A DNA stretch of 64,000 nt from an uncultured SAR86 cluster bacterium. GTDB lineage: Bacteria; Pseudomonadota; Gammaproteobacteria; Magnimaribacterales; D2472. The notes below the pieces were generated by a model. The model had not been told where the DNA came from. It did not search any database and saw nothing but the letters and a program-made list of their open reading frames with translations. The stretch is taken from NCBI GenBank assembly GCA_902591925.1, contig CACJCN010000001.1, positions 70,001 to 134,000 on the forward strand, in the 5' to 3' direction. The position numbers and the translations under genes were made by a program. Positions 1 to 64,000 of this stretch are shown one piece after another (positions within the stretch are counted from its first letter, which is position 1; each line of letters begins with the position of its first letter).

Positions 1-302
1 CAGAATATTTTGCTAGACTAAATTAAGCTTAAGGGCTGTTCCAGTTTCGCTCGCCGCTACTGCCGGAATCTCATTTGATTTCTTTTCCTCTAGGTACTTA
101 GATGTTTCAGTTCCCTAGGTTTGCCTCTCATACCTATGTATTCAGTATAAGATAATATACTTATGTATATTGGGTTTTCCCATTCGGAAATCCTCGGATC
201 AAAACTTGTTTACCAACTTCCCGAGGCTTATCGCAGGTTACCACGTCCTTCTTCGCCTTATGCTGCCAAGGCATCCGCCTTGTGCTCTTCCTTTACTTGA
301 TC
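1..302 (-). rRNA. rrl: 23S ribosomal RNA, 5' end only (partial)
   Basis: Read on the minus strand, this stretch contains the conserved 5' region of bacterial 23S rRNA: GGATGCC, GAAGGACGTGGTAACCTGCG, TTTCCGAATGGGAAAACCC, and the GAAACATCTAAGTACCTAGA and AGTAGCGGCGAGCGAA signatures. The 5' end is placed near 302 by alignment with the usual gammaproteobacterial start about 25 nt before GGATGCC. The rest of the gene lies outside the window. It is downstream of 16S in the same transcription unit. Confidence 0.95.
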
Positions 303-386
303 ATATAACCTTAAAAAGGTTATTTAACATTTTTGAGAGTACTTAATAAAATATTAACTACTTTTTTTTAATTTGCAGTGATCTCA

Positions 387-405
387 TGTATACAAAATGT
401 ATACA
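387..405 (-). other. Spacer hairpin made of two TGTATACA palindromes
   Basis: TGTATACA occurs twice (387-394 and 398-405) separated by three A residues. Since each unit is its own reverse complement, the transcript can form an 8-bp stem with a 3-nt loop. Its place between 16S and 23S suggests a processing or folding element of the pre-rRNA; that role is inferred. Confidence 0.5.
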
Positions 406-453
406 CTAGAAAATTACATACCATTTATTTTACAGAACAATTTATTTAAAAGT

Positions 454-474
454 TTAGTTACTCGTGTGGGCGTT
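454..474 (-). other. 3' arm of the 16S pre-rRNA processing stem
   Basis: The 21 bases here are the reverse complement of 2081-2101 upstream of 16S except at one position, and in the RNA that difference is a G-U pair. The two arms can therefore form a continuous 21-bp helix bracketing 16S, as expected for the RNase III substrate of pre-16S rRNA. Partial A/T pairing extends further outward. Confidence 0.8.
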
Positions 475-491
475 AAAAACACATTTCTCTT

Positions 492-2024
<1,533 letters not shown>

Positions 2025-2080
2025 AATATCATGTTTGTTGATTTTTAAAATAAAAAATCTAAATTTTATCTCGTATTTTG

Positions 2081-2101
2081 AACACCCACACGAGTAACTA
2101 A
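2081..2101 (-). other. 5' arm of the 16S pre-rRNA processing stem (rRNA leader)
   Basis: This pairs with 454-474 across the 16S gene over 21 bp, with a single G-U wobble. It lies 57 bases upstream of the mature 16S 5' end, a usual place for RNase III cleavage of the leader. Confidence 0.8.
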
Positions 2102-2181
2102 ATATTTTAAATAACATGCCGACTCAAAGGTCGGGAAACGTATTCTAACGGAGATATAAACAAGAAGATAGTGTTTTTTTA
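2102..2181 (-). promoter_or_regulatory. rRNA operon upstream region with possible promoter
   Basis: Between the end of ilvC and the 16S leader the minus strand shows a TAGAAT box (2142-2147) followed by a 5-bp hairpin CCGAC/GTCGG (2119-2134). The same TAGAAT box serves the tRNA-Ile promoter at 54546. No convincing -35 hexamer is seen 16-18 bases upstream, so the promoter call is weak. The hairpin could instead belong to the leader or be a poor ilvC terminator. Confidence 0.35.
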
Positions 2182-3505
<1,324 letters not shown>

Positions 3506-3509
<4 letters not shown>

Positions 3510-5242
3510 GTTTTTGTTTCTTTATCAAGCCACATATCTTTTAAGCTTCCGTTTGGTGCAACAAGCATAGGATAGACATGTTCACTAGGATCAACATATA
3601 CATCGACGAAAACTAATTTGTCCTTTTGCATAAAAGCTTTTTTAAGACCATTTTTAAGATCTGAATTCTTTTCAATTTTTATACCAACATGGCCATAAGA
3701 TTCAACAAGTTCAACAAAATTTGGAAGAGAGCTTTGATATGTGCTTGCCGAATGACGTCCTCCATAATTCATATCCTGCCATTGTTTAACCATACCTAAC
3801 GCTTCGTTGTTAATGTTAATAATTTTTATAGGTAAATCATATTGAGTGCATGTTGAAAGTTCCTGTATACACATCTGAATACTTCCCTCACCAGTTATGC
3901 ATACTACTTCCTCATTTGGAAAAGCAAGTTTTACGCCCATTGCTGCTGGCAGTCCAAAACCCATAGTCCCAAGACCGCCTGAGTTGATCCATTTTCTTGG
4001 TTCATCAAAATGATAATACTGTGCAGCAAACATTTGATGTTGTCCAACATCAGAAGTTATATATGCATTACCTTTGGTAATGTTATAAATATGCTGAACA
4101 ACTGCTTGAGGCATAATTGGATTATCATCATTTTCATTCAAATACATCTCATGATTTAATCCATGTTGTGATTGCCACTCAGAAATTTGTTTTTTCCAAT
4201 GAGAAATTTTCTTTGAATCAATCAACTCTTTTTTTGTTTCTAAGGATTTTATAATCTCTGTTAATGAATTTTTTACCTGTCCAAAAACTGCAATATTGGC
4301 CTCAATAATTTTTGAAACTGATGAATGGTCTACGTCCAAATGAATGATTTTTGCATTTGGTGCAAATAAAGAAGGGGTATTTGTAATTCTATCATCAAAT
4401 CTTGCACCAACAGCTATAATCAAATCTGCATTGTGCATTGCCATGTTAGCTTGATATGTTCCATGCATCCCTAACATTCCCAAAAATCTTTCATGTGTTG
4501 CTGGATAAATACCTAAACCCATCAATGTATTTGTAACAGGAAAATCTAATATCTTATTTAAAAGCAAAAGTTCCTCAGAAGCATTACTGTTGATAGCTCC
4601 TCCTCCTGCATAAATTACTGGTTTTTCAGCATCTAGTATTGCTTCTACCGCTCTTTCAATCTGCTCTTTTTCGGGATTTATTGGTGGATTATATGATCTA
4701 ATATTTACTTTCTCAGGATAAACAAAATCAAAAAGTTTATCTGGAGCAGTTGTATCTTTTGGTACGTCAATTACAACTGGTCCCGGCCTGCCTGAAGTGG
4801 CAATATGAAAAGCATGTTTTACAATTTCAGGAATATTTTCTGCACTATCCACTGTAAAACTATGTTTAACAATTGGTCTTGAAATACCTATCATGTCTGT
4901 CTCTTGAAACGCATCAGTGCCAATAAGATGTTTTGCAACCTGTCCTGAAATTATAATCATTGGTATTGAGTCCATAAATGCTGTTGCGATACCAGTAATT
5001 GCATTTGTTGCTCCAGGTCCAGAAGTAACTAAAACCACACCTGGTTTTCCAGTTGCTCTTGCATATCCATCAGCGGCATGTGTTGCACCTTGTTCATGCC
5101 TAACCAAAATATGCTCCATTTCATTCTGTTTAAAAATTGAGTCATATATATGAAGAGCTGCGCCACCGGGATAACCAAATATATACTCTACACCTTCTTT
5201 AATAAGTGATTGAATAAGTATATCGTTGCCTGCTAATTTCAT
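3506..5242 (-). CDS. ilvB: Acetolactate synthase large (catalytic) subunit
   Basis: This thiamine-diphosphate enzyme (578 aa) condenses two pyruvates, or pyruvate and 2-oxobutyrate, as the first common step of branched-chain amino acid synthesis. The N-terminal domain shows the catalytic glutamate context VRHEQGATHAADGYARATG (residues about 48-66). The central domain holds the FAD-binding region, and the C-terminal domain shows the ThDP/Mg motif GEGSIQMCIQEL with the following NINNEALGMVKQWQ. Its dependence on thiamine diphosphate links it to the thiamine operon at 48-51.6 kb. It leads ilvBNC; the 66 bases upstream show no leader peptide or clear attenuator. Confidence 0.97.
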
Positions 5243-5308
5243 AATATTTCCTTAAGAAGAAGGTTTATACATTAATCTTACTTATAAAAACAAGTTTTTT
5301 TAGAATTT

Positions 5309-6244
5309 TTAAATATGTTTTTTGATAGTATTCACTAAAACATTAATATCATCAGGCGTTTTTGCCTCAAAAGAAATTATTTCGTCAGTATCCATGTCTT
5401 TAAAAGATAGTTTCTTTGAATGCAGTGCTTGTCTCGGAAAACCTCTAATAGTTTCGATTAATTCATGTGGAGTCTCTTTTGCAATCTTATTCGATGGGTT
5501 ATATGTTTTATCTCCAATGATTGGAAGTTTATTAGCATTTAGATGAACTCTAATTTGATGCGTTCTACCTGTTTTTATTAATATATCTAGAACAGAATAG
5601 TTTCCTAAATTTTTATAAAGTTTTATTATAGAGATGGCTTCTTTACCATCACTTCTTACAGACATTTTTACCCTATTGTGTTTATCTCTACCAATAGGCT
5701 TGTTGATTTCAAAACTCCCAATAACTTGACCAACAACAACAGCTTCATACGTCTTATCAATTTTTCTCTCTTGAAGTAATCTGACAAAATAATTTCTGAA
5801 CTTTTCTGTTCTTGCAACTAGTAAAACACCTGAAGTATCCTTATCTAATCTATGAACTATCCCTGCTCTAGGAATTTTTTTTAATTCTGGAAATTTAAAA
5901 AGAAGTCCATTTGCAAGAGTTCCTTTTTCACATCCAGCACCAGGATGCATCACCAAATTACTTGGTTTATTTACAATGATGTAGTTATCAGTCGAAAAAA
6001 GTATCTCAAAATTTATATTTTCTGGCTCCCATAAAATTTTGCTCTCGTATGTAGGATCAATTGAAATCTCATCATTTTCATGAACAATATCCCTTGGCGA
6101 TGCTATTTCATTATTTAAAAGTGCTTTTCCCTCAATTATCCATTTTTTATGAACAGATCGGGAGTGTTCTGAAAATAATTCAGCACAAGCTTTATCAAAT
6201 CTTGTTTTTGATATATCTTTAGATACTTTTTTTGTTATTTCCAT
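5309..6244 (-). CDS. rluD: 23S rRNA pseudouridine synthase D
   Basis: RluD makes pseudouridines in helix 69 of 23S rRNA. The protein (311 aa, near the 326 of E. coli) has an N-terminal S4 RNA-binding domain (RFDKACAELF...WIIEGKALLNNE) and a RluA-family catalytic domain with the signature GIVHRLDKDTSGVLLVA that carries the catalytic aspartate. The divergent bamD neighbour is the conserved gammaproteobacterial arrangement, which favours RluD over RluC or RluA. The usual downstream neighbours pgeF and clpB are absent; ilvBNC follows instead. Confidence 0.93.
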   Translation of the reverse strand: MEITKKVSKDISKTRFDKACAELFSEHSRSVHKKWIIEGKALLNNEIASPRDIVHENDEISIDPTYESKILWEPENINFEILFSTDNYIIVNKPSNLVMHPGAGCEKGTLANGLLFKFPELKKIPRAGIVHRLDKDTSGVLLVARTEKFRNYFVRLLQERKIDKTYEAVVVGQVIGSFEINKPIGRDKHNRVKMSVRSDGKEAISIIKLYKNLGNYSVLDILIKTGRTHQIRVHLNANKLPIIGDKTYNPSNKIAKETPHELIETIRGFPRQALHSKKLSFKDMDTDEIISFEAKTPDDINVLVNTIKKHI

Positions 6245-6319
6245 ATGAACTTATCAAAAAATAAATGTTCTAATTTTATGATTATAAAGACCTAAATGTA
6301 ATTATTTAGGTAAAATTAA

Positions 6320-7141
6320 ATGATTAAAATGAAATTTTTTTTAAAAAATAAATACTCTATCTTGGTTTATGTAGGATTATCCATTATCCTTGTTGGATGT
6401 AAGTCAGACGGTGAAGTAATAGAGCAGCCTGAAAAAATCTATTATGATCAAGCTCAATTCAGAATGAATAATAGAAATTTTTTTGGTGCTATTGAGTCGC
6501 TTGAGGCAATTGAAACAAGATATCCATTTGGTAAATATGCTGAACAAGCTCAGGTTGAATTAATATACGCTTATTTTATGAATGCTGAAACTGAGGCTGC
6601 TCACTCAGCAGCTGAAAAATTCATCAGACTCCATCCTAGGCATCCAAATATTGATTATGCATATTTTATGAAAGGTCTTTCAAGTTATACAAGAGACAGA
6701 GATATGATAATAAGATTCACTGATACTGATATTTCAAATAGAGACATTTCAGGTGCAAAAGAGTCTTTTGCAGAATTAAATGAATTTATAATAAGGTTTC
6801 CTGATAGCCAGTATGTTACTTATGCAAAGCAAAGAAATATATATTTAAGAAATATGATTGCTAAAAATGAACTGGCTGCGGCAGATTATTATTTAAAAAT
6901 TGGAGCATATGTAGGTGCCTTAAGAAGAGCTAATTATGTTGTTGAAAATATACCAAATTCAAGCGAAAACTATAGAGCTCTAAAGATTTTAGAAACTTGC
7001 TACAAGGAACTTGGATATTCTGATTTACTAGATGATATAAAAAAACTCATCAAAATAAACTATCCTAATGAGTCAAATGAATCGATCTCATCCAGGAATT
7101 GGACATGGAACTTTTTAGATAGGCCTAAAAGGTCAGAATAA
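6320..7141 (+). CDS. bamD: Outer membrane assembly lipoprotein BamD
   Basis: BamD is an essential part of the BAM complex that inserts beta-barrel proteins into the outer membrane. This 273-residue protein has a signal peptide ending in a lipobox LVGC (Cys27), then tandem TPR helices including YDQAQFRMNNRNFFGAIESLEAIETRYPFG and the family-typical RLHPRHPNIDYAYFMKGLS. It is divergent from rluD, as in E. coli. The start was taken at the first ATG, preceded by TAGG nine bases upstream; an in-frame ATG three codons later would also fit a signal peptide. Confidence 0.95.
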   Translation: MIKMKFFLKNKYSILVYVGLSIILVGCKSDGEVIEQPEKIYYDQAQFRMNNRNFFGAIESLEAIETRYPFGKYAEQAQVELIYAYFMNAETEAAHSAAEKFIRLHPRHPNIDYAYFMKGLSSYTRDRDMIIRFTDTDISNRDISGAKESFAELNEFIIRFPDSQYVTYAKQRNIYLRNMIAKNELAAADYYLKIGAYVGALRRANYVVENIPNSSENYRALKILETCYKELGYSDLLDDIKKLIKINYPNESNESISSRNWTWNFLDRPKRSE

Positions 7142-7144
7142 AAA

Positions 7145-7360
7145 GTGATACTTAAAATAATACCTATACTGATACCTTTTATAATCTTTGTAATTTTAAG
7201 AATAGCAAAAGGTTACATTATTTCTTCTTTATTCTCTGGATCAAAACAAAAATCAAATGAAATGTTTCAATGTGATTCGTGTGGAACATTTGTACATGAG
7301 GATCTGCTTATCTCAAGGTTCGGAAAAAAATATTGCTCAAAAGAATGTACTAATTCTTAA
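7145..7360 (+). CDS. Small membrane protein with a C-terminal Cys4-type zinc motif (PP0621-like)
   Basis: A 71-residue protein that starts with GTG three bases after the bamD stop. Residues 1-24 form one hydrophobic helix. The C-terminus has CDSCGTFVHEDL and KKYCSKEC, a treble-clef-like zinc ribbon with four cysteines. The layout of membrane helix, short linker and CxxCG/YCSxEC motif resembles the PP0621 family of small gammaproteobacterial proteins, whose function is unknown. It probably shares the bamD transcript. Its last 11 bases overlap the converging RND gene. Confidence 0.7.
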   Translation: MILKIIPILIPFIIFVILRIAKGYIISSLFSGSKQKSNEMFQCDSCGTFVHEDLLISRFGKKYCSKECTNS

Positions 7361-10300
7361 CCTTTTTCATCCATATATACATAGCTGGAATATATAAAAG
7401 CGCAGTAAGAGTAGCTCCTAAAACTCCAATGCTCATTGCCCAAGCTAGCGGTCTAAAGAAAATACTTGCAAATATTAAAGGAACAAATCCACCCAGCGTT
7501 GTTAGTGACGTTGTAATGATGTGTCTTGTAGATCTTATAACTACATCAATAAGATCAGTTTTTGTCATTAAGGACTTTTTAGCCCTCTCTTTGATATGGG
7601 AAAGCACTATAATTGAATCATTAATAGATAGACCTATTATTCCTATTGCTCCAATAGTTGCTATAAATCCAAAATTTTGAAATCCAATTTTTAAACCCAT
7701 AAAAGATAATCCAATTGATAAAAGTGCTACAGAGAGGATTAGTATAGTTTCTCGAAATGAATTTAATGCAAATACCAAACCTATAGTTATAAGAAAAATG
7801 TAAATAATTGCAGATGACCAAATTTGTGATTGAGACTCACCTCTTACCTCAGCCTCACCACTTTGTCTCAATGTATAGCCTGGAGGTAAATTACTTTTAA
7901 ATCTTTCAATTTCATCTTTTATATACATCTCAGTTTCTGATGCTAACTTTCCTGTCCAAACCCAGCCTTCAACTATATTTACTCTCTGGCTGCTTATTCT
8001 TGTAATAGTACTTGTGCTTTTATTTAAAGATGTCGTTGAATAATTACCTATCAAATCAATATTGTTAGATAATGGAATGGACAGTGAATTTGAACCTCCT
8101 GTTAAATCAGACGAATTTGAAATTCCTTTTAGTCTTATGGGTATTTCTATATTTGAATCAAGCATAGAGCTAATTAAGAGACCGTTATTAGCTGCAAATA
8201 ATTCGTTTACCATAAGTTCTGTATTTTTTCCTGATAAAGATATATTTGAACTATCAAATTCAAATTCAACATTAGTATTTGAGTTAGTTGCTTCAGATCT
8301 AGTGTGACTTATGTCAGGAGCATTATTTATTATTAGCTCAAGTTCAGATCCTAATTCTACGAGAACGTTTTCATCATCTCCAAAGATGTCATATCTAATA
8401 TCCGAAAAGAAAGGAGGCCCAGAATAAAAACTATCAATATAGACAACTAGGTCAGGATTTTTTGAAACTATTAACCTAGATAGATCTGGAAGATTTTCAA
8501 TCATCTCATAATAATCCTTTGCAAAAAAAACAGCTTGAGCAGAGTTGTTTGAGCCAGTCTTTTCTTTTCCACCAACAATATTCATTAATACTCTTGGCAT
8601 CCATCTCCCAACAAACCAATAATCTTTTTCAATCTCAATTAAATTACTTTCTATGATTTCTTTTCTAATTTTTTTTGCTTTTTCTGCGGTCTTATTTGAC
8701 GAAGAATTTTCCGGTAAATCGATATGAACTCTAAACATATCTCTATCACTCGATGGGAAAAAATCTTTATCAATTGTTCCAAATAATAGAAATCCAAATA
8801 CTGGTAAAGATAAAGAAATTAGTATTGCCCTTCTCGGAACATCAAAAGCCCAAGTTAAAAATTTTCTATATTGCTTATGCAACTTTTCATTGTTATAGCC
8901 TTCTTCATGAACCTTTATATTTGCAAAATAAGGTATTTTTTCCATGTAGCTCATAAGAACAGGGACCATTATTAATGCTAAAACTAAAGATGAAATAATT
9001 GACATTATTACTGTAATTGCAAGACCTCCTACAAACTCAACACTAGAGCCTTCGCCTGTAACAATTGGCATAAAAGCAAACACTGTTGTGCCAGTTGCAG
9101 CAGCCAATGGTGTTGTAAGCTGGATTAATGTTTCATTAATAGACTCTTTTATTGATAGGCCTTGAGATCTTCTAAATTTATAGTCTTCAACAACGATAAT
9201 CCCGTTATCAATTAATAACCCCAAGGCAATTATTATTCCTGTTATCGAGGTCATATGTAACGGCAGCCCTATAAGTTGACAACCTAATAAAACTAATGAA
9301 ACTGAAAATGGCAAAATAGCTGTAACAATTAATCCCGGCCTTATTCCAAGAAGAAAGAAACTTATACTTAAAACAAAAAAGGCTGCTAATGAAAAACTCT
9401 TAATCAACTCACTAAATTTTGACGAAACATATAACGATTCATCATAAATTTCTTCAATGCTAAATTCCTCTGGGAGAACCTCCCTCATCTCTTCAACGAC
9501 TGCTTCTACTCTATCAACATAGTCATAAACTCGTTGAGACATCGTGCCGGTTGTCGATACTGAAATAACTTTTTTACCGTTATATAAAAAAATATCTTCA
9601 ATTGGTGTTCCAGGTTGAATGGAAACACTACCAATATCCTGAATTCTTATAATTTCAGAGTTATTCAGAACTTTTATTGGAATTTCACCAACCTTTTGTG
9701 GTGAATTTATATTATCTTTTAATCTAATAAGGTATTCAGACCTATCATCAGAGACAACACCAACAGGTTTTTTGTTATCAAATGAACTAATTGCTTTTGC
9801 TACATCTTGATAAGTTAAATTTAATGAAGACATTTTTGCAGAATCTATTTCAACAACTATTTCTTCATCTGTTGCTCCATAGACTGCAGTTTCTTTTGTA
9901 AGTGATATGGAACTAAATTTTCTTTTTAATTGTTGAGCCAATCTAGACATCATGATTAATGGAGGTTCTCCATCACCATTCCAGTCAATAGCATATTCCA
10001 GGGTTATTGGTGGTCCAGCTGTTCTATTAAGAACCAAGGCCACATTATCTGGAGGAATTATTTGATCGACCTTTCCCTGGATTCTTGACCAAGTTTCTTC
10101 AATTTTTCCAAACGGTACACTGTCTTCTAACTCTATATGAGTTTTTGAATAGCCTTGAGAAATTATTGAGTCTAGTTCATCTATCTCAACTATTTCTCTT
10201 AACTTTATTTCTAGATCATTAATTACTTGTGTTTCAATTCTCTCAGGAGATGCTCCAGGATAAAAAACACTCACGTTTCCCCATCTCTCTGCAAGTTCGG

Positions 10301-10412
10301 GATTTTCTTGTATAGGAACGCTGAGTAATGATGAAATTCCTGAAAGAAGGATGAAAGCTAAAGTAAGAAATAATATTCTTGGCCTCTCTAGAAAAACGCT
10401 TATAAATTTCAT
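7350..10412 (-). CDS. RND efflux transporter, inner-membrane pump
   Basis: This 1020-residue protein has the AcrB/MdtB fold: one N-terminal membrane helix, a large periplasmic loop, helices 2-6, a second periplasmic loop and helices 8-12. In helix 4 the usual Asp-Asp pair reads Asp-Asn (GLLIDNGIIVVEDY). In helix 10, where AcrB has Lys-Asn, it reads Asn-Asp (GLSINDSIIVL). The proton relay is therefore laid out differently from AcrB but still has acidic residues on both helices. The pump would work with the adaptor at 10417 and an outer-membrane channel; the tolC gene at 41835 shares its operator sequence. Substrates cannot be predicted. Confidence 0.93.
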   Translation of the reverse strand: MKFISVFLERPRILFLTLAFILLSGISSLLSVPIQENPELAERWGNVSVFYPGASPERIETQVINDLEIKLREIVEIDELDSIISQGYSKTHIELEDSVPFGKIEETWSRIQGKVDQIIPPDNVALVLNRTAGPPITLEYAIDWNGDGEPPLIMMSRLAQQLKRKFSSISLTKETAVYGATDEEIVVEIDSAKMSSLNLTYQDVAKAISSFDNKKPVGVVSDDRSEYLIRLKDNINSPQKVGEIPIKVLNNSEIIRIQDIGSVSIQPGTPIEDIFLYNGKKVISVSTTGTMSQRVYDYVDRVEAVVEEMREVLPEEFSIEEIYDESLYVSSKFSELIKSFSLAAFFVLSISFFLLGIRPGLIVTAILPFSVSLVLLGCQLIGLPLHMTSITGIIIALGLLIDNGIIVVEDYKFRRSQGLSIKESINETLIQLTTPLAAATGTTVFAFMPIVTGEGSSVEFVGGLAITVIMSIISSLVLALIMVPVLMSYMEKIPYFANIKVHEEGYNNEKLHKQYRKFLTWAFDVPRRAILISLSLPVFGFLLFGTIDKDFFPSSDRDMFRVHIDLPENSSSNKTAEKAKKIRKEIIESNLIEIEKDYWFVGRWMPRVLMNIVGGKEKTGSNNSAQAVFFAKDYYEMIENLPDLSRLIVSKNPDLVVYIDSFYSGPPFFSDIRYDIFGDDENVLVELGSELELIINNAPDISHTRSEATNSNTNVEFEFDSSNISLSGKNTELMVNELFAANNGLLISSMLDSNIEIPIRLKGISNSSDLTGGSNSLSIPLSNNIDLIGNYSTTSLNKSTSTITRISSQRVNIVEGWVWTGKLASETEMYIKDEIERFKSNLPPGYTLRQSGEAEVRGESQSQIWSSAIIYIFLITIGLVFALNSFRETILILSVALLSIGLSFMGLKIGFQNFGFIATIGAIGIIGLSINDSIIVLSHIKERAKKSLMTKTDLIDVVIRSTRHIITTSLTTLGGFVPLIFASIFFRPLAWAMSIGVLGATLTALLYIPAMYIWMKKVKN

Positions 10413-10416
10413 TTAA

Positions 10417-11382
10417 TTAATCTATTTTTTTACCAGGAATAATTTTAGTTGCGCCTCCTAGAACAATCAGATCTCCATCTTTTATTGTTCCATTAACGAA
10501 AGCATATTGATCTTCAAAATATACTATCTCAACCAAATCTCTTACAACGGTGTTTTCTTCGTTAATAGTGTATAAAGCCCATAAGCCTTGATCAGACTGT
10601 GAAAGTGATCTGAGTGGGACCCATGTTCCTCTAGATTGTTTATTTATTTTTATATTAAGCTTTGCTATGGAGCCAGGATTTACAAAACTGTTAAATTTAA
10701 AAATAGCTAATCTACTGTCAGAGCCACCTGGTGACATTGGAGCCAACCTTGAAAATTCTGCTTTAGTTTTTTTCCCATCAACCTCAAAATCATACTCGTT
10801 ACCAATTTCCATATCATTTAAATATAAAACTGGAACTGAAATATGAGCTTCTACATAATTTGAATCTATTATTTCCAATATTGGAATGCCTTGACTAATA
10901 ACTGTTCCACTATCAAGAAATCTACTTTGAATTATTCCTGAATATGGAGACATAAGATTGGTTTGTTCGAGTTTTACTTTATAGAACTCATACTGTGATT
11001 TAGCTATAGTTAAATCTGATCTTGCTTTGTCCAAATCTTGAATAGAAATGTGTCCTTGCTGTCTCAAATCTTCAAATCTATCAAAGACCTGAACAGAAAG
11101 TTCATAGCTAGCCTTAGCTTGATTTAATCTTGCATTAGCCTCTCTGTCGTCTAATTTTGCTAAGATTTGTCCTTTTTCGACCTTGTCACCAACATCAACA
11201 TATATAAATTTAATTTTTCCTGGTATTTCAAAGGCTAATTTTGATTGTTCAACTGGTAGCAGTTTTCCAGGAAATTCTTTTTTTAACTGATAAGAATCTA
11301 ATATCTCAACTTCTAGAACCTCAATTGAATAAATATTTAAAGATACTAAAAACAAAACTAAAGTATTAAAAATTTTTATCAT
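10417..11382 (-). CDS. RND efflux periplasmic adaptor (membrane fusion protein)
   Basis: A 321-residue adaptor that links the RND pump to an outer-membrane channel. It has an N-terminal signal peptide without a lipobox cysteine, a lipoyl half-motif KFIYVDVGDKVEKGQILAKL (about residues 57-76), a short alpha-helical hairpin (about 80-140), the second lipoyl half NLMSPYSGIIQSRFLDSGT, then beta-barrel and membrane-proximal domains. The pump gene starts 4 bases after this stop. The promoter region (11383-11468) is shared with the divergent TetR gene and holds two copies of a 19-bp repeat. Confidence 0.92.
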   Translation of the reverse strand: MIKIFNTLVLFLVSLNIYSIEVLEVEILDSYQLKKEFPGKLLPVEQSKLAFEIPGKIKFIYVDVGDKVEKGQILAKLDDREANARLNQAKASYELSVQVFDRFEDLRQQGHISIQDLDKARSDLTIAKSQYEFYKVKLEQTNLMSPYSGIIQSRFLDSGTVISQGIPILEIIDSNYVEAHISVPVLYLNDMEIGNEYDFEVDGKKTKAEFSRLAPMSPGGSDSRLAIFKFNSFVNPGSIAKLNIKINKQSRGTWVPLRSLSQSDQGLWALYTINEENTVVRDLVEIVYFEDQYAFVNGTIKDGDLIVLGGATKIIPGKKID

Positions 11383-11409
11383 ATTTGACTTTTACTATTA
11401 AAGATTTTA

Positions 11410-11428
11410 ATGTAAGCAGTGTAAACAT
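11410..11428. promoter_or_regulatory. Probable TetR-family operator, copy 1
   Basis: The 19-mer ATGTAAGCAGTGTAAACAT is a pseudo-palindrome with half-site ATGTnnnCA. A second copy with one change lies 28 bases away (11438), and a reverse-oriented copy with one change lies before tolC (41791). It sits between the divergent TetR and RND-adaptor genes, the usual place for an autoregulatory operator. Binding by the adjacent regulator is inferred. Confidence 0.7.
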
Positions 11429-11437
11429 TAATGTATT

Positions 11438-11456
11438 ATGTAAGCAGTGTCAACAT
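11438..11456. promoter_or_regulatory. Probable TetR-family operator, copy 2
   Basis: ATGTAAGCAGTGTCAACAT differs from copy 1 at one base. On the minus strand it contains TTGACA, a consensus -35 hexamer, so a bound repressor would block a promoter reading into the adaptor-pump operon. The 28-bp spacing puts the two sites on nearly the same face of the helix only approximately. Confidence 0.7.
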
Positions 11457-11468
11457 TATTATAGTCAA

Positions 11469-12077
11469 ATGAATTCTTATCATCACGGAAATCTAAAAAA
11501 AGAACTGCTCGATTGCGCACTTAAAATGTGTGAGCGCGATGGATATACTAAACTCAGTATTAGGTCTCTTGCCAAAGAGAGTAATGTTTCTCAAACCGCT
11601 CCATATAGACACTTTAAAACAAAAGAAGATCTCTATGCTGAAGTTGCAATAGAGGGTTTTAATAAGATTCATAAAGCCATATCTAAATATGATTCAAATG
11701 ATTCTAAAAGAAATTTAATTGATGGTACAAAAGCTTATATAAAATTTGGTCTAAAAAATGCAAATACATATGACCTTATGTTTGGAACTGCAATTAAAGA
11801 CTTTACAAAATATCCAATGCTCTTTGAGGCAGCAAATAAAACATATCTTCATATTCGTTCAACATTTAAAGAATTCTCAAAAAATAAAGATGATTTATAC
11901 ATAGAAGAAAGTTGTATTGATATATGGGCTAAGATTCATGGAATGGTTGGTCTTCTTAGAAAACTGGAAGTAGTTCCTGTTAAACTTGTGGAAATGCCAG
12001 ATACCCCATTCAAGGCAATTAATTTAATTAGTAAGAATTTGGATTCTTACCTAGAAAAATTCTTTAATAAATTCTAA
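11469..12077 (+). CDS. TetR-family transcriptional regulator of the RND pump
   Basis: A 202-residue regulator with an N-terminal TetR helix-turn-helix (LSIRSLAKESNVSQTAPYRHFKTKEDLYAEVA, with the PYRHFKTKEDL signature) and a C-terminal ligand-binding domain of the WHG/TetR_C_33 kind (YDLMFGTAIKD...AKIHGMVGLL). I chose the ATG at 11469, not the in-frame ATG at 11385, because the latter would place both operator copies inside the coding region and adds a non-conserved extension before the typical SYHHGNLKKELLD start. It is divergent from the adaptor-pump operon and probably represses it, itself and tolC. Confidence 0.9.
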   Translation: MNSYHHGNLKKELLDCALKMCERDGYTKLSIRSLAKESNVSQTAPYRHFKTKEDLYAEVAIEGFNKIHKAISKYDSNDSKRNLIDGTKAYIKFGLKNANTYDLMFGTAIKDFTKYPMLFEAANKTYLHIRSTFKEFSKNKDDLYIEESCIDIWAKIHGMVGLLRKLEVVPVKLVEMPDTPFKAINLISKNLDSYLEKFFNKF

Positions 12078-12081
12078 AAAA

Positions 12082-12546
12082 CTATGAATACTCTCCGTCC
12101 ACGTAGGTAAGAGTTTTTATTTCATTTTTATACTTTGAATCCTCTACAAGACCGACAATAATCGAATGAGTATGGAAAGATGTTACATTCTCAATGGAAC
12201 AAAAGATATTTGATTGTGCATTTGCTAAGAATGGAACATCATCAAGATTCCAATTTTTATCATTAAATCTTTGGTCATATTTATCATCATCAGAACATAT
12301 ATTGGAAAGATCCTCTTGATCTTTATTAAGAAGATTAATACAAAATTTAGAGCCAACAGTTAAGCTATTATGAATTCTAGAGTTTTTATTGATACAAACC
12401 AATAAGCTTGGAGGATCCATAGAGATTGATGTTACAGAAGATACGGTTATTGCATTTGAATTACCATCAGAATCCTTATTTGAAAGAATGCTTACTGAGT
12501 AAACATATCTTCTCATTGCTAATCTAAAATTATCTTGAATACTCAT
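12082..12546 (-). CDS. Flavin reductase-domain protein
   Basis: A 154-residue protein of the flavin reductase-like (HpaC/NtaB, split-barrel FMN-binding) family. Recognisable stretches are FRLAMRRYVYSVSILSN, ANAITVSSVTSISMDPPSLLVCINKNSRIHNSL and the C-terminal HSIIVGLVEDSK. Such proteins bind FMN or FAD and use NAD(P)H, often supplying reduced flavin to a monooxygenase. No monooxygenase is adjacent, so its partner is unknown. It converges on the TetR gene with 4 bases between stops and is divergent from rsmD. Confidence 0.85.
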   Translation of the reverse strand: MSIQDNFRLAMRRYVYSVSILSNKDSDGNSNAITVSSVTSISMDPPSLLVCINKNSRIHNSLTVGSKFCINLLNKDQEDLSNICSDDDKYDQRFNDKNWNLDDVPFLANAQSNIFCSIENVTSFHTHSIIVGLVEDSKYKNEIKTLTYVDGEYS

Positions 12547-12578
12547 AGTTTGAATTATACTTAATAAAAATATTATAG

Positions 12579-13133
12579 ATGAAAAACAGTATACGAATAA
12601 CAGGGGGTAGCCTCAAAGGACAAAAAATCCCATTTGATTTCAGATCCTCATTGAGACCTACATCAAGCAAGTTAAGAGAAGTATTATTTAACTGGCTTCA
12701 GTTTGAGATTCAAGAATGCAATTGTCTTGACTTATTTGCTGGAACTGGCGCGTTAGGCATAGAAGCCTTATCAAGAGGTGCTCAAAGATCAATTTTTATA
12801 GAATCAAATAAAAAAAACTTCTTATTATTGAGAAATTCTATTAAAGAGCTTGGTTTAGAGAAAAACTCAAAGGTTCTATTTAAAAATGGTATCAATTGGA
12901 TTAAGGATAATGATTTATCAAATATTGATTTGATATTTGCAGATCCTCCATTCAATCAAGACATTGAAAAAAAAATATTAGAAATTTTCCACAAGAATGA
13001 AAATTTAAAATTATCTTGTAAAATCTACATCGAATTTAATAAATTCACTAAAATTGATTTACCTAACTCGTTTAAAATTATTAAAGATAAAATGATTGGA
13101 GACGTAAGAGCACTTCTTATTTCAAAAAAATGA
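12579..13133 (+). CDS. rsmD: 16S rRNA (guanine-966-N2)-methyltransferase
   Basis: RsmD (184 aa) methylates G966 of 16S rRNA using S-adenosylmethionine. The N-terminus reads IRITGGSLKGQKIPF followed by LRPTSSKLREVLFNWL, the SAM-binding motif is DLFAGTGALGIEALSRGA, and the catalytic motif is FADPPF. The length fits the family. Its stop overlaps the hemC start (ATGA), so it is translationally coupled to haem genes. In many gammaproteobacteria it neighbours coaD or ftsY; here it does not. Confidence 0.93.
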   Translation: MKNSIRITGGSLKGQKIPFDFRSSLRPTSSKLREVLFNWLQFEIQECNCLDLFAGTGALGIEALSRGAQRSIFIESNKKNFLLLRNSIKELGLEKNSKVLFKNGINWIKDNDLSNIDLIFADPPFNQDIEKKILEIFHKNENLKLSCKIYIEFNKFTKIDLPNSFKIIKDKMIGDVRALLISKK

Positions 13134-13990
13134 CTTTAAAGATAGCAACAAGATCCTCTAAATTGGCTTTAGCCCAAGTAGACGAATTTGTATCTGAATA
13201 CAATATATCTGATTACAAAATAATTAAGATTAAAACTGAAGGAGACGTCAAAAGCTCAAAAGGAGAGACGCTTTTTGATAAAGCTCACTTTGTATCAGAT
13301 ATTCAAAAAAGTATTTTAAGAGGAGATGCAGATATTGCAGTTCATTCTGCAAAAGATACTCCTGCAAAAAAAACAAATGGAATTGAAAGAAATTTTATAA
13401 TTAGTAGAACTTCAAAGGATGTATTAGTATTTAAAGATAATAATAATTTTAATTCAAGCATGAAGATTGGTACTAGCAGCTTGAGGAGAAAATTACAGGT
13501 GTTCCATTTCTTAAAATCAACAAATGTTTTTGATATAAATGGAAATATTGATACAAGATTAGAAAAGCTTTATCGAGGAGATTACGACTGCATAATTTTG
13601 GCAAAAGCAGGTCTTGAAAGATTGAGATTACTTGATGAACTAAATTATGAAGAAATGGATTGGATAACTGCCTCAGGGCAAGGAACGTTGGCTGTTGAAG
13701 TGACAGAGTCCTTTCATGAAAATGAAAAATTATTAGAAATTCACTCAAATATTAAAAATAAATTAGCTACAAATGGTATTGAGTATGAAAGGAATATTTT
13801 AGAAAGAGTTGATGCTGGATGTAATTCTGCAATAGCAATTGAGAGTAATTCAGAAAATTCCAAACAAATTATCAGAGGTGAAATATATGGTGTTAAAGAA
13901 TTTATAACATTTTGTGGTGCTTCAGATATAGAAGCGATTGAAGATATTGAAAGACAAAATGGTCGTAGGTTTTTAAATGAACATAATTGA
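13130..13990 (+). CDS. hemC: Hydroxymethylbilane synthase (porphobilinogen deaminase)
   Basis: HemC joins four porphobilinogens into hydroxymethylbilane in haem synthesis. The 286-residue protein starts with the typical KIATRSSKLALAQVDEF, has the substrate-binding AVHSAKDTPA and IGTSSLRRK segments, and near the C-terminus the VDAGCNSAIA motif, whose cysteine binds the dipyrromethane cofactor. It is shorter than E. coli HemC (313 aa), mostly at the C-terminus. It overlaps rsmD by 4 and hemD by 14 bases. Confidence 0.96.
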   Translation: MTLKIATRSSKLALAQVDEFVSEYNISDYKIIKIKTEGDVKSSKGETLFDKAHFVSDIQKSILRGDADIAVHSAKDTPAKKTNGIERNFIISRTSKDVLVFKDNNNFNSSMKIGTSSLRRKLQVFHFLKSTNVFDINGNIDTRLEKLYRGDYDCIILAKAGLERLRLLDELNYEEMDWITASGQGTLAVEVTESFHENEKLLEIHSNIKNKLATNGIEYERNILERVDAGCNSAIAIESNSENSKQIIRGEIYGVKEFITFCGASDIEAIEDIERQNGRRFLNEHN

Positions 13991-14630
13991 TACAAGCTCA
14001 GGCACTACTTCTATAAATAAATCTTGTGGGTCTATAAAGAATATTCCCCTATTTAGAACAAAGGGAATTCAATACCAAATAGATATTCATAAATTTGAAA
14101 ATATAATTTTCCAGAGCATTTCATCTGCAGCTTTCTTTAATGAATTCGAGTCTTTAAAAAATAAAAATGTATTCTCTATGGGGAAATCGACTCAAGATTA
14201 TCTTTCAAAACAAGGCATAAAATCTGTGTGTCCAAGTATTCCTGGGTCTGAGGAATTAAAAAAACTTTTATCTAAAAACAAAAAGAGTGGTAATTATTTA
14301 ATTGTAAAGGGTGAAAATGGTCTTAATGAAATTTCGAATTATCTAAATTCAACTAATAAGTATGTTGAAGAAATAAATTGTTATAAAAGGTTTAAATTAG
14401 AAAGCTATGAAAATATTAGGAATGAATTTTATGATGCCGATGCAATTATTTTTCCTAGCACTTATGCTTTTAAAATATTTTTTGAAGAAATATATTCAAC
14501 TAAAGTTAAAGCTAAGTTGTTTGGCATATCAAAAAGAATAATAGATTATATTTCGAGCTATGATTTGGATCCAGATTTTATAGACTATTTTTCTAAAGAT
14601 ATTACAGAATCAATTAAAGACTCTATTTAG
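13977..14630 (+). CDS. hemD: Uroporphyrinogen-III synthase
   Basis: A 217-residue protein directly after hemC with a 14-base overlap. HemD sequences are poorly conserved; visible family features are the two-lobe layout, the segment [14 protein letters not shown] (position of the usual ITSxNAV motif), the [16 protein letters not shown] segment (usual RGxxGRxxL motif), and [13 protein letters not shown]. It would cyclise hydroxymethylbilane. The call rests mainly on position after hemC and these motifs. The usual downstream genes hemX and hemY are absent; rho converges with an 8-base overlap. Confidence 0.85.
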
Positions 14631-15900
14631 ACTTCTTACCATTTCCATTTTTCATAGAACTAAAGAATTCATCATTTGTTTTATGAGATTTAATTCTATC
14701 AATTAAAAATTGTATTGCTTGAGCATCTTCCATTTCGTCAAGAATTTTTCTTAGTATCCACATTCTTTGTAATTCATCATCGGACGTTAGAAGGTCTTCC
14801 CTTCTAGTTCCAGACCTTCTGACATTAATTGCGGGATATATTCTTTTTTCAGCAATCTTTCTCTCTAAATGGATTTCCATATTTCCGGTTCCTTTGAATT
14901 CTTCAAAAATAACTTCATCCATTTTTGAACCAGTTTCTACTAGAGCAGTGGCTATAATTGTTAAACTTCCACCCTCCTCTAAGTTTCTAGCTGCACCAAA
15001 AAATCTCTTAGGTCTTTCTAGAGCATTTGAGTCCACACCACCACTCAAAATTTTACCTGATGCTGGCTGAACAGCATTATAAGCTCTACCTAGTCTTGTA
15101 ATTGAATCAAGCAAAATCACAACATCTTTTTTATGCTCGACTAATCTTTTTGCCTTTTCAATAACCATATTAGCAACTTGAACATGTCTTGTAGGTGGCT
15201 CATCAAAAGTACTTGCTACTACCTCTCCTTTCACTGTTCTAGACATGTCTGTAACTTCTTCTGGTCTCTCGTCAATTAATAAAACAATTAGCTCAACTTC
15301 TGGATTATTACTTTTAATAGAATGAGCAATACTTTGAAGCATAAGAGTTTTTCCAGCTTTTGGAGGTGAAACAATTAAACCTCTTTGACCTTTTCCAACT
15401 GGAGCAATTAGATCAATAATTCTTGATGATAAATCTTCATTTGAACCACTGCCCTGCTCAAGCATTAATCTTTCTGTTGGAAAAAGTGGTGTTAAATTTT
15501 CAAAAAGTATTTTGTTTTTTGTTTTTGCAGGCTCTTCTCCATTTATGGTATCGACTTGAATTAAAGCAAAATATCTTTCTTTATCTTTAGGTGTTCTAAT
15601 TTTGCCTTCAACGGAATCACCTTTTCTTAAACCAAATTTTCTGATTTGGCTTGGTGATACATATATATCATCTTCACCTGCGCAGTATGATCCTTGTGGT
15701 GATCTCAAAAACCCGAAACCATCATTAAGAATCTCTAAAACACCGCCGCCATAAATATCAGTTCCTTCGGAAGCTTTATGTTTAAAGATTCTAAAAATTA
15801 TTTCTTGTTTTTTTAGGCGACCTAGATCTTCTAAACCTAATTCAGAAGCAATATCGACTAACTCACTTATAGGTTTATCTTTTATTTCACTAAGATTCAT
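14623..15900 (-). CDS. rho: Transcription termination factor Rho
   Basis: Rho is a hexameric RNA-dependent ATPase that ends transcription. The protein (425 aa) has the N-terminal helical domain, the cold-shock-like primary RNA-binding domain ([16 protein letters not shown], about residues 52-67), a Walker A motif ([12 protein letters not shown]), Walker B ([16 protein letters not shown]), the Q-loop and R-loop regions ([21 protein letters not shown]). The length and motifs match E. coli Rho (419 aa). trxA lies upstream on the same strand, as in many gammaproteobacteria. Confidence 0.97.
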
Positions 15901-16013
15901 ATAATTATTCCACTATTTTTTAATTCGAAATGGTATAAATGGAAGGTTTTATTAACTCTGGATACGAAATAATAACTCTTTTTTTAAAATAAGCAAAGAT
16001 ATAAGTATAAAAA

Positions 16014-16340
16014 TTAGATCTTAGATCTAATAAACTCTTCAAGTTGAAGTTTTGATAGAGCACCTATCTCAGTTCCAACCAGCTCTCCATTTTCAAATAT
16101 CATGAGAGTAGGTATTGATCTGATACCATATTCTGCAGCAGTCTCTCTATTTGCATCTACATCCATCTTACATACTTTAATTTTATCTTTGAATTCTTCC
16201 GATGCATCTTCGACTAGAGGAGCAAGCTGTTTACACGGACCACACCATTCCGCCCAAAAATCAACCAATACAGGACCTTCTGTATTAATAACTTCATTTT
16301 GAAAATCATCTTTATTTTCAACTACTACTACGTTACTCAT
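16014..16340 (-). CDS. trxA: Thioredoxin 1
   Basis: A 108-residue single-domain thioredoxin with the active site WAEWCGPCKQL, the buried aspartate (VDFWAEW) and the cis-proline loop IRSIPTLMIF. It reduces protein disulfides in the cytoplasm with electrons from thioredoxin reductase. Its start overlaps the hemB stop by 4 bases. The trxA-rho order is conserved in gammaproteobacteria; the intervening 113 bases show no clear terminator. Confidence 0.97.
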   Translation of the reverse strand: MSNVVVVENKDDFQNEVINTEGPVLVDFWAEWCGPCKQLAPLVEDASEEFKDKIKVCKMDVDANRETAAEYGIRSIPTLMIFENGELVGTEIGALSKLQLEEFIRSKI

Positions 16341-17335
16341 ACTTTATTTATCTCCTTTGAAATTTCTTTAGCTGCGTATGAAAGAATTGCATCAGCACCA
16401 GCTCTTTTTATACTTACTAATGATTCTAGCATAACCTCTTTATCAAGCCATCCATGATTAATAGCATTTTTAAGCATACTAAATTCTCCACTAACCTGAT
16501 AAGCAAAAGTTGGTACTTTGAATTCTTTTTTGATCGATTGAATAACATCTAAATAAGGCATTGCAGGTTTTACCATTACTATGTCTGCGCCCTCATTTAT
16601 ATCTAAGGCGACTTCATGCAAGGCTTCGTTCTTGTTAGATATATTCATTTGGTATGATGATTTTGATGAATTACCAAGATTTGATGCAGAATTTACTGCA
16701 TCTCTGAATGGTCCATAGAATTTTGAGTTATATTTAGCAGCATAAGATAACAAGATTGTATCTTTAAAATTTTGTTTTTCTAGAGAATCTCTAATTAAAC
16801 CAATTCTTCCATCCATCATATCAGAAGGAGCAATAATATCCGCCCCAGCCTCAGCGAGTAAGATAGATTGCTCAATTAGAACTTCTACAGTTTCATCATT
16901 TGCAACTTCGTTATTTATTAAAATGCCGTCATGACCATGATCTGTATAAGGATCTAATGCAACATCTGCGATTAATATTAATTCAGGAAATTCTTTTTTA
17001 ATTTTATTGATTGATTGAACGATAAAATTGCTTTTGTTTAATGCCTCTAATCCTTTTTCATCTTTTTTTGAAGATTCTATGACTGGGAAAACAGCTATAG
17101 CATTTATGCCTACATTTATAAGTTCCTCTATTTCACTCAGTACATGATTTAAGCCAAATCTGAAGATATTTGGCATTGATTCGATTTGTTCTTTGCCTTC
17201 AAAATTTTCTTTAATGAAGATTGGTTGTATCAGATCTTTTGAGGTTAAATTAGTTTCAGATACAAGCTCAATTAGATTTAAGTTTTTTCTTAACCTTCTT
17301 AAGCGGGTACTTGGATATTTTCTAAAGATAGACAT
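16337..17335 (-). CDS. hemB: Delta-aminolevulinic acid dehydratase (porphobilinogen synthase)
   Basis: HemB condenses two 5-aminolevulinates to porphobilinogen. The 332-residue protein has the two Schiff-base lysine regions (LLSYAAKYNSKFYGPFR and ADIVMVKPAMPYLDVI). The metal-binding segment reads ALDPYTDHGHDG, with aspartates where zinc-type enzymes have cysteines, so this should be a magnesium-dependent form as in Pseudomonas. It sits one base after ilvD and overlaps trxA, suggesting an ilvD-hemB-trxA transcript. hemC and hemD lie 3 kb away on the other strand. Confidence 0.96.
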   Translation of the reverse strand: MSIFRKYPSTRLRRLRKNLNLIELVSETNLTSKDLIQPIFIKENFEGKEQIESMPNIFRFGLNHVLSEIEELINVGINAIAVFPVIESSKKDEKGLEALNKSNFIVQSINKIKKEFPELILIADVALDPYTDHGHDGILINNEVANDETVEVLIEQSILLAEAGADIIAPSDMMDGRIGLIRDSLEKQNFKDTILLSYAAKYNSKFYGPFRDAVNSASNLGNSSKSSYQMNISNKNEALHEVALDINEGADIVMVKPAMPYLDVIQSIKKEFKVPTFAYQVSGEFSMLKNAINHGWLDKEVMLESLVSIKRAGADAILSYAAKEISKEINKV

Positions 17336-17336
17336 T

Positions 17337-18995
17337 TTAATCAGTTATAGCTCCCAGGCTCGCAGATTTTACACTTTCAGCATACTTAGCAAGTACTCCT
17401 TTTTTTGGTTTACTGTTTGGATTTTTCCAAATTGATTGTCTTCTTTTGATTTCATCGTCATCAACTTTTAGAACAAGTTGATCACTTTCTGCATCAATAA
17501 GTATAGTATCTCCGTCTTCAACTAATGCTATTAAACCACCCTCAGCTGCTTCTGGAGAAACATGTCCAACTACAAAACCATGGGTGCCACCTGAAAATCT
17601 TCCGTCTGTAATAAATCCTATTTTATCTCCTAGTCCTAATCCCATGATTGCAGAAGTAGGTTTTAGCATTTCTCTCATGCCAGGCCCACCTTTTGGACCC
17701 TCATACCTTATTACGATTACATCACCATCATTAATCTGATTTGATAAAATCGCACTCACGCCCTCTTCTTCTGAATTAAATACTTTTGCTTTTCCTTCAA
17801 AAGATGTCCCTTCTTTACCTGTAATTTTTGCTACCGCGCCATCTTTAGCAAGGTTACCGTATAAAATTCTAAGATGACTATCTTTTTTGATTGGATTATT
17901 AAAATCTTTAATTATTTCACTAGTCTCATATGATTTTATGTCTTTTAAATTTTCTTCTAAGGTATTGCCTGTAACTGTCATACATTGACCATGAAGAAGT
18001 CCTTTGTCTAAAAGAGTTTTCATTAAGGGCTGAATTCCTCCATTTGCATTAAGCTCAGACATATAGTGTTTTCCAAAGGGCTTTAGGTCGGCTAATACAG
18101 GTGTTTTCTTTCCGATTGAAGTAAAGTCATCTAAGCAAAGTTCAACTCCAATTGAATGAGCCATGGCCAATAAATGAAGAACGGCATTTGTTGATCCTCC
18201 TAGAGCTATAACAACAGTTATAGCATTTTCAAATGCTTCTCTTGTCATAATGTCAGAAGGTTTAATGTCTTTATCGAGTAGATTCATGATTGCAGATCCA
18301 GCATTCACACAATCAGCGTTCTTTGATTTAGATGTTGCATCTTGGCTACTGCTGCCTGGCAAACTCATTCCTAATGCTTCTATAGCAGATGCCATTGTAT
18401 TTGCCGTATACATTCCACCACATGAGCCTGGTCCATCAACTGATATCTTTTCATAATGAATTAGCTCATCTTCATTTATAGAGCCCTTTGAGAATTCTCC
18501 AACTTTTTCTGAGACGGTTACATAGTCCGTATTCTCATTGCTTGGTTTTATAGATCCACCATAAACAAATATAGACGGTCTATTTAATCTTGCCATACCA
18601 ATAAGACATCCAGGCATGTTCTTATCACATCCACCAATTGCAATTAATCCATCATATCCTAGGCAACCTACAACAGTTTCAATCGAGTCAGCAATAACTT
18701 CTCTAGAAACAAGAGAATATTTCATTCCTTGCGTTCCCATTGAAATGCCATCAGAAACAGTAATTGTATTAAATAAAACACCTTTGCCACCAGATGCATT
18801 TATTGAGTCTTCCACCAATTCTGATAATTGATTGATATGCATATTACATGGTGTAACTTTGGCTCCAGTTGATGCAATTCCAACAAATGGCTTTGTAAAG
18901 TCCTCAGATGTAAATCCAACACCTCGAAGCATAGAACGAGATGCGGCCTGATTTGGACCATCAACTAATTCCTTTGAATATTTTCTAGAGCTCAT
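17337..18995 (-). CDS. ilvD: Dihydroxy-acid dehydratase
   Basis: IlvD dehydrates dihydroxyisovalerate and dihydroxymethylvalerate, the third step of branched-chain amino acid synthesis. Iron-sulfur ligands are visible in GGCDKNMPGCLIGMARL and GPGSCGGMYTANTMASAIEALG; the active-site region GRFSGGTHGFVVGHVSPEA is present. At 552 residues it belongs to the shorter type, many of which carry a [2Fe-2S] cluster, not the 616-residue E. coli type. It completes the pathway with ilvBNC at 2.2-5.2 kb and precedes hemB by one base. Confidence 0.96.
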   Translation of the reverse strand: MSSRKYSKELVDGPNQAASRSMLRGVGFTSEDFTKPFVGIASTGAKVTPCNMHINQLSELVEDSINASGGKGVLFNTITVSDGISMGTQGMKYSLVSREVIADSIETVVGCLGYDGLIAIGGCDKNMPGCLIGMARLNRPSIFVYGGSIKPSNENTDYVTVSEKVGEFSKGSINEDELIHYEKISVDGPGSCGGMYTANTMASAIEALGMSLPGSSSQDATSKSKNADCVNAGSAIMNLLDKDIKPSDIMTREAFENAITVVIALGGSTNAVLHLLAMAHSIGVELCLDDFTSIGKKTPVLADLKPFGKHYMSELNANGGIQPLMKTLLDKGLLHGQCMTVTGNTLEENLKDIKSYETSEIIKDFNNPIKKDSHLRILYGNLAKDGAVAKITGKEGTSFEGKAKVFNSEEEGVSAILSNQINDGDVIVIRYEGPKGGPGMREMLKPTSAIMGLGLGDKIGFITDGRFSGGTHGFVVGHVSPEAAEGGLIALVEDGDTILIDAESDQLVLKVDDDEIKRRQSIWKNPNSKPKKGVLAKYAESVKSASLGAITD

Positions 18996-19010
18996 TTTGT
19001 GTACATTTTC

Positions 19011-20597
19011 TCAATCGGTTGCGTATCTTAACGCAGCTGAGAGCAATTTTTTAGTATATTTTTCTTTTGGATAGTCAAAAACATCATTTGACAGACCAGA
19101 TTCTACTATTATTCCGTCTTTCATTACAAAAATATAATCAGACATTGAGCGTATTACCTTTAAATCATGACTAATAAACAAATATGTTAATTCATATTCA
19201 TTTTGTATATCTTTTAAAAGATTTATCACTTGAATTTGTATTGATCTATCAAGAGCAGATGTTGGTTCATCCAGAATCATAAAGTTAGGATTCATTATTA
19301 ATGATCTAGCAATAGCTATCCTTTGACGTTGACCACCAGAAAATTCATGCGGATATTTATTTTTTGCATTAAGCTCAATTCCTACATCTGTTAAAACTTT
19401 ATCAATTTTTAAATCTGATTCCTTTTTTGAAAGATTAAAATGCACTCCCAGTCCCTCTCCAACTATTTCTCCTATAGTCATTCTTGGTGATAAAGATCCA
19501 TAAGGATCCTGAAACACTATTTGGATGTGTTTCTTAATTTCCTTTGATGATGATGTAATGTCCTGCCCGTCATAATATATTTTTCCTTCATAAGGAGTAA
19601 GATTTGCTATGGCCTTTCCTAAAGTAGATTTACCTGACCCTGATTCGCCCACTAACCCAATTGTAGTATTTTTATATATATTAATTGACGTATCTTTTAC
19701 AGCATGAAATCTATTGCTCTTAAAAAAACTAGTTCTAGGCATATTATAAAAAACATCTAAATTTTCAATTTTAATCAGTGGGTCCTCTTTATGATTTATT
19801 ATTGTTTTTGGTTTAGGTTCGGCGTTTAATAATTTTTGCGTATAGGCATGTTTAGGATTATCAAAGACATCGGCTGTATTACCATTCTCAACGATATTTC
19901 CATTTTGCATTACACAAACCTGATCAGAAAACTCTCTTACAAGACCCAAATCATGAGTAATAAATAGAATTGACATACCGAGCTCTCTCTTTAGTTTAGA
20001 CATAAGATCCAAAATTTGTGCTTGTATAGTTACATCAAGTGCAGTTGTAGGCTCATCTGCAATTAACAATTGGGGTTTGTTAACAAGAGCCATAGCAATC
20101 ATTATTCTTTGGCGTTGACCACCTGATAATTCATGGGGATATGAATTAAACCTTCTTTCAACATCATCAATCTCAACTAAATTCATTAAATTAATTGCCT
20201 CATCTTTTGCTTCTTTCTTTGAAACTTTAGAGTGCAGCAATACTGATTCTGTAATTTGATCTCCCACTCTGTGATAAGGATTCAAGGATGTCATTGGTTC
20301 TTGAAAAACCATAGAAATTATATTTCCTCTTAAAGATAAAAGATCTTTTTTTGAGGCATTTATAATTTCTTTATTATTAAATTTAATTGAGGATTCGCTA
20401 GTGTAAGATGATTGAGGAAATGGTAAGAGCTGCATAATTGACATTGCTGTAACTGATTTACCTGATCCAGATTCACCAACTAAAGCCAAAGTTTTATTCT
20501 GCTGAATATCAAAACTAATATTATCAACTGCACGAAATTTTCCATCTCTTACATTAAAGTCGATGCTTAAATTTCTGACTTCTACAATATTACTCAT
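19011..20597 (-). CDS. ABC transporter ATP-binding protein with two ATPase domains (YejF/oligopeptide type)
   Basis: This 528-residue cytoplasmic protein holds two fused ABC domains. The first (about 1-260) has Walker A GESGSGKS, signature LSGGQRQR and Walker B LLIADEPTTALD. The second (about 275-528) has Walker A GESGSGKS, signature FSGGQRQR and Walker B MILDEPTSALD. Both have the dipeptide/oligopeptide family C-terminal segment (YTQKLLNA, YTKKLLSA). The architecture matches YejF, the ATPase of a peptide importer. No permease or binding protein is adjacent, so membrane partners must be encoded elsewhere. It overlaps the esterase stop by 4 bases. Confidence 0.9.
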   Translation of the reverse strand: MSNIVEVRNLSIDFNVRDGKFRAVDNISFDIQQNKTLALVGESGSGKSVTAMSIMQLLPFPQSSYTSESSIKFNNKEIINASKKDLLSLRGNIISMVFQEPMTSLNPYHRVGDQITESVLLHSKVSKKEAKDEAINLMNLVEIDDVERRFNSYPHELSGGQRQRIMIAMALVNKPQLLIADEPTTALDVTIQAQILDLMSKLKRELGMSILFITHDLGLVREFSDQVCVMQNGNIVENGNTADVFDNPKHAYTQKLLNAEPKPKTIINHKEDPLIKIENLDVFYNMPRTSFFKSNRFHAVKDTSINIYKNTTIGLVGESGSGKSTLGKAIANLTPYEGKIYYDGQDITSSSKEIKKHIQIVFQDPYGSLSPRMTIGEIVGEGLGVHFNLSKKESDLKIDKVLTDVGIELNAKNKYPHEFSGGQRQRIAIARSLIMNPNFMILDEPTSALDRSIQIQVINLLKDIQNEYELTYLFISHDLKVIRSMSDYIFVMKDGIIVESGLSNDVFDYPKEKYTKKLLSAALRYATD

Positions 20598-21604
20598 AAA
20601 ATTTTTTTATACTCTAATAAAAAATCATTTACCGCTTTATTAGCGGATTTCAATCTAGTCATGGCAGCAAACCCATGAAATAAAGAAGGATAATGTAATT
20701 GTTTCACATAACTACCATTTTCATGAAGTAAAAAAGCATATTTTTCTGCTTCATCTGAAAGCGGATCAAACCCAGCAGTTACAATGATTGTCTTTGGAAA
20801 GTCTCTATTTGGGTTGAATAGAAGTAAATTAAATGTATCTTTTAAGTTATCTTCATCATTATTTTTGAATTTTTTCCAGAACCATTCCATGGACTCTTTC
20901 GTTAATAAATAATTATCTTTAAAAAGCTCGATTGATTCGCTTGCGCAACTTGGATCACACATTGGATAAATAAGAAATTGACTGTGAACATTTTCCTTTT
21001 GGTTATTTGCTAATGAATGAGATACTGAGGCAGCAAGATGAGCGCCAGCACTGTCACCACAAAGGCTAATATTTTTGATTTGTTTACCATTTTTGACTAA
21101 CCAATCTATTGCTAATAATGCCTGATTCATTGCATGAGGATATTTATTTTCAGGAGATAAGCCATAAGCTAAAGAAAATATTCTTGTTCTTAACTTTTCA
21201 GAAAAATAAGAAACTGTAAGGTTATGCGTATCAATTGAATTTAATACATAGCCGCCACCATGAAAATAGAGAATGACATTATCATTATCTGTTTTATAAG
21301 GAATGTACTCTCTCAACTTTAAGTTATTTTCTTGATCGATAAAATGATCCTTAGTAATTACATTCTTTTTTGTTTTATTAGAAAGTCTAAGATTCTTTCT
21401 TTTTTCATTAATTAGATTTCTAATTTTTGGAATTTCGTCATCCTCTATCTTATGCAAATCAAATTTTGGCATTAAAGCAAATAACATTCTTGATTGAGAA
21501 TCAAAAATAAATCCTCTTTTAACATCTTTATTAAATTTGTATACGAGTTCAATTAACCAAACAGGTATTGAAAATAAAATATTTATTAAAAAATTTCTTA
21601 TCAT
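20594..21604 (-). CDS. Alpha/beta hydrolase of the hormone-sensitive lipase family
   Basis: A 336-residue hydrolase. The oxyanion-hole motif is YFHGGGYVLN, the nucleophile elbow is GDSAGAHLA, the acid is probably in AGFDPLSDEAEKY and the histidine in LFHGFAAM, which is the HSL (type IV esterase) arrangement. Such enzymes cleave short-chain acyl esters. An N-terminal hydrophobic stretch (FLINILFSIPVWLIELVY) may anchor it to the membrane. It overlaps the start of the ABC ATPase by 4 bases, so both are probably co-transcribed, but no shared pathway is evident. Confidence 0.88.
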   Translation of the reverse strand: MIRNFLINILFSIPVWLIELVYKFNKDVKRGFIFDSQSRMLFALMPKFDLHKIEDDEIPKIRNLINEKRKNLRLSNKTKKNVITKDHFIDQENNLKLREYIPYKTDNDNVILYFHGGGYVLNSIDTHNLTVSYFSEKLRTRIFSLAYGLSPENKYPHAMNQALLAIDWLVKNGKQIKNISLCGDSAGAHLAASVSHSLANNQKENVHSQFLIYPMCDPSCASESIELFKDNYLLTKESMEWFWKKFKNNDEDNLKDTFNLLLFNPNRDFPKTIIVTAGFDPLSDEAEKYAFLLHENGSYVKQLHYPSLFHGFAAMTRLKSANKAVNDFLLEYKKIL

Positions 21605-21639
21605 TTAATTTTAATTATAAATAAAGTTCGTTTTCGCTT

Positions 21640-21645
21640 TATAAT
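21640..21645 (+). promoter_or_regulatory. Consensus -10 box before the DsbD-domain gene
   Basis: A perfect TATAAT lies 24 bases before the start codon at 21670. The region 17 bases upstream is A/T-rich with no good -35 hexamer. It would transcribe the dsbD-fragment, aroQ and accB-fragment set. Given the base composition, the box could be chance. Confidence 0.4.
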
Positions 21646-21669
21646 TTGGCAAGTTTATCCTAGTTATTA

Positions 21670-22089
21670 ATGAAAAAGACATTATTTTTAATATTCTATT
21701 TGTTATGTGGTGGCCATACTAAGGCTGACCAAGATATATCTTTCATGTATTTACAGGATAACGAAATAAAGCCTGCCGACGAGGTATTTATAATGAGCTA
21801 TTCTGAGGACGGGGATGTTTTAAAAGTAAATTGGTCGATTGAAGATGGTTACTATTTATATTTTGATTCGATTCTTATTAAAGAAAATCAAAAAATTGTT
21901 GATTTTGATGTCACTAATGGAATGATTATTGATCATGAAGACGAATTTTTTGGTGAAACTAAAATCATAAGAAATATATTAGAGATTTCGTCTATAGAAG
22001 AGATTGAAACAAATTTAATTGAAATAGCATATCAGGGCTGTTCTGATAGAGGCTTTTGTTATCCAGTTCAAAATAAAAATATTAGATAA
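21670..22089 (+). CDS. Free-standing DsbD N-terminal (alpha) domain protein
   Basis: A 139-residue protein with a signal peptide (MKKTLFLIFYLLCGG, cleaved near KAD) and one DsbD-alpha-like immunoglobulin-fold domain. The active-site segment YQGCSDRGFCYP (Cys124 and Cys130) matches the CxxxxxC pair by which DsbD passes electrons to periplasmic partners such as DsbC. Full DsbD has about 560 residues with eight membrane helices and a thioredoxin domain; none of that follows. aroQ begins 40 bases downstream, matching the common dsbD-aroQ-accB-accC order, so this is probably the surviving front of dsbD. Whether it is functional, reduced by another membrane carrier, or decaying is open. Confidence 0.8.
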   Translation: MKKTLFLIFYLLCGGHTKADQDISFMYLQDNEIKPADEVFIMSYSEDGDVLKVNWSIEDGYYLYFDSILIKENQKIVDFDVTNGMIIDHEDEFFGETKIIRNILEISSIEEIETNLIEIAYQGCSDRGFCYPVQNKNIR

Positions 22090-22129
22090 AATCCTTAAAA
22101 TGCATTTAAATTCTGTTAAAATCCACTAA

Positions 22130-22567
22130 ATGAAGATATTAGTACTCAATGGGCCAAATCTTAATATGCTTGGTATGCGCGAGGAAGATATTTATGGATC
22201 TGAGACATTAGATGATATTGAGGCAAAATTAAAAAATAAAGCTGATAGCAATAAATGTGAAGTTTACTTTTATCAAAGCAATGCCGAGCATGAACTAATA
22301 GATGCAATTCATACAGCTTTTGAAAATGGTACTGATTCAATAATTTTTAATCCTGCGGGTTACACACATACAAGCGTAGCCTTAAGAGATGCAATTTTAG
22401 CTGTGAAAATACCATTTTATGAAGTTCATATATCAGATATTAATTCTAGAGAAGAATTTAGAAAAAAATCTTACTTTAGTGATATTGCAGAAAAAGTTTT
22501 TAGTGGGCATGGAACGAAAGGCTATGTTTTTGCTTTAGAGGAGGCTTTAAAAAATAAGAAGGTATAA
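22130..22567 (+). CDS. aroQ: 3-dehydroquinate dehydratase, type II
   Basis: AroQ (145 aa) removes water from 3-dehydroquinate in the shikimate pathway and forms dodecamers. The start LVLNGPNLNMLGMREEDIYG carries the catalytic tyrosine (within EDIYG) and the flexible-loop arginine; FNPAGYTHTSVALRDA and the EVHISDINSREEFR segment with its catalytic histidine are also typical. Length matches the family. It stands between a DsbD fragment and an AccB fragment, and is the only complete gene of that conserved set. Confidence 0.96.
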   Translation: MKILVLNGPNLNMLGMREEDIYGSETLDDIEAKLKNKADSNKCEVYFYQSNAEHELIDAIHTAFENGTDSIIFNPAGYTHTSVALRDAILAVKIPFYEVHISDINSREEFRKKSYFSDIAEKVFSGHGTKGYVFALEEALKNKKV

Positions 22568-22570
22568 ATT

Positions 22571-22726
22571 ATGGATATAAGAAAAATAAAAACTTTGATT
22601 GAAATGCTAGAAGAATCAAATTTAAAAGAAATTGAAGTAAGTCAGGGAGAAGAGTCAGTTCGAATTACTAAGGGATCAAATAACATAGATGTTAAAGAAT
22701 CTTCTGAGAACGATACTGGTAATTAA
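22571..22726 (+). CDS. AccB (biotin carboxyl carrier protein) N-terminal fragment
   Basis: This 51-residue frame starts 3 bases after aroQ. It begins [16 protein letters not shown] and continues [15 protein letters not shown], an unmistakable match to the first 35 or so residues of the acetyl-CoA carboxylase biotin carrier AccB. It then ends in an acidic, Ser/Asn-rich tail and a stop. The Pro/Ala linker and the biotinyl domain with its EAMKM lysine site are missing, and leuS begins 47 bases later where accC would be expected. The frame is intact, so it may be translated, possibly as a binding or regulatory peptide, or it is a remnant. A working accB must exist elsewhere. Confidence 0.85.
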
Positions 22727-22773
22727 TTAAATTTTAATAATTAGTTCAATTAATAACTTTTAAAATTCTAATA

Positions 22774-25179
22774 ATGAGCTCAACTTATAATCACAAAACA
22801 ATCGAAGAAATCATTCAAAACAAATGGAATGAAGAAAAAAGATATGTTTCTAAAATAGATAAAAGAGAAAAATATTACTGTCTGTCAATGTTTCCTTATC
22901 CTTCTGGAAAATTACATATGGGTCACGTAAGAAATTATACGATTGGTGATGTTATATCTAGATATAAAAGAATGAAAAACTTTAATGTATTTCAGCCTAT
23001 GGGTTGGGATGCTTTTGGTCTGCCTGCAGAAAATGCTGCTATTGCAAACAAAGTAAGTCCAAACGATTGGACAAACCAAAATATTGAAAACATGAAATCA
23101 CAACTACAATCTCTTGGTTTTAGTTATGATTGGTCAAAAGAACTTAGAACATGTGACTCAAGTTACTATAAATGGGAACAATTAATTTTTAAAAAATTTT
23201 ACGACGCGGGTCTTGTTTATAGAAAAAAATCTATGGTTAATTGGGATCCTGAAGATAAGACCGTTCTAGCAAATGAGCAGGTAATAGATGGAAAAGGTTG
23301 GCGCTCTGGAGCTCAAATTGAAATAAAAGAAATAGATCAATGGTTTATAAAAATCACTGACTATGCTGACGAGCTTCTATCTTCACTTGAAGAGCTTGAT
23401 TGGCCAGAAAATGTTAAGCTTATGCAAAAGAATTGGATTGGAAAATCATTTGGTGCTGAGATTGAATATAAAATTGATGCTAGTAAAGAATCACTAATAA
23501 CCTTCTCGACAAGACCAGATACTATCTTCGGAGTATCTTTTCTTGCAATATCTCCCAATCATCCCCTTGCAATAAAGATCGCTAAAGATAATGAAAAAAT
23601 ATCGAACTTTCTTGAAAAATGTAAAGAAGCTAAGGCTGCGGAAGCTGATATGGCAAAGGCAGAAAAACTTGGTATTGATACAAATCTAAGAGTAATTCAT
23701 CCTTTAACTGGAGAAAAATTACCAGTATGGATTGGAAATTTTGTATTGCTTGACTATGGAACAGGGGTTGTGATGGGAGTTCCAGCTCACGATTCAAGAG
23801 ATTATGAATTTGCAAAAAAATATAATCTTAATATCAAAGAAGTGATTCAAAATAATGAAGAGGAGTTACCAAGAACTGAAAATGGAATTTTAATAAATTC
23901 AGATAAATTTAACGGTCTTTCATCAGAAGAAGGATCAAAAAAAATTATCGAAGAATTAGTTAAATTAAAATCTGGTAAACAGCTTATTCAATTCAGGCTA
24001 AGAGATTGGGGAGTAAGTAGGCAAAGATATTGGGGTTGTCCAATACCTGTTATTTATGAAAACGGCGATCCAAAAGTTATTGACGAAATGGATATGCCTG
24101 TTGAGCTACCAAAACTCAAAAAGAATTCGCCACCTATTCCATTAAGTCAAAATGAAGATTTTATAAATTTGGATAATAGTATCTTTAGAGAAAGTGATAC
24201 ATTTGATACCTTTATGGATTCATCTTGGTATTACGCTAGATTTACATCTTCAAACAATATTAATGAAATTTTTGATGAAAACACTAAATATTGGCTACCA
24301 GTAGATTTATATATTGGTGGTATAGAGCATGCTATATTGCATTTGCTATATTCAAGATTTTTTCATAAAGCTCTTCGAGACATTGGATTAGTTGAAGGTG
24401 ATGAACCCTTTAAAAGGTTGCTTACTCAAGGTATGGTTCTTAAAGATGGTGCAAAGATGTCTAAATCGAAAGGTAATACTGTCGACCCGCAATCATACAT
24501 TGAGAAATATGGAGCAGATACCGTTAGGCTTTATATGATGTTTACATCACCACCTGAGCAAAGTTTAGAATGGAGCGAATCATCTGTTGAAGGTGCTTCA
24601 AGATTTTTAAAGAGAATTTGGAGTCTTATTGAAGGAAAAAAATATATTAAACTGGACATGAAATTTGAATTCTCGAAAGAAGAAATTGAGTTAAGAAGAA
24701 AGTGTCACTCTACATTAAAAAAAGTAGAGCATGATTATGAATCAAGATTTTCTTTTAATACTGCTATTGCAGCAATAATGGAGTTGCTAAATTTTATTCC
24801 AGATGAATTCAAAAAAGATAATGCTACAGATGCTCAAAAGTTTTGTCTTAATGAAGCAATTCTATTTTCTCTAAAAATGCTATTTCCAATATCTCCCCAT
24901 ATTTGCGAATATTTATGGACCAGTTTTGTAAATGATGGATCATGCATCGAGTCATCCTGGCCAAAGTATGACGAAGCTATTATTGAATCAGATGAATTCG
25001 AGTTAATAATACAAGTTAATGGTAAAGTTCGTGGAAAGTTAAATATTAGTAAAAATTTAGATGAAGAAACTGTTAAAAATTTATCATTAGAAGTCGAAAA
25101 TGTTAAAAATAACATAGCAGATAGTGAGATTAAAAAAGCTATCTTTGTTAAAGATAAGCTTATAAATTTTGTAATTTAA
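22774..25179 (+). CDS. leuS: Leucyl-tRNA synthetase
   Basis: LeuS charges tRNA-Leu. The protein (801 aa; E. coli 860) has the class I HIGH motif as HMGH in [18 protein letters not shown] (about residue 49), the CP1 editing domain with the conserved [19 protein letters not shown], and the KMSKS loop in [14 protein letters not shown], followed by the anticodon-binding and C-terminal domains. It is followed by lptE and holA as in other gammaproteobacteria. Confidence 0.98.
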
Positions 25180-25221
25180 ACAAAAACATAAAATATAATA
25201 TCTTAACTAACATTTAAGGCT

Positions 25222-25746
25222 ATGAGATATACAAAAGGATTACTTCTAATATTGCTAAGCATTGTAATTACTTCATGTAACTTAAATGAATATAAAAAAT
25301 TACAGCTTGATAAAAATAAATATTATTTTTCATTTGATCAAGATGTTCCTAATAGCTTTCAATTAAAAATTAAAGAAGTTTTTGGTGATAATTTTGAGAA
25401 AGTTGATAATGAAAAAATTCATATAAATGTAAGTAGCTTTGATTTAAATAAATATGAAGTTTACTCGGGAACAACTTTAAGAGCCATGGAGATTGAACTC
25501 AAAGCAAAATTAAATTTCAGCATTGATGATTCAAAATCAACAAAAATGGATCATTCCATGCATTCTAATCACTCGATGCTTATGAATCATTCAAACAACA
25601 TAAAAACTATCAATTCAATGAAAAGATTTAGTGCAATAGAGCTTAATCCTTTGGCGGAAAATCAGATGAGCAAATTTATGGAAGAGGAAATTATAAATGA
25701 TGTCATTGAGCAACTAATACTAGAGGTTAACTTAATTGATTTGTGA
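25222..25746 (+). CDS. lptE: LPS-assembly lipoprotein LptE with a Met/His-rich insert
   Basis: LptE plugs the LptD barrel that places lipopolysaccharide in the outer leaflet. This 174-residue protein has a signal peptide and lipobox ITSC (Cys19) and an LptE-like fold (INVSSFDLNKYEVYSGTTLRAMEIELKAKL). The place between leuS and holA is the conserved one and is the main support, since LptE diverges fast. Residues 109-123 (MDHSMHSNHSMLMNH) contain four methionines and four histidines, which is unusual for LptE and looks like a soft-metal-binding loop. Confidence 0.85.
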   Translation: MRYTKGLLLILLSIVITSCNLNEYKKLQLDKNKYYFSFDQDVPNSFQLKIKEVFGDNFEKVDNEKIHINVSSFDLNKYEVYSGTTLRAMEIELKAKLNFSIDDSKSTKMDHSMHSNHSMLMNHSNNIKTINSMKRFSAIELNPLAENQMSKFMEEEIINDVIEQLILEVNLIDL

Positions 25747-26713
25747 GTCTACATCATTAAATAAATATTTAAGTAAATCCTCAAATATATTTTTTGTTTT
25801 TGGCTCGGAGATAGTTTTAAAAAATAATTCAGTTGATCAAATTAATTCGTTTTTGAAGGAACAGAACTTTACTGAAAAGAAAATTATTACTGAAGCTGAC
25901 TACTCAAAAATAGAAAATATAATAATTGAGAATGCCTCAGGTTCTTTGTTTGGATCAAAGATAATTATTGAAATTGGTCATCAAAAAGGAAAAATACCAA
26001 AAGAAATTACTAATATTTTTGAAATGAAGAATATTAAAGAATTCAATAATATTGCATTGATTATCAAATCTTCTATTGAAAAGATTAATAAAAGTACCAA
26101 ATGGGTGAAATTAATGGATAGTCTTGGATTGATGGTTGAATGTAACAAACTTAAATCATTTGAAGAAAAGACTTGGGTTAAAAATCAATTAGATTTTATG
26201 AACGAATCAGATGCTAAAGAGTTTTCAATAAGAATTACAGATATTTTTTCAGGTAATTTGATTGCTCAACAAAACGAGATAAATATTCTTAAGCTAACTT
26301 ATTCAGAAAATAATAAAGATAAGAAAATAGGCTATGATAATGCTGAATTTTTACCCTACCAGCTAGAAGATAAAATTGTTGAACTTAATACAAAATATGC
26401 TTTGCGAATAACCAAATCAATCAAAAAAAATGATGATCACTACGGTCCTCTCTTAGTTTGGATTATTGGAAAAATTATAAATACTTGTATTGTATCGCTT
26501 CAAGACAATGTTAATTTAGAAAAAGCTGGGATATGGAAAAATAAAATTCCAAACTATATAAATTTTATTAAAAAGAACCCACTCAAAAAAATGCTTTTAC
26601 TTCAGAAAAAAGTTTATGAATTAGATTTAGCCTCAAAAGGATTGGGCGGCATGACAAAAGATCAGTTTTGGCAAGAGCTAGATAATATGGTAGTTAGTCT
26701 AACTTCTAACTAA
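25736..26713 (+). CDS. holA: DNA polymerase III delta subunit
   Basis: HolA opens the sliding clamp as part of the clamp loader. The 325-residue protein has the family pattern: NIFFVFGSEIVLKNNSVDQI at the N-terminus (usual YLLxGxDxxLxxE), then GSLFGSKIIIEI (usual SLFxxxRLIxL), and a C-terminal helical collar. It probably starts with TTG at 25736, overlapping lptE by 11 bases; no ATG or GTG lies in frame nearby. Sequence is divergent, so synteny leuS-lptE-holA carries weight. It converges on the aminotransferase gene with an 8-base overlap. Confidence 0.85.
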   Translation: MICESTSLNKYLSKSSNIFFVFGSEIVLKNNSVDQINSFLKEQNFTEKKIITEADYSKIENIIIENASGSLFGSKIIIEIGHQKGKIPKEITNIFEMKNIKEFNNIALIIKSSIEKINKSTKWVKLMDSLGLMVECNKLKSFEEKTWVKNQLDFMNESDAKEFSIRITDIFSGNLIAQQNEINILKLTYSENNKDKKIGYDNAEFLPYQLEDKIVELNTKYALRITKSIKKNDDHYGPLLVWIIGKIINTCIVSLQDNVNLEKAGIWKNKIPNYINFIKKNPLKKMLLLQKKVYELDLASKGLGGMTKDQFWQELDNMVVSLTSN

Positions 26714-27533
26714 GAAAGTTATTTTTAAATATTTTCTGACACTCTAAAAATAAAGGATGATCGACAACAATATTTGTTTCTTGATTTGTAATTTCAATTA
26801 CTTGTGCAAGCCCCTTCGTAGAACTAGTTAGCCATATTGATTTTGCATCTGCTAGATCATCAATTTTAAAGCTGCCCTCCTGAACATTAATTCCAGATGC
26901 TTTGATTTTTTCAATTAAAAGTTCTCTGGTAATACCAGGGAGAATATTTTTAGACAAATTAGGTGTGTAAACACAATCATTACTTGCAAAAAAAACATTT
27001 GAAGCTCCGCCCTCAGTAATTACTCTGTCTTTATGCATAATTACTTCATCACATCCGCTATTTTTGGCATTATTCATACTCATTATGTTGCCTAATAATG
27101 AAGTAGATTTAATATCACACCTCTGCCATCTTACGTCCTCACATAACATCACCTTAAGTGATTGTGCTTCAAAGGTATGTTCTACAACATAACCAAATGT
27201 TTCAGTTGAAATATCTGCATTAAACATATGTGATCGTATTTGATCAACTCCTCTTGAAACCTGATAGTAAACATAACCATCTTTAAATTTACTTTTATTA
27301 ATAAGTTCAATGATCTCTTTGGAAATTAAGTCGATATTTGCTGAAATTGATAACGAATTACAACTTTTTTGAAGTCTCTTTATATGTCTATCAAAAGCAA
27401 TACCCTTTGCATTATGAAAAGGAATGACTTCATAAACACTATCTGAAAAGGTATAGGCTCTGCTTAAGGGTGATATTTTTATATTTTCTAAGTTATCAAA
27501 TGTTCCATTGAATACAGCATGAACATTTTCCAT
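26706..27533 (-). CDS. Class IV aminotransferase, probable D-alanine aminotransferase
   Basis: A 275-residue pyridoxal-phosphate enzyme of fold type IV. SDSVYEVIPFHNAKGIAFDRHIKRL, YYQVSRGVDQIRSHMF and RWQRCDIKSTSLLGNIM (with the cofactor lysine in CDIKS) are the pattern of D-amino acid aminotransferases, and ITEGGASNVFFA and ILPGITRELL follow. The RxH motif in QIRSH supports a D-alanine enzyme over the branched-chain type. It lies one base after dacA, whose product releases D-alanine from peptidoglycan, so recycling of D-alanine to pyruvate and D-glutamate is a sensible role. A branched-chain function remains possible. Confidence 0.82.
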   Translation of the reverse strand: MENVHAVFNGTFDNLENIKISPLSRAYTFSDSVYEVIPFHNAKGIAFDRHIKRLQKSCNSLSISANIDLISKEIIELINKSKFKDGYVYYQVSRGVDQIRSHMFNADISTETFGYVVEHTFEAQSLKVMLCEDVRWQRCDIKSTSLLGNIMSMNNAKNSGCDEVIMHKDRVITEGGASNVFFASNDCVYTPNLSKNILPGITRELLIEKIKASGINVQEGSFKIDDLADAKSIWLTSSTKGLAQVIEITNQETNIVVDHPLFLECQKIFKNNFLS

Positions 27534-28682
27534 CTATGCTAATCCAAATAAGCTCATTATCCAGAGGACGAATTTTGACCAAATCCTTCCAAAAAAGCCT
27601 TTAGCATCAACTTCATTCAATGCAAGCAGATCAGTTGTTAGAACAACCTCATCATTACTAATAATATCTAAAGTTCCAAGCTTATCGCCTCTTTTTATAG
27701 GAGCTTGGACATTATTTTTCACATTAAAATTAACCTTTACGTTCTTAAAACTTGTTCTAGGTAAAGTTATTGATATATCTTCAACTACACCTAGGCTTAT
27801 ATTATCGTTTTTACCGCCCCAAACTTTTGCAGTTGTATATTCTTTATCTGCATCAAAGTACTTTTGAGTAGCATAAAATCTAAATCCATACTCTAGAAGT
27901 CTTTGTGTATCTGAGAAGCTATTATTTGCAGTATCACTTCCAGCCACAACTGTGATAAGTCTCATGTTACCCCTTTTGGCAGATCCAATTAGACAATATC
28001 CAGCTGATGATGTATGCCCTGTCTTAACTCCATCAGAACTTTCATCTCTCCAAAGTAATTTGTTTCTATTATATTTATTTCCTGTAATACCCCCATATTC
28101 AAATTCTTTTTCTTTGAAAAGAGCATAAATGTCTGGAAAATTTGTCATAAAGTTTGAAGTAAGAGTTGCAAGATCCCTTGCTGATGTTAAATGCCCTTCA
28201 TTTGGAAGACCTGTGGAATTTATAAAAGTTGTATCAGTCATCCCCAAAGCTCCAGCATAGGAATTCATAAGATCAACAAATCCAGCTTCAGTACCCCCAA
28301 CATATTCAGCAATTGCAACTGAAGCATCATTTCCTGACTGGATAATTATGCCTTTTAGCAAATCAAGTATACTTACCCTTTTTCCAACTTCGATAAACAT
28401 TTTTGAACCGCCCATTCTCCATGCTTTTTCACTTATAAGAACATTATCATCAAGACTAATGAGATCATTTTTAATCTGGTCGGCAACAACATAAGCGGTC
28501 ATGACTTTAGTCATGCTTGCTGGCTCAATTAAACCACTTGCGTTTGATTCTGCAATAACAGTGTTCGTTTTAGGCTCAATTAACATGTAACTTTTTAAAT
28601 TTAATTCAGGAGCATTTGGAACAAAGCTCTGTCCAACAACAAGATTTGGTACAAATAATAAAAATAATATAATTCTTTTCAT
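27534..28682 (-). CDS. dacA: D-alanyl-D-alanine carboxypeptidase (PBP5/6 type)
   Basis: This periplasmic enzyme trims the terminal D-alanine of peptidoglycan stem peptides. The 382-residue protein has a signal peptide, the SxxK motif in PASMTKVMTAYV, SGN in IIQSGNDASVAIAEYVGG, and KTG in GVKTGHTSSAGYC. The C-terminal PBP5-C beta domain is followed by a short amphipathic/hydrophobic tail (IWSKFVLWIMSLFGLA), the usual membrane anchor. It overlaps mltB by 4 bases and belongs to the elongasome cluster. Confidence 0.96.
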   Translation of the reverse strand: MKRIILFLLFVPNLVVGQSFVPNAPELNLKSYMLIEPKTNTVIAESNASGLIEPASMTKVMTAYVVADQIKNDLISLDDNVLISEKAWRMGGSKMFIEVGKRVSILDLLKGIIIQSGNDASVAIAEYVGGTEAGFVDLMNSYAGALGMTDTTFINSTGLPNEGHLTSARDLATLTSNFMTNFPDIYALFKEKEFEYGGITGNKYNRNKLLWRDESSDGVKTGHTSSAGYCLIGSAKRGNMRLITVVAGSDTANNSFSDTQRLLEYGFRFYATQKYFDADKEYTTAKVWGGKNDNISLGVVEDISITLPRTSFKNVKVNFNVKNNVQAPIKRGDKLGTLDIISNDEVVLTTDLLALNEVDAKGFFGRIWSKFVLWIMSLFGLA

Positions 28683-29566
28683 TTTTTAAACTCTTCTGCT
28701 AAATAATATACAGCCATTGCATAAAAGTGACTTCTATTATATTTGGTAATTGCAACAAAGTTATCATCTCCAATAAAATAATTGTCTTTCCCATCTTCAT
28801 TAAAACTCAAAGGAATGAATTTTGAAAGACTATCATGCGGTTTATAGATTTCTCTTACATTATTTAAGGAAGACCCAGTAACAATTTTCCCATTTCTTTT
28901 CCAACCATGAACTTTTAAATAATTTGCAATGCTTCCGATTGCATCATCAACAGAGTTAAATAAATCAACACTATTATCTCCATCAAAATCAATGGCGTAT
29001 GCGCGGTAGCTTGAGGAGATGAATTGCCCATACCCCATGGCGCCAGCATATGAACCTTTGACAGAATAGATATCTAAATTATTTTCTCTTGTTAATAAAA
29101 AAAACTTTGTGAGTTCGTCTTTAAAAAATGCAGACCTTCTTGGATAATCAAAACCTAAAGTAGTTAAGCTATCAATAACCCTATAATTTCCTAAAATTTT
29201 TCCGTATCTTGTTTCAATACCGAGAATTGAAGTAATAATTTCTTTGGGTACACCAAACTCTTTTTCTGCTCTCTCCAAAGTAACTAAATTATTTTTAATG
29301 AACTTTTTACCATTTCTAATTCTTTTTTCTTCAATAAATAGCTTTTTATATCTCTCCCATGTCCATGTAAATTCAGCAGGTTTAGATATTGAATCAATGA
29401 TCTTTTGTTGTTTTTTTGCATCCTTTAGGACTGTTTCAACATATTTTTTATCAAAGCCATGAATTTCAACAAGCTCATTGATAATTTCTTGAGATTCAGG
29501 ATGCTCAAAGTAATCTGCATAACTAAGATTTACTAGTGTAAATATGAGAAATAAAAAGTTTTTCAT
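28679..29566 (-). CDS. mltB: Lytic murein transglycosylase B family
   Basis: This enzyme cleaves peptidoglycan glycan strands with formation of 1,6-anhydromuramic acid. The 295-residue protein has a signal peptide but no lipobox cysteine, unlike E. coli MltB, so it should be soluble in the periplasm (SltB-like). The catalytic glutamate is in SILGIETRYGKILGNYRV; GSYAGAMGYGQFISSSYRAYAIDFDGD and the following DLFNSVDDAIGSIANYLKVHGW are the family signature. It lies between rodA and dacA with 4-base overlaps on both sides, as in Pseudomonas-type clusters. Confidence 0.93.
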   Translation of the reverse strand: MKNFLFLIFTLVNLSYADYFEHPESQEIINELVEIHGFDKKYVETVLKDAKKQQKIIDSISKPAEFTWTWERYKKLFIEEKRIRNGKKFIKNNLVTLERAEKEFGVPKEIITSILGIETRYGKILGNYRVIDSLTTLGFDYPRRSAFFKDELTKFFLLTRENNLDIYSVKGSYAGAMGYGQFISSSYRAYAIDFDGDNSVDLFNSVDDAIGSIANYLKVHGWKRNGKIVTGSSLNNVREIYKPHDSLSKFIPLSFNEDGKDNYFIGDDNFVAITKYNRSHFYAMAVYYLAEEFKK

Positions 29567-30663
29567 TTTTGCATCAATTTTTTGTGTGTTGCCATAGAGA
29601 TTATTATTCCAAATGCTATATAAAATGATAACAAAGATGAGCCTCCTTTGCTTATAAATGGAAGTGGCATGCCCACGACTGGAATAATTCCAACAACCAT
29701 AGATAAATTTATGAATACTGTAGATAAAAATAATAGGCTAAGGCCGCCAATGGTTAACCTGCAAAATCTATCTCTTGCATCAAAAGCCAAATATAAACAT
29801 CTTAGTAAGATAAATAAGAAAATAGACAAAAGAATACATACTCCTATAAAACCAAATTCCTCTGCAATTACTGAAAAAATAAAATCTGTCTCAGTCTCTG
29901 GTAAAAAATCCAAATGGGCTTGAGACCCCATTTGATAGCCTTTTCCTTGAAGTCCGCCTGACCCAATAGCTATCTTTGATTGAGTAATATTCCATCCCGA
30001 TCCAAAAGGATCTGCATTCGGATCTAGTAAAGTTAAAATTCTTTGTCTTTGAAATGGCTCTAAAAAATTATTCCAAATAAAAGGCAGAGACAAAATAAAA
30101 ATTCCAGATGAAATACCAATAAATCTCCAGCTTAATCCGGCCAAGAACAAAATATATAGACCCGCTATCAAAATTACTAAACTTGTCCCTAAGTCTGGCT
30201 GAATTCTAACTAGATTAACTATTAAAAGAATTAAGACCAATGTAGTAAAGGTATTGAATAAATTTATTGGTAAGGGTTTGTCATATAAATATGCAGCTAG
30301 AAATACTGGTAAAGCAACTTTGATAATTTCTGATGTTTGTAATGTGAACAATCCTAGATCTAGCCACCTTCTTGCTCCATTAACTTCTTTTCCAAAAAAA
30401 AAAGTAACCAAAACAAGAACTAAGGAAAAGATTAAAAAAATTGCTGAATTATTTTTGTAGAAATCTGGATCAGGCTGACTAACAATAAACATTAAAAACA
30501 AACCAAATATAACAAAAAAAGACTGTTTAATGATTGTCTCTATGTTCCCTTGAGAGGCACTATATAAAAATACAAGACCCATGATTGAAAGTAATGTGAT
30601 GGAAATAAATAAATACAAATCAATATAGATTTTATCCTTAATAAAATTTTTAAAATTAATCAT
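29563..30663 (-). CDS. rodA: Rod-shape SEDS glycosyltransferase RodA
   Basis: RodA polymerises peptidoglycan for cell elongation with PBP2. The 366-residue protein has about ten membrane helices. Conserved SEDS stretches include KEVNGARRWLDLGLFTLQTSEIIKV, RIQPDLGTSLVIL with the essential aspartate, ETETDFIFSVIAEEFGFIG and PVVGMPLPFISKGGSSLLS. It overlaps mrdA (PBP2) by 8 bases, the usual mrdA-mrdB pair. Confidence 0.97.
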   Translation of the reverse strand: MINFKNFIKDKIYIDLYLFISITLLSIMGLVFLYSASQGNIETIIKQSFFVIFGLFLMFIVSQPDPDFYKNNSAIFLIFSLVLVLVTFFFGKEVNGARRWLDLGLFTLQTSEIIKVALPVFLAAYLYDKPLPINLFNTFTTLVLILLIVNLVRIQPDLGTSLVILIAGLYILFLAGLSWRFIGISSGIFILSLPFIWNNFLEPFQRQRILTLLDPNADPFGSGWNITQSKIAIGSGGLQGKGYQMGSQAHLDFLPETETDFIFSVIAEEFGFIGVCILLSIFLFILLRCLYLAFDARDRFCRLTIGGLSLLFLSTVFINLSMVVGIIPVVGMPLPFISKGGSSLLSFYIAFGIIISMATHKKLMQK

Positions 30664-32497
30664 TTTTAACTAGGCTATTTAAAACTGCGACTGCTACTGG
30701 TCCAGCAACTGATCCACCACTTTCACCATTTTCAATTACTACGCTTATTGCATATTTTGGATTTGGCATAGGAGCAAAAGCAATTATAATAGCATGGTCT
30801 CTTTTGCCTTCAGTTTCTCGTATTATTTGATAATCTTCTTTGGTTTCAGTGCTTACTAATTCTACAGTTCCTGATTTTGCAGCTATTACGTAATCTTTTA
30901 ATGATCTGAGCCTGCCTGCAGTTCCTTTTGGACTTTCAATTACGCCTACCATGCTCTCATGAATATTATCCCAATCCATGTTTGTAATATTTTTTGAGTT
31001 AAAAATATTCTTATTTGCATTTTTGCTATCTTGAACAAAAGAGAATTTATTTATATTACCTTTTGTTGCTAGAAAGGCAGAATAATATGCAAGCTGAATT
31101 GGCGTAGCATTTATATATCCTTGCCCAACTCCCACATTTACTGTATCACCTTTAAACCAACCAAAATTGTGTGTATTCATTTTCCATCTTGGACTAGGAA
31201 GCAGTCCATTATCTGGCATAAAGCAATCATCACAAACATTTTTACCAAATCCAAAATTCGACAAGTGCGCTCTTAACTCTTCTATTTCTGTTTGATAGGC
31301 AAGTGAAAAGAAGAAAGTATTTGAGCTTTCTATAATTGCATCTTTGAGATTAATTTCACCATGACCGCCTTTTTTCCATCCACGATAGATTCTTCCATCT
31401 TCAGGTAATATAAAAAATCCAGGGTCCTGAATAGTATATTCCCAATCTAAAATATCTTTATCAATTCCGAATAAACCAATAGCAGGTTTAATTGTTGATG
31501 CTGGTGAATACCTACCTTGAGCTGCTCGATCAAAAAATGGTTTATCATCATCATTTATTAACTCATCAAATTCGTTTTGTGTGAGTCCGTTAGCGATCTT
31601 ATTTACAGAAAATGATGGGGAACTTACATAGGTAACAATTGAGCCATCATTTATGTCTACAGCTACTACTGCGCCCCTTCTATTATTTAACTCATCATAA
31701 GCAACTTTTTGGCTTGGGAGGTCAAGAGAAGTAAAAATATCTTCACCAGCAACAGCAGGTATCATTTGTTTTTCTTGTAATAGTCTGCCAGATGCATCAA
31801 CTTCATATATTTTTTTACCAAATAAACCTCGCAATTGTTCATCATAAACATATTCAATGCCAGTTTTTCCATTCAAAAAACCATTTGAATAAGTAAAAAT
31901 TGTCTCATTTGATTCAAGGTTTTGAGATGATAATATTTCTTGAAGTTTTTCCTCATCAAGATTGCCAACGTATCCTACGGAATGTGAGAATAGGAACGGA
32001 TAAAGATTTTCTCTTGAATATCTCTCAGCAATTTGAATATTAGGGAATCTATAATTTCTTACTTCAAATTTTGCAATTTCTTCAGTAGTTAAGTTTCTTT
32101 TGAGCACAACTTCTCTATTAAGCTTTTTCTTGTTTGGAAAAATGTTATTTATATTTTTAATTTCAGCATCAGATAAGTTAACAAATTTATTAATTTCAAA
32201 AATCAACTCATTAATATCATCAACATTTTCTGGGTCAAGAATCATGTTATAACTGGGTTTATTGTTTACGATAATCTCACCATTTCTGTCGTAAATAATT
32301 CCTCTTCTTGGTTGGACCAAAAATTCTCTTGTCTTATTTTCAAGCGATGCAATCTCATAGTCCGAATAACTTGAGATTTGAAGAGAAAATGTTTTGTAAA
32401 TCAAATACAAAAATAGAACGCCAAAGAAAACATAAACAAAAATGAGCCTATTGAAGAAATTTCTTTTTTCTGAAAATCTTTCGTTTAAGTCTATCAT
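30656..32497 (-). CDS. mrdA: Penicillin-binding protein 2 (elongasome transpeptidase)
   Basis: PBP2 cross-links peptidoglycan during elongation. The 613-residue protein has one N-terminal membrane helix (about 18-38), the PBP dimerisation domain with RRGIIYDRNGEIIVNN, and a transpeptidase domain with SxxK in YSPASTIKPAIGL, SxN in IESSNTFFFSLAY, and KSG in AAKSGTVELVS. The length is close to E. coli PBP2 (633). It lies between rlmH and rodA with small overlaps. Confidence 0.97.
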   Translation of the reverse strand: MIDLNERFSEKRNFFNRLIFVYVFFGVLFLYLIYKTFSLQISSYSDYEIASLENKTREFLVQPRRGIIYDRNGEIIVNNKPSYNMILDPENVDDINELIFEINKFVNLSDAEIKNINNIFPNKKKLNREVVLKRNLTTEEIAKFEVRNYRFPNIQIAERYSRENLYPFLFSHSVGYVGNLDEEKLQEILSSQNLESNETIFTYSNGFLNGKTGIEYVYDEQLRGLFGKKIYEVDASGRLLQEKQMIPAVAGEDIFTSLDLPSQKVAYDELNNRRGAVVAVDINDGSIVTYVSSPSFSVNKIANGLTQNEFDELINDDDKPFFDRAAQGRYSPASTIKPAIGLFGIDKDILDWEYTIQDPGFFILPEDGRIYRGWKKGGHGEINLKDAIIESSNTFFFSLAYQTEIEELRAHLSNFGFGKNVCDDCFMPDNGLLPSPRWKMNTHNFGWFKGDTVNVGVGQGYINATPIQLAYYSAFLATKGNINKFSFVQDSKNANKNIFNSKNITNMDWDNIHESMVGVIESPKGTAGRLRSLKDYVIAAKSGTVELVSTETKEDYQIIRETEGKRDHAIIIAFAPMPNPKYAISVVIENGESGGSVAGPVAVAVLNSLVKND

Positions 32498-32958
32498 TTG
32501 TGATATGGCATATTATTTACAATTGTGTGTGCCCTATAAATTTGTTCAACCAATATTAATCTAAACAATCTGTGAGGAAATGTGAACAAAGATGCAGACA
32601 ATACCTTGTTAGAATTATCTTTTATTTCTGATGACAATCCAAATGAGCCGCCTATTACAAAAGTTATTGTTTTATTAGATTCTTGATTATTAAATATAAG
32701 ATCACTAAATTTTTTGCTACAAATTTGATCGCCATTCATATCAAATGCAATAATAAAATCATCTTTAGATAGTTTTGACATTATCAATTGCGATTCTTTT
32801 TTTATAACCTCAGATTCAGAATAGTTTGGATTTTGATAACTTTTCAAATTTACGAATTCTATTTTTAAATTTTTTGGTAATTGTTTTAAATAGAAATTAA
32901 TGCTGTCTTGCTCCCATGTATTAAGTTTATTTCCAATACTAATAATTTTAATGATCAT
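32494..32958 (-). CDS. rlmH: 23S rRNA (pseudouridine-1915-N3)-methyltransferase
   Basis: RlmH is a SPOUT methyltransferase that modifies pseudouridine 1915 in 23S rRNA, made by RluD (5309). The chosen start gives 154 residues, as in E. coli (155), and the start IIKIISIGNKLNTW. The knot motifs are FVIGGSFGLSSEI and SLFTFPHRLFRLILVEQIYRAHTI, ending MPYHK. I chose the ATG at 32958 over one 36 bases upstream because it forms a TAATG junction with the rsfS stop and matches family length. Confidence 0.95.
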   Translation of the reverse strand: MIIKIISIGNKLNTWEQDSINFYLKQLPKNLKIEFVNLKSYQNPNYSESEVIKKESQLIMSKLSKDDFIIAFDMNGDQICSKKFSDLIFNNQESNKTITFVIGGSFGLSSEIKDNSNKVLSASLFTFPHRLFRLILVEQIYRAHTIVNNMPYHK

Positions 32959-33302
32959 TAGCTTTCTTGAGTTAATAGAGTTTTTTCTCCCCAAAGTCCT
33001 TCTAAGTCATAAAAGTCTCGTTGCTCTTTTTTCATTATATTAACCACAATGTCTCCGCAATCTACCAAAACCCATCCTGAATCAATTTCTCCTTCTACTC
33101 CAAGAATATTAAATTTATTTTCTTTTAGCGATTCTACAAGCTTTTCTGAAACAGATAGAGCATGACGATTTGAAGTTGCGGTAGCTATAATGATCTTATC
33201 TGCAAATGATGAGATGTTTTCTACATCTAAGACAAGTAAATCTTCTGCCTTGCTGTCAGTTAGACTACTGTTGCATATTTCTGAAAGTGTTTTTTTAGAC
33301 AA
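32958..33302 (-). CDS. rsfS: Ribosomal silencing factor RsfS
   Basis: RsfS binds ribosomal protein uL14 and blocks subunit joining under starvation. The 114-residue protein carries DLLVLDVENISSFADKIIIATATSNRHALSVSEKL and GWVLVDCGDIVVNIMKKEQRDFYDLEGLWG, both typical of the family. It is the first gene of the rsfS-rlmH-mrdA-rodA-mltB-dacA series. nadD, which normally precedes it, is not present. Confidence 0.95.
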   Translation of the reverse strand: MSKKTLSEICNSSLTDSKAEDLLVLDVENISSFADKIIIATATSNRHALSVSEKLVESLKENKFNILGVEGEIDSGWVLVDCGDIVVNIMKKEQRDFYDLEGLWGEKTLLTQES

Positions 33303-33392
33303 GATTAAATAAAATTTGGGTCTAATAATTATCTCTACAAATGTTCTTATTGATATACTAAATCAAATTAATGAAAAAGGGTAAGTAATTTA

Positions 33393-33815
33393 TTGGAAAT
33401 TATTTTTGAACAACTCAGTCAGCAAGTTATAAATTACAAGTCATATATTTTTTGGCTTGGAGCTATATCTTTTGCAATATTTATTTTTAGTCTAGTGAGT
33501 ATTAAATGGCTAGTGTCACTCATACCAAGTGATTATTTTGTAAATAAAAAGCCTTCAAAATTTAAATCCAAATATCCTGTAATGTGGCTAGTTTCAATGA
33601 TAATTAAAAATTTAATTGGATACGTTTTAATTATCGGTGGAATTCTTATGCTTGTCCTTCCTGGACAGGGGTTATTCACAATATTTATTGGGTTAATGAT
33701 GAGTAATTATCCTGGCAAATATTTGATTGAAAGGAAGTTTATAGCAATTCCAAGCGTACTCAAGACCATAAATTGGTTAAGAAAAAGATCAAATCAAGAA
33801 CCTCTAAAAGTTTAA
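33393..33815 (+). CDS. PGPGW-type transmembrane protein
   Basis: A 140-residue membrane protein, probably starting with TTG at 33393 behind a GGGTAAG-like ribosome site. It has two or three hydrophobic helices (about 18-40 and 68-105). The second region contains VLPGQGLFTIFIGLMMSNYPGKYLIERK and then KTINWLRKR, resembling the PGPGW family (LPGPGW...GL..L...FPWAKRLL..RKV...INWLR). The function of that family is unknown. It stands between divergent rsfS and converging LON-domain genes. Confidence 0.65.
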   Translation: MEIIFEQLSQQVINYKSYIFWLGAISFAIFIFSLVSIKWLVSLIPSDYFVNKKPSKFKSKYPVMWLVSMIIKNLIGYVLIIGGILMLVLPGQGLFTIFIGLMMSNYPGKYLIERKFIAIPSVLKTINWLRKRSNQEPLKV

Positions 33816-33822
33816 TCTTATT

Positions 33823-34410
33823 TTAGCTAGAAGAAATTTCTTCAATATACTTAGATAGAATTGCAAATCTTTGAGAGGCATCAAATGCCTCAAGAAGACT
33901 CTGTTTATGAGACCATGGAATTGGTATCAATCCAGCAAGATGATATGCCACGGAATCAGCGGAGTTAAAATCAACCTCAATAGGCATATCAGCAACTCTT
34001 GGATGCTTAACAAGCTGATTCAAAATATTACTTATTTCAGGAAATTCTGCTAACAGAGCTTGATCATCAACCTCAGGATCAATTAAAGGGTTAACCTCAG
34101 CAACGTTAAGTCCGTCTTGAAGCTGAACTAAATTACTAATTGCAACTTTATTGATAGATTTGACAGAGATTCCGAGCAAACCATTAGGCAAATTATTAAA
34201 ATCAACAATCTCAACATATGAACCCTTTTTAGATATTTCAGAGTCGTTGCCTTCACCAGATTTTTGAAAAACTATCACAAAGCCATGATTGTTTTTCATA
34301 CAGTCTTTAACCATGCTTATATATCTAGGCTCAAAAATTTGTAAATTTTGAATTGTGCCAGGTAAAGCTACTAGGCCTAAAGGAAAAACAGGTAAATTAT
34401 TTTTTTTCAA
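33823..34410 (-). CDS. LON N-terminal-domain protein
   Basis: A 195-residue protein made only of the substrate-binding N-terminal domain of Lon-type proteases: LPVFPLGLVALPGTIQNLQIFEPRYISMVKDCM, then a beta-rich region and a helical end (QSLLEAFDASQRFAILSKYI). No ATPase or protease domain is present. Free-standing LON-domain proteins are common in proteobacteria but their role is poorly defined. It overlaps the mpl stop by 14 bases. Confidence 0.88.
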   Translation of the reverse strand: MKKNNLPVFPLGLVALPGTIQNLQIFEPRYISMVKDCMKNNHGFVIVFQKSGEGNDSEISKKGSYVEIVDFNNLPNGLLGISVKSINKVAISNLVQLQDGLNVAEVNPLIDPEVDDQALLAEFPEISNILNQLVKHPRVADMPIEVDFNSADSVAYHLAGLIPIPWSHKQSLLEAFDASQRFAILSKYIEEISSS

Positions 34411-35695
34411 TGCTATTAATTATTGGATTTATAAACTTTCGACTATCTTTGTTAGTCATTATTAAAATAATATCATAGTCAAAAATTTTTTCTTCCAAAT
34501 TTTTTAAAAGTTCATTTTCAGAATCAAACGCATTATTAATTTTATAATTCTTGTATGGATCTAACATTAAAAATTCGTCCAATGAATCAAAAGAATTTAT
34601 CAAATTTTCTTTATGGTAACCTGATGACATTGTGTTTGAGCCCAACTCGATAAGACCAAGAATTTTTTTATCTGAATATTTATTTCGGATTGCGCTGCAT
34701 GATAATTTTATTGCTGTTGGATGATGAGCAAAATCATCATATATTTTTATGCCTGAAATTTCTTTAATGAAATCCATTCTTCTTTTTACACCCTTAAATT
34801 TTTTAAGAGAATTAATTGATTCTGTTTCTGAAATTCCCACTAGCTTAGCTGCTAATATTGAACAAACATAATTTTTAAAGTTGTGTTCACCTATTAATGG
34901 AAGTTCGTTCAATTGAAATATTTCATCATCTATTATTAATTCTTTAGATTCAAAGTCAGCTTTTACTCCATTTGAATTTATTCCAATTTTGTTACACCAA
35001 ATTCCTTTTTCAATTACTTCTTTGGAGGTACTATCATCATCAAAATAAATAATATTGCCTGATGATTTAATAATTTTTATAAGATGGTGAAATTGTTTTT
35101 TGATATCTTCGATGTCGTTAAATATGTCGGCATGATCAAATTCGATATTATTTATAATTAAATTAGTAGGAGAGTAGTGAATAAATTTTGAGCGTTTATC
35201 AAAAAAAGCAGAATCATATTCATCAGCTTCAATAACAAAAATAGGATCTTTTCCTAAGCATGCTGAATTATCAAAATCATCAGAAATGCCCCCGACAAGA
35301 TATCCAATTTCTTTTCCTTGATCTAAAAATATATGCGCTAACATATATGAAGTTGTTGTCTTTCCATGCGTTCCAGATATTGCAAAAACATTTCTATTTT
35401 TTAATTCCTTTCCTAACATTTCAGGTCCAGAAACGTATGGTAATTTTTGATCTAAAATTTCTTCTACACACTCATTTCCCCTAGACAAAGCATTACCAAT
35501 TACATAAAGATCAGCTTTAGGGAGAGATTTTTTCTCATAGCCTTCAATTGTTTTAATGCCTATTTTTTTTAAATAATCAGACATTGGTGGATAGAACTTA
35601 GCATCTGCTCCAGATACATCGTGTCCAGATTCCTTAAGAATTTGTGCAAGACCGGCCATAAAGGTTCCACAAATGCCTAGGATATGTATTCTCAT
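34397..35695 (-). CDS. mpl: UDP-N-acetylmuramate:L-alanyl-gamma-D-glutamyl-meso-diaminopimelate ligase
   Basis: Mpl attaches recovered murein tripeptide to UDP-MurNAc in peptidoglycan recycling. The protein (432 aa) starts with the family-typical MRIHILGICGTFMAGLA, has a P-loop in AISGTHGKTTTSYMLAHIF, and the central Mur-ligase motif GEHNFKNYVCSILAAKLVG, with YDDFAHHPTAIK in the C-terminal domain. Together with anmK (61752), mltB and dacA it indicates active cell-wall turnover and recycling. Confidence 0.95.
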   Translation of the reverse strand: MRIHILGICGTFMAGLAQILKESGHDVSGADAKFYPPMSDYLKKIGIKTIEGYEKKSLPKADLYVIGNALSRGNECVEEILDQKLPYVSGPEMLGKELKNRNVFAISGTHGKTTTSYMLAHIFLDQGKEIGYLVGGISDDFDNSACLGKDPIFVIEADEYDSAFFDKRSKFIHYSPTNLIINNIEFDHADIFNDIEDIKKQFHHLIKIIKSSGNIIYFDDDSTSKEVIEKGIWCNKIGINSNGVKADFESKELIIDDEIFQLNELPLIGEHNFKNYVCSILAAKLVGISETESINSLKKFKGVKRRMDFIKEISGIKIYDDFAHHPTAIKLSCSAIRNKYSDKKILGLIELGSNTMSSGYHKENLINSFDSLDEFLMLDPYKNYKINNAFDSENELLKNLEEKIFDYDIILIMTNKDSRKFINPIINSIEKK

Positions 35696-35750
35696 ATTAG
35701 TTATAATAATACGACACTTGAATTTTATTCAAAGCTAAAGCGGGGAAATA

Positions 35751-37007
35751 ATGAAAAAAAATGCATTTTATGCACAATCAGGTGGAGTAACCTCAGTTAT
35801 AAACGCTACTGCTGCATCAGTAATTTTAGAATCAAAAAAATATAAATCAAAAATTGGTAAAGTTTATGCTGGAAAGAATGGAATTCTAGGCGCACTAAAA
35901 GAGGAATTAATCGACACATCAAAAGAAAGCAAATCTGCTATCAATTCTCTTAAGTCAACTCCAGGAGGAGCATTTGGTTCTTGTAGATTTAAGTTAAAAA
36001 GCTTTGAGGAAAATAAAAAAGAATACATAAGATTAGTAGAAGTTTTTAAAGCTCATAATATTGGTTATTTTTTCTATAACGGTGGAAATGATTCTGCTGA
36101 TACGGCTTATAAGGTTTCTCAAATAAGTAAGAAGCTTGGTTATCCAATCAATTGCATTGCAATACCAAAGACTGTTGACAATGATTTAGCAGAAACAGAT
36201 TGTTGCCCTGGATTTGGTTCTGCAGCGAAGTATATAGCCACATCAACAATGGAAGCATCTCTAGATGTAGCATCTATGTCTGAAACATCAACAAAAGTTT
36301 TTATTTTAGAGGTGATGGGAAGACATGCAGGTTGGATGGCTGCATCATCTGCCTTAGCAAGAATTGATCAAAAAGATGCGCCTCATATAATTCTATTACC
36401 GGAAATAAGATTTAATCAGATTAAATTTTTAAATAAGGTAAAAGATGTTGTTAAAAAAAATGGATATTGTGTAATAGTTGCTTCGGAAGGCGTAAAAAAT
36501 AGTAAGGGAAAATTTTTAGCTGAATCAGATAGAAAAGATGCTTTTGGTCATTCGCAACTTGGAGGAGTAGCACCATATTTAGCAGGATTAATTTCACAAA
36601 AACTAAATTTAAAAAACCATTGGGCTGTTTCTGATTATTTACAAAGAAGTGCTCGTCATATTTCTTCAAAGACAGATTTACTTCATGCAGAGGCTGTTGG
36701 AGTTCATGCCGTAAGATATGCTATCAAAGGATTGAATGGAGTTATGCCTATTATTGTTAGATCTAAGAGCGAAAAATATTCATGGAAGATAATACCAGCA
36801 CCATTATCAAAAATAGCTAATGTTGAAAAAAAACTGCCAAATTCATTTATATCAAAAGATGGGTTTGATGTAACTGCAAAAGCAATTAAATATCTTAAGC
36901 CTCTTATTCAAGGAGAAGCATATCCAAAGTTTAAAAATGGCATTCCTCATTCTCAAAAATTAAAACTAGTCGAGGTAAAAAAGAAACTTCCTAGCTGGAG
37001 GGATTAG
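35751..37007 (+). CDS. Phosphofructokinase family, probably diphosphate-dependent
   Basis: A 418-residue PfkA-superfamily enzyme that phosphorylates fructose 6-phosphate. The nucleotide site of ATP enzymes (GGDGS, PGTIDND) reads YNGGNDSADTAY and IPKTVDNDL. The Asp in the fourth position and the Lys before TVDND are the features that block ATP and mark pyrophosphate-dependent enzymes. The MGRHAGWMAA motif is also present. The Asn in GGND is a variant of the usual GGDD. A PPi enzyme would make the glycolytic step reversible. It converges on a DUF2244 gene with a 17-base overlap. Confidence 0.85.
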   Translation: MKKNAFYAQSGGVTSVINATAASVILESKKYKSKIGKVYAGKNGILGALKEELIDTSKESKSAINSLKSTPGGAFGSCRFKLKSFEENKKEYIRLVEVFKAHNIGYFFYNGGNDSADTAYKVSQISKKLGYPINCIAIPKTVDNDLAETDCCPGFGSAAKYIATSTMEASLDVASMSETSTKVFILEVMGRHAGWMAASSALARIDQKDAPHIILLPEIRFNQIKFLNKVKDVVKKNGYCVIVASEGVKNSKGKFLAESDRKDAFGHSQLGGVAPYLAGLISQKLNLKNHWAVSDYLQRSARHISSKTDLLHAEAVGVHAVRYAIKGLNGVMPIIVRSKSEKYSWKIIPAPLSKIANVEKKLPNSFISKDGFDVTAKAIKYLKPLIQGEAYPKFKNGIPHSQKLKLVEVKKKLPSWRD

Positions 37008-37485
37008 ATAAAGAATTTAGGTCTTCAATAATTTCACTGATAGTATCTCTCAATAGGTTTTTATCGTCCTCATTAAGAAAATCACCAACGTAGACATCCT
37101 CGCCTTTTGATCTAAAACTTAATCTTAAACTCTTATCTTTGTTTCTTTTAATTTGAAATGATGTAAAAGTTCTAAATTCCTCCCACGAGTACTCTGCTTT
37201 TTTAATACCTTTTTCTATTCTTACAATATCTTGAGAGATATAAATCTGTTCTTTTTTACTGCTCCATCTAAAGCTTAGATAAAATGCGATAAACAATATA
37301 GTCAATTCTAATCCAGCAAACGGAAGAATTAATGCTGCCCCAAAAAAATAAAAAATAGTTGCTATTCCTCCACAAACCAAAGTTATACTTGCTAGAAATA
37401 TGACTCTATATATACCAACTAGTGAGCTATTTGGGCTCAAAGAAATTAAATAATTAGAGCTTTCTTTTTTTTCAACTGAAATCAA
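36991..37485 (-). CDS. DUF2244-family membrane protein
   Basis: A 164-residue protein with two adjacent membrane helices (about 27-48 and 51-72) after a short cytoplasmic start (LISLSPNSSLVGIYRVIFLAS), then a C-terminal domain with SWEEFRTFTSFQIKRN and VYVGDFLNEDDKNLLRDTI. The SPNxSL start, the hairpin and the IGxFLxExEr-like end are those of DUF2244. Function unknown. It follows parC on the same strand after 27 bases. Confidence 0.78.
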   Translation of the reverse strand: MISVEKKESSNYLISLSPNSSLVGIYRVIFLASITLVCGGIATIFYFFGAALILPFAGLELTILFIAFYLSFRWSSKKEQIYISQDIVRIEKGIKKAEYSWEEFRTFTSFQIKRNKDKSLRLSFRSKGEDVYVGDFLNEDDKNLLRDTISEIIEDLNSLSNPSS

Positions 37486-37512
37486 TTTTTTAAATCCTTA
37501 TCTGGTGAATTA

Positions 37513-39756
37513 TTATTCTTCTAGAGATTTTGGTTCTTCTATTAACCTTTCGATGTTTATTAATTTACCAACTTTTTTGCCTCTCTTAGCCCTTGAGAGA
37601 ACATACTCTGACCAATCTTTTGGTTTTAAGGTTACACATCTTTTACCAACCTCTATTTTGAGAGAGCTATCATCTGCAAGAAGTTGAGCATGTGCCATAA
37701 ATTCCTCTCCAGCAGCAAGTTTATCTTTTGGTATATTTATTATCTTGTTACCTTTTCCTTTGCCAAGAATTGGTAACTCCTTAATATTAAAAATTAAAAG
37801 CTTCCCAATATTTGAAACTGCAGCTATATGAGTATGATTATCTTTTACAGGAATAGCTTTCAACATTTTTGCATTATCAGGTAACTTCATGAATGCCCTT
37901 CCCGTTTTTTTATTTGAGATCATGTTCTGATATTCAGAAATATAACCATATCCTGCAGTATTCATTATCAAAAATTTATTTCCTTCAACTCCAATTACCG
38001 AAGAAATAAATTGGACACCCGAATCAGCATTTAGTCTTCCAGTAATTGGTTCACCCATACCCCTTGCAGATGGTAAAGAATGACTTTGTATTGAGTATGC
38101 CTTTCCATTTGAGTCAAGAAAAACAGCCAGCTGATTGCTTCTGCCTCTTGCAAAATCTTGCAGGGAGTCATCTCCTCTGTATGACAGTGTATTTGGATCG
38201 ATGTCATGTCCTTTTGCACTTCTCACCCATCCAGCTTTTGATAAAACAACGGTGATTGGCTCTGTAACAATTGTTTCTTCCTCAGAAAAAATCTTTGCAT
38301 TTGTTGAGTTAATAATTGGTGATTTTCTTTCTTCACCAAATAATTCTTTAATCTCATTTAACTCATTCTTAATTAATGTTTTGAGTCTTGATTTTGATTT
38401 TAGAATTTTTTCAATATCATTTCGCTCGTCAACTAATTCATTTCTTTCATTTTCTATTTTAAGCTGTTCTAACTTTGCTAATTGCCTAAGCCTAATTTCT
38501 AATATTGCATTTGCTTGTATCTCAGACAATTTAAATACTTTTATTAATTCTTTCTTTGGTTCATCTGAGTTTCTGATGATTTTTATTACTTTATCTAAAT
38601 CAACAAAGATTGTTAGCAGCCCTTCAAGAATATGCAGCCTATCATTAACTTGGTCAAGACGATGCTCAAGCTTTCGTTTTACAGTATCTTTTCTAAAGAT
38701 GACCCATTCTTTGAGAAGGTCAACAAGTGAGAAAACTTTTGGTCCACCTTTTAATGAAATTAGGTTCATATTAACTCTATAATTTTTTTGAAGATCTGTG
38801 GAGGCATATAGATGATTCATCACATCTTCGGCATTAACTCTATTTGATTTCAAGGTGATAACTAATCTGATTGGATCCTCATGATCACCCTCATCAGCTA
38901 AATCAACCACCATAGGAAGTTTTTTATTAATCATTTGTTCTGCTATTTGCTCTAATATTTTCGAACCAGAAGCCTGATATGGAAGTGCATTAATGATTAT
39001 TTGATTCTTTTCTTGCCTCCACTGAGCTTGAATTTTAAAACCTCCTCTGCCTGATAAATACATCTCCTCTAACTCCTCTGGACTTGCGACAATAGAAGCA
39101 TTATTTGAAAAATCTGGACCCTTGATGATTTTAAGTAAATCTTTTAGATCTGACTTAGGTTTCTCAAGTATTTTTATAGTAGCATCAATTACTTCATTTA
39201 TATTATGAGATGGTATATCTGTTGCCATACCCACAGCTATTCCAGATGTGCCATTTAAAAGAATGATAGGTATCTTCGCAGGAAAAATTATTGGCTCTAG
39301 CAATGAACCGTCAAAGTTTGGCTGCCAGTCAACAGTTCCAGACTTTAGTTCAGAAATTAGTAAATTTGCAAAATTTGTTAACTTTGATTCTGTATACCTC
39401 ATTGCTGCAAACGATTTTGGATCATCTTGAGATCCCCAATTTCCTTGACCATCAACTAATGGATATTTAAATGAGAAGTTTTGAGCCATTAAAACCATTG
39501 CTTCGTATGCAGCACTATCACCATGGGGATGGAATTTTCCGATGACATCTCCAACTGTTCGTGCAGATTTCTTATATTTAGAGCCTGCATCTAATCCTAA
39601 TTCAGACATAGCATATAAAATTCTTCTTTGAACAGGTTTTAGACCGTCTCCAACATTTGGGAGTGCTCGATCCAGAATGACATACATCGCATAATTTAAA
39701 TAAGATTCCTCTGCATATTTCTTAAGACTTATTGAATTAGATTGTTCTTTTGACAT
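37513..39756 (-). CDS. parC: DNA topoisomerase IV subunit A
   Basis: ParC carries the DNA breakage-rejoining activity that unlinks daughter chromosomes. The 747-residue protein has the start [29 protein letters not shown], the quinolone-determining region [17 protein letters not shown], and the catalytic tyrosine in [11 protein letters not shown]. The length and the reduced C-terminal pinwheel, without a GyrA box, favour ParC over GyrA. It starts one base after parE; the pair forms a parE-parC operon. Confidence 0.95.
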
Positions 39757-39757
39757 C

Positions 39758-41653
39758 CTATATCCTCACCAGCGAACCTTTCTTTTCAAGCCACTCTTTC
39801 CTTGCTGGAGCATTTTTCTTTGAAAGCAAAAGATCCATCATTGCATTTGCATTATCGGTAGCTGAAATTGATAACCTTACTAGTTGCCTTGATTCTGGAT
39901 CCATAACAGTTTCTCTTAGCTGTGATGGATTCATTTCACCCAAGCCTTTAAATCGTTGTATATTAATTTTTGGTTTGCCTTTTTTGTTCTTAAAATCTCT
40001 AACTATTTTATCTTTTTGTTGTTCATCTAATGCATAAAAAACATCTTTACCACAATCAATGCGATAAAGTGGTGGCATTGCAATAAATATTCTCCCTTCA
40101 TTAACAAGTGGTTTAAAGTGTCTTAAAAATAATGCGCACAATAAAGTGGCGATATGCAAACCATCTGAATCAGCATCTGCTAAAATACATATCTTTCCAT
40201 ATCTTAGGGAAGACACATCTGCATTTCCGGGCAGAACTCCAATTGCAGTAGAGAGATTTTTTATTTCTTGAGACTTAATTATTTCACTGCTCTCTAAATC
40301 CCAAGTGTTAAGAATTTTTCCTCTAAGCGGCATTATTGCTTGAAATGATCTTTCTCGAGCTTGTTTTGCTGAACCGCCAGCAGAATCTCCTTCAACTAAG
40401 AATAATTCAGTTTTATTTAGATCTTCACTATTACAATCTGAAAGCTTTCCAGGTAGAGCAGGTCCCTTAAAAGTTTTTTTTCTTTCAACAGTAGACGATG
40501 CTTTAACTCTAGCCTGGGCTGATATTATTGCAAGCTCTGCTATTTTTTCACCTTCCTCTGTATGTTTATTAAACCAAATACTTAAAATATCTTTAGTAGA
40601 ACCTGATACAAAAGCCATATGATCTTTAGAATCAAGTCTTTCTTTTGTTTGACCAGCAAACTGTGGATTCTGCATTTTAGATGAAACAACAAAAATAGCG
40701 TTATTTATAACATCATCCGCATTTAACTTTAATCCTTTTGGAAGAAGGCTTCTATAATCACAAAATTCCTTTAGGGCTTCCAAAAGACCAGACTTAAAAC
40801 CATTCAGATGTGATCCACCTTGAGCGGTAGGTATTAAATTTACATATGTTTCATCAAGCTTATTTTTTTGAAATTTTGGCGCCCAATTGATAACAAATTC
40901 AACCTCTTGATCTTTAGCAGTATTTGATGACACTATCGATTCTTTCAAAATTAAATCAATTCCATTTGACTCTTCTTCCAAATAACTCTTGAGCCCATTC
41001 TCAAAAAACCATTTGATTTTTGAATCTTTAGTATTTTCATTTGTATATTCAATAGTTAATCCTGGACACAAAACCGCCTTGGCTTTAAGCAAATGTTTTA
41101 GTTCTTTTAATTTAATTTCATTTGATTCAAAATATCTTTCATTAGGCTTAAATTTAATCGTTGTTCCAGTATTTCTTAATCCAACGCTGCCAACGGGTTT
41201 AAGCTCAGTCTTTTTATCTCCATTTTTAAATTTCATTGAATATTCTTTTGAGTTCCTTTTAACAAAAACCTCTAAAGTTTCTGATAAAGCATTTACTACT
41301 GAAACTCCAACACCATGAAGTCCTCCTGAGAAGTTGTATTCTTCTCCAGAAAATTTAGCACCAGCATGCAATTTACAAAGTATTAACTCAACACCACTGA
41401 GTTTATGTTCTGGATGCTCATCGATAGGCATACCTCTTCCATCGTCAGAAATACTTATAAATCCATTCTTTTGGATTTTGACTTTTATATTTGAGCAGTG
41501 TCCTGCAATTGCTTCATCAACAGAATTATCTAGTACCTCTTGGATTAAATGATTTGGGCATGATGTATCTGTGTACATGCCTGGTCTTTTCTTTACTGGA
41601 TCTAAGCCAGAAAGAACTTCGATTGCTTTTGAGTCGTATGTGCTCTTGGCCAA
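39758..41653 (-). CDS. parE: DNA topoisomerase IV subunit B
   Basis: The ATPase subunit of topoisomerase IV (631 aa, as in E. coli ParE 630). GHKL motifs are [40 protein letters not shown] and the [16 protein letters not shown] loop. The TOPRIM domain shows [17 protein letters not shown] and [16 protein letters not shown]. The length excludes the typical 800-residue GyrB of this group. It is divergent from tolC; parE and tolC are also close together in E. coli. Confidence 0.95.
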
Positions 41654-41790
41654 ATTACACTGCCTTTGAATATAATTTATAAAAACTTCTGTAAATATTT
41701 ATTTTCATGAAAAGTTTTTTATTAAAGTATATTTTACTCTAAACAAAAAGAAAAAACGCTTAATTTAAATTTAAAATAAAATAATATTAG

Positions 41791-41809
41791 ATGTTTACAC
41801 TGCATACAT
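41791..41809. promoter_or_regulatory. Probable TetR-family operator in front of tolC
   Basis: ATGTTTACACTGCATACAT is, on the minus strand, identical at 18 of 19 positions to the repeat at 11410-11428 and at 17 of 19 to that at 11438-11456. It lies 25 bases before the tolC start codon. A match of this length in two promoter regions of an efflux pump and its outer-membrane channel suggests one regulator controls both. Confidence 0.7.
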
Positions 41810-41834
41810 TAATTAAATGAGTTAAAATAACTTT

Positions 41835-43160
41835 ATGTATCATTTTAAATTTCTATTTACTATTATCTGCAGCTTATCTCTTTACTCAGAAGATATATTA
41901 CAAATATATAACGAAGCACTAGAAAATGACCCAACATATAAATCTGCAGAATATTCTTATCTTGCAGATAAGCAAATAGTAGTTCAAGGAAGAGCTGCTC
42001 TTCTTCCTAGTATTACTTTAAGCGGCTCAACAAATTGGAATGAATATTATCAAAATGATGAGCTTCAACAGGAATATAATTCTTTTTCTAAATCAGCAAG
42101 AATCTCTCAACCGCTTTTTAGATTAGACACATGGTTTAATTTTAAAAGATCAAAATCACTTACAGATGCGGCTGAAGCAGATTTTGCTTACCAGCAACAA
42201 AATCTATTATTAAGAACTGCTGAATTATATTTTGGTGTTTTAAGAGCGATAGATAATTTAAACGCTTCCATTTCTGAGGAAAAAGCCATTAAAAAACAAC
42301 TTGATCAAGCCCAACAAAGATATGAAGTTGGATTATCTGCAATAACTGGAGTTCAAGAAGCGCAGCTTGCATTTGATCTTAGCAAAGCTTCTAGAATAAA
42401 TAATGAAGGAAACCTGTTTTCTGCCAGAGAGGCCTTAAACGCACTGATTGGCAGAGAAATTTTCTCGCTTGACGAGCTGGGCGAGACTTTAAATGTATCT
42501 TCCCCTTTTCCAAACTCAAAGGAGGAATGGGTAAAAACAGCTTTAGAAAATAATTATCAGCTAAAGGCTGCCTATCTCAGAAGAGATGCAGCAAAAAGCA
42601 ATGCAAGAAGTGCAGCATCAAACCATCTACCTAAAATTGATATAATTGGTTCAGGCTCAGAATCTGAAACAAATCAATTTAATTACGAGGGATTTGAGAT
42701 TAACGGTCAAGGAATTCCTGTTCCTGCAGTTACAGGCAGAAGAAATTATGCAATACAATTGAGTGTGCCACTTTTTCAAGGGGGTGCTGTAAGTTCAAGA
42801 CGAAAACAAGCATATTCTCAGCTCAATGAAGCAGATGAAAATACCATTTTTACCGAAAGAAGAGTAATCCAAGAGGTCAGATCACAATTTTCAAACGTAG
42901 TTACTTTAGTAGCGAATGTAAATGCTCAAGAACAAGCTGTTATTTCTGCTACAAGTGCTTTAGAAGCAACTCAAGTTGGTTACAAAGTAGGCACAAGGAA
43001 TGTAGTAGATCTTCTTCAGGCTGAAAAAAATCTTTACAGTGCTGAAAAGAATCTAGCCAATGCAAAATATGATTATATTCTAGCAAATCTAAGATTAGCC
43101 CTCGCCGCGGGCACAATAAGTCCAAGTAATATTGTTGACATAAATAATATTCTTAAATAA
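41835..43160 (+). CDS. tolC: TolC-family outer-membrane efflux channel
   Basis: TolC forms a trimeric outer-membrane channel for RND pumps and type I exporters. The 441-residue protein has a signal peptide (ends near LYSED), then two structural repeats of beta strands and long coiled helices: DILQIYNEALENDPTYKSAEY in repeat one; NYAIQLSVPLFQGGAVSSRRKQA in repeat two; and AEKNLYSAEKNLANAKYDYILANLRL near the end, as in E. coli TolC. The RND pump at 7.35-11.4 kb lacks its own channel gene and shares the operator upstream of this gene. mutM follows after 3 bases. Confidence 0.93.
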   Translation: MYHFKFLFTIICSLSLYSEDILQIYNEALENDPTYKSAEYSYLADKQIVVQGRAALLPSITLSGSTNWNEYYQNDELQQEYNSFSKSARISQPLFRLDTWFNFKRSKSLTDAAEADFAYQQQNLLLRTAELYFGVLRAIDNLNASISEEKAIKKQLDQAQQRYEVGLSAITGVQEAQLAFDLSKASRINNEGNLFSAREALNALIGREIFSLDELGETLNVSSPFPNSKEEWVKTALENNYQLKAAYLRRDAAKSNARSAASNHLPKIDIIGSGSESETNQFNYEGFEINGQGIPVPAVTGRRNYAIQLSVPLFQGGAVSSRRKQAYSQLNEADENTIFTERRVIQEVRSQFSNVVTLVANVNAQEQAVISATSALEATQVGYKVGTRNVVDLLQAEKNLYSAEKNLANAKYDYILANLRLALAAGTISPSNIVDINNILK

Positions 43161-43163
43161 ATC

Positions 43164-43973
43164 ATGCCTGAATTGCCAGAGGTTGAGACAACCGTCAGAG
43201 CAATCAGTAAATTTAAGAATAAAATATTAAAAGAAATAGTTATCCATAATAGAGATCTTCGATGGCAAGTCGAGCATGATGTCGAAAAAAAAACTAGAAA
43301 TAAATTAATTAAAAAAATATCTAGAAGAGCGAAATATATTCTAATTATTTTTGATGATTTATATCTAATGATTCATCTTGGTATGTCAGGTAAATTAAGA
43401 ATACAGAATATTAATAATAATTTTTACAAAAAACATGATCATGCCGAATTAATTTTTGATAAAGAAAAAATTATTTTTAATGACGCGAGAAGGTTTGGCT
43501 CTATTCATGTAACAAATGATTTTGAAGATCATAAACTAATTAAAAAGTTAGGAGTTGAGCCTTTGTCAGAGGGCTTTAATAAGAATTTTCTTTTTTCTAA
43601 ATGTAAAGAGAAAAATATTAGTATTAAAAAACTGATTATGGATCAAAACATTGTTGTTGGAGTAGGAAATATTTATGCCTCAGAAAGTTTGTTTCATGCT
43701 CACATTGATCCAAGAAGACTAGCTAATAAGATTTCACTTGATGAGTGCGAACATATTACTGTTGCAATTAAAACAATTCTTAAACATGCAATAAAAAAAG
43801 GTGGGACAACTCTAAAAGATTTTTATTCTGCTGATGGGAATGAGGGATATTTTAATCTGAATTTAAGTGTTTATGGCCGTGATAATGAAAAATGTAAGAA
43901 ATGTAAGAATAAGATTAGAAAAATTAATATAGGTCAAAGGTCTACTTATTTCTGTAATGAATGTCAGTATTAG
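43164..43973 (+). CDS. mutM: Formamidopyrimidine-DNA glycosylase
   Basis: MutM removes 8-oxoguanine and formamidopyrimidines from DNA. The 269-residue protein starts [13 protein letters not shown], with the catalytic N-terminal proline and glutamate. It has the H2TH segment [22 protein letters not shown] and a C-terminal zinc finger with four cysteines ([24 protein letters not shown]). Its end overlaps that of coaD by 4 bases; mutM and coaD are neighbours in many gammaproteobacteria. Confidence 0.96.
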
Positions 43974-44452
43974 GAATCTAGTTTTGCTTTTAGAGCTTGT
44001 TCAACAGTTGGATGAACAAATTTAGAAATGTCACCTTTCAGATCACAAATTTCCTTAATCAGACTTGAAGAAACGTAAATAAGACTTTCCTTAGGAGTTA
44101 AAAATATACTTTCAATATCTGGAGCTAAAGATCTATTCATAGTTGCAAGTTGGAATTCATATTCAAAATCCGATACTGCTCTCAAGCCTCTAATAATTGC
44201 ACAAGCATTATTTTCTTTTGCAACTTCTACGGTTAGTTGTCTGGGAAAACCTATGACATTTACTTGATCGTTATCTTTATAGATGGTTTCAGCTAACTTA
44301 ATTCTATCTTCAAGAGAAAATAAGGGATTTTTTGTCTCGCTTTTTGCGATTGCAATTATAATTTTATCAAAAAGACCACAAGCTCTATCAATAATATCCA
44401 TATGACCAAATGTAATTGGATCGAATGAACCTGGATAAATAGCAACTTTCAT
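43970..44452 (-). CDS. coaD: Phosphopantetheine adenylyltransferase
   Basis: CoaD transfers AMP to 4'-phosphopantetheine in coenzyme A synthesis. The start [21 protein letters not shown] contains the nucleotide-binding TFGH motif, and the segment [22 protein letters not shown] is diagnostic; the ATP-binding end [10 protein letters not shown] is present. I chose the ATG at 44452 (160 aa, E. coli 159), not one 21 bases upstream, because the protein family starts here. Confidence 0.96.
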
Positions 44453-44527
44453 ATATCGAATAATACTAAACATTAGAATTTAATCAAAATTATTAAAAAA
44501 ACTTTATTTTTTGAGAAAAGACTAAAT

Positions 44528-44556
44528 TTGATAGATTTTTTAGTTTTTTGTATCAT
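44528..44556 (+). promoter_or_regulatory. Sigma-70 type promoter of proteorhodopsin
   Basis: TTGATA (44528-44533) and TATCAT (44551-44556) are separated by exactly 17 bases, a near-consensus vegetative promoter. Transcription would start near 44563, giving a leader of about 57 nt before the start codon at 44620. No other gene shares this transcript; the next gene is on the other strand beyond a terminator. Confidence 0.7.
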
Positions 44557-44578
44557 ATATGGTTCATATGAAATGGGG

Positions 44579-44596
44579 GGAGTAAATTATTGCTCC
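44579..44596 (+). promoter_or_regulatory. Hairpin in the proteorhodopsin 5' leader
   Basis: GGAGTAA (44579-44585) and TTGCTCC (44590-44596) pair over 7 bp, with one G-U, around an ATTA loop. The CTCC of the 3' arm can alternatively pair with the GGAG of the ribosome site at 44610-44613. The two pairings exclude each other. Any regulatory use is inferred. Confidence 0.5.
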
Positions 44597-44619
44597 ACTA
44601 CTTATATAAGGAGTTATAT

Positions 44620-45351
44620 ATGAAATTTTTATTAACATTAGCAGGTGTTGTTGCACTTCCAGCTTTTGCTGCAGATCTAAGCACTAGTGATATGACAGGA
44701 GTGTCATTCTGGATTGTGACAGCTGCTATGCTTGCTGCTACCGTATTCTTCTTTGTTGAAAGAGATAGAGTTCACGGTAAATGGAAAACTTCACTATCAG
44801 TCGCTGGTTTAGTTACTGGTGTGGCGTTTTGGCATTATTTATATATGAGAGGTGTATGGGCCGACACAGGTACTTCTCCTACTGTATATAGATATATAGA
44901 TTGGTTAATCACAGTACCACTTCAAATTATTGAGTTCTACTTAATACTTAAAGTATGTACAAATGTGACATCAAGCCTCTTCTGGAAACTGCTTGTAGCA
45001 TCACTAGTAATGCTAGTATTTGGTTTCATTGGAGAAACTGGCGGAATGAATGCAAACGTTGCAGGTGTTCTTGCTCTACTTGCTTGGTTCTACATAATCT
45101 ATGAAATATTCATGGGTGAAGCTGGTAAGCTTAATGCTGCTAGTGGAAATGCTGCAGCTCAAAGTGCTTTCAGTACAATTAGATTGATTGTTACTTTTGG
45201 TTGGGCTATCTATCCTATTGGATATTGGTTAGGTGTTGGAGATAATCCAGACATGGCTAATGCTAACTTAATCTATAACTATGCAGACTTTTTAAACAAG
45301 ATTGCATTTGGTTTAGCTATATATGTAGCAGCAGTTAGCGATTCAGAATAA
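44620..45351 (+). CDS. Proteorhodopsin, blue-absorbing type, light-driven proton pump
   Basis: This 243-residue retinal protein has a signal peptide (MKFLLTLAGVVALPAFA) and seven membrane helices. Key residues by alignment with green proteorhodopsin: His72 (75), Arg91 (94), proton acceptor Asp94 (97), proton donor Glu105 (108), and retinal lysine Lys227 (231). The spectral-tuning position 105 is Gln102, which gives blue absorption. Gly149 stands where green proteorhodopsin has Phe152 and bacteriorhodopsin Trp138, which corresponds to the gap that admits a carotenoid antenna in xanthorhodopsin. The start follows AAGGAG at 44608-44613 by 6 bases. No retinal-synthesis genes are adjacent. Confidence 0.98.
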   Translation: MKFLLTLAGVVALPAFAADLSTSDMTGVSFWIVTAAMLAATVFFFVERDRVHGKWKTSLSVAGLVTGVAFWHYLYMRGVWADTGTSPTVYRYIDWLITVPLQIIEFYLILKVCTNVTSSLFWKLLVASLVMLVFGFIGETGGMNANVAGVLALLAWFYIIYEIFMGEAGKLNAASGNAAAQSAFSTIRLIVTFGWAIYPIGYWLGVGDNPDMANANLIYNYADFLNKIAFGLAIYVAAVSDSE

Positions 45352-45367
45352 TTTTTTTTATTCAGGA

Positions 45368-45395
45368 AAACCCAGCTTTATGCTGGGTTTTTTTA
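45368..45395 (+). terminator. Rho-independent terminator of proteorhodopsin
   Basis: AAACCCAGC (45368-45376) and GCTGGGTTT (45382-45390) form a 9-bp stem with a 5-nt loop, followed by TTTTT. The opposite strand also has TTTT after the stem, so it can work for the converging SDR gene as well. Confidence 0.93.
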
Positions 45396-46115
45396 TGGTT
45401 GAATTTCCTCTCCATTCCATGCATAGAATTTACCCGAATCATCAGAAGTTAGTGCATCTATAACCTCTAACAACTTTCTAGCACTGTAGTCTGGTGAAAA
45501 AAGGTTGTCAGACTGGACATTCTTCTCAAAGGGCTTGCTCAAATTACTTTTTACCGTGCCTGGTTGCAACCCTATGAAGATTGAATTTGGATTTGATCTT
45601 TTGATTTCTATACTAAAATTTTTAACTATTTGATTAAGTGCTGTTTTACTTGCGCGATAAGAGTACCAACCACCAATCTTATTATCTGAAATACTTCCAA
45701 CTCGAGCACTTAGAAAAGCAAAAACGTTTTTATTATCTTTATTCAGAAAAGGAATAAAATATTTACCAATCAAAGCAGGTCCAACTGTATTTATCATCAA
45801 AACTTTTTTAAATTTATCTGCAGAGATATCACGAATGCTTTTTTCAGGATATACATCATTTTCATTATGAAGTATTCCTGTTGCCACAAATATTAAATCA
45901 AATTTTATATCTTGAGGAATTTTATCAACAGCATCTTTTATAGATTCTTCATTTTCGATATCTATGTATATTCTGTTTTCTTTATCAGAAGTATTAGTAC
46001 TAATCGATCTAGAAAAATTGTATACAGATTGAACTGTTTCATCATCTAAAAGGATTTTAGATACAGCATTACCTATTGCGCCAGATGAACCTATAACCGC
46101 TACATTTTTTTTCAT
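45393..46115 (-). CDS. Short-chain dehydrogenase/reductase (C-factor-like)
   Basis: A 240-residue NAD(P)-binding Rossmann enzyme. The nucleotide motif is VIGSSGAIGNAV (residues 6-17), NTVGPALIGKYFIPFL holds the usual Asn, the catalytic serine is in AFLSARVGSISDN, and the YxxxK pair is in WYSYRASKTALNQ. The GSSGAIG form and the C-terminal layout resemble the C-factor branch of SDRs. Substrate unknown. It ends at the proteorhodopsin terminator and lies upstream of nothing obviously related. Confidence 0.88.
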   Translation of the reverse strand: MKKNVAVIGSSGAIGNAVSKILLDDETVQSVYNFSRSISTNTSDKENRIYIDIENEESIKDAVDKIPQDIKFDLIFVATGILHNENDVYPEKSIRDISADKFKKVLMINTVGPALIGKYFIPFLNKDNKNVFAFLSARVGSISDNKIGGWYSYRASKTALNQIVKNFSIEIKRSNPNSIFIGLQPGTVKSNLSKPFEKNVQSDNLFSPDYSARKLLEVIDALTSDDSGKFYAWNGEEIQP

Positions 46116-46135
46116 AGGCTATATATAAGGACAAT

Positions 46136-46181
46136 TAAAAATAATAGAAGAGAGAGACAGGCTTGTGTCCTATCTCTTCTT
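46136..46181 (-). terminator. Probable Rho-independent terminator after formate dehydrogenase
   Basis: AGAAGAGA (46146-46153) and TCTCTTCT (46173-46180) form an 8-bp outer stem, with an inner GACA/TGTC pairing around GGCTTG. On the minus strand this is followed by TATTATTTTTAATT. It lies directly after the fdh stop. Confidence 0.7.
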
Positions 46182-46194
46182 CAAAACAAAATAT

Positions 46195-47391
46195 TTATTT
46201 CTGGTATTTAGCTGCTTCTTCAGAGCCGTCAGTTGCGGTGCCTTTTGTATATGAGTGTGCACCCATTCCAGCAAGATCACCATTTTGAACAATTAAATAT
46301 GGTTCTCTAATTGGTTTACCTTCAAAGAAACACTCAAGAATTTCTCTTACACCAGCAGCATATCTTGCCTGTGCTGAAAGTGATGTGCCAGAAGTATGAG
46401 GAGTCATTCCATGATTAGGCATTGTTCTCCATACGTGGTCATTAGGAGCTGGTTGCGGAAACCAAACGTCGCCAGCATATCCACTCAATTGACCTGACTC
46501 AAGAGCTCTTGCAATTGCATCTTTATCACAGATTTTCCCTCTTGCAGTATTAACGATATAAGCACCACGCTTCATTTTTCCAATCATTTCATCATTAAAT
46601 AAATGTTCAGTTTTTGGATGAAGTGGACAGCTGATATTAACAACATCGCAGACAGCAACCAAAGATTCAACAGATTCATGATAGGTGAGGTTTAATTCAG
46701 CTTCGACTTCTTCAGAAAGTCTATGAATATCAAAATAATGTAAATGAACGTCGAAAGGTTTCATTTTTCTAAGCATGTCAATACCAATTCTTCCAGCGGC
46801 AACTGTTCCAACATGCATACCTTCAACGTCGTAGGATCTTTGAACAGCATCAGCTATATTCCAACCACCTTCTTTAACAATTCTGTGTTGGTTATGATAA
46901 TCTCTTACCATTGAGAGAATCATCATAACTATATGTTCTGCTACAGACCTTGAATTACAATATGTTACCTCAACAACATCGACATTATTGTCCATAGCTG
47001 CTTGTAAATCTACGTGATCTGAACCAATGCCAGCAGTAATTGCCATTTTCAAATTTGGTGCAGATTCCATCTTGTCTCTTGTAAGATAGTAAGGAAAGAA
47101 AGGTTGTGATATTACAATATCGGCATCAACTAACTCCTTGTCAGCCACGCATCCTTCACCATCTTTGTCAGAAGTAACTACTAATGTATGACCAGCATCT
47201 TCTAAAAACTTTCTTAAACCCAATTCACCAGACACACATCCTAATAACTCACCAGGTGTAAAATCAACAGAACTAGGTGTCGGAAGAGACATTCCATCTG
47301 GATATTTATCTAGTTTAGGTAGATCATCCCTTGCATATTTCTCCGGCATTCCATTTTTAGGATCATCATAAAGTACACATAATATTTTCAT
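46195..47391 (-). CDS. fdh: NAD-dependent formate dehydrogenase
   Basis: This enzyme oxidises formate to CO2 with reduction of NAD+. The protein (398 aa) closely follows the Pseudomonas sp. 101/methylotroph enzyme: KILCVLYDDPKNGMPEKYAR, DFTPGELLGCVSGELGLRKFL, TAGIGSDHVDLQAA, the NAD motif HVGTVAAGRIG, the catalytic Arg in IVNTARGKICD, the His in GMTPHTSGTSLSAQARYAAG, and AGMGAHSYTKG at the end. The start at 47391 follows GGGGAAT and matches the family N-terminus; an upstream in-frame ATG adds a hydrophobic stretch that is not conserved. Formate could come from one-carbon metabolism and supply NADH. Confidence 0.96.
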   Translation of the reverse strand: MKILCVLYDDPKNGMPEKYARDDLPKLDKYPDGMSLPTPSSVDFTPGELLGCVSGELGLRKFLEDAGHTLVVTSDKDGEGCVADKELVDADIVISQPFFPYYLTRDKMESAPNLKMAITAGIGSDHVDLQAAMDNNVDVVEVTYCNSRSVAEHIVMMILSMVRDYHNQHRIVKEGGWNIADAVQRSYDVEGMHVGTVAAGRIGIDMLRKMKPFDVHLHYFDIHRLSEEVEAELNLTYHESVESLVAVCDVVNISCPLHPKTEHLFNDEMIGKMKRGAYIVNTARGKICDKDAIARALESGQLSGYAGDVWFPQPAPNDHVWRTMPNHGMTPHTSGTSLSAQARYAAGVREILECFFEGKPIREPYLIVQNGDLAGMGAHSYTKGTATDGSEEAAKYQK

Positions 47392-47549
47392 TTTATTCCC
47401 CAACATAATTAACACCGCTAATGTTAAAACAAAATGGATTAAACACAACAATTAATTTAAATAAAATTATTCATAGAGTTTTTAGTTTAATAAAGTGATA
47501 ATTGAATAAAATTACAAATAAATGGTAAAAATCATGAGTACAATGCAAA

Positions 47550-47562
47550 AATATGGGTACAT
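47550..47562 (+). repeat. AATATGGGTACAT repeat, copy 1
   Basis: A 13-bp repeat whose second copy lies 62 bases downstream (47612). A half-similar ATGAGTACA lies just before it (47534-47542). It sits upstream of a perfect TATAAT (47601-47606) before the small gene at 47626. Confidence 0.6.
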
Positions 47563-47600
47563 AATTCAAAATAAATAAAAAATTATTGATAATAATTTTA

Positions 47601-47606
47601 TATAAT
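47601..47606 (+). promoter_or_regulatory. Consensus -10 box before the gene at 47626
   Basis: TATAAT, followed 5 bases later by the second AATATGGGTACAT repeat, which would overlap the transcription start. No clear -35 is visible. The leader would be only about 13 nt. Confidence 0.45.
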
Positions 47607-47611
47607 GTAAG

Positions 47612-47624
47612 AATATGGGTACAT
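47612..47624 (+). repeat. AATATGGGTACAT repeat, copy 2
   Basis: Identical to copy 1 at 47550. It ends one base before the start codon of the next gene and would overlap the transcription start and ribosome-binding region. An inverted GTACCCAT occurs inside the coding sequence at 47875-47882. Confidence 0.6.
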
Positions 47625-47625
47625 T

Positions 47626-48066
47626 ATGAGTACAAATCACGATAAATACCTTGTGCTAAGAGGCAAAAATAAAGATATATATTTTATTCAAAAGCGCCTA
47701 TCTAAAGAAATGTCGAAGATAATAGGTAAAGAATTTATAAAAAAATCTCTTGAAACAACAAATATCCATATCGCAAGACAAAAAAGAGATAAAATTTTAG
47801 AAGAACTTGAACAAATAGCTTTGAATTCTTCAAATAATAAAGAAAATTTGCAATATTCTAGCGAAAATTACACTGTACCCATGAAAAAAGAGTCAGTAAG
47901 TACTAATGATTATAGTATTTTAGAGCATAATTCAAAGACAAAAGGTAACAAATTATTAAATTTTTCATTAAAAAAGCTCAATAAAGAAGATTTAATCGAA
48001 AATATTGATAGAGCTATTCCAATAGGTATTGTTATATTGACTTTATGTATTGCTTTTGTTGTTTAA
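47626..48066 (+). CDS. Small protein with integrase-like N-terminus and C-terminal membrane anchor
   Basis: A 146-residue protein I cannot name. Residues 7-63 (YLVLRGKNKDIYFIQKRLSK...KKSLETTNIHIARQKRDKIL) resemble the N-terminal DUF6538-type segment of tyrosine recombinases, where the pattern is YL..R...Y.FRRR.P.....G...I..SL.T.d...A. No core-binding or catalytic recombinase domain follows. Instead comes a polar linker (64-125) and a hydrophobic tail IPIGIVILTLCIAFVV at the very end, as in tail-anchored proteins. The promoter carries repeats that might be its own binding sites. It is A/T-rich and overlaps the converging kinase gene by 35 bases. Confidence 0.6.
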   Translation: MSTNHDKYLVLRGKNKDIYFIQKRLSKEMSKIIGKEFIKKSLETTNIHIARQKRDKILEELEQIALNSSNNKENLQYSSENYTVPMKKESVSTNDYSILEHNSKTKGNKLLNFSLKKLNKEDLIENIDRAIPIGIVILTLCIAFVV

Positions 48067-48868
48067 TCTTATTCTTTAATAAATTTATATAATCTTTATC
48101 GAAATAGTTTCTTTTGTATTCATTTATGTAATTAGCCCAAATTAATTCAGTATAAATATTCATTAAGCTCCACTTTTGAATTTTTATATTAATGCTGTCA
48201 TTAATTTCATCTACTCCATAACCTTTAAGTAATTTATTTTTTTCTAATGTTTTGAGATTAAATGAGTCAATTAATTTAGATAAGTCTGAATACTTACTAT
48301 TAATACTTAAATATTCAAAATCAATAAAAACAATTTTATTATTTTTGAACATCACATTTGAAGAATTTAAATCATTATGACTAAGAACATAATTTTCTTT
48401 ACCTACATTTAGTTCATTAAATAGATCAACGGCATCATTAAAATATTTATTATCTAATTCTGATGAAGATACATTTAGATATAAATTAAATTGATCTTCA
48501 AAAGTTTTTATTTTTTTATGTGATGTAATTTCATGTAGCTCTTTTAATTTTTTTCCAAGTTGATAAGAATTATTAAATAGTTTGTCAGATGAATCCTTTT
48601 CAAAATATTCGTAAATAATTAACCCTGAATGTAAATCGTGAAATAAAATTTTTGGAGTAATATTTTTTGTAACAATTTTTTTGATTATTTCATTTTTTAA
48701 ATATTCATTAATGATTAATTTAAATTTATTTTTTTTTGATAACTTAAAAATTGATTTAGTGTTATTAAATTCTCCTAGAAATATTTGTGAAGTCTCTCCA
48801 TCACTAATCTGTTCTATGACTTTAAAATCATAATTTTCTTTTTTTAAAATTGTCTCTAATTCTTTCAT
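48032..48868 (-). CDS. Choline/thiamine kinase-like phosphotransferase, probable thiamine salvage kinase
   Basis: A 278-residue kinase of the APH/choline kinase fold. The catalytic loop is VLSHNDLNSSNVMF (HxDxxxxN) and the metal-binding motif is IVFIDFEYLSIN. The family includes choline kinase, LicA and the thiamine kinase ThiK. It overlaps the PnuC-family transporter by 4 bases in an operon headed by a TPP riboswitch, so phosphorylation of imported thiamine is the best guess: it would trap the vitamin and lead towards TPP. Substrate is inferred from context only. Confidence 0.8.
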   Translation of the reverse strand: MKELETILKKENYDFKVIEQISDGETSQIFLGEFNNTKSIFKLSKKNKFKLIINEYLKNEIIKKIVTKNITPKILFHDLHSGLIIYEYFEKDSSDKLFNNSYQLGKKLKELHEITSHKKIKTFEDQFNLYLNVSSSELDNKYFNDAVDLFNELNVGKENYVLSHNDLNSSNVMFKNNKIVFIDFEYLSINSKYSDLSKLIDSFNLKTLEKNKLLKGYGVDEINDSINIKIQKWSLMNIYTELIWANYINEYKRNYFDKDYINLLKNKIKQQKQYIKSI

Positions 48869-49434
48869 CTATATTCTAGTAATTTTTTATTCCAAGATTG
48901 ATATCCAAAAATAATAATTATTAGATATATAAAAAATAATAAAGAAGTTAGATATAGCTCTCTTGAGAAAAAAAGATATATAGATATTGAATCAATCACA
49001 AACCAGTAGATCCAATTTTCAATAATCTTTTTTGCTACCATGTATGTCGTGATAATCGCTCCAAATGTTGTAAATGCATCTAAAAATGGAAATACTGCAT
49101 TAGTATATTTTTCAAGAATTTTTCCTGAAATTATTGCAAGTATCACTACTAAGCTTATTGCGTATAAATGCTTTATTTTTTTCCATTTTTTAATCCTTAC
49201 AACACTTACTTCATTTGATACTTTATTCCATTGATTCCAACCATAAATGGCCATGGAAATGTAAAAAATTTGCAAAATTGCCTCCATTAATAGGCCAGCA
49301 TCAAGCATTATAAAGAAGTATAGAGATGCACTAATTATAGCCGCATACCAACACTTTATGTCTTCTTTAGCAGCTAAGACTAAATAAAGTATTGCTGTGA
49401 TAACAGCAATAATCTCTGGAATTAAATTTAACAC
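48865..49434 (-). CDS. pnuT: PnuC-family vitamin transporter, probable thiamine transporter PnuT
   Basis: A 189-residue inner-membrane protein with about seven hydrophobic helices and the family features LEIYGWNQW-like IYGWNQWNK, FTTFGAIITTYMVAKKIIENWIYWFVIDSISI and the terminal YQSWNKK. PnuC relatives take up nicotinamide riboside (PnuC), riboflavin (PnuX) or thiamine (PnuT) by facilitated diffusion driven by later phosphorylation. The TPP riboswitch upstream and the kinase gene downstream point to PnuT. It starts 5 bases after the TonB receptor stop. Confidence 0.88.
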   Translation of the reverse strand: MLNLIPEIIAVITAILYLVLAAKEDIKCWYAAIISASLYFFIMLDAGLLMEAILQIFYISMAIYGWNQWNKVSNEVSVVRIKKWKKIKHLYAISLVVILAIISGKILEKYTNAVFPFLDAFTTFGAIITTYMVAKKIIENWIYWFVIDSISIYLFFSRELYLTSLLFFIYLIIIIFGYQSWNKKLLEYR

Positions 49435-49439
49435 GGAAA

Positions 49440-51539
49440 CTAAAAATTATATCTAAGTGAAATGCCAATATTCTTAGGATCTCCTTGTCTTCTGTATAGA
49501 GTATCAATAAAGTTAGGCGCTTCGTTGCCAAAGAAAAATCCTCTAGTTGAATAGTATTTATCAAACAAATTTCTTATCCACATATCAGCAGTAAAATTAG
49601 CATTTGAGTATCCAAAAGTTAAGTTAGTTAATTGATAGCTTTTAGACTGATTGTCATGAGAATCTGAATAATAAAAACTACTTTTCCCATTGATGTCTAA
49701 TTTTAAATAGAAGTTATTTTTAAGATTTAAATTTCCACCAATAGAATATGAATGCTCGGGTGCATGAGCTTGTGATCTATTTTCTAGATCAATTCTTGAT
49801 TCCCAATTTTTTATGTTTGTTTTAAGGAATCCCAAATTAGCATATACATATAAATTATTTGCTATTAAATAACTTGAAGTAATTTCAATTCCATAGTTCT
49901 CTCCCTCTGCAGCATTCTGTGTTAGATATGAAAAAGTGTTAGGGTCACTTGGATCAACTTGTCTTGAAATCAAAACTTGTTGATCTTTTCTTTTAGAGAA
50001 AAATATTACAAGTGAGTAATTCAGATCTCTACCTTTTAGGTATGAACTTACACCCAATTCATAATTTGTTAAATATTCAGGATCGTAAATAAGAGATTGT
50101 TTTACTAAATTATCTGTAGCATCAAGACCTAAATTAAATCCACCTTGTTTATATCCTCTTGCTATTGAAAAATAAATATTTGAATCATCATTATTTTTTT
50201 TGACTAGCGAAATTTTTCCTCCACTCATACTATCTGAGGGACTAAAAGATTCATTATTTGAATCTTTATATTTAGAGTCCCAATTTTCCAATCTCAAACC
50301 AAAAGCAAGTTTAGTTTTATCTGTTAAAAAATAATCAACATTTCCGAACACTGATAAATTTTCAGATTTATAATTTCTTGAAATCGAAGATTCACTTGCA
50401 TATGGACCAAATGGATCAGACGGATCCCCATAAACCCCATCGTCTATAGTTAGATTTGATTCATCTAATTTACTAAAATCGAAACCAAAGACCCATTCAA
50501 ATGGATTATTTTGAGAAAAATCCTTATTTTTTGACAAAAAACGTATTTCTTGACTAAAAGTATCTCTTTTTCTTAATGTTTCAGAAAAATAATCATATGT
50601 ATATGGAAAGTGTGAGTCAGGATTACCCCAATCTGCATCATAACTGAAAACAACGTCAGTTTTTGTTGAGCTAGTTAAACTTTGGAGATCAAATTTATTT
50701 AAATTCTTAGTTATTTTTATTCCAATTGAGTCTGTTTTTTGTGAATCCATTCCAGGACGATCTGATAAAGTATTTAAGCTTCCATCAATTGTCCAAATAT
50801 CAGCTGGGTCATCCATATCAACTTTTGAAACAAGAAAATTAATATTTGTAGTGTCACCAATTTCCCAATCCAGTTTGTAACGTAAAGTTAGCTCATCTTT
50901 TTTTGATGTATCTGACTTATTTAAGTAAATATTTTTTCTAAATCCATCAGCATAGTCAGTTCTCATTACTAAACGATATTTCATTTTTTTATTCTTTAAT
51001 GGTCCTCCAAACGCAACACCGATATTTTGAGTTCCATAATCTCCGACAGTTAGCTCAGAAGTTCCTTCAAATTCATCTGTCGGATCTTTGGTCTTTATGT
51101 AAATTAATCCTGCTAAAGCATTCGCGCCAGTTCTCGATCCTTGAGGCCCACGAAATACTTCAACTTGATCAACATCAAATAAAGTTGCAATACCTCCCTG
51201 ACCAGAATAATCAATATCATCAATAAGAAATCCTACAGAAGAATTTGGTGTTCCTTGATAGCCAGATCTTTCACCAATACCTCTTATCTGAAAATATCTA
51301 GCTCTTGAATCTGAAGCTGCATAATTTAAATTTGGTACAAGATATGAAAGTTGCTGAAAATGTTTTACAGCTTGTGACCTAATTTTTTCTGACTGAATAA
51401 TTAAGATACTTGAATCTTCTTCAATTATAGATTTTTCTCGATACTCACCTTTTACAATTATTTCCTCGATGTCCTGTGAAAAGACATTAAATGTAAACAC
51501 CAAAGGCAATAAAAATAGAATTTTTTTTCTGATATACAT
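49440..51539 (-). CDS. TonB-dependent outer-membrane receptor, probably for thiamine
   Basis: A 699-residue receptor with signal peptide (MYIRKKILFLLPLVFTFNVFS), a TonB-box-like start IEEIIVKGEY, a plug domain (LVPNLNYAASDSRARYFQIRGIG, VEVFRGPQGSRTGANALAGLIYIKTK), and a 22-strand barrel ending in the usual aromatic residue (SLRYNF). I chose the ATG at 51539 over one 39 bases upstream because it gives a clean signal peptide and lies 8 bases after GGAGG in the riboswitch. TPP control and the PnuT and kinase genes behind it indicate thiamine or a thiamine precursor as the ligand. Confidence 0.9.
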   Translation of the reverse strand: MYIRKKILFLLPLVFTFNVFSQDIEEIIVKGEYREKSIIEEDSSILIIQSEKIRSQAVKHFQQLSYLVPNLNYAASDSRARYFQIRGIGERSGYQGTPNSSVGFLIDDIDYSGQGGIATLFDVDQVEVFRGPQGSRTGANALAGLIYIKTKDPTDEFEGTSELTVGDYGTQNIGVAFGGPLKNKKMKYRLVMRTDYADGFRKNIYLNKSDTSKKDELTLRYKLDWEIGDTTNINFLVSKVDMDDPADIWTIDGSLNTLSDRPGMDSQKTDSIGIKITKNLNKFDLQSLTSSTKTDVVFSYDADWGNPDSHFPYTYDYFSETLRKRDTFSQEIRFLSKNKDFSQNNPFEWVFGFDFSKLDESNLTIDDGVYGDPSDPFGPYASESSISRNYKSENLSVFGNVDYFLTDKTKLAFGLRLENWDSKYKDSNNESFSPSDSMSGGKISLVKKNNDDSNIYFSIARGYKQGGFNLGLDATDNLVKQSLIYDPEYLTNYELGVSSYLKGRDLNYSLVIFFSKRKDQQVLISRQVDPSDPNTFSYLTQNAAEGENYGIEITSSYLIANNLYVYANLGFLKTNIKNWESRIDLENRSQAHAPEHSYSIGGNLNLKNNFYLKLDINGKSSFYYSDSHDNQSKSYQLTNLTFGYSNANFTADMWIRNLFDKYYSTRGFFFGNEAPNFIDTLYRRQGDPKNIGISLRYNF

Positions 51540-51540
51540 A

Positions 51541-51623
51541 TGCAATTCCTCCGCAACTATTGTGTTGATCAGGTTCAAAGAGTTTCAAAAGATCTCAGGC
51601 AAAAAGCCACCCCTTTGCATCAA
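51541..51623 (-). ncRNA. TPP riboswitch (THI element)
   Basis: On the minus strand the conserved aptamer elements appear in order: GGGGTG, CTGAGA, TTTGAACCTGATC and GCGGAGGAA. Helices can be traced: P1 TGCAA/TTGCA, P2 CAAAGGG/CTCTTTG (one G-U), P3 GGC/GCC around TTTTT, and P4-5 CAAC/GTTG. The 3' element GCGGAGG doubles as the Shine-Dalgarno sequence, 8 bases before the receptor ATG at 51539. TPP binding should therefore directly hide the ribosome site. It controls the TonB receptor, PnuT and kinase operon. Confidence 0.96.
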
Positions 51624-51714
51624 TTATTATGTTAATAAATATTTTAATAATATGAAAGTAACTATAGTAAATAAAATATATCTATAAAAATTTTGCTTTC
51701 TTTATAACTTCATA

Positions 51715-53823
51715 TCAGTTATTTATAGAATTTAAAGCATAACCATAAATTTCTGAAATCTGATTTATTATTTTATCTTTTGGAGTGCCAGCTCCATGTC
51801 CCGCCCTATCTTCAATTCGAATTAATATTGGATTTTCGCAACCCTGATATTCTTGAAGTTTTGCTGCAAATTTATATGAATGAGAAGGAACAACCCGATC
51901 ATCACGACTTGCTGTTGTTACCAGTGTAGTTGGATAACATTTATCTTTCTCAATATTATGAAGTGGGCTATAAGCTAAAAGATTTTCGAACTCATCTTTT
52001 TTATCTACGGATCCATAATCACTTTCCCATGCCCAACCAATTGTAAATTTACTAAACCTCAACATATCAAGAACTCCAACTTGTGGAATAGCAACTTTGA
52101 ATAAATCTGGATTTTGTAACATGGTAGCTGCAACAAGAAGTCCTCCATTTGAACCACCAATAATTGCAGTAGTTTTTTCAGATCCAATATTATTTTCATG
52201 AAGAAATTTTGCAGCAAATGCAAAATCATCAAAAACATTTTGTTTGTTTAATAACATTCCAGCTTTATGCCATTCACTTCCATATTCTCCACCGCCTCTT
52301 AAATTTGCTACAACATATACCCCACCTAAATTTTTCCAAGCAGCATGGGTTTTTCTAAAACCTGGTAAAAGAGAAATATTAAATCCTCCATATCCATATA
52401 ACATCAAAGGAGTATCTTGATTTATTTCTAGACCTTTTTTGTAACTTATATGTATAGGAATTTTTGTTCCGTCTTTTGAAGGATAAAATTTTAGTTCTGA
52501 AACGTAATCCTCTGACTCATATCCATCAATTTCTTCTTTCCAAAAAAGTTTTACATCTAATGAATCCAAATTAATTTCATATATCTCTCTTGGGGTAACG
52601 TAATTTGAAACTGAAAAATAAGTTTCAGTGTCATCGATCTCTCCACCAAATCCTCCAATGGTTCCATTTTTTGGTAACTCAAGATCTTGAACAAAGTTTC
52701 CTGACAAATCAAAAATTTTTATACTGGAAAAAGTATCGACTAAATAATTTATGACAAATGAATTATTTATAACATTTACAGACCGAATAGAATTTTCTGA
52801 TTCTTGTATAACGTCATTCCATACAAAAGAGCCATTTTTTATTTCTAAATTTACGATTTTCCCATTTGGAGCACCTTCTGTAGTGTAAAACCATAAAATG
52901 CCATCTTTGCTGTCTATAAAACTATATGCCCCTATCAATTCATCAATTAAAGGAATGAATTTTTCACCAGCATTTAACTGTATATATAGCCTATTTCTCT
53001 CATCTGTTCCTTCAGATATAGATAAAATCTTAATATTAGAATCTTCTATTACATTTATGCCCCAACCCCATCTTGGTTGATCTGGATTTTCATATACAAC
53101 ATAGTCTTCAGATTGATCTGTACCAATTTTATGAAACATTAATTTTGGAGACTCATTTACTTCCTTTAAAAGCTCTCCCTGTGGCTCATCATATTTTTGA
53201 TAGAAAAAACCTGAATCATCATTCTCCCAGGATGCACCTGAAAATTTAGCCCATTTAATTTCGTCTTCAAGCACTTCACCGGTTTCAATATCTAACACTT
53301 TCCAAACTCTCCAGTCTGATCCTCCATCAGAAATTGAAAAAGCAATCATATCAGCTGAATTATTAACACTTGTGCCGCCTAAAGATATGGTCCCATCATC
53401 TGAAAAAGTATTTGGATCTATCAAAACACGCTCATCACACTTATCACAATCCTTGATCATCAATTTACTTTGTTGGAAAGATCCATCGTTGAAATAATAA
53501 AAAGTCTTATCTTCAATTTTGTAAGGGATAGAAATTGATTCATTTTCCCAAATTTGTTTAAGATAGTTTGCTATATTTTTTTTGTACTTATTGTTACTAA
53601 TAAATGTTTTAGTAAATTTATTTTGTCTCTTGACCCAGTCAAGAGAATCATCGCTTGTAAAATCTTCAAGCCATCTGTAGGAATCTGATATTTCGTATCC
53701 ATGAATAGTTTCAGCAAATTCTTCTTTTTTAGTTTCAGGATAACTAGATGTATTCTGATTTGAGCAAGATGTGATAACTAATATTAAAAATATATTTAGA
53801 CATAATTTATACATAGATTGCAT
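51715..53823 (-). CDS. Prolyl oligopeptidase family (S9A) lipoprotein
   Basis: A 702-residue serine peptidase that cleaves short peptides after proline. The N-terminus has a lipoprotein signal with ITSC (Cys20), so it is probably membrane-anchored in the periplasm. The beta-propeller starts with HGYEISDSYRWLEDFTS (typical of prolyl endopeptidase). The C-terminal hydrolase domain has GGFNISLLPGF, LRGGGEYGSEWHKAG, the nucleophile in IIGGSNGGLLVAATMLQ, the acid in TASRDDRVVPSHSYKF and the His in DRAGHGAGTP. An in-frame ATG three codons later is an alternative start. Proline released from peptides could feed PutA (57477). Confidence 0.95.
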   Translation of the reverse strand: MQSMYKLCLNIFLILVITSCSNQNTSSYPETKKEEFAETIHGYEISDSYRWLEDFTSDDSLDWVKRQNKFTKTFISNNKYKKNIANYLKQIWENESISIPYKIEDKTFYYFNDGSFQQSKLMIKDCDKCDERVLIDPNTFSDDGTISLGGTSVNNSADMIAFSISDGGSDWRVWKVLDIETGEVLEDEIKWAKFSGASWENDDSGFFYQKYDEPQGELLKEVNESPKLMFHKIGTDQSEDYVVYENPDQPRWGWGINVIEDSNIKILSISEGTDERNRLYIQLNAGEKFIPLIDELIGAYSFIDSKDGILWFYTTEGAPNGKIVNLEIKNGSFVWNDVIQESENSIRSVNVINNSFVINYLVDTFSSIKIFDLSGNFVQDLELPKNGTIGGFGGEIDDTETYFSVSNYVTPREIYEINLDSLDVKLFWKEEIDGYESEDYVSELKFYPSKDGTKIPIHISYKKGLEINQDTPLMLYGYGGFNISLLPGFRKTHAAWKNLGGVYVVANLRGGGEYGSEWHKAGMLLNKQNVFDDFAFAAKFLHENNIGSEKTTAIIGGSNGGLLVAATMLQNPDLFKVAIPQVGVLDMLRFSKFTIGWAWESDYGSVDKKDEFENLLAYSPLHNIEKDKCYPTTLVTTASRDDRVVPSHSYKFAAKLQEYQGCENPILIRIEDRAGHGAGTPKDKIINQISEIYGYALNSINN

Positions 53824-53842
53824 ATTACTTTACAATTGCCAT

Positions 53843-54517
53843 ATGAATCAATTTAAAAGTTCTTGGGAATTTACATTTTCAAATTGGAAATATTTTTTAG
53901 CTTTAGGTTTGCCTCTAATAGTCATAGAAAGTTTATCAGCTTTTTTAATTATACCTCTAGGAGAAATGACTCAACCAGAAGATTTCGTAGGATTTTTTGA
54001 ATCAAATGGGTTAATAATCGGACTAGTTACCATTACTGGTTTAGTCTTACAAATTTCACTTATTGGAGGGCTTTGGGTAAGCTACATGGCAATTGACTCG
54101 AAGCAAGATATAAATCCAATTAATGCATTACAAGCTGGTCTTGCAAAATTTTTTCCAATACTCGGTGCATATATATTAATAGTTATAGCATCAGCATTTG
54201 GATTCCTTTTGTTAATACTTCCAGGTATTTACCTAACTGCAAGATTTTCTTTATATGCAGCTCATATTATGTTTGAAGATAGCAAAGTTTTTGAATCGAT
54301 AGGTGCCTCATGGGAAAAAACAGATGAACATGGATCAAGGTTATTTATGTTTACTTTAATCTTTGCTCTTTTAATATTATTTTCAGTTTTAATTGTTAGT
54401 AGTGTTGTGCCTGCCGGCTTTGCTCAAGCACTTATAAATTCTTCTATTGAATATGCGATGACCATTCCATTAGGTTATATATATTTCACTCTTTATAAAT
54501 CAATTAAAACTAACTAG
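53843..54517 (+). CDS. Multi-pass membrane protein, YciC/UPF0259-like
   Basis: A 224-residue protein with about six hydrophobic segments, including FLALGLPLIVIESLSAFLIIPL, LVTITGLVLQISLIGGLWV, FGFLLLILPGIYLTARFSLYAAHIMF and the following FTLIFALLILFSVLIV. The LPGIYLxxRxxLAxxIMxxExxxxxxAIxxSWxxT pattern resembles YciC-like and related DUF975-type proteins; function unknown. I chose the ATG at 53843 because the in-frame ATG at 53771 would extend antisense into the prolyl oligopeptidase and add a polar, non-conserved stretch. Confidence 0.65.
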   Translation: MNQFKSSWEFTFSNWKYFLALGLPLIVIESLSAFLIIPLGEMTQPEDFVGFFESNGLIIGLVTITGLVLQISLIGGLWVSYMAIDSKQDINPINALQAGLAKFFPILGAYILIVIASAFGFLLLILPGIYLTARFSLYAAHIMFEDSKVFESIGASWEKTDEHGSRLFMFTLIFALLILFSVLIVSSVVPAGFAQALINSSIEYAMTIPLGYIYFTLYKSIKTN

Positions 54518-54522
54518 ATTAA

Positions 54523-54551
54523 TTGTCCAAATCTTAATTCAAAGGTAGAAT
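54523..54551 (+). promoter_or_regulatory. Promoter of tRNA-Ile
   Basis: TTGTCC (54523-54528) and TAGAAT (54546-54551) with a 17-base spacer stand 14 bases before the tRNA. It overlaps nothing and directly follows the membrane-protein gene. Confidence 0.6.
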
Positions 54552-54565
54552 GCTCATTCGTTATA

Positions 54566-54644
54566 GGGCCTGTAGCTCAGTTTTGGTTAGAGCGTTCGAC
54601 TGATAATCGAGAGGTCGGAAGTTCGAGTCTTCCCAGGCCCACCA
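54566..54644 (+). tRNA. ileT: tRNA-Ile (anticodon GAU)
   Basis: A complete cloverleaf of 79 nt with encoded CCA. Acceptor GGGCCTG/CAGGCCC, D stem GCTC/GAGC with an 11-nt loop, anticodon stem TTCGA/TCGAG (first pair U-G) with loop CTGATAA giving anticodon GAT, and T stem GGAAG/CTTCC with loop TTCGAGT. A run of T follows. This is the isoacceptor that usually sits in the 16S-23S spacer; here it stands alone. Confidence 0.97.
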
Positions 54645-54674
54645 TTTTTTGAAAAAGTTCTGATAAAATTAGTC

Positions 54675-54872
54675 ATGGAAAAATTTCTAGAAATCATTCT
54701 TGATCATAACAAGATATGGTTTGGTTTAATTTTTATTGGAAGTGTATTAAATGCAGTTTCTCAAGAACTTGTTGTCTTAAATCAAGTTCCATATCTTTCA
54801 TTAATTAGTTTTCTAACAGGTTTTGTTATTGGGCTAGTGGCACACATTAGAGGAAAATGGTTATGGGTGTAG
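54675..54872 (+). CDS. Small two-helix membrane protein
   Basis: A 65-residue protein I do not recognise. It has two hydrophobic helices (about 15-33 with IWFGLIFIGSVLNAVSQ, and 41-57 with SLISFLTGFVIGLVAHI) joined by a short loop, and a basic-aromatic end RGKWLWV. Its last 10 bases overlap the start of the desaturase-family gene, so the two are probably translated together and the protein could be a partner of that enzyme. Confidence 0.6.
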   Translation: MEKFLEIILDHNKIWFGLIFIGSVLNAVSQELVVLNQVPYLSLISFLTGFVIGLVAHIRGKWLWV

Positions 54873-55762
54873 ATATCAAAGATGCTGTATCTGAAGAGTT
54901 TTCATTTGAAAAAGAAAAAGCTGTTGCTAAAAAATATGCTCAAAGATTTCAATGGGAAATGATTCTAATTGGCATTGGTCAAGCCTGTGTATGGTTAAGT
55001 TTATGGCCATTGGTTATGTTCGGGATTATTCCTCTATGGCTAGGATTTGTTGTAGCTTGCTTTTGTGCCTGTATGGCTTACCTACCGTCTCATGAAGCAC
55101 AGCATGGAAACTACTCAAGAGGTGATCCTAAGAAAAGATGGATTGACGCATTAGTTGGGCACATTACTCTGATAACCGTAATGTTTCCATATGAAATATT
55201 GAGAGTGACGCACATGAAGCATCATGCATATACAAATCATGATGATAAAGATCCTGATTTTTTAACTTCGAATGCAAAATCTGTAAAAGAAGTTATCTTA
55301 CTTTCACTTGATGGTACATCTCCAGACTACCAAAAATACAAAGAGGTATATTCTAGTGATGCTGCATTCCAAAAAGCTTTTGAAAAAGGAGTAAAAGTTT
55401 CTTTAGCTTACAGATTAACTTTAATGTCACTAGTTTTTCTTTTCCCACTTCAAACATTACTTTTGTGGTGGTTGCCTGCAAAGATAGGCGTCTTATACAC
55501 AACTCTTTTCTTTTCATATTATCCACATATTGGTACTGAAATTGGCAGATATAAAAACACAAGATTTTGGCAACATTGGATGCCAAGATACATTAACCAC
55601 TCAATGCAATTACATTTTGTTCACCATCTTCATCCAAATATTGGCCATTATGATGAGCCAAGAGCAATTGAAGAATTGAAACCATTTTTAATAGCCAGAG
55701 GGGTTCCTGGTGCGGAAGAAATACCTGACAGAATTACCTACAATCCTCTAATTAAAATTTAA
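54863..55762 (+). CDS. Membrane fatty-acid desaturase/hydroxylase family enzyme
   Basis: A 299-residue membrane diiron enzyme. Three histidine boxes are clear: HEAQHGN (HxxxH), HMKHHAYTNHDDKDPD (HxxHH) and HFVHHLHPNIGHYDEPRA (HxxHH). Four hydrophobic segments surround them. The family includes acyl desaturases and carotenoid hydroxylases and ketolases, and the sequence alone does not separate these. I chose the ATG at 54863, nine bases after AGAGG, over that at 54857. The gene overlaps the small membrane protein before it; its end overlaps the FKBP gene by 4 bases. Confidence 0.85.
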   Translation: MGVDIKDAVSEEFSFEKEKAVAKKYAQRFQWEMILIGIGQACVWLSLWPLVMFGIIPLWLGFVVACFCACMAYLPSHEAQHGNYSRGDPKKRWIDALVGHITLITVMFPYEILRVTHMKHHAYTNHDDKDPDFLTSNAKSVKEVILLSLDGTSPDYQKYKEVYSSDAAFQKAFEKGVKVSLAYRLTLMSLVFLFPLQTLLLWWLPAKIGVLYTTLFFSYYPHIGTEIGRYKNTRFWQHWMPRYINHSMQLHFVHHLHPNIGHYDEPRAIEELKPFLIARGVPGAEEIPDRITYNPLIKI

Positions 55763-56214
55763 TTAACTGCGATTAGCTCTATATCAAATATAAGAATAGA
55801 ATTTGAAGGTATACCTGGTCTTCCCTCCTCTCCATAGGCCATAGTAGGATCTATAAATGCTCTCCATTTGTCTCCTACCTTCATTAATGAAATTATTTTT
55901 TGACACCCTTTGATCAATTTAGATAATTCGATTGTTAATGGTTCAGAATCCAAAGAGCTCCAAAAAACCTCACCATTAGTGAGTGTCCCATGAAAGTGGG
56001 CAGAAATAATTTGATCTGAGTTTGGTGATATTCCTTCAGGATTTCCCTCCTCTAATACAAGATATTGAAGTCCTGATTCAATTTCAGTAACTCTATTATC
56101 AGATTTATTATCTATGAAGAATTGTAAATTTTCTATTTGTTTAATATTTGGACTATCTTGAACACAACCTGTCAAATTTATTAGAAGGCATGATACAAAA
56201 AATATTTTATTCAT
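55759..56214 (-). CDS. FKBP-type peptidyl-prolyl isomerase, lipoprotein
   Basis: A 151-residue periplasmic isomerase with a lipobox LTGC (Cys17). The FKBP domain (about 40-150) shows [34 protein letters not shown], the following [32 protein letters not shown] and [16 protein letters not shown], as in FkpA/FklB/Mip-like proteins. It lacks the N-terminal dimerisation domain of Mip and FkpA. The usual V in KGxxEGxxxM is Cys-Gln-Lys here. It overlaps tyrS by 4 bases. Confidence 0.9.
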
Positions 56215-57398
56215 ACCTTGATTTTTAGAAACTTTCTTTTTCCAACTTGGTAAATATTTTCTGTGCCTTTATCTATTTCAAATTTTGAATCCGAAACTTT
56301 TTCTGAATTAATCTTTATTCCTCCTTGTTGAATTAATCTATTTCCCTCTGAAACGCTAGCGATCATTCCTGATTCTTTCAATAGATTAACCAACAAAATA
56401 GAATCTTCATCAATATCTATTGTTTTAGATTCAATTTCATCAGGTATATTGCCTTTTTGAAATCTGTTTAAAAATATTTCCCTACATTTTTCACCATCTC
56501 CTTGTTTATGAAATCTGTCTACAAGTTCTTCAGCTAATATGAATTTAATATCTCTTGGATTTTTACCGTTTTTCATTTCATTTTTTAAACTAGAGATATC
56601 ATCCTCGGGAATAAAACTAAGCAAATCAAACCATCGCCACATTAATTCGTCAGAAATGGACATAATTTTCCCAAACATCTCGTTAGGCTCCTCATCAATT
56701 GCAATATAGTTATCTAGAGATTTAGACATTTTGTTTACTCCATCTAGACCCTCTAATATTGGAACAGTAATTACAACTTGAGGTTCCTGGTCATAGTCTC
56801 TTTGTAATTCTCTTCCAACCAAAAGATTAAACTTTTGGTCAGTTCCTCCACATTCTACATCTGCTTTTAAAGCTACAGAATCATATCCTTGAACTAGAGG
56901 ATATAGAAACTCATGAATAGCAATACTTTTATTCGATGTAAAACGCTTATTAAAGTCATCTCTTTCTAGCATTCTTGCAACATTATATTTTGAAGCGAGT
57001 TTTATTAATCCATTTGCACCTAAGTCATCACACCACTCTGAATTGAATCTAACCTCAGTAAGTTCCTTTTTTAATATTTTAAAAACTTGCTTTTCATATG
57101 TCTTAGCGTTTTTAACAAGATCTTCTGAATTAAGAATTGGTCTTGTCTTATTTGTACCTGATGGATCCCCAATTCTCCCCGTGAAGTCTCCTATTAAAAA
57201 TATTACTTTGTGACCCAAGTCTTGGAAATGTCTTAACTTATTAAGCAAGACTGTGTGACCAAAATGAAGATCTGGAGCTGTTGGGTCAAATCCAGCTTTT
57301 ACAATAAGTTGCCTTCCTGATTCAAACTTCTTGTGTAGGTCTTCCTCCGTAAGAATTTCATCAGAGCCCCTTTTAATAAGCTTTAGTTCTTCCTTCAT
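56211..57398 (-). CDS. tyrS: Tyrosyl-tRNA synthetase
   Basis: TyrS charges tRNA-Tyr. The protein (395 aa) has the class I signature as HFGH in [35 protein letters not shown], the KMSKS loop in [16 protein letters not shown], and a C-terminal S4 domain ([17 protein letters not shown]). The HFGH form belongs to the TyrZ branch found in Pseudomonas and Acinetobacter, not the E. coli type. The start at 57398 matches the family; an upstream ATG adds 13 hydrophobic residues. Confidence 0.96.
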
Positions 57399-57476
57399 AT
57401 TACTATCATAGTATTTTTGGAAGATTATTAGAATCACAAAGTTGCTACTTAGTGCTTAAACATTAAAATAGTTGCT

Positions 57477-60400
57477 ATGCTTGAGGCAAAAAATAAATTT
57501 ATTTGTGAAGAAAAGCTTTTATCAAGTTTGTCGGATGAAACTAAGTTCTTAGAAGAAAAAGAGATATCTAAAAATGCTCAAAAAATAATTGAGTTATGTA
57601 GAAAAAACAAGGTAGATAGAACTAAGCTTGATGCATTTTTAAATGAGTATGGCCTGGATAACAAAGAAGGTGTTGCTTTAATGTGTCTTGCTGAATCTGT
57701 ATTAAGAATTCCTGACAAAAAAACAAGAGATCTCATTATTTCTGAAAAATTATCTGAAGGAAAATGGATAGATCATTTAAATCAAGCTGATAGCATTTTT
57801 GTAAACGCATCCACATGGGGATTGCTGCTTGCTGGAAAAATTGTAAAAACTCCCTCAAAGTGGTCAGAAAATCCAAATAACTTTTTATCAGAACTTGTAT
57901 CAAAATCTGGTGAGATGCCAATAAGAAATGCTGTACTTGCCGCCATGCAAATTCTTAGCCAAGAATTTGTAATTGGAAGAAATTTTAAAGACATTAATAA
58001 AATGTCTGGCTTAGAAAAAGAAGTATTTTCTTTTGATATGCTTGGTGAGGCAGCAAGAACTCCACAACAAGCAGATGATTATTTTGAATCATATAAAAGC
58101 GCTATAGATGAAGTTGGAAAAATTAATACTGCAAGAAATTTGTCTAATGGAGTATCAATAAAAATCTCAGCACTTCATCCAAGATATGAAATGAGAAAAA
58201 TTAATCAAATAGAATCTGAATTATTACCAAAATTAAAAGAACTAGTTAATTATGCTCAATCAAAAGATGTTGAAATAACGATTGATGCGGAAGAACAAGA
58301 TAGGCTTTCTTTAAGTCTACATATTATTGAAAAACTTGCATATGAAAAAAATATTAGAGACTGGCCAGGGTTTGGAATTGCACTTCAGGCGTATGGAAAA
58401 AGATCATTTGATGTCATTCATTGGTTAAATGGAATTTTAGATAAAAGAGATGGTATGCATCTTAGATTAGTTAAAGGAGCATACTGGGATTATGAAATTA
58501 AACATGCTCAGGTTTCAGGCTACGAAGGATATCCAGTCTTCTCAAAAAAATCACTTACCGACATTGCATATCTTGCTTGCGCAAAAGAAATATTCAAAAA
58601 CAAAAAAATATTTCCAAAATTTGCCACACATAATGCACATACGATCTCTTCAATTCATCATATTGGAAAAGATTGTAATTATGAATTTCAAAGATTATAT
58701 GGGATGGGTGAACTTTTGTATAAAAGTGCGTCTAAAGTTCTGGGAATTAAAAATAATCCCTCCGTTTATGCTCCGATTGGAAGCTATAAGGATTTATTAC
58801 CCTATTTGGTAAGAAGATTGCTTGAGAATGGGGCAAATAGCTCATTCATAAATAGGCTGCTAGATCCTGATACTAATTCTAAATGGTTAGCTGAAAATCC
58901 ATATATCAGAGTTAAAAGTGAAAAAAAAGAAATTCCATTACCAAATCAAATATTTATTAATAGACAAAATTCATCTGGTATGGACATATCAGAGAGTGAG
59001 AACCTAGAAAATCTAAAGAATAGACTCACTGATTTTGATGATAAATTAATTGATGCCAAATCAATTTACGAAGGAAGAGAAGAAGACAATAAAAATGTTG
59101 AAAAAATATTCTCAATTTCATCAAAAAAAGAAATTGGAACAGTGGTTTTTGATAATCCTAAAAACATAAAAAAGTCGCTTACCAAAAGTTTAAAAACAAC
59201 TTGGTCAAATAGAAGCCCCAATGAAAGATCAGAGATTCTAAATAAAATTGCTAGCAATATAGAAGAAGAACCTTACGAGTTAATATATTTTCTTATTAAT
59301 GAAGCTGGCAAAACTATTCAGAATGCAATCGATGAAATTAGAGAAGCTGTAGACTTTTTGAGGTATTACTCAAATCAAATCCTTAAAATATCTGATGCTA
59401 GCGATCTTGAAGGACCAACTGGTGAAGAAAATTTAATTAAATACACATCAAAAGGAAGATTCTTGTGTATAAGTCCATGGAACTTTCCTGTTGCAATACT
59501 TATAGGTCAAATCTCTGCTGCTCTTGCATGCGGAAACAAAGTCATTGTAAAACCGTCTGAACATACCTCAATACTTGGATATCTAGTTGTAAAAAAATTT
59601 CATGAGCTTGGTATACCAAAAGATGCTTTGGAATTAATACTTGGTGATGGAAGTTATGGTGAAACATTGACAAAAATTACCCCACTGCATGGCGTAGCTT
59701 TTACAGGCTCATTGAAAACTGCAAAAAGTATTCAAGCTAATCTTTTAGAGAGTCAAAAACAAATAGTTCCATTAATCGCTGAAACAGGTGGAATTAATGC
59801 AATGATTGTTGATTCAAGTGCATTATTAGAACAAGTAACAGATGATGTTATAAGGTCTGCATTTGATAGTGCTGGACAAAGGTGCTCAGCATTAAGAGTA
59901 CTTTGTATACAAGAAGAAATTTATGATGATCTAGTTACTATGATTAAAGGTAACATTTCAACTCAAGCTATAGGTGATCCAAATAATTTTGATATAGATA
60001 TAGGGCCGATAATAAATAATAAAGCTTTAGAAAATTTAAATAATTACATAACAAAATGTAAACGAAAAGGAATGGAGGTATTTCAGTTTGAAGGCAAAGA
60101 ATCAAATACACATATCTATCCAACTATAATCAATATTAATAGCATTTCTGATATAGAAGATGAGCAATTTGGGCCAATTCTTCATATTCTTAAATATAAA
60201 TCTAATGAGATTGATCAATTGATAGCTGAAATAAATGATAGTGGTTATGGATTAACGATGGGTATTCATACCAGGATAGAATCAAGAGCAGATTATTTTG
60301 GCTCAATGTCTAACGTTGGCAATATATACATAAATAGGGATATGGTTGGCGCAGTTGTAGGCTCTCAGCCTTTTGGAGGAGTTGGATTATCTGGGAGTGG

Positions 60401-60518
60401 TTTTAAAGCAGGTGGACCAAACTATCTTTTACAATTCCTAAACGAAAAAGTGCTATCAAAAAATTCTGTTGCTTTTGGTGGGAATACTGAATTACTAAAT
60501 CTTCAAGAAGACATATGA
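57477..60518 (+). CDS. putA: Bifunctional proline dehydrogenase / glutamate semialdehyde dehydrogenase
   Basis: PutA oxidises proline to glutamate. This 1013-residue protein is the short type without the ribbon-helix-helix DNA-binding domain of E. coli PutA, so it should not act as a repressor. The proline dehydrogenase barrel (about 160-470) shows SIKISALHPRYE, LRLVKGAYWDYE and LVRRLLENGANSSFI. The aldehyde dehydrogenase domain (about 510-1000) has ISPWNFPVAILIGQISAAL, the Glu in LIAETGGINAMIV and the catalytic Cys in DSAGQRCSALRVL. It lies between tyrS and mepM, where other gammaproteobacteria have nothing. Confidence 0.96.
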   Translation: MLEAKNKFICEEKLLSSLSDETKFLEEKEISKNAQKIIELCRKNKVDRTKLDAFLNEYGLDNKEGVALMCLAESVLRIPDKKTRDLIISEKLSEGKWIDHLNQADSIFVNASTWGLLLAGKIVKTPSKWSENPNNFLSELVSKSGEMPIRNAVLAAMQILSQEFVIGRNFKDINKMSGLEKEVFSFDMLGEAARTPQQADDYFESYKSAIDEVGKINTARNLSNGVSIKISALHPRYEMRKINQIESELLPKLKELVNYAQSKDVEITIDAEEQDRLSLSLHIIEKLAYEKNIRDWPGFGIALQAYGKRSFDVIHWLNGILDKRDGMHLRLVKGAYWDYEIKHAQVSGYEGYPVFSKKSLTDIAYLACAKEIFKNKKIFPKFATHNAHTISSIHHIGKDCNYEFQRLYGMGELLYKSASKVLGIKNNPSVYAPIGSYKDLLPYLVRRLLENGANSSFINRLLDPDTNSKWLAENPYIRVKSEKKEIPLPNQIFINRQNSSGMDISESENLENLKNRLTDFDDKLIDAKSIYEGREEDNKNVEKIFSISSKKEIGTVVFDNPKNIKKSLTKSLKTTWSNRSPNERSEILNKIASNIEEEPYELIYFLINEAGKTIQNAIDEIREAVDFLRYYSNQILKISDASDLEGPTGEENLIKYTSKGRFLCISPWNFPVAILIGQISAALACGNKVIVKPSEHTSILGYLVVKKFHELGIPKDALELILGDGSYGETLTKITPLHGVAFTGSLKTAKSIQANLLESQKQIVPLIAETGGINAMIVDSSALLEQVTDDVIRSAFDSAGQRCSALRVLCIQEEIYDDLVTMIKGNISTQAIGDPNNFDIDIGPIINNKALENLNNYITKCKRKGMEVFQFEGKESNTHIYPTIININSISDIEDEQFGPILHILKYKSNEIDQLIAEINDSGYGLTMGIHTRIESRADYFGSMSNVGNIYINRDMVGAVVGSQPFGGVGLSGSGFKAGGPNYLLQFLNEKVLSKNSVAFGGNTELLNLQEDI

Positions 60519-61759
60519 TTGGATTTAAAAAAACTCCAATCAGGCTTGTATTGATAATATTTTTTATATCTGTTGTCTCAATAATCCTTATTTATGTTGA
60601 TTCCCTTGATAATGAACCATTAGCTATTGAAGAAATTACAATTTCAAGAGATCTTAGTGAAGGTCTAACGCCTATCAAGAGCAAGCAGATTCATACAGTA
60701 AGAAAGGGAGATAGCCTTTCTGTAATATTTGAAGACAAACAAGTCCCATTAAATACAGCCTACAAAATTTTTGATTTTGACAAAAATAATCTTTTATCAA
60801 GCATTATTCCAGGCGACATTATGGAATTTAATTACATGGGTAATGATTTACTGAGTATAGAAATAATTAAGGATGACGTTAACTCAATACTTATTAAAAC
60901 TGAAGATGAGATATCGATTGTGAAAATTAAAAAAGAAGCGCAAACTATTACATCTATTGGATTTGGTGAAATAAGAGACTCATTCTATAAAAGCGCAAAG
61001 GGTGTAGGTATTCCTGATAGCATAATTATGGATTTTGCATATATCTTTGGATGGGACATAGACTTTATCTTTGATGTGAGAAAGGGTGACAAATTTTCAG
61101 TGATCTATGAAACTGAATTTTCTGAGGGTGAAAAAATTTCAAGTGGGGATATTGTTTTTGCAGAGTTTACTAATAGAGAAAAAAAGTACATTGCTCAAAG
61201 ATTTTTTGACAATGTTCAGGGTAAGCAGTATTTTAACGAAAATGGAGAAAACGTTAAGAAAGCTTTTCTTAGAGCTCCTCTAGATTTTGCTTATATCAGC
61301 TCTCATTTTAATCCAAATAGGATGCATCCAATTCTGCATAAAATAAAAGCTCATAATGGCGTTGATTATGCCGCAAAAAGAAATACGCCTGTAAAAGCTT
61401 CAGGAGATGGAGTTATTTCCTTCATTGGAAAACAAAGAGGATATGGCAGAACTATTGAAATTAAGCATGGTGGAAATATAAAAACTTTATATGCACATCT
61501 TGAAAGATTTAATTCAAAATTAAAGCAGGGTAGCAAAGTAAAGCAAGGAGACATAATTGCTTATGTTGGCGATTCTGGACAGGCAACTGGCCCACATCTT
61601 CATTTTGAATTTTGGAAAGGTGAAATCAGAACAGATCCAGTTAAAGTCAAACTACCTTCAGCTAAGCCAGTTAATATTTCGCAAAAAGATGATTTTGATA
61701 ATTTGCTACAGTTAAATTTAAATAAACTTAATCAATACAATTTGAAAAAAAATGGGTAA
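60515..61759 (+). CDS. mepM: M23 family peptidoglycan endopeptidase, MepM-like
   Basis: A 414-residue murein DD-endopeptidase anchored by an N-terminal helix (about 12-29). A LysM/OapA-like region follows (IHTVRKGDSLSVIFEDKQVPLN, about 59-80). The C-terminal M23 domain has the zinc site in RMHPILHKIKAHNGVDYAAKRN and GPHLHFEFWKG. Such enzymes cut cross-links so that new glycan can be inserted. It overlaps putA and anmK by 4 and 8 bases; mepM-anmK-erpA is a conserved order. Confidence 0.94.
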   Translation: MIGFKKTPIRLVLIIFFISVVSIILIYVDSLDNEPLAIEEITISRDLSEGLTPIKSKQIHTVRKGDSLSVIFEDKQVPLNTAYKIFDFDKNNLLSSIIPGDIMEFNYMGNDLLSIEIIKDDVNSILIKTEDEISIVKIKKEAQTITSIGFGEIRDSFYKSAKGVGIPDSIIMDFAYIFGWDIDFIFDVRKGDKFSVIYETEFSEGEKISSGDIVFAEFTNREKKYIAQRFFDNVQGKQYFNENGENVKKAFLRAPLDFAYISSHFNPNRMHPILHKIKAHNGVDYAAKRNTPVKASGDGVISFIGKQRGYGRTIEIKHGGNIKTLYAHLERFNSKLKQGSKVKQGDIIAYVGDSGQATGPHLHFEFWKGEIRTDPVKVKLPSAKPVNISQKDDFDNLLQLNLNKLNQYNLKKNG

Positions 61760-62768
61760 TTATTTCATTGGAATCATGACTGGAACAAGTGCTGATTCGC
61801 TTGATGGTTGTTTAGTTTCATTTGAAAAGAATTTTAAATTTGTTGAATCCATTACTACAGAACTTGAGGGAAATTATAAATCAAGATATGAAGATGCTAT
61901 TAGAGCAGGTTATAAAAAAACTAGCGAATCAAAGGATCTCCTTTTGCTAGAAAAAAGCCTTAATGAGAAAACAATTCAGCTCATAAAAGAATTGATAAAA
62001 AAAACAAAAATAGATTTTTCAGAAATCTCATCAATAGGATTTTCTGGACAGACCGTTTTTCATACGAATAAGATGAGCTTCCAAATCGGTGATCCTAAGT
62101 TAATCGCTAGGGAGACAAATATTGATGTTTACTCTGACTTTAGAAACTATGACATCAAAAATGGTGGCCTTGGTGCTCCACTTATTCCGGTATTCCATAA
62201 ATATATTTATTCCGAGAAAAATAGCAACAAGCTAGTTTTTAATATTGGAGGGATTGCAAATGGAACATACTTACAAAACGAAAAAGTATCTTTAGCATCA
62301 GATGTTGGTCCTGGAAATTGTCTAATAGATTATTTTATGAAAAAAAATTTTGGTCAGCCCTTTGATAATTTAGGTAAAGAAGCTATGAAAGGCGAAATAG
62401 ATACCAATTTGTTACAAAGGCTTTTGAGTGAATGTGCTGACATGAAATATCCAAGGGCAGATGATAAGAAAGTCTATTATAATTTAATAGATAACTCATT
62501 CGATAAAGTTGATCCTAATTCTTTATTAAGGACCTTGACAGAATTCACAGCCACCAAAATTATAGAATTTTACAAATTTTGTAAAAAACCAAATGATGTG
62601 ATCTTCCATGGAGGAGGAACGAAAAATCTATTTTTAATGAATATTATTAAAAATGAAATTGGTAAAGTAAGAACTACTGACGGTGAAATTCCTTCAAAAT
62701 ACGTTGAAGCAGCTGCCTTTGCTTATCTTGCCTATTTAGAGAAAGGTGAATTATATTTGTCTAAGTAG
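61752..62768 (+). CDS. anmK: 1,6-anhydro-N-acetylmuramic acid kinase
   Basis: AnmK opens and phosphorylates anhydroMurNAc made by lytic transglycosylases, in cell-wall recycling. The 338-residue protein starts GIMTGTSADSLDGCLVSF (usual GTSxDGID), has GFSGQTVFHTN (usual GHGQTxxH), FRNYDIKNGGLGAPLIPVFH, FNIGGIANGTYL, ASDVGPGNCLIDYF and IFHGGGTKNLFLM, all family motifs. It complements mltB (28679) and mpl (34397). Confidence 0.95.
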   Translation: MGNYFIGIMTGTSADSLDGCLVSFEKNFKFVESITTELEGNYKSRYEDAIRAGYKKTSESKDLLLLEKSLNEKTIQLIKELIKKTKIDFSEISSIGFSGQTVFHTNKMSFQIGDPKLIARETNIDVYSDFRNYDIKNGGLGAPLIPVFHKYIYSEKNSNKLVFNIGGIANGTYLQNEKVSLASDVGPGNCLIDYFMKKNFGQPFDNLGKEAMKGEIDTNLLQRLLSECADMKYPRADDKKVYYNLIDNSFDKVDPNSLLRTLTEFTATKIIEFYKFCKKPNDVIFHGGGTKNLFLMNIIKNEIGKVRTTDGEIPSKYVEAAAFAYLAYLEKGELYLSK

Positions 62769-63105
62769 TAAAAGACTCTCCACATCCGCATGTTGTTTTG
62801 GCATTTGGATTATTAATAACAAACTTTGATCCTGATAAATCCTCAACGAAATCAAGTGTTGATCCATATAAATATGGATAGGACATGGAGTCAACTAAAA
62901 TTGAAAAATTATCAAACTGAATCACATCATCATCAAATGCAACATCGTCATCAAACTTAAATCCATATTGAAATCCTGAACAACCCCCACCTGTAACAAA
63001 AACACGAAAATTTGAACTGGAATTAGAGTCTTTTTTAATTACATCTAAAATTCTTTTTAATGCATTTTTAGTTACATCAATTGATTTTGTTACATTGTTT
63101 TCCAT
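62761..63105 (-). CDS. erpA: Iron-sulfur cluster insertion protein ErpA
   Basis: This A-type carrier (114 aa) delivers Fe-S clusters to apoproteins. Three conserved cysteines are present: one in VTGGGCSGFQYGFKFDD and two in KTTCGCGESF at the end. The C-terminal CGCGxSF and conserved place next to anmK favour ErpA over IscA. Client proteins in the window may include IlvD. It converges on anmK with an 8-base overlap. Confidence 0.93.
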   Translation of the reverse strand: MENNVTKSIDVTKNALKRILDVIKKDSNSSSNFRVFVTGGGCSGFQYGFKFDDDVAFDDDVIQFDNFSILVDSMSYPYLYGSTLDFVEDLSGSKFVINNPNAKTTCGCGESFTT

Positions 63106-63106
63106 T

Positions 63107-63631
63107 TTAAGAAACTCTCTTAACTTTTATTCTTACCTTAGATCTTTTATTAATCATCCAAAAACCACCTAAAGTAGATTCTTCAATAATAATTTCATTC
63201 TTGTTCTTGAAGTTTATTCGTTTTATTGACGATAATACAGATTGAGACTCCCATAATTGGTTATTTTCAAGTCTAAATCTAGTTTTACCACCTGCAGATT
63301 TAATCACACTTGAAATAGAGGTTGCAATTGTAATTTTTTCAACCTCAATATTTGCAGCTTTTTTTTGGTTATCTGTTAACCCAAACTCAGCAATCTGCTT
63401 TTTGTCAATTTTTGCAGGACTTTTCTTAGTCTCTGTTAATAGCTTCTCATCAGATTTAATTAAATCTTCTAAAGCTAATTCCTCATTCAAATCTTCTTTA
63501 ATTTTAAAAATATTGTCATAACAAGCTAATCTTTCTTTGTCTGAATCAATTTTAGCGCAATTAAATGCAGAATCTTCAGCTATTAAATTTTTAACGCTTA
63601 AAAAAACACATAGAAATAAAATGTTACGCAT
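63107..63631 (-). CDS. Secreted protein of unknown function with an RLACYD motif
   Basis: A 174-residue protein with a signal peptide (MRNILFLCVFLSVKNLIA). Residues 24-42 (FNCAKIDSDKERLACYDNIF) carry two cysteines in a pattern seen at the start of several proteobacterial envelope proteins (C..I.dd..RLaCYD). A charged linker follows, then a beta-rich C-terminal part with GKTRFRLENNQLWESQ and LGGFWMI. The two cysteines could form a disulfide. It ends one base before the erpA start, so they are probably co-transcribed. I do not know its function. Confidence 0.7.
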   Translation of the reverse strand: MRNILFLCVFLSVKNLIAEDSAFNCAKIDSDKERLACYDNIFKIKEDLNEELALEDLIKSDEKLLTETKKSPAKIDKKQIAEFGLTDNQKKAANIEVEKITIATSISSVIKSAGGKTRFRLENNQLWESQSVLSSIKRINFKNKNEIIIEESTLGGFWMINKRSKVRIKVKRVS

Positions 63632-63719
63632 TGATCTTTATTATAAATTTAATTGTTGAAGAGTATAAATTATAATTACAATTATATATCCTCAAAACAC
63701 AAAATATTTTTAAAATATA

Positions 63720-64000
63720 ATGCAAAGAACCCTAATAATATACTCATCAGTTGACGGTCATACTAAGACAATTTGTGAAAAAATTGCAAATCAAGCAAAG
63801 AACTCTGAGGTGGACATTTTACCTTTGGACGCTGATATTAATATTGATCAATATGAAAAAATAGTAATAGGTGCAAGTATTAGGTATGGAAAATACAGAA
63901 AAGGTTTGTATAATTTCATTGAAAAAAATATTGAAACACTTGAATTAAAAGAAAATGCATTTTTTTCTGTGAGTGCTGTTGCTAGAAAACCTGAAAAAAG
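63720..64000 (+). CDS. hemG: Protoporphyrinogen oxidase HemG, flavodoxin type (partial, runs off the window)
   Basis: The first 93 residues are present. The start QRTLIIYSSVDGHTKTICEKI is the FMN-binding flavodoxin loop, IVIGASIRYGKYRKGLYNFI matches the E. coli HemG segment VVIGASIRYGHY, and FFSVSAVARKPEK matches FYSVNLVARKPEK. HemG oxidises protoporphyrinogen IX using the quinone pool, late in haem synthesis. The C-terminus and the characteristic HemG insertion lie beyond the window. Confidence 0.93.
   Translation, partial: MQRTLIIYSSVDGHTKTICEKIANQAKNSEVDILPLDADINIDQYEKIVIGASIRYGKYRKGLYNFIEKNIETLELKENAFFSVSAVARKPEK

Follow-up and report, generated by a model that had tools for sequence, protein, structure and literature searches.

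The window analysed here is a stretch of 64,000 nucleotides contained in a SAR86 draft genome of 1.2 Mb (G000, 93% complete), whose nearest named records are uncultured SAR86 genomes, including AG-918-K05, AG-359-G11 and AH-326-J15. The locus under study comprises a series of genes that all lie on the + strand. The first encodes a DsbD alpha domain of 139 amino acids (positions 21670..22089; PF11412, DsbD_N, E 4.7e-16 over residues 32-137) and is followed by a complete aroQ encoding a type II 3-dehydroquinate dehydratase of 145 amino acids (22130..22567; PF01220, E 4.7e-56 over residues 2-138), which also scored over the cut-offs of TIGR01088 and NF003804 and is full-length for a type II dehydroquinase. 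Three nucleotides past the aroQ stop codon begins a truncated accB of 51 codons (22571..22726), hereafter the stub, preceded by a Shine-Dalgarno-like GAAGG (22558..22562) that was read from the sequence within the 3' end of aroQ, 8 nt upstream of the start codon (ATG) of the stub. The stub consists of a conserved AccB N-terminal domain (codons 1-34, 22571..22672) and, as comparison of stub tails indicated, a variable polar tail of 17 residues (22673..22723) that is probably a remnant of the AccB linker. A gap of 47 nt (22727..22773), where synteny places the biotinyl part of accB and accC in relatives that have acetyl-CoA carboxylase (ACC), separates it from leuS (22774..25179). A first-pass annotation of this DNA had described a DsbD alpha domain, a complete aroQ and an AccB-like frame of 51 amino acids, and all three reading frames are in place.

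Elsewhere in the window, a TPP riboswitch on the - strand (51529-51624; Rfam RF00059, 56 bits, gathering threshold 54.3) lies at the start of a TonB-receptor-like ORF (49440-51578), which is followed by PnuC/PnuT-like (48865-49434) and kinase-like (48032-48868) ORFs, all three named by eye; together they are likely to form a thiamin uptake operon. The window also contains part of an rRNA operon (1-2025, - strand; a complete 16S and positions 1-302 of 23S) and an ORF (44590-45351, + strand) that by eye looks like proteorhodopsin.

The stub was assigned to AccB, the biotin carboxyl carrier protein (BCCP), on the basis of its N-terminus. Residues 1-39 matched TIGR00531 at 31.5 bits (cut-off 115.2), residues 1-35 aligned with residues 21-55 of 4hr7_B, the AccB of the heteromeric E. 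coli ACC (E 3.2e-9, 23 of 35 residues identical), and the sequence carries the pattern MDIRKIKxLIExL...SVRI of the AccB N-terminal domain. No Pfam model matched the stub over any cut-off, nor was there a Biotin_lipoyl match; the biotinyl domain with its biotin-accepting lysine is absent. The stub differs in this from AccB of heteromeric ACC, and further in that AccC, AccA and AccD were not found in G000.

The usual gene order in SAR86 is dsbD-alpha, aroQ, accB, accC, leuS, and the stub sits behind aroQ just as accB does in ACC-bearing members of the group. Among 20 SAR86 loci with a full accB (139-151 aa), leuS was found downstream in all 20 and accC (446-450 aa) was tagged between accB and leuS in 19, having been missed by motif in the remaining one (L137). 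Because leuS follows accB and accC in ACC-bearing loci, it is the normal downstream neighbour of accC and did not replace it, contrary to the first-pass annotation.

A model of AccB residues 1-34 matched 175 of the 203 genomes of the order. Among the matches listed, frames too short for a biotinyl domain occurred in at least 17 genomes of the genus of the window (own genome included), in G134 (genus g14, single contig, 95% complete), in G139 (genus g15, 75% complete) and in G125. The last was omitted from the stub count: each of its accB, accC and leuS is split into short frames (L254 on G125:C1), as from indel errors, and its accB frame of 91 amino acids was therefore taken as a sequencing error. 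In all 17 genus loci and in G134 and G139, a stub of 51-58 amino acids is followed by leuS without accC, the junction between stub and leuS being unbroken in every case; aroQ was tagged upstream in all of these loci except that of G139, where a gap of the right size for aroQ lies between dsbD-alpha and the stub. In sequence the G139 stub is more like the AccB of its relatives than that of the genus of the window, and the stub of G134 is its own. Mapping the stub label onto a 39-row LeuS tree required four changes, at least two of them forced by well supported branches, and a single clade for the 19 stub rows was rejected (AU test, p 8.7e-6). The same AccB cut is therefore present in more than one lineage, and its occurrence in 17 genomes of one genus and in one genome each of two others can be attributed neither to chance nor to assembly error. 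Full-length accB does occur in congeners (for example, G015), but in other species, and full-length dsbD was not found there; no stub was frameshifted in the species that have stubs.

The conserved part of the stub is under strong purifying selection. Over codons 1-34 of 13 loci (78 pairs), pS was 0.70 and pN 0.041, giving a pN/pS of 0.059 against 0.222 for AroQ and 0.191 for LeuS in the same set of loci; these are simple counts near silent-site saturation, so that the ratios are rough, and the contrast is large. The same 34 codons gave 0.080 in nine ACC-bearing sisters and 0.097 in six other loci with a full accB. Variable columns numbered 7, 2 and 30 of 34 at codon positions 1, 2 and 3, respectively, indicating that amino acids rather than nucleotides are conserved; conservation at the RNA level was accordingly rejected. 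Across 22 sequences (13 stubs and 9 full-length proteins from ACC-bearing sisters), 28 of the 34 positions held a single residue and none showed a fixed difference between the two groups, whereas the stub tails vary between loci. There is thus no sign of relaxation after the loss of ACC. For AccB, the first-pass suggestion of trimming to a useful domain agrees with these near-invariant residues and with the recurrence of the same cut in more than one lineage.

The same suggestion for DsbD was not borne out. The frame does encode a single alpha domain, as had been noted, with an N-terminal signal-like stretch and a C-x5-C pair in YQGCSDRGFCYP, both cysteines being kept, and it is without membrane or C-terminal thioredoxin domains (NF001419, 88.1 bits against a cut-off of 330, profile positions 2-136 of 574). 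However, 37 of 38 SAR86 loci examined, a set that includes full and truncated accB and represents some species twice, have a short ORF (136-168 aa) made up of this one domain and carrying the cysteine motif; in a separate reading of the G134 locus, no dsbD-alpha was found by cysteine motif. As the domain stands alone beside full and truncated accB alike, the single-domain form is an old feature of SAR86 that is common across the order, and not the product of local erosion. Nor is an electron source missing, since G000 encodes a separate DsbD/ScsB-like protein of 674 amino acids (DsbD_N, DsbD_TM and Thioredoxin_7), a membrane reductase of the kind that the first-pass annotation had proposed to look for; DsbD_TM matches were obtained in 32 of the 34 genus genomes, 31 of them over cut-off.

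ACC is regarded as catalysing the committed step of fatty acid synthesis, and also as a target for antibacterials. Among the 34 genus genomes, an AccC-size biotin carboxylase frame was found in 12 and AccA- or AccD-size carboxyltransferase frames in 14. Twenty genomes lacking AccC-, AccA- and AccD-size frames are referred to as ACC-minus and 13 as ACC-plus, among them G031, which was so called on AccA and AccD though it gave no AccC match; G004, with AccD alone, was counted as neither. The stub was seen in 17 of the 20 ACC-minus genomes (own genome included), and the other three (G014, G033 and G040), without an accB match, were counted as unknown. These genomes are 60-94% complete and mostly drafts, so that single absences mean little, but four subunits encoded at three or more places and missing from 20 genomes cannot be gaps. 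In G000 itself no AccA, AccC, AccD or fused ACC was found and there was no PF02785 match; the one PF01039 match was of the methylcrotonyl-CoA carboxylase (MCC) type, and the only PF00364 match lay in a SucB-like protein. A fused or relocated ACC was therefore rejected as far as this draft shows. The Biotin_lipoyl match in the SucB-like E2 (L001, G000:C3:129555-129767) is the sole one in the genome; no lipoyl domain of a pyruvate dehydrogenase E2 was found in G000, an absence that may reflect either incompleteness or genuine loss.

Outside the genus, G134 and G139 each gave one biotin carboxylase and one carboxyltransferase match, all of the MCC type, while their relatives G152, G143, G136, G130 and G087 additionally carry AccC, AccA and AccD (five of five searched for both). 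ACC has thus been lost in more than one SAR86 lineage. The first-pass annotation had expected ACC to be supplied from elsewhere; this was too mild, as neither AccA, AccC and AccD nor a fused ACC turned up in G000 (93% complete), where only an MCC-type carboxylase was seen. One genome is at odds with the pattern: G004 is close to G000 (FabD 95% and MCC beta 99.8% identical), yet has AccD in its usual slot and no match to the malonyl-CoA decarboxylase described below. AccC and AccA were not found in this genome (76% complete), flanking identity drops towards the accD slot, and the picture resembles that of a recombined segment or of a mixed assembly. No paper on ACC loss in SAR86 was found in the part of the literature searched, and the strings 'malon' and 'acetyl-coa' are absent from the main text of PMC11582366.

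The slot behind trpA, which holds accD in the sister genomes, contains an ORF of 418-420 amino acids in ACC-minus genus genomes. It mostly overlaps the end of trpA exactly as accD does, although the longest frame in G017 begins somewhat earlier. The ORF encodes malonyl-CoA decarboxylase (MCD), as judged by its match to 4ksf (E 6.6e-98) and to PF05292 over cut-off (G000:C4:11637-12080, E 2.9e-70); no NCBIfam match was obtained, and FYSIS and FHxGNGA motifs, which we take to be catalytic, are present. Within the genus, MCD was found in 15 of the 20 ACC-minus genomes and in none of the 13 ACC-plus ones (Fisher p 3e-5, the genomes being related and the difference probably reflecting one event). 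In all 10 ACC-minus loci of the genus where trpA was matched, MCD occupied the accD slot, so that the loss within the genus may be a single event; G037 and G012 gave no trpA match. The gene is under purifying selection (pN/pS 0.141 over nine genomes). MCD stands alone in the accD slot, and by eye no synthetase, malonate transporter or other malonate gene adjoins it in nine stretches of 5-20 kb each (from G134, G139, G143, G126, G114, G183, G148, G000 and G122).

When the slots of G004 and G000 are compared (L218 on G004:C12 and L375 on G000:C4), accD and MCD behave like alternative alleles: the flanking DNA is 88-94% identical, TrpA 90% and a CvpA-like protein 85%, and the next protein (SPOR-like by eye) 48%, a pattern that resembles homologous replacement.

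MCD extends beyond the genus, having been found in 54 of the 203 genomes of the order, including members of g11, g12 and g15 and three f2 genomes. Outside the genus these genomes mostly have full accB frames, among the matches listed (AccC was sought in some only), and the presence of MCD alone hence does not imply loss of ACC. G134 and G139 have MCD too, in a neighbourhood that by eye is like that of other g15 genomes, and the place of accD in these two is a bare gap of 86 and 70 bases, respectively, between trpA and the next gene. In an MCD tree covering 36 of the 54 genomes, all 12 ACC-minus rows formed one clade (96/94) in which g1 and G134 grouped together (100/100); the placement of G139 is uncertain, the alternative having an AU p of 0.057. 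In the set of genomes looked at, the combination of MCD with a carboxylase of a kind seen in g1 was confined to ACC-minus genomes.

This carboxylase, an MCC-type alpha/beta pair, is the only biotin-dependent carboxylase seen in ACC-minus genomes. Alpha (about 640 aa) combines biotin carboxylase and BCCP domains (BC-BCCP) and beta (552 aa) is the carboxyltransferase (CT), both of the methylcrotonyl-CoA carboxylase family. In G041 the pair is clustered with genes for a TetR regulator, AtuA (PF07287), an enoyl-CoA hydratase and an acyl-CoA dehydrogenase; beta best matches the 3-methylcrotonyl-CoA carboxylase structure 3u9r (E 3.2e-140) and alpha the structures 9yx0, 9tps, 8j4z and 3u9s. These matches place the G041 pair in the MCC family, with its substrate a prediction from homology. 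Alpha, beta or both were found in 16 of the 20 ACC-minus genus genomes, which, given their incompleteness, fits presence in all; G003, G014, G042 and G043 (75-87% complete) showed neither. The lack of a biotin carboxylase C domain match in G000 is explained by truncation of its alpha gene at the edge of a 6.3 kb contig.

For both subunits, the genes of G134 and G139 fall within the clade formed by genus g1. G134 beta shares 97% identity with the G000 protein, and G139 alpha shares 87% with that of G041 but 70-75% with those of three congeners. Such nesting was seen in the alpha tree for none of the 11 ACC-plus genomes from other genera (Fisher p 0.013, from quick trees and 2 genomes against 11). 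The beta tree held 32 rows, without G004 and a G038 fragment, and the alpha tree 39, without G004, the truncated G000 gene and a fragment from G082. ACC-plus g1 members carry the same MCC-type kind, and there were no columns in either alpha or beta with residues specific to ACC-minus carboxylases. The carboxylase genes beside AtuA (G041 L193:7655-15649 and kin) fall into two divergent kinds within one genus, the second being found in ACC-minus G002, G009, G017, G035, G038 and G040 and shared with ACC-plus G039. MCC-type carboxylase genes seem to move between SAR86 genera. We infer that the genus received MCD from a G134-like source and that G134 and G139 received g1-like carboxylase genes, although the direction of transfer is not proven.

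FabD and AcpP of fatty acid synthesis are retained. A FabD match was obtained in 26 of 34 genus genomes, 13 of them over cut-off (G000: 259.3 bits against 260.9), the gene adjoining a FabG-like ORF (by eye) and acpP, and AcpP was present in G000, G041 and G002. FabD gave a pN/pS of 0.425 in ACC-minus (14 loci) and 0.467 in ACC-plus genomes (7 loci), based on 21 of the 26 loci, and AcpP 0.053 and 0.063, respectively, based on the 14 of these loci in which a motif located it. Excluding pairs whose pS did not exceed 0.1 left 90 of 91 for FabD and 44 of 45 for AcpP in the ACC-minus sets. That FabD is no less constrained in ACC-minus genomes suggests that malonyl-CoA is still made and used.

We give about even credence to an explanation in which the N-terminal domain of AccB works independently of ACC and malonyl-CoA comes from the MCC-type carboxylase, with MCD as a counterweight. 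The first element is well supported, and the second is an inference. The MCC-type enzyme (or a malonate-activating ligase) would provide malonyl-CoA to FabD, MCD would set its level in place of the control exerted by ACC itself, and the stub would serve in regulation or as an adaptor. In E. coli, binding of AccC also depends on the N-terminal part of BCCP. As residues 1-34 are kept equally with and without AccC, the partner of the domain should exist in both kinds of cell. By analogy, that partner may be the biotin carboxylase domain of the surviving carboxylase, in the manner of the small non-catalytic 'glue' subunits of bacterial acyl-CoA carboxylases (Gago et al., cited in the available part of PMC11926652): the stub, too, would be a small non-catalytic protein in a cell with a BC-BCCP/CT carboxylase, but it does not adjoin the carboxylase genes and the likeness is one of analogy. 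Alternatively, the stub may regulate a gene, as the N-terminus of E. coli AccB is reported to do in autoregulation of accBC (James and Cronan, 2004, as cited in the part of PMC3896788 seen), except that accC is absent here and the target would have to be another gene. Beyond this autoregulation and the non-catalytic subunits, the part of the literature searched yielded nothing on the AccB N-terminus. For the carboxylase, the ACC of Chloroflexus aurantiacus offers a partial precedent, in that a fused BC-BCCP, as in SAR86 alpha, takes part in making malonyl-CoA; there the partners are separate CT-beta and CT-alpha, whereas here the partner is an MCC-type beta (PMC11077971, in the part available). 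Several points count against this explanation. The MCC-type enzyme is only a candidate for ACC activity and has no ACC-minus-specific residue; its kind is shared with ACC-plus sisters, and the second kind of six ACC-minus genomes with ACC-plus G039; MCD normally destroys malonyl-CoA, which fits poorly with malonyl-CoA scarcity; MCD is also present in other genera, where full accB frames predominate, and its tree leaves G139 loosely placed; and G004, with AccD in the slot and no MCD, and the four ACC-minus genomes without an MCC-type gene do not conform. Stated as AccB residues 1-34 being an independent module with a partner in cells with and without ACC, and malonyl-CoA coming from a module of MCC-type carboxylase and MCD that was horizontally assembled more than once, the explanation falls slightly short of even credence.

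Other sources of malonyl-CoA were weighed against this. Malonate from sea water, or a precursor of it, could be activated by a MatB-kind synthetase and feed FabD, with MCD burning the excess and the stub being a separate matter; the restriction of MCD within the genus to ACC-minus genomes, where it was read in accD's own slot, its purifying selection and the retention of FabD would suit such a route, which we nevertheless hold to be rather unlikely in view of the nine MCD stretches with no synthetase or malonate transporter adjoining. The cells might instead be fatty-acid auxotrophs living on the membrane lipids of others, with ACC dispensable and FabD and MCD of minor importance. Beta-oxidation and lipid use are central to SAR86 according to the part of PMC11582366 available, but FabD is unrelaxed relative to ACC-plus sisters and MCD would lack a substrate without malonyl-CoA, which makes scavenging improbable. 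With regard to the stub, its spacing of 3 nt from aroQ and 47 nt from leuS, all in one direction, would suit a passive relic retained for translational coupling between these two genes or for an RNA signal; with amino acids conserved rather than nucleotides, and tails free to vary, we regard this as highly improbable. The chance that accB and accC were merely lost from drafts in assembly or binning is negligible: most of the genomes are indeed drafts, but the junction recurs unbroken, AccA and AccD, encoded elsewhere, are missing from the same genomes, and the single-contig G134 is ACC-minus as well.

If the preferred explanation, an ACC-independent AccB domain alongside malonyl-CoA supply by the MCC-type carboxylase and MCD, is true, a free-living, abundant lineage with FabD and ACP manages without the four ACC subunits, and the ACC step would be replaceable. 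The repeated survival of a piece of 34 residues would also expose a second function of AccB, one that may also apply to E. coli and its relatives, in which AccB starts with a clearly related stretch, and the 51-residue stub is a directly testable object in this respect.
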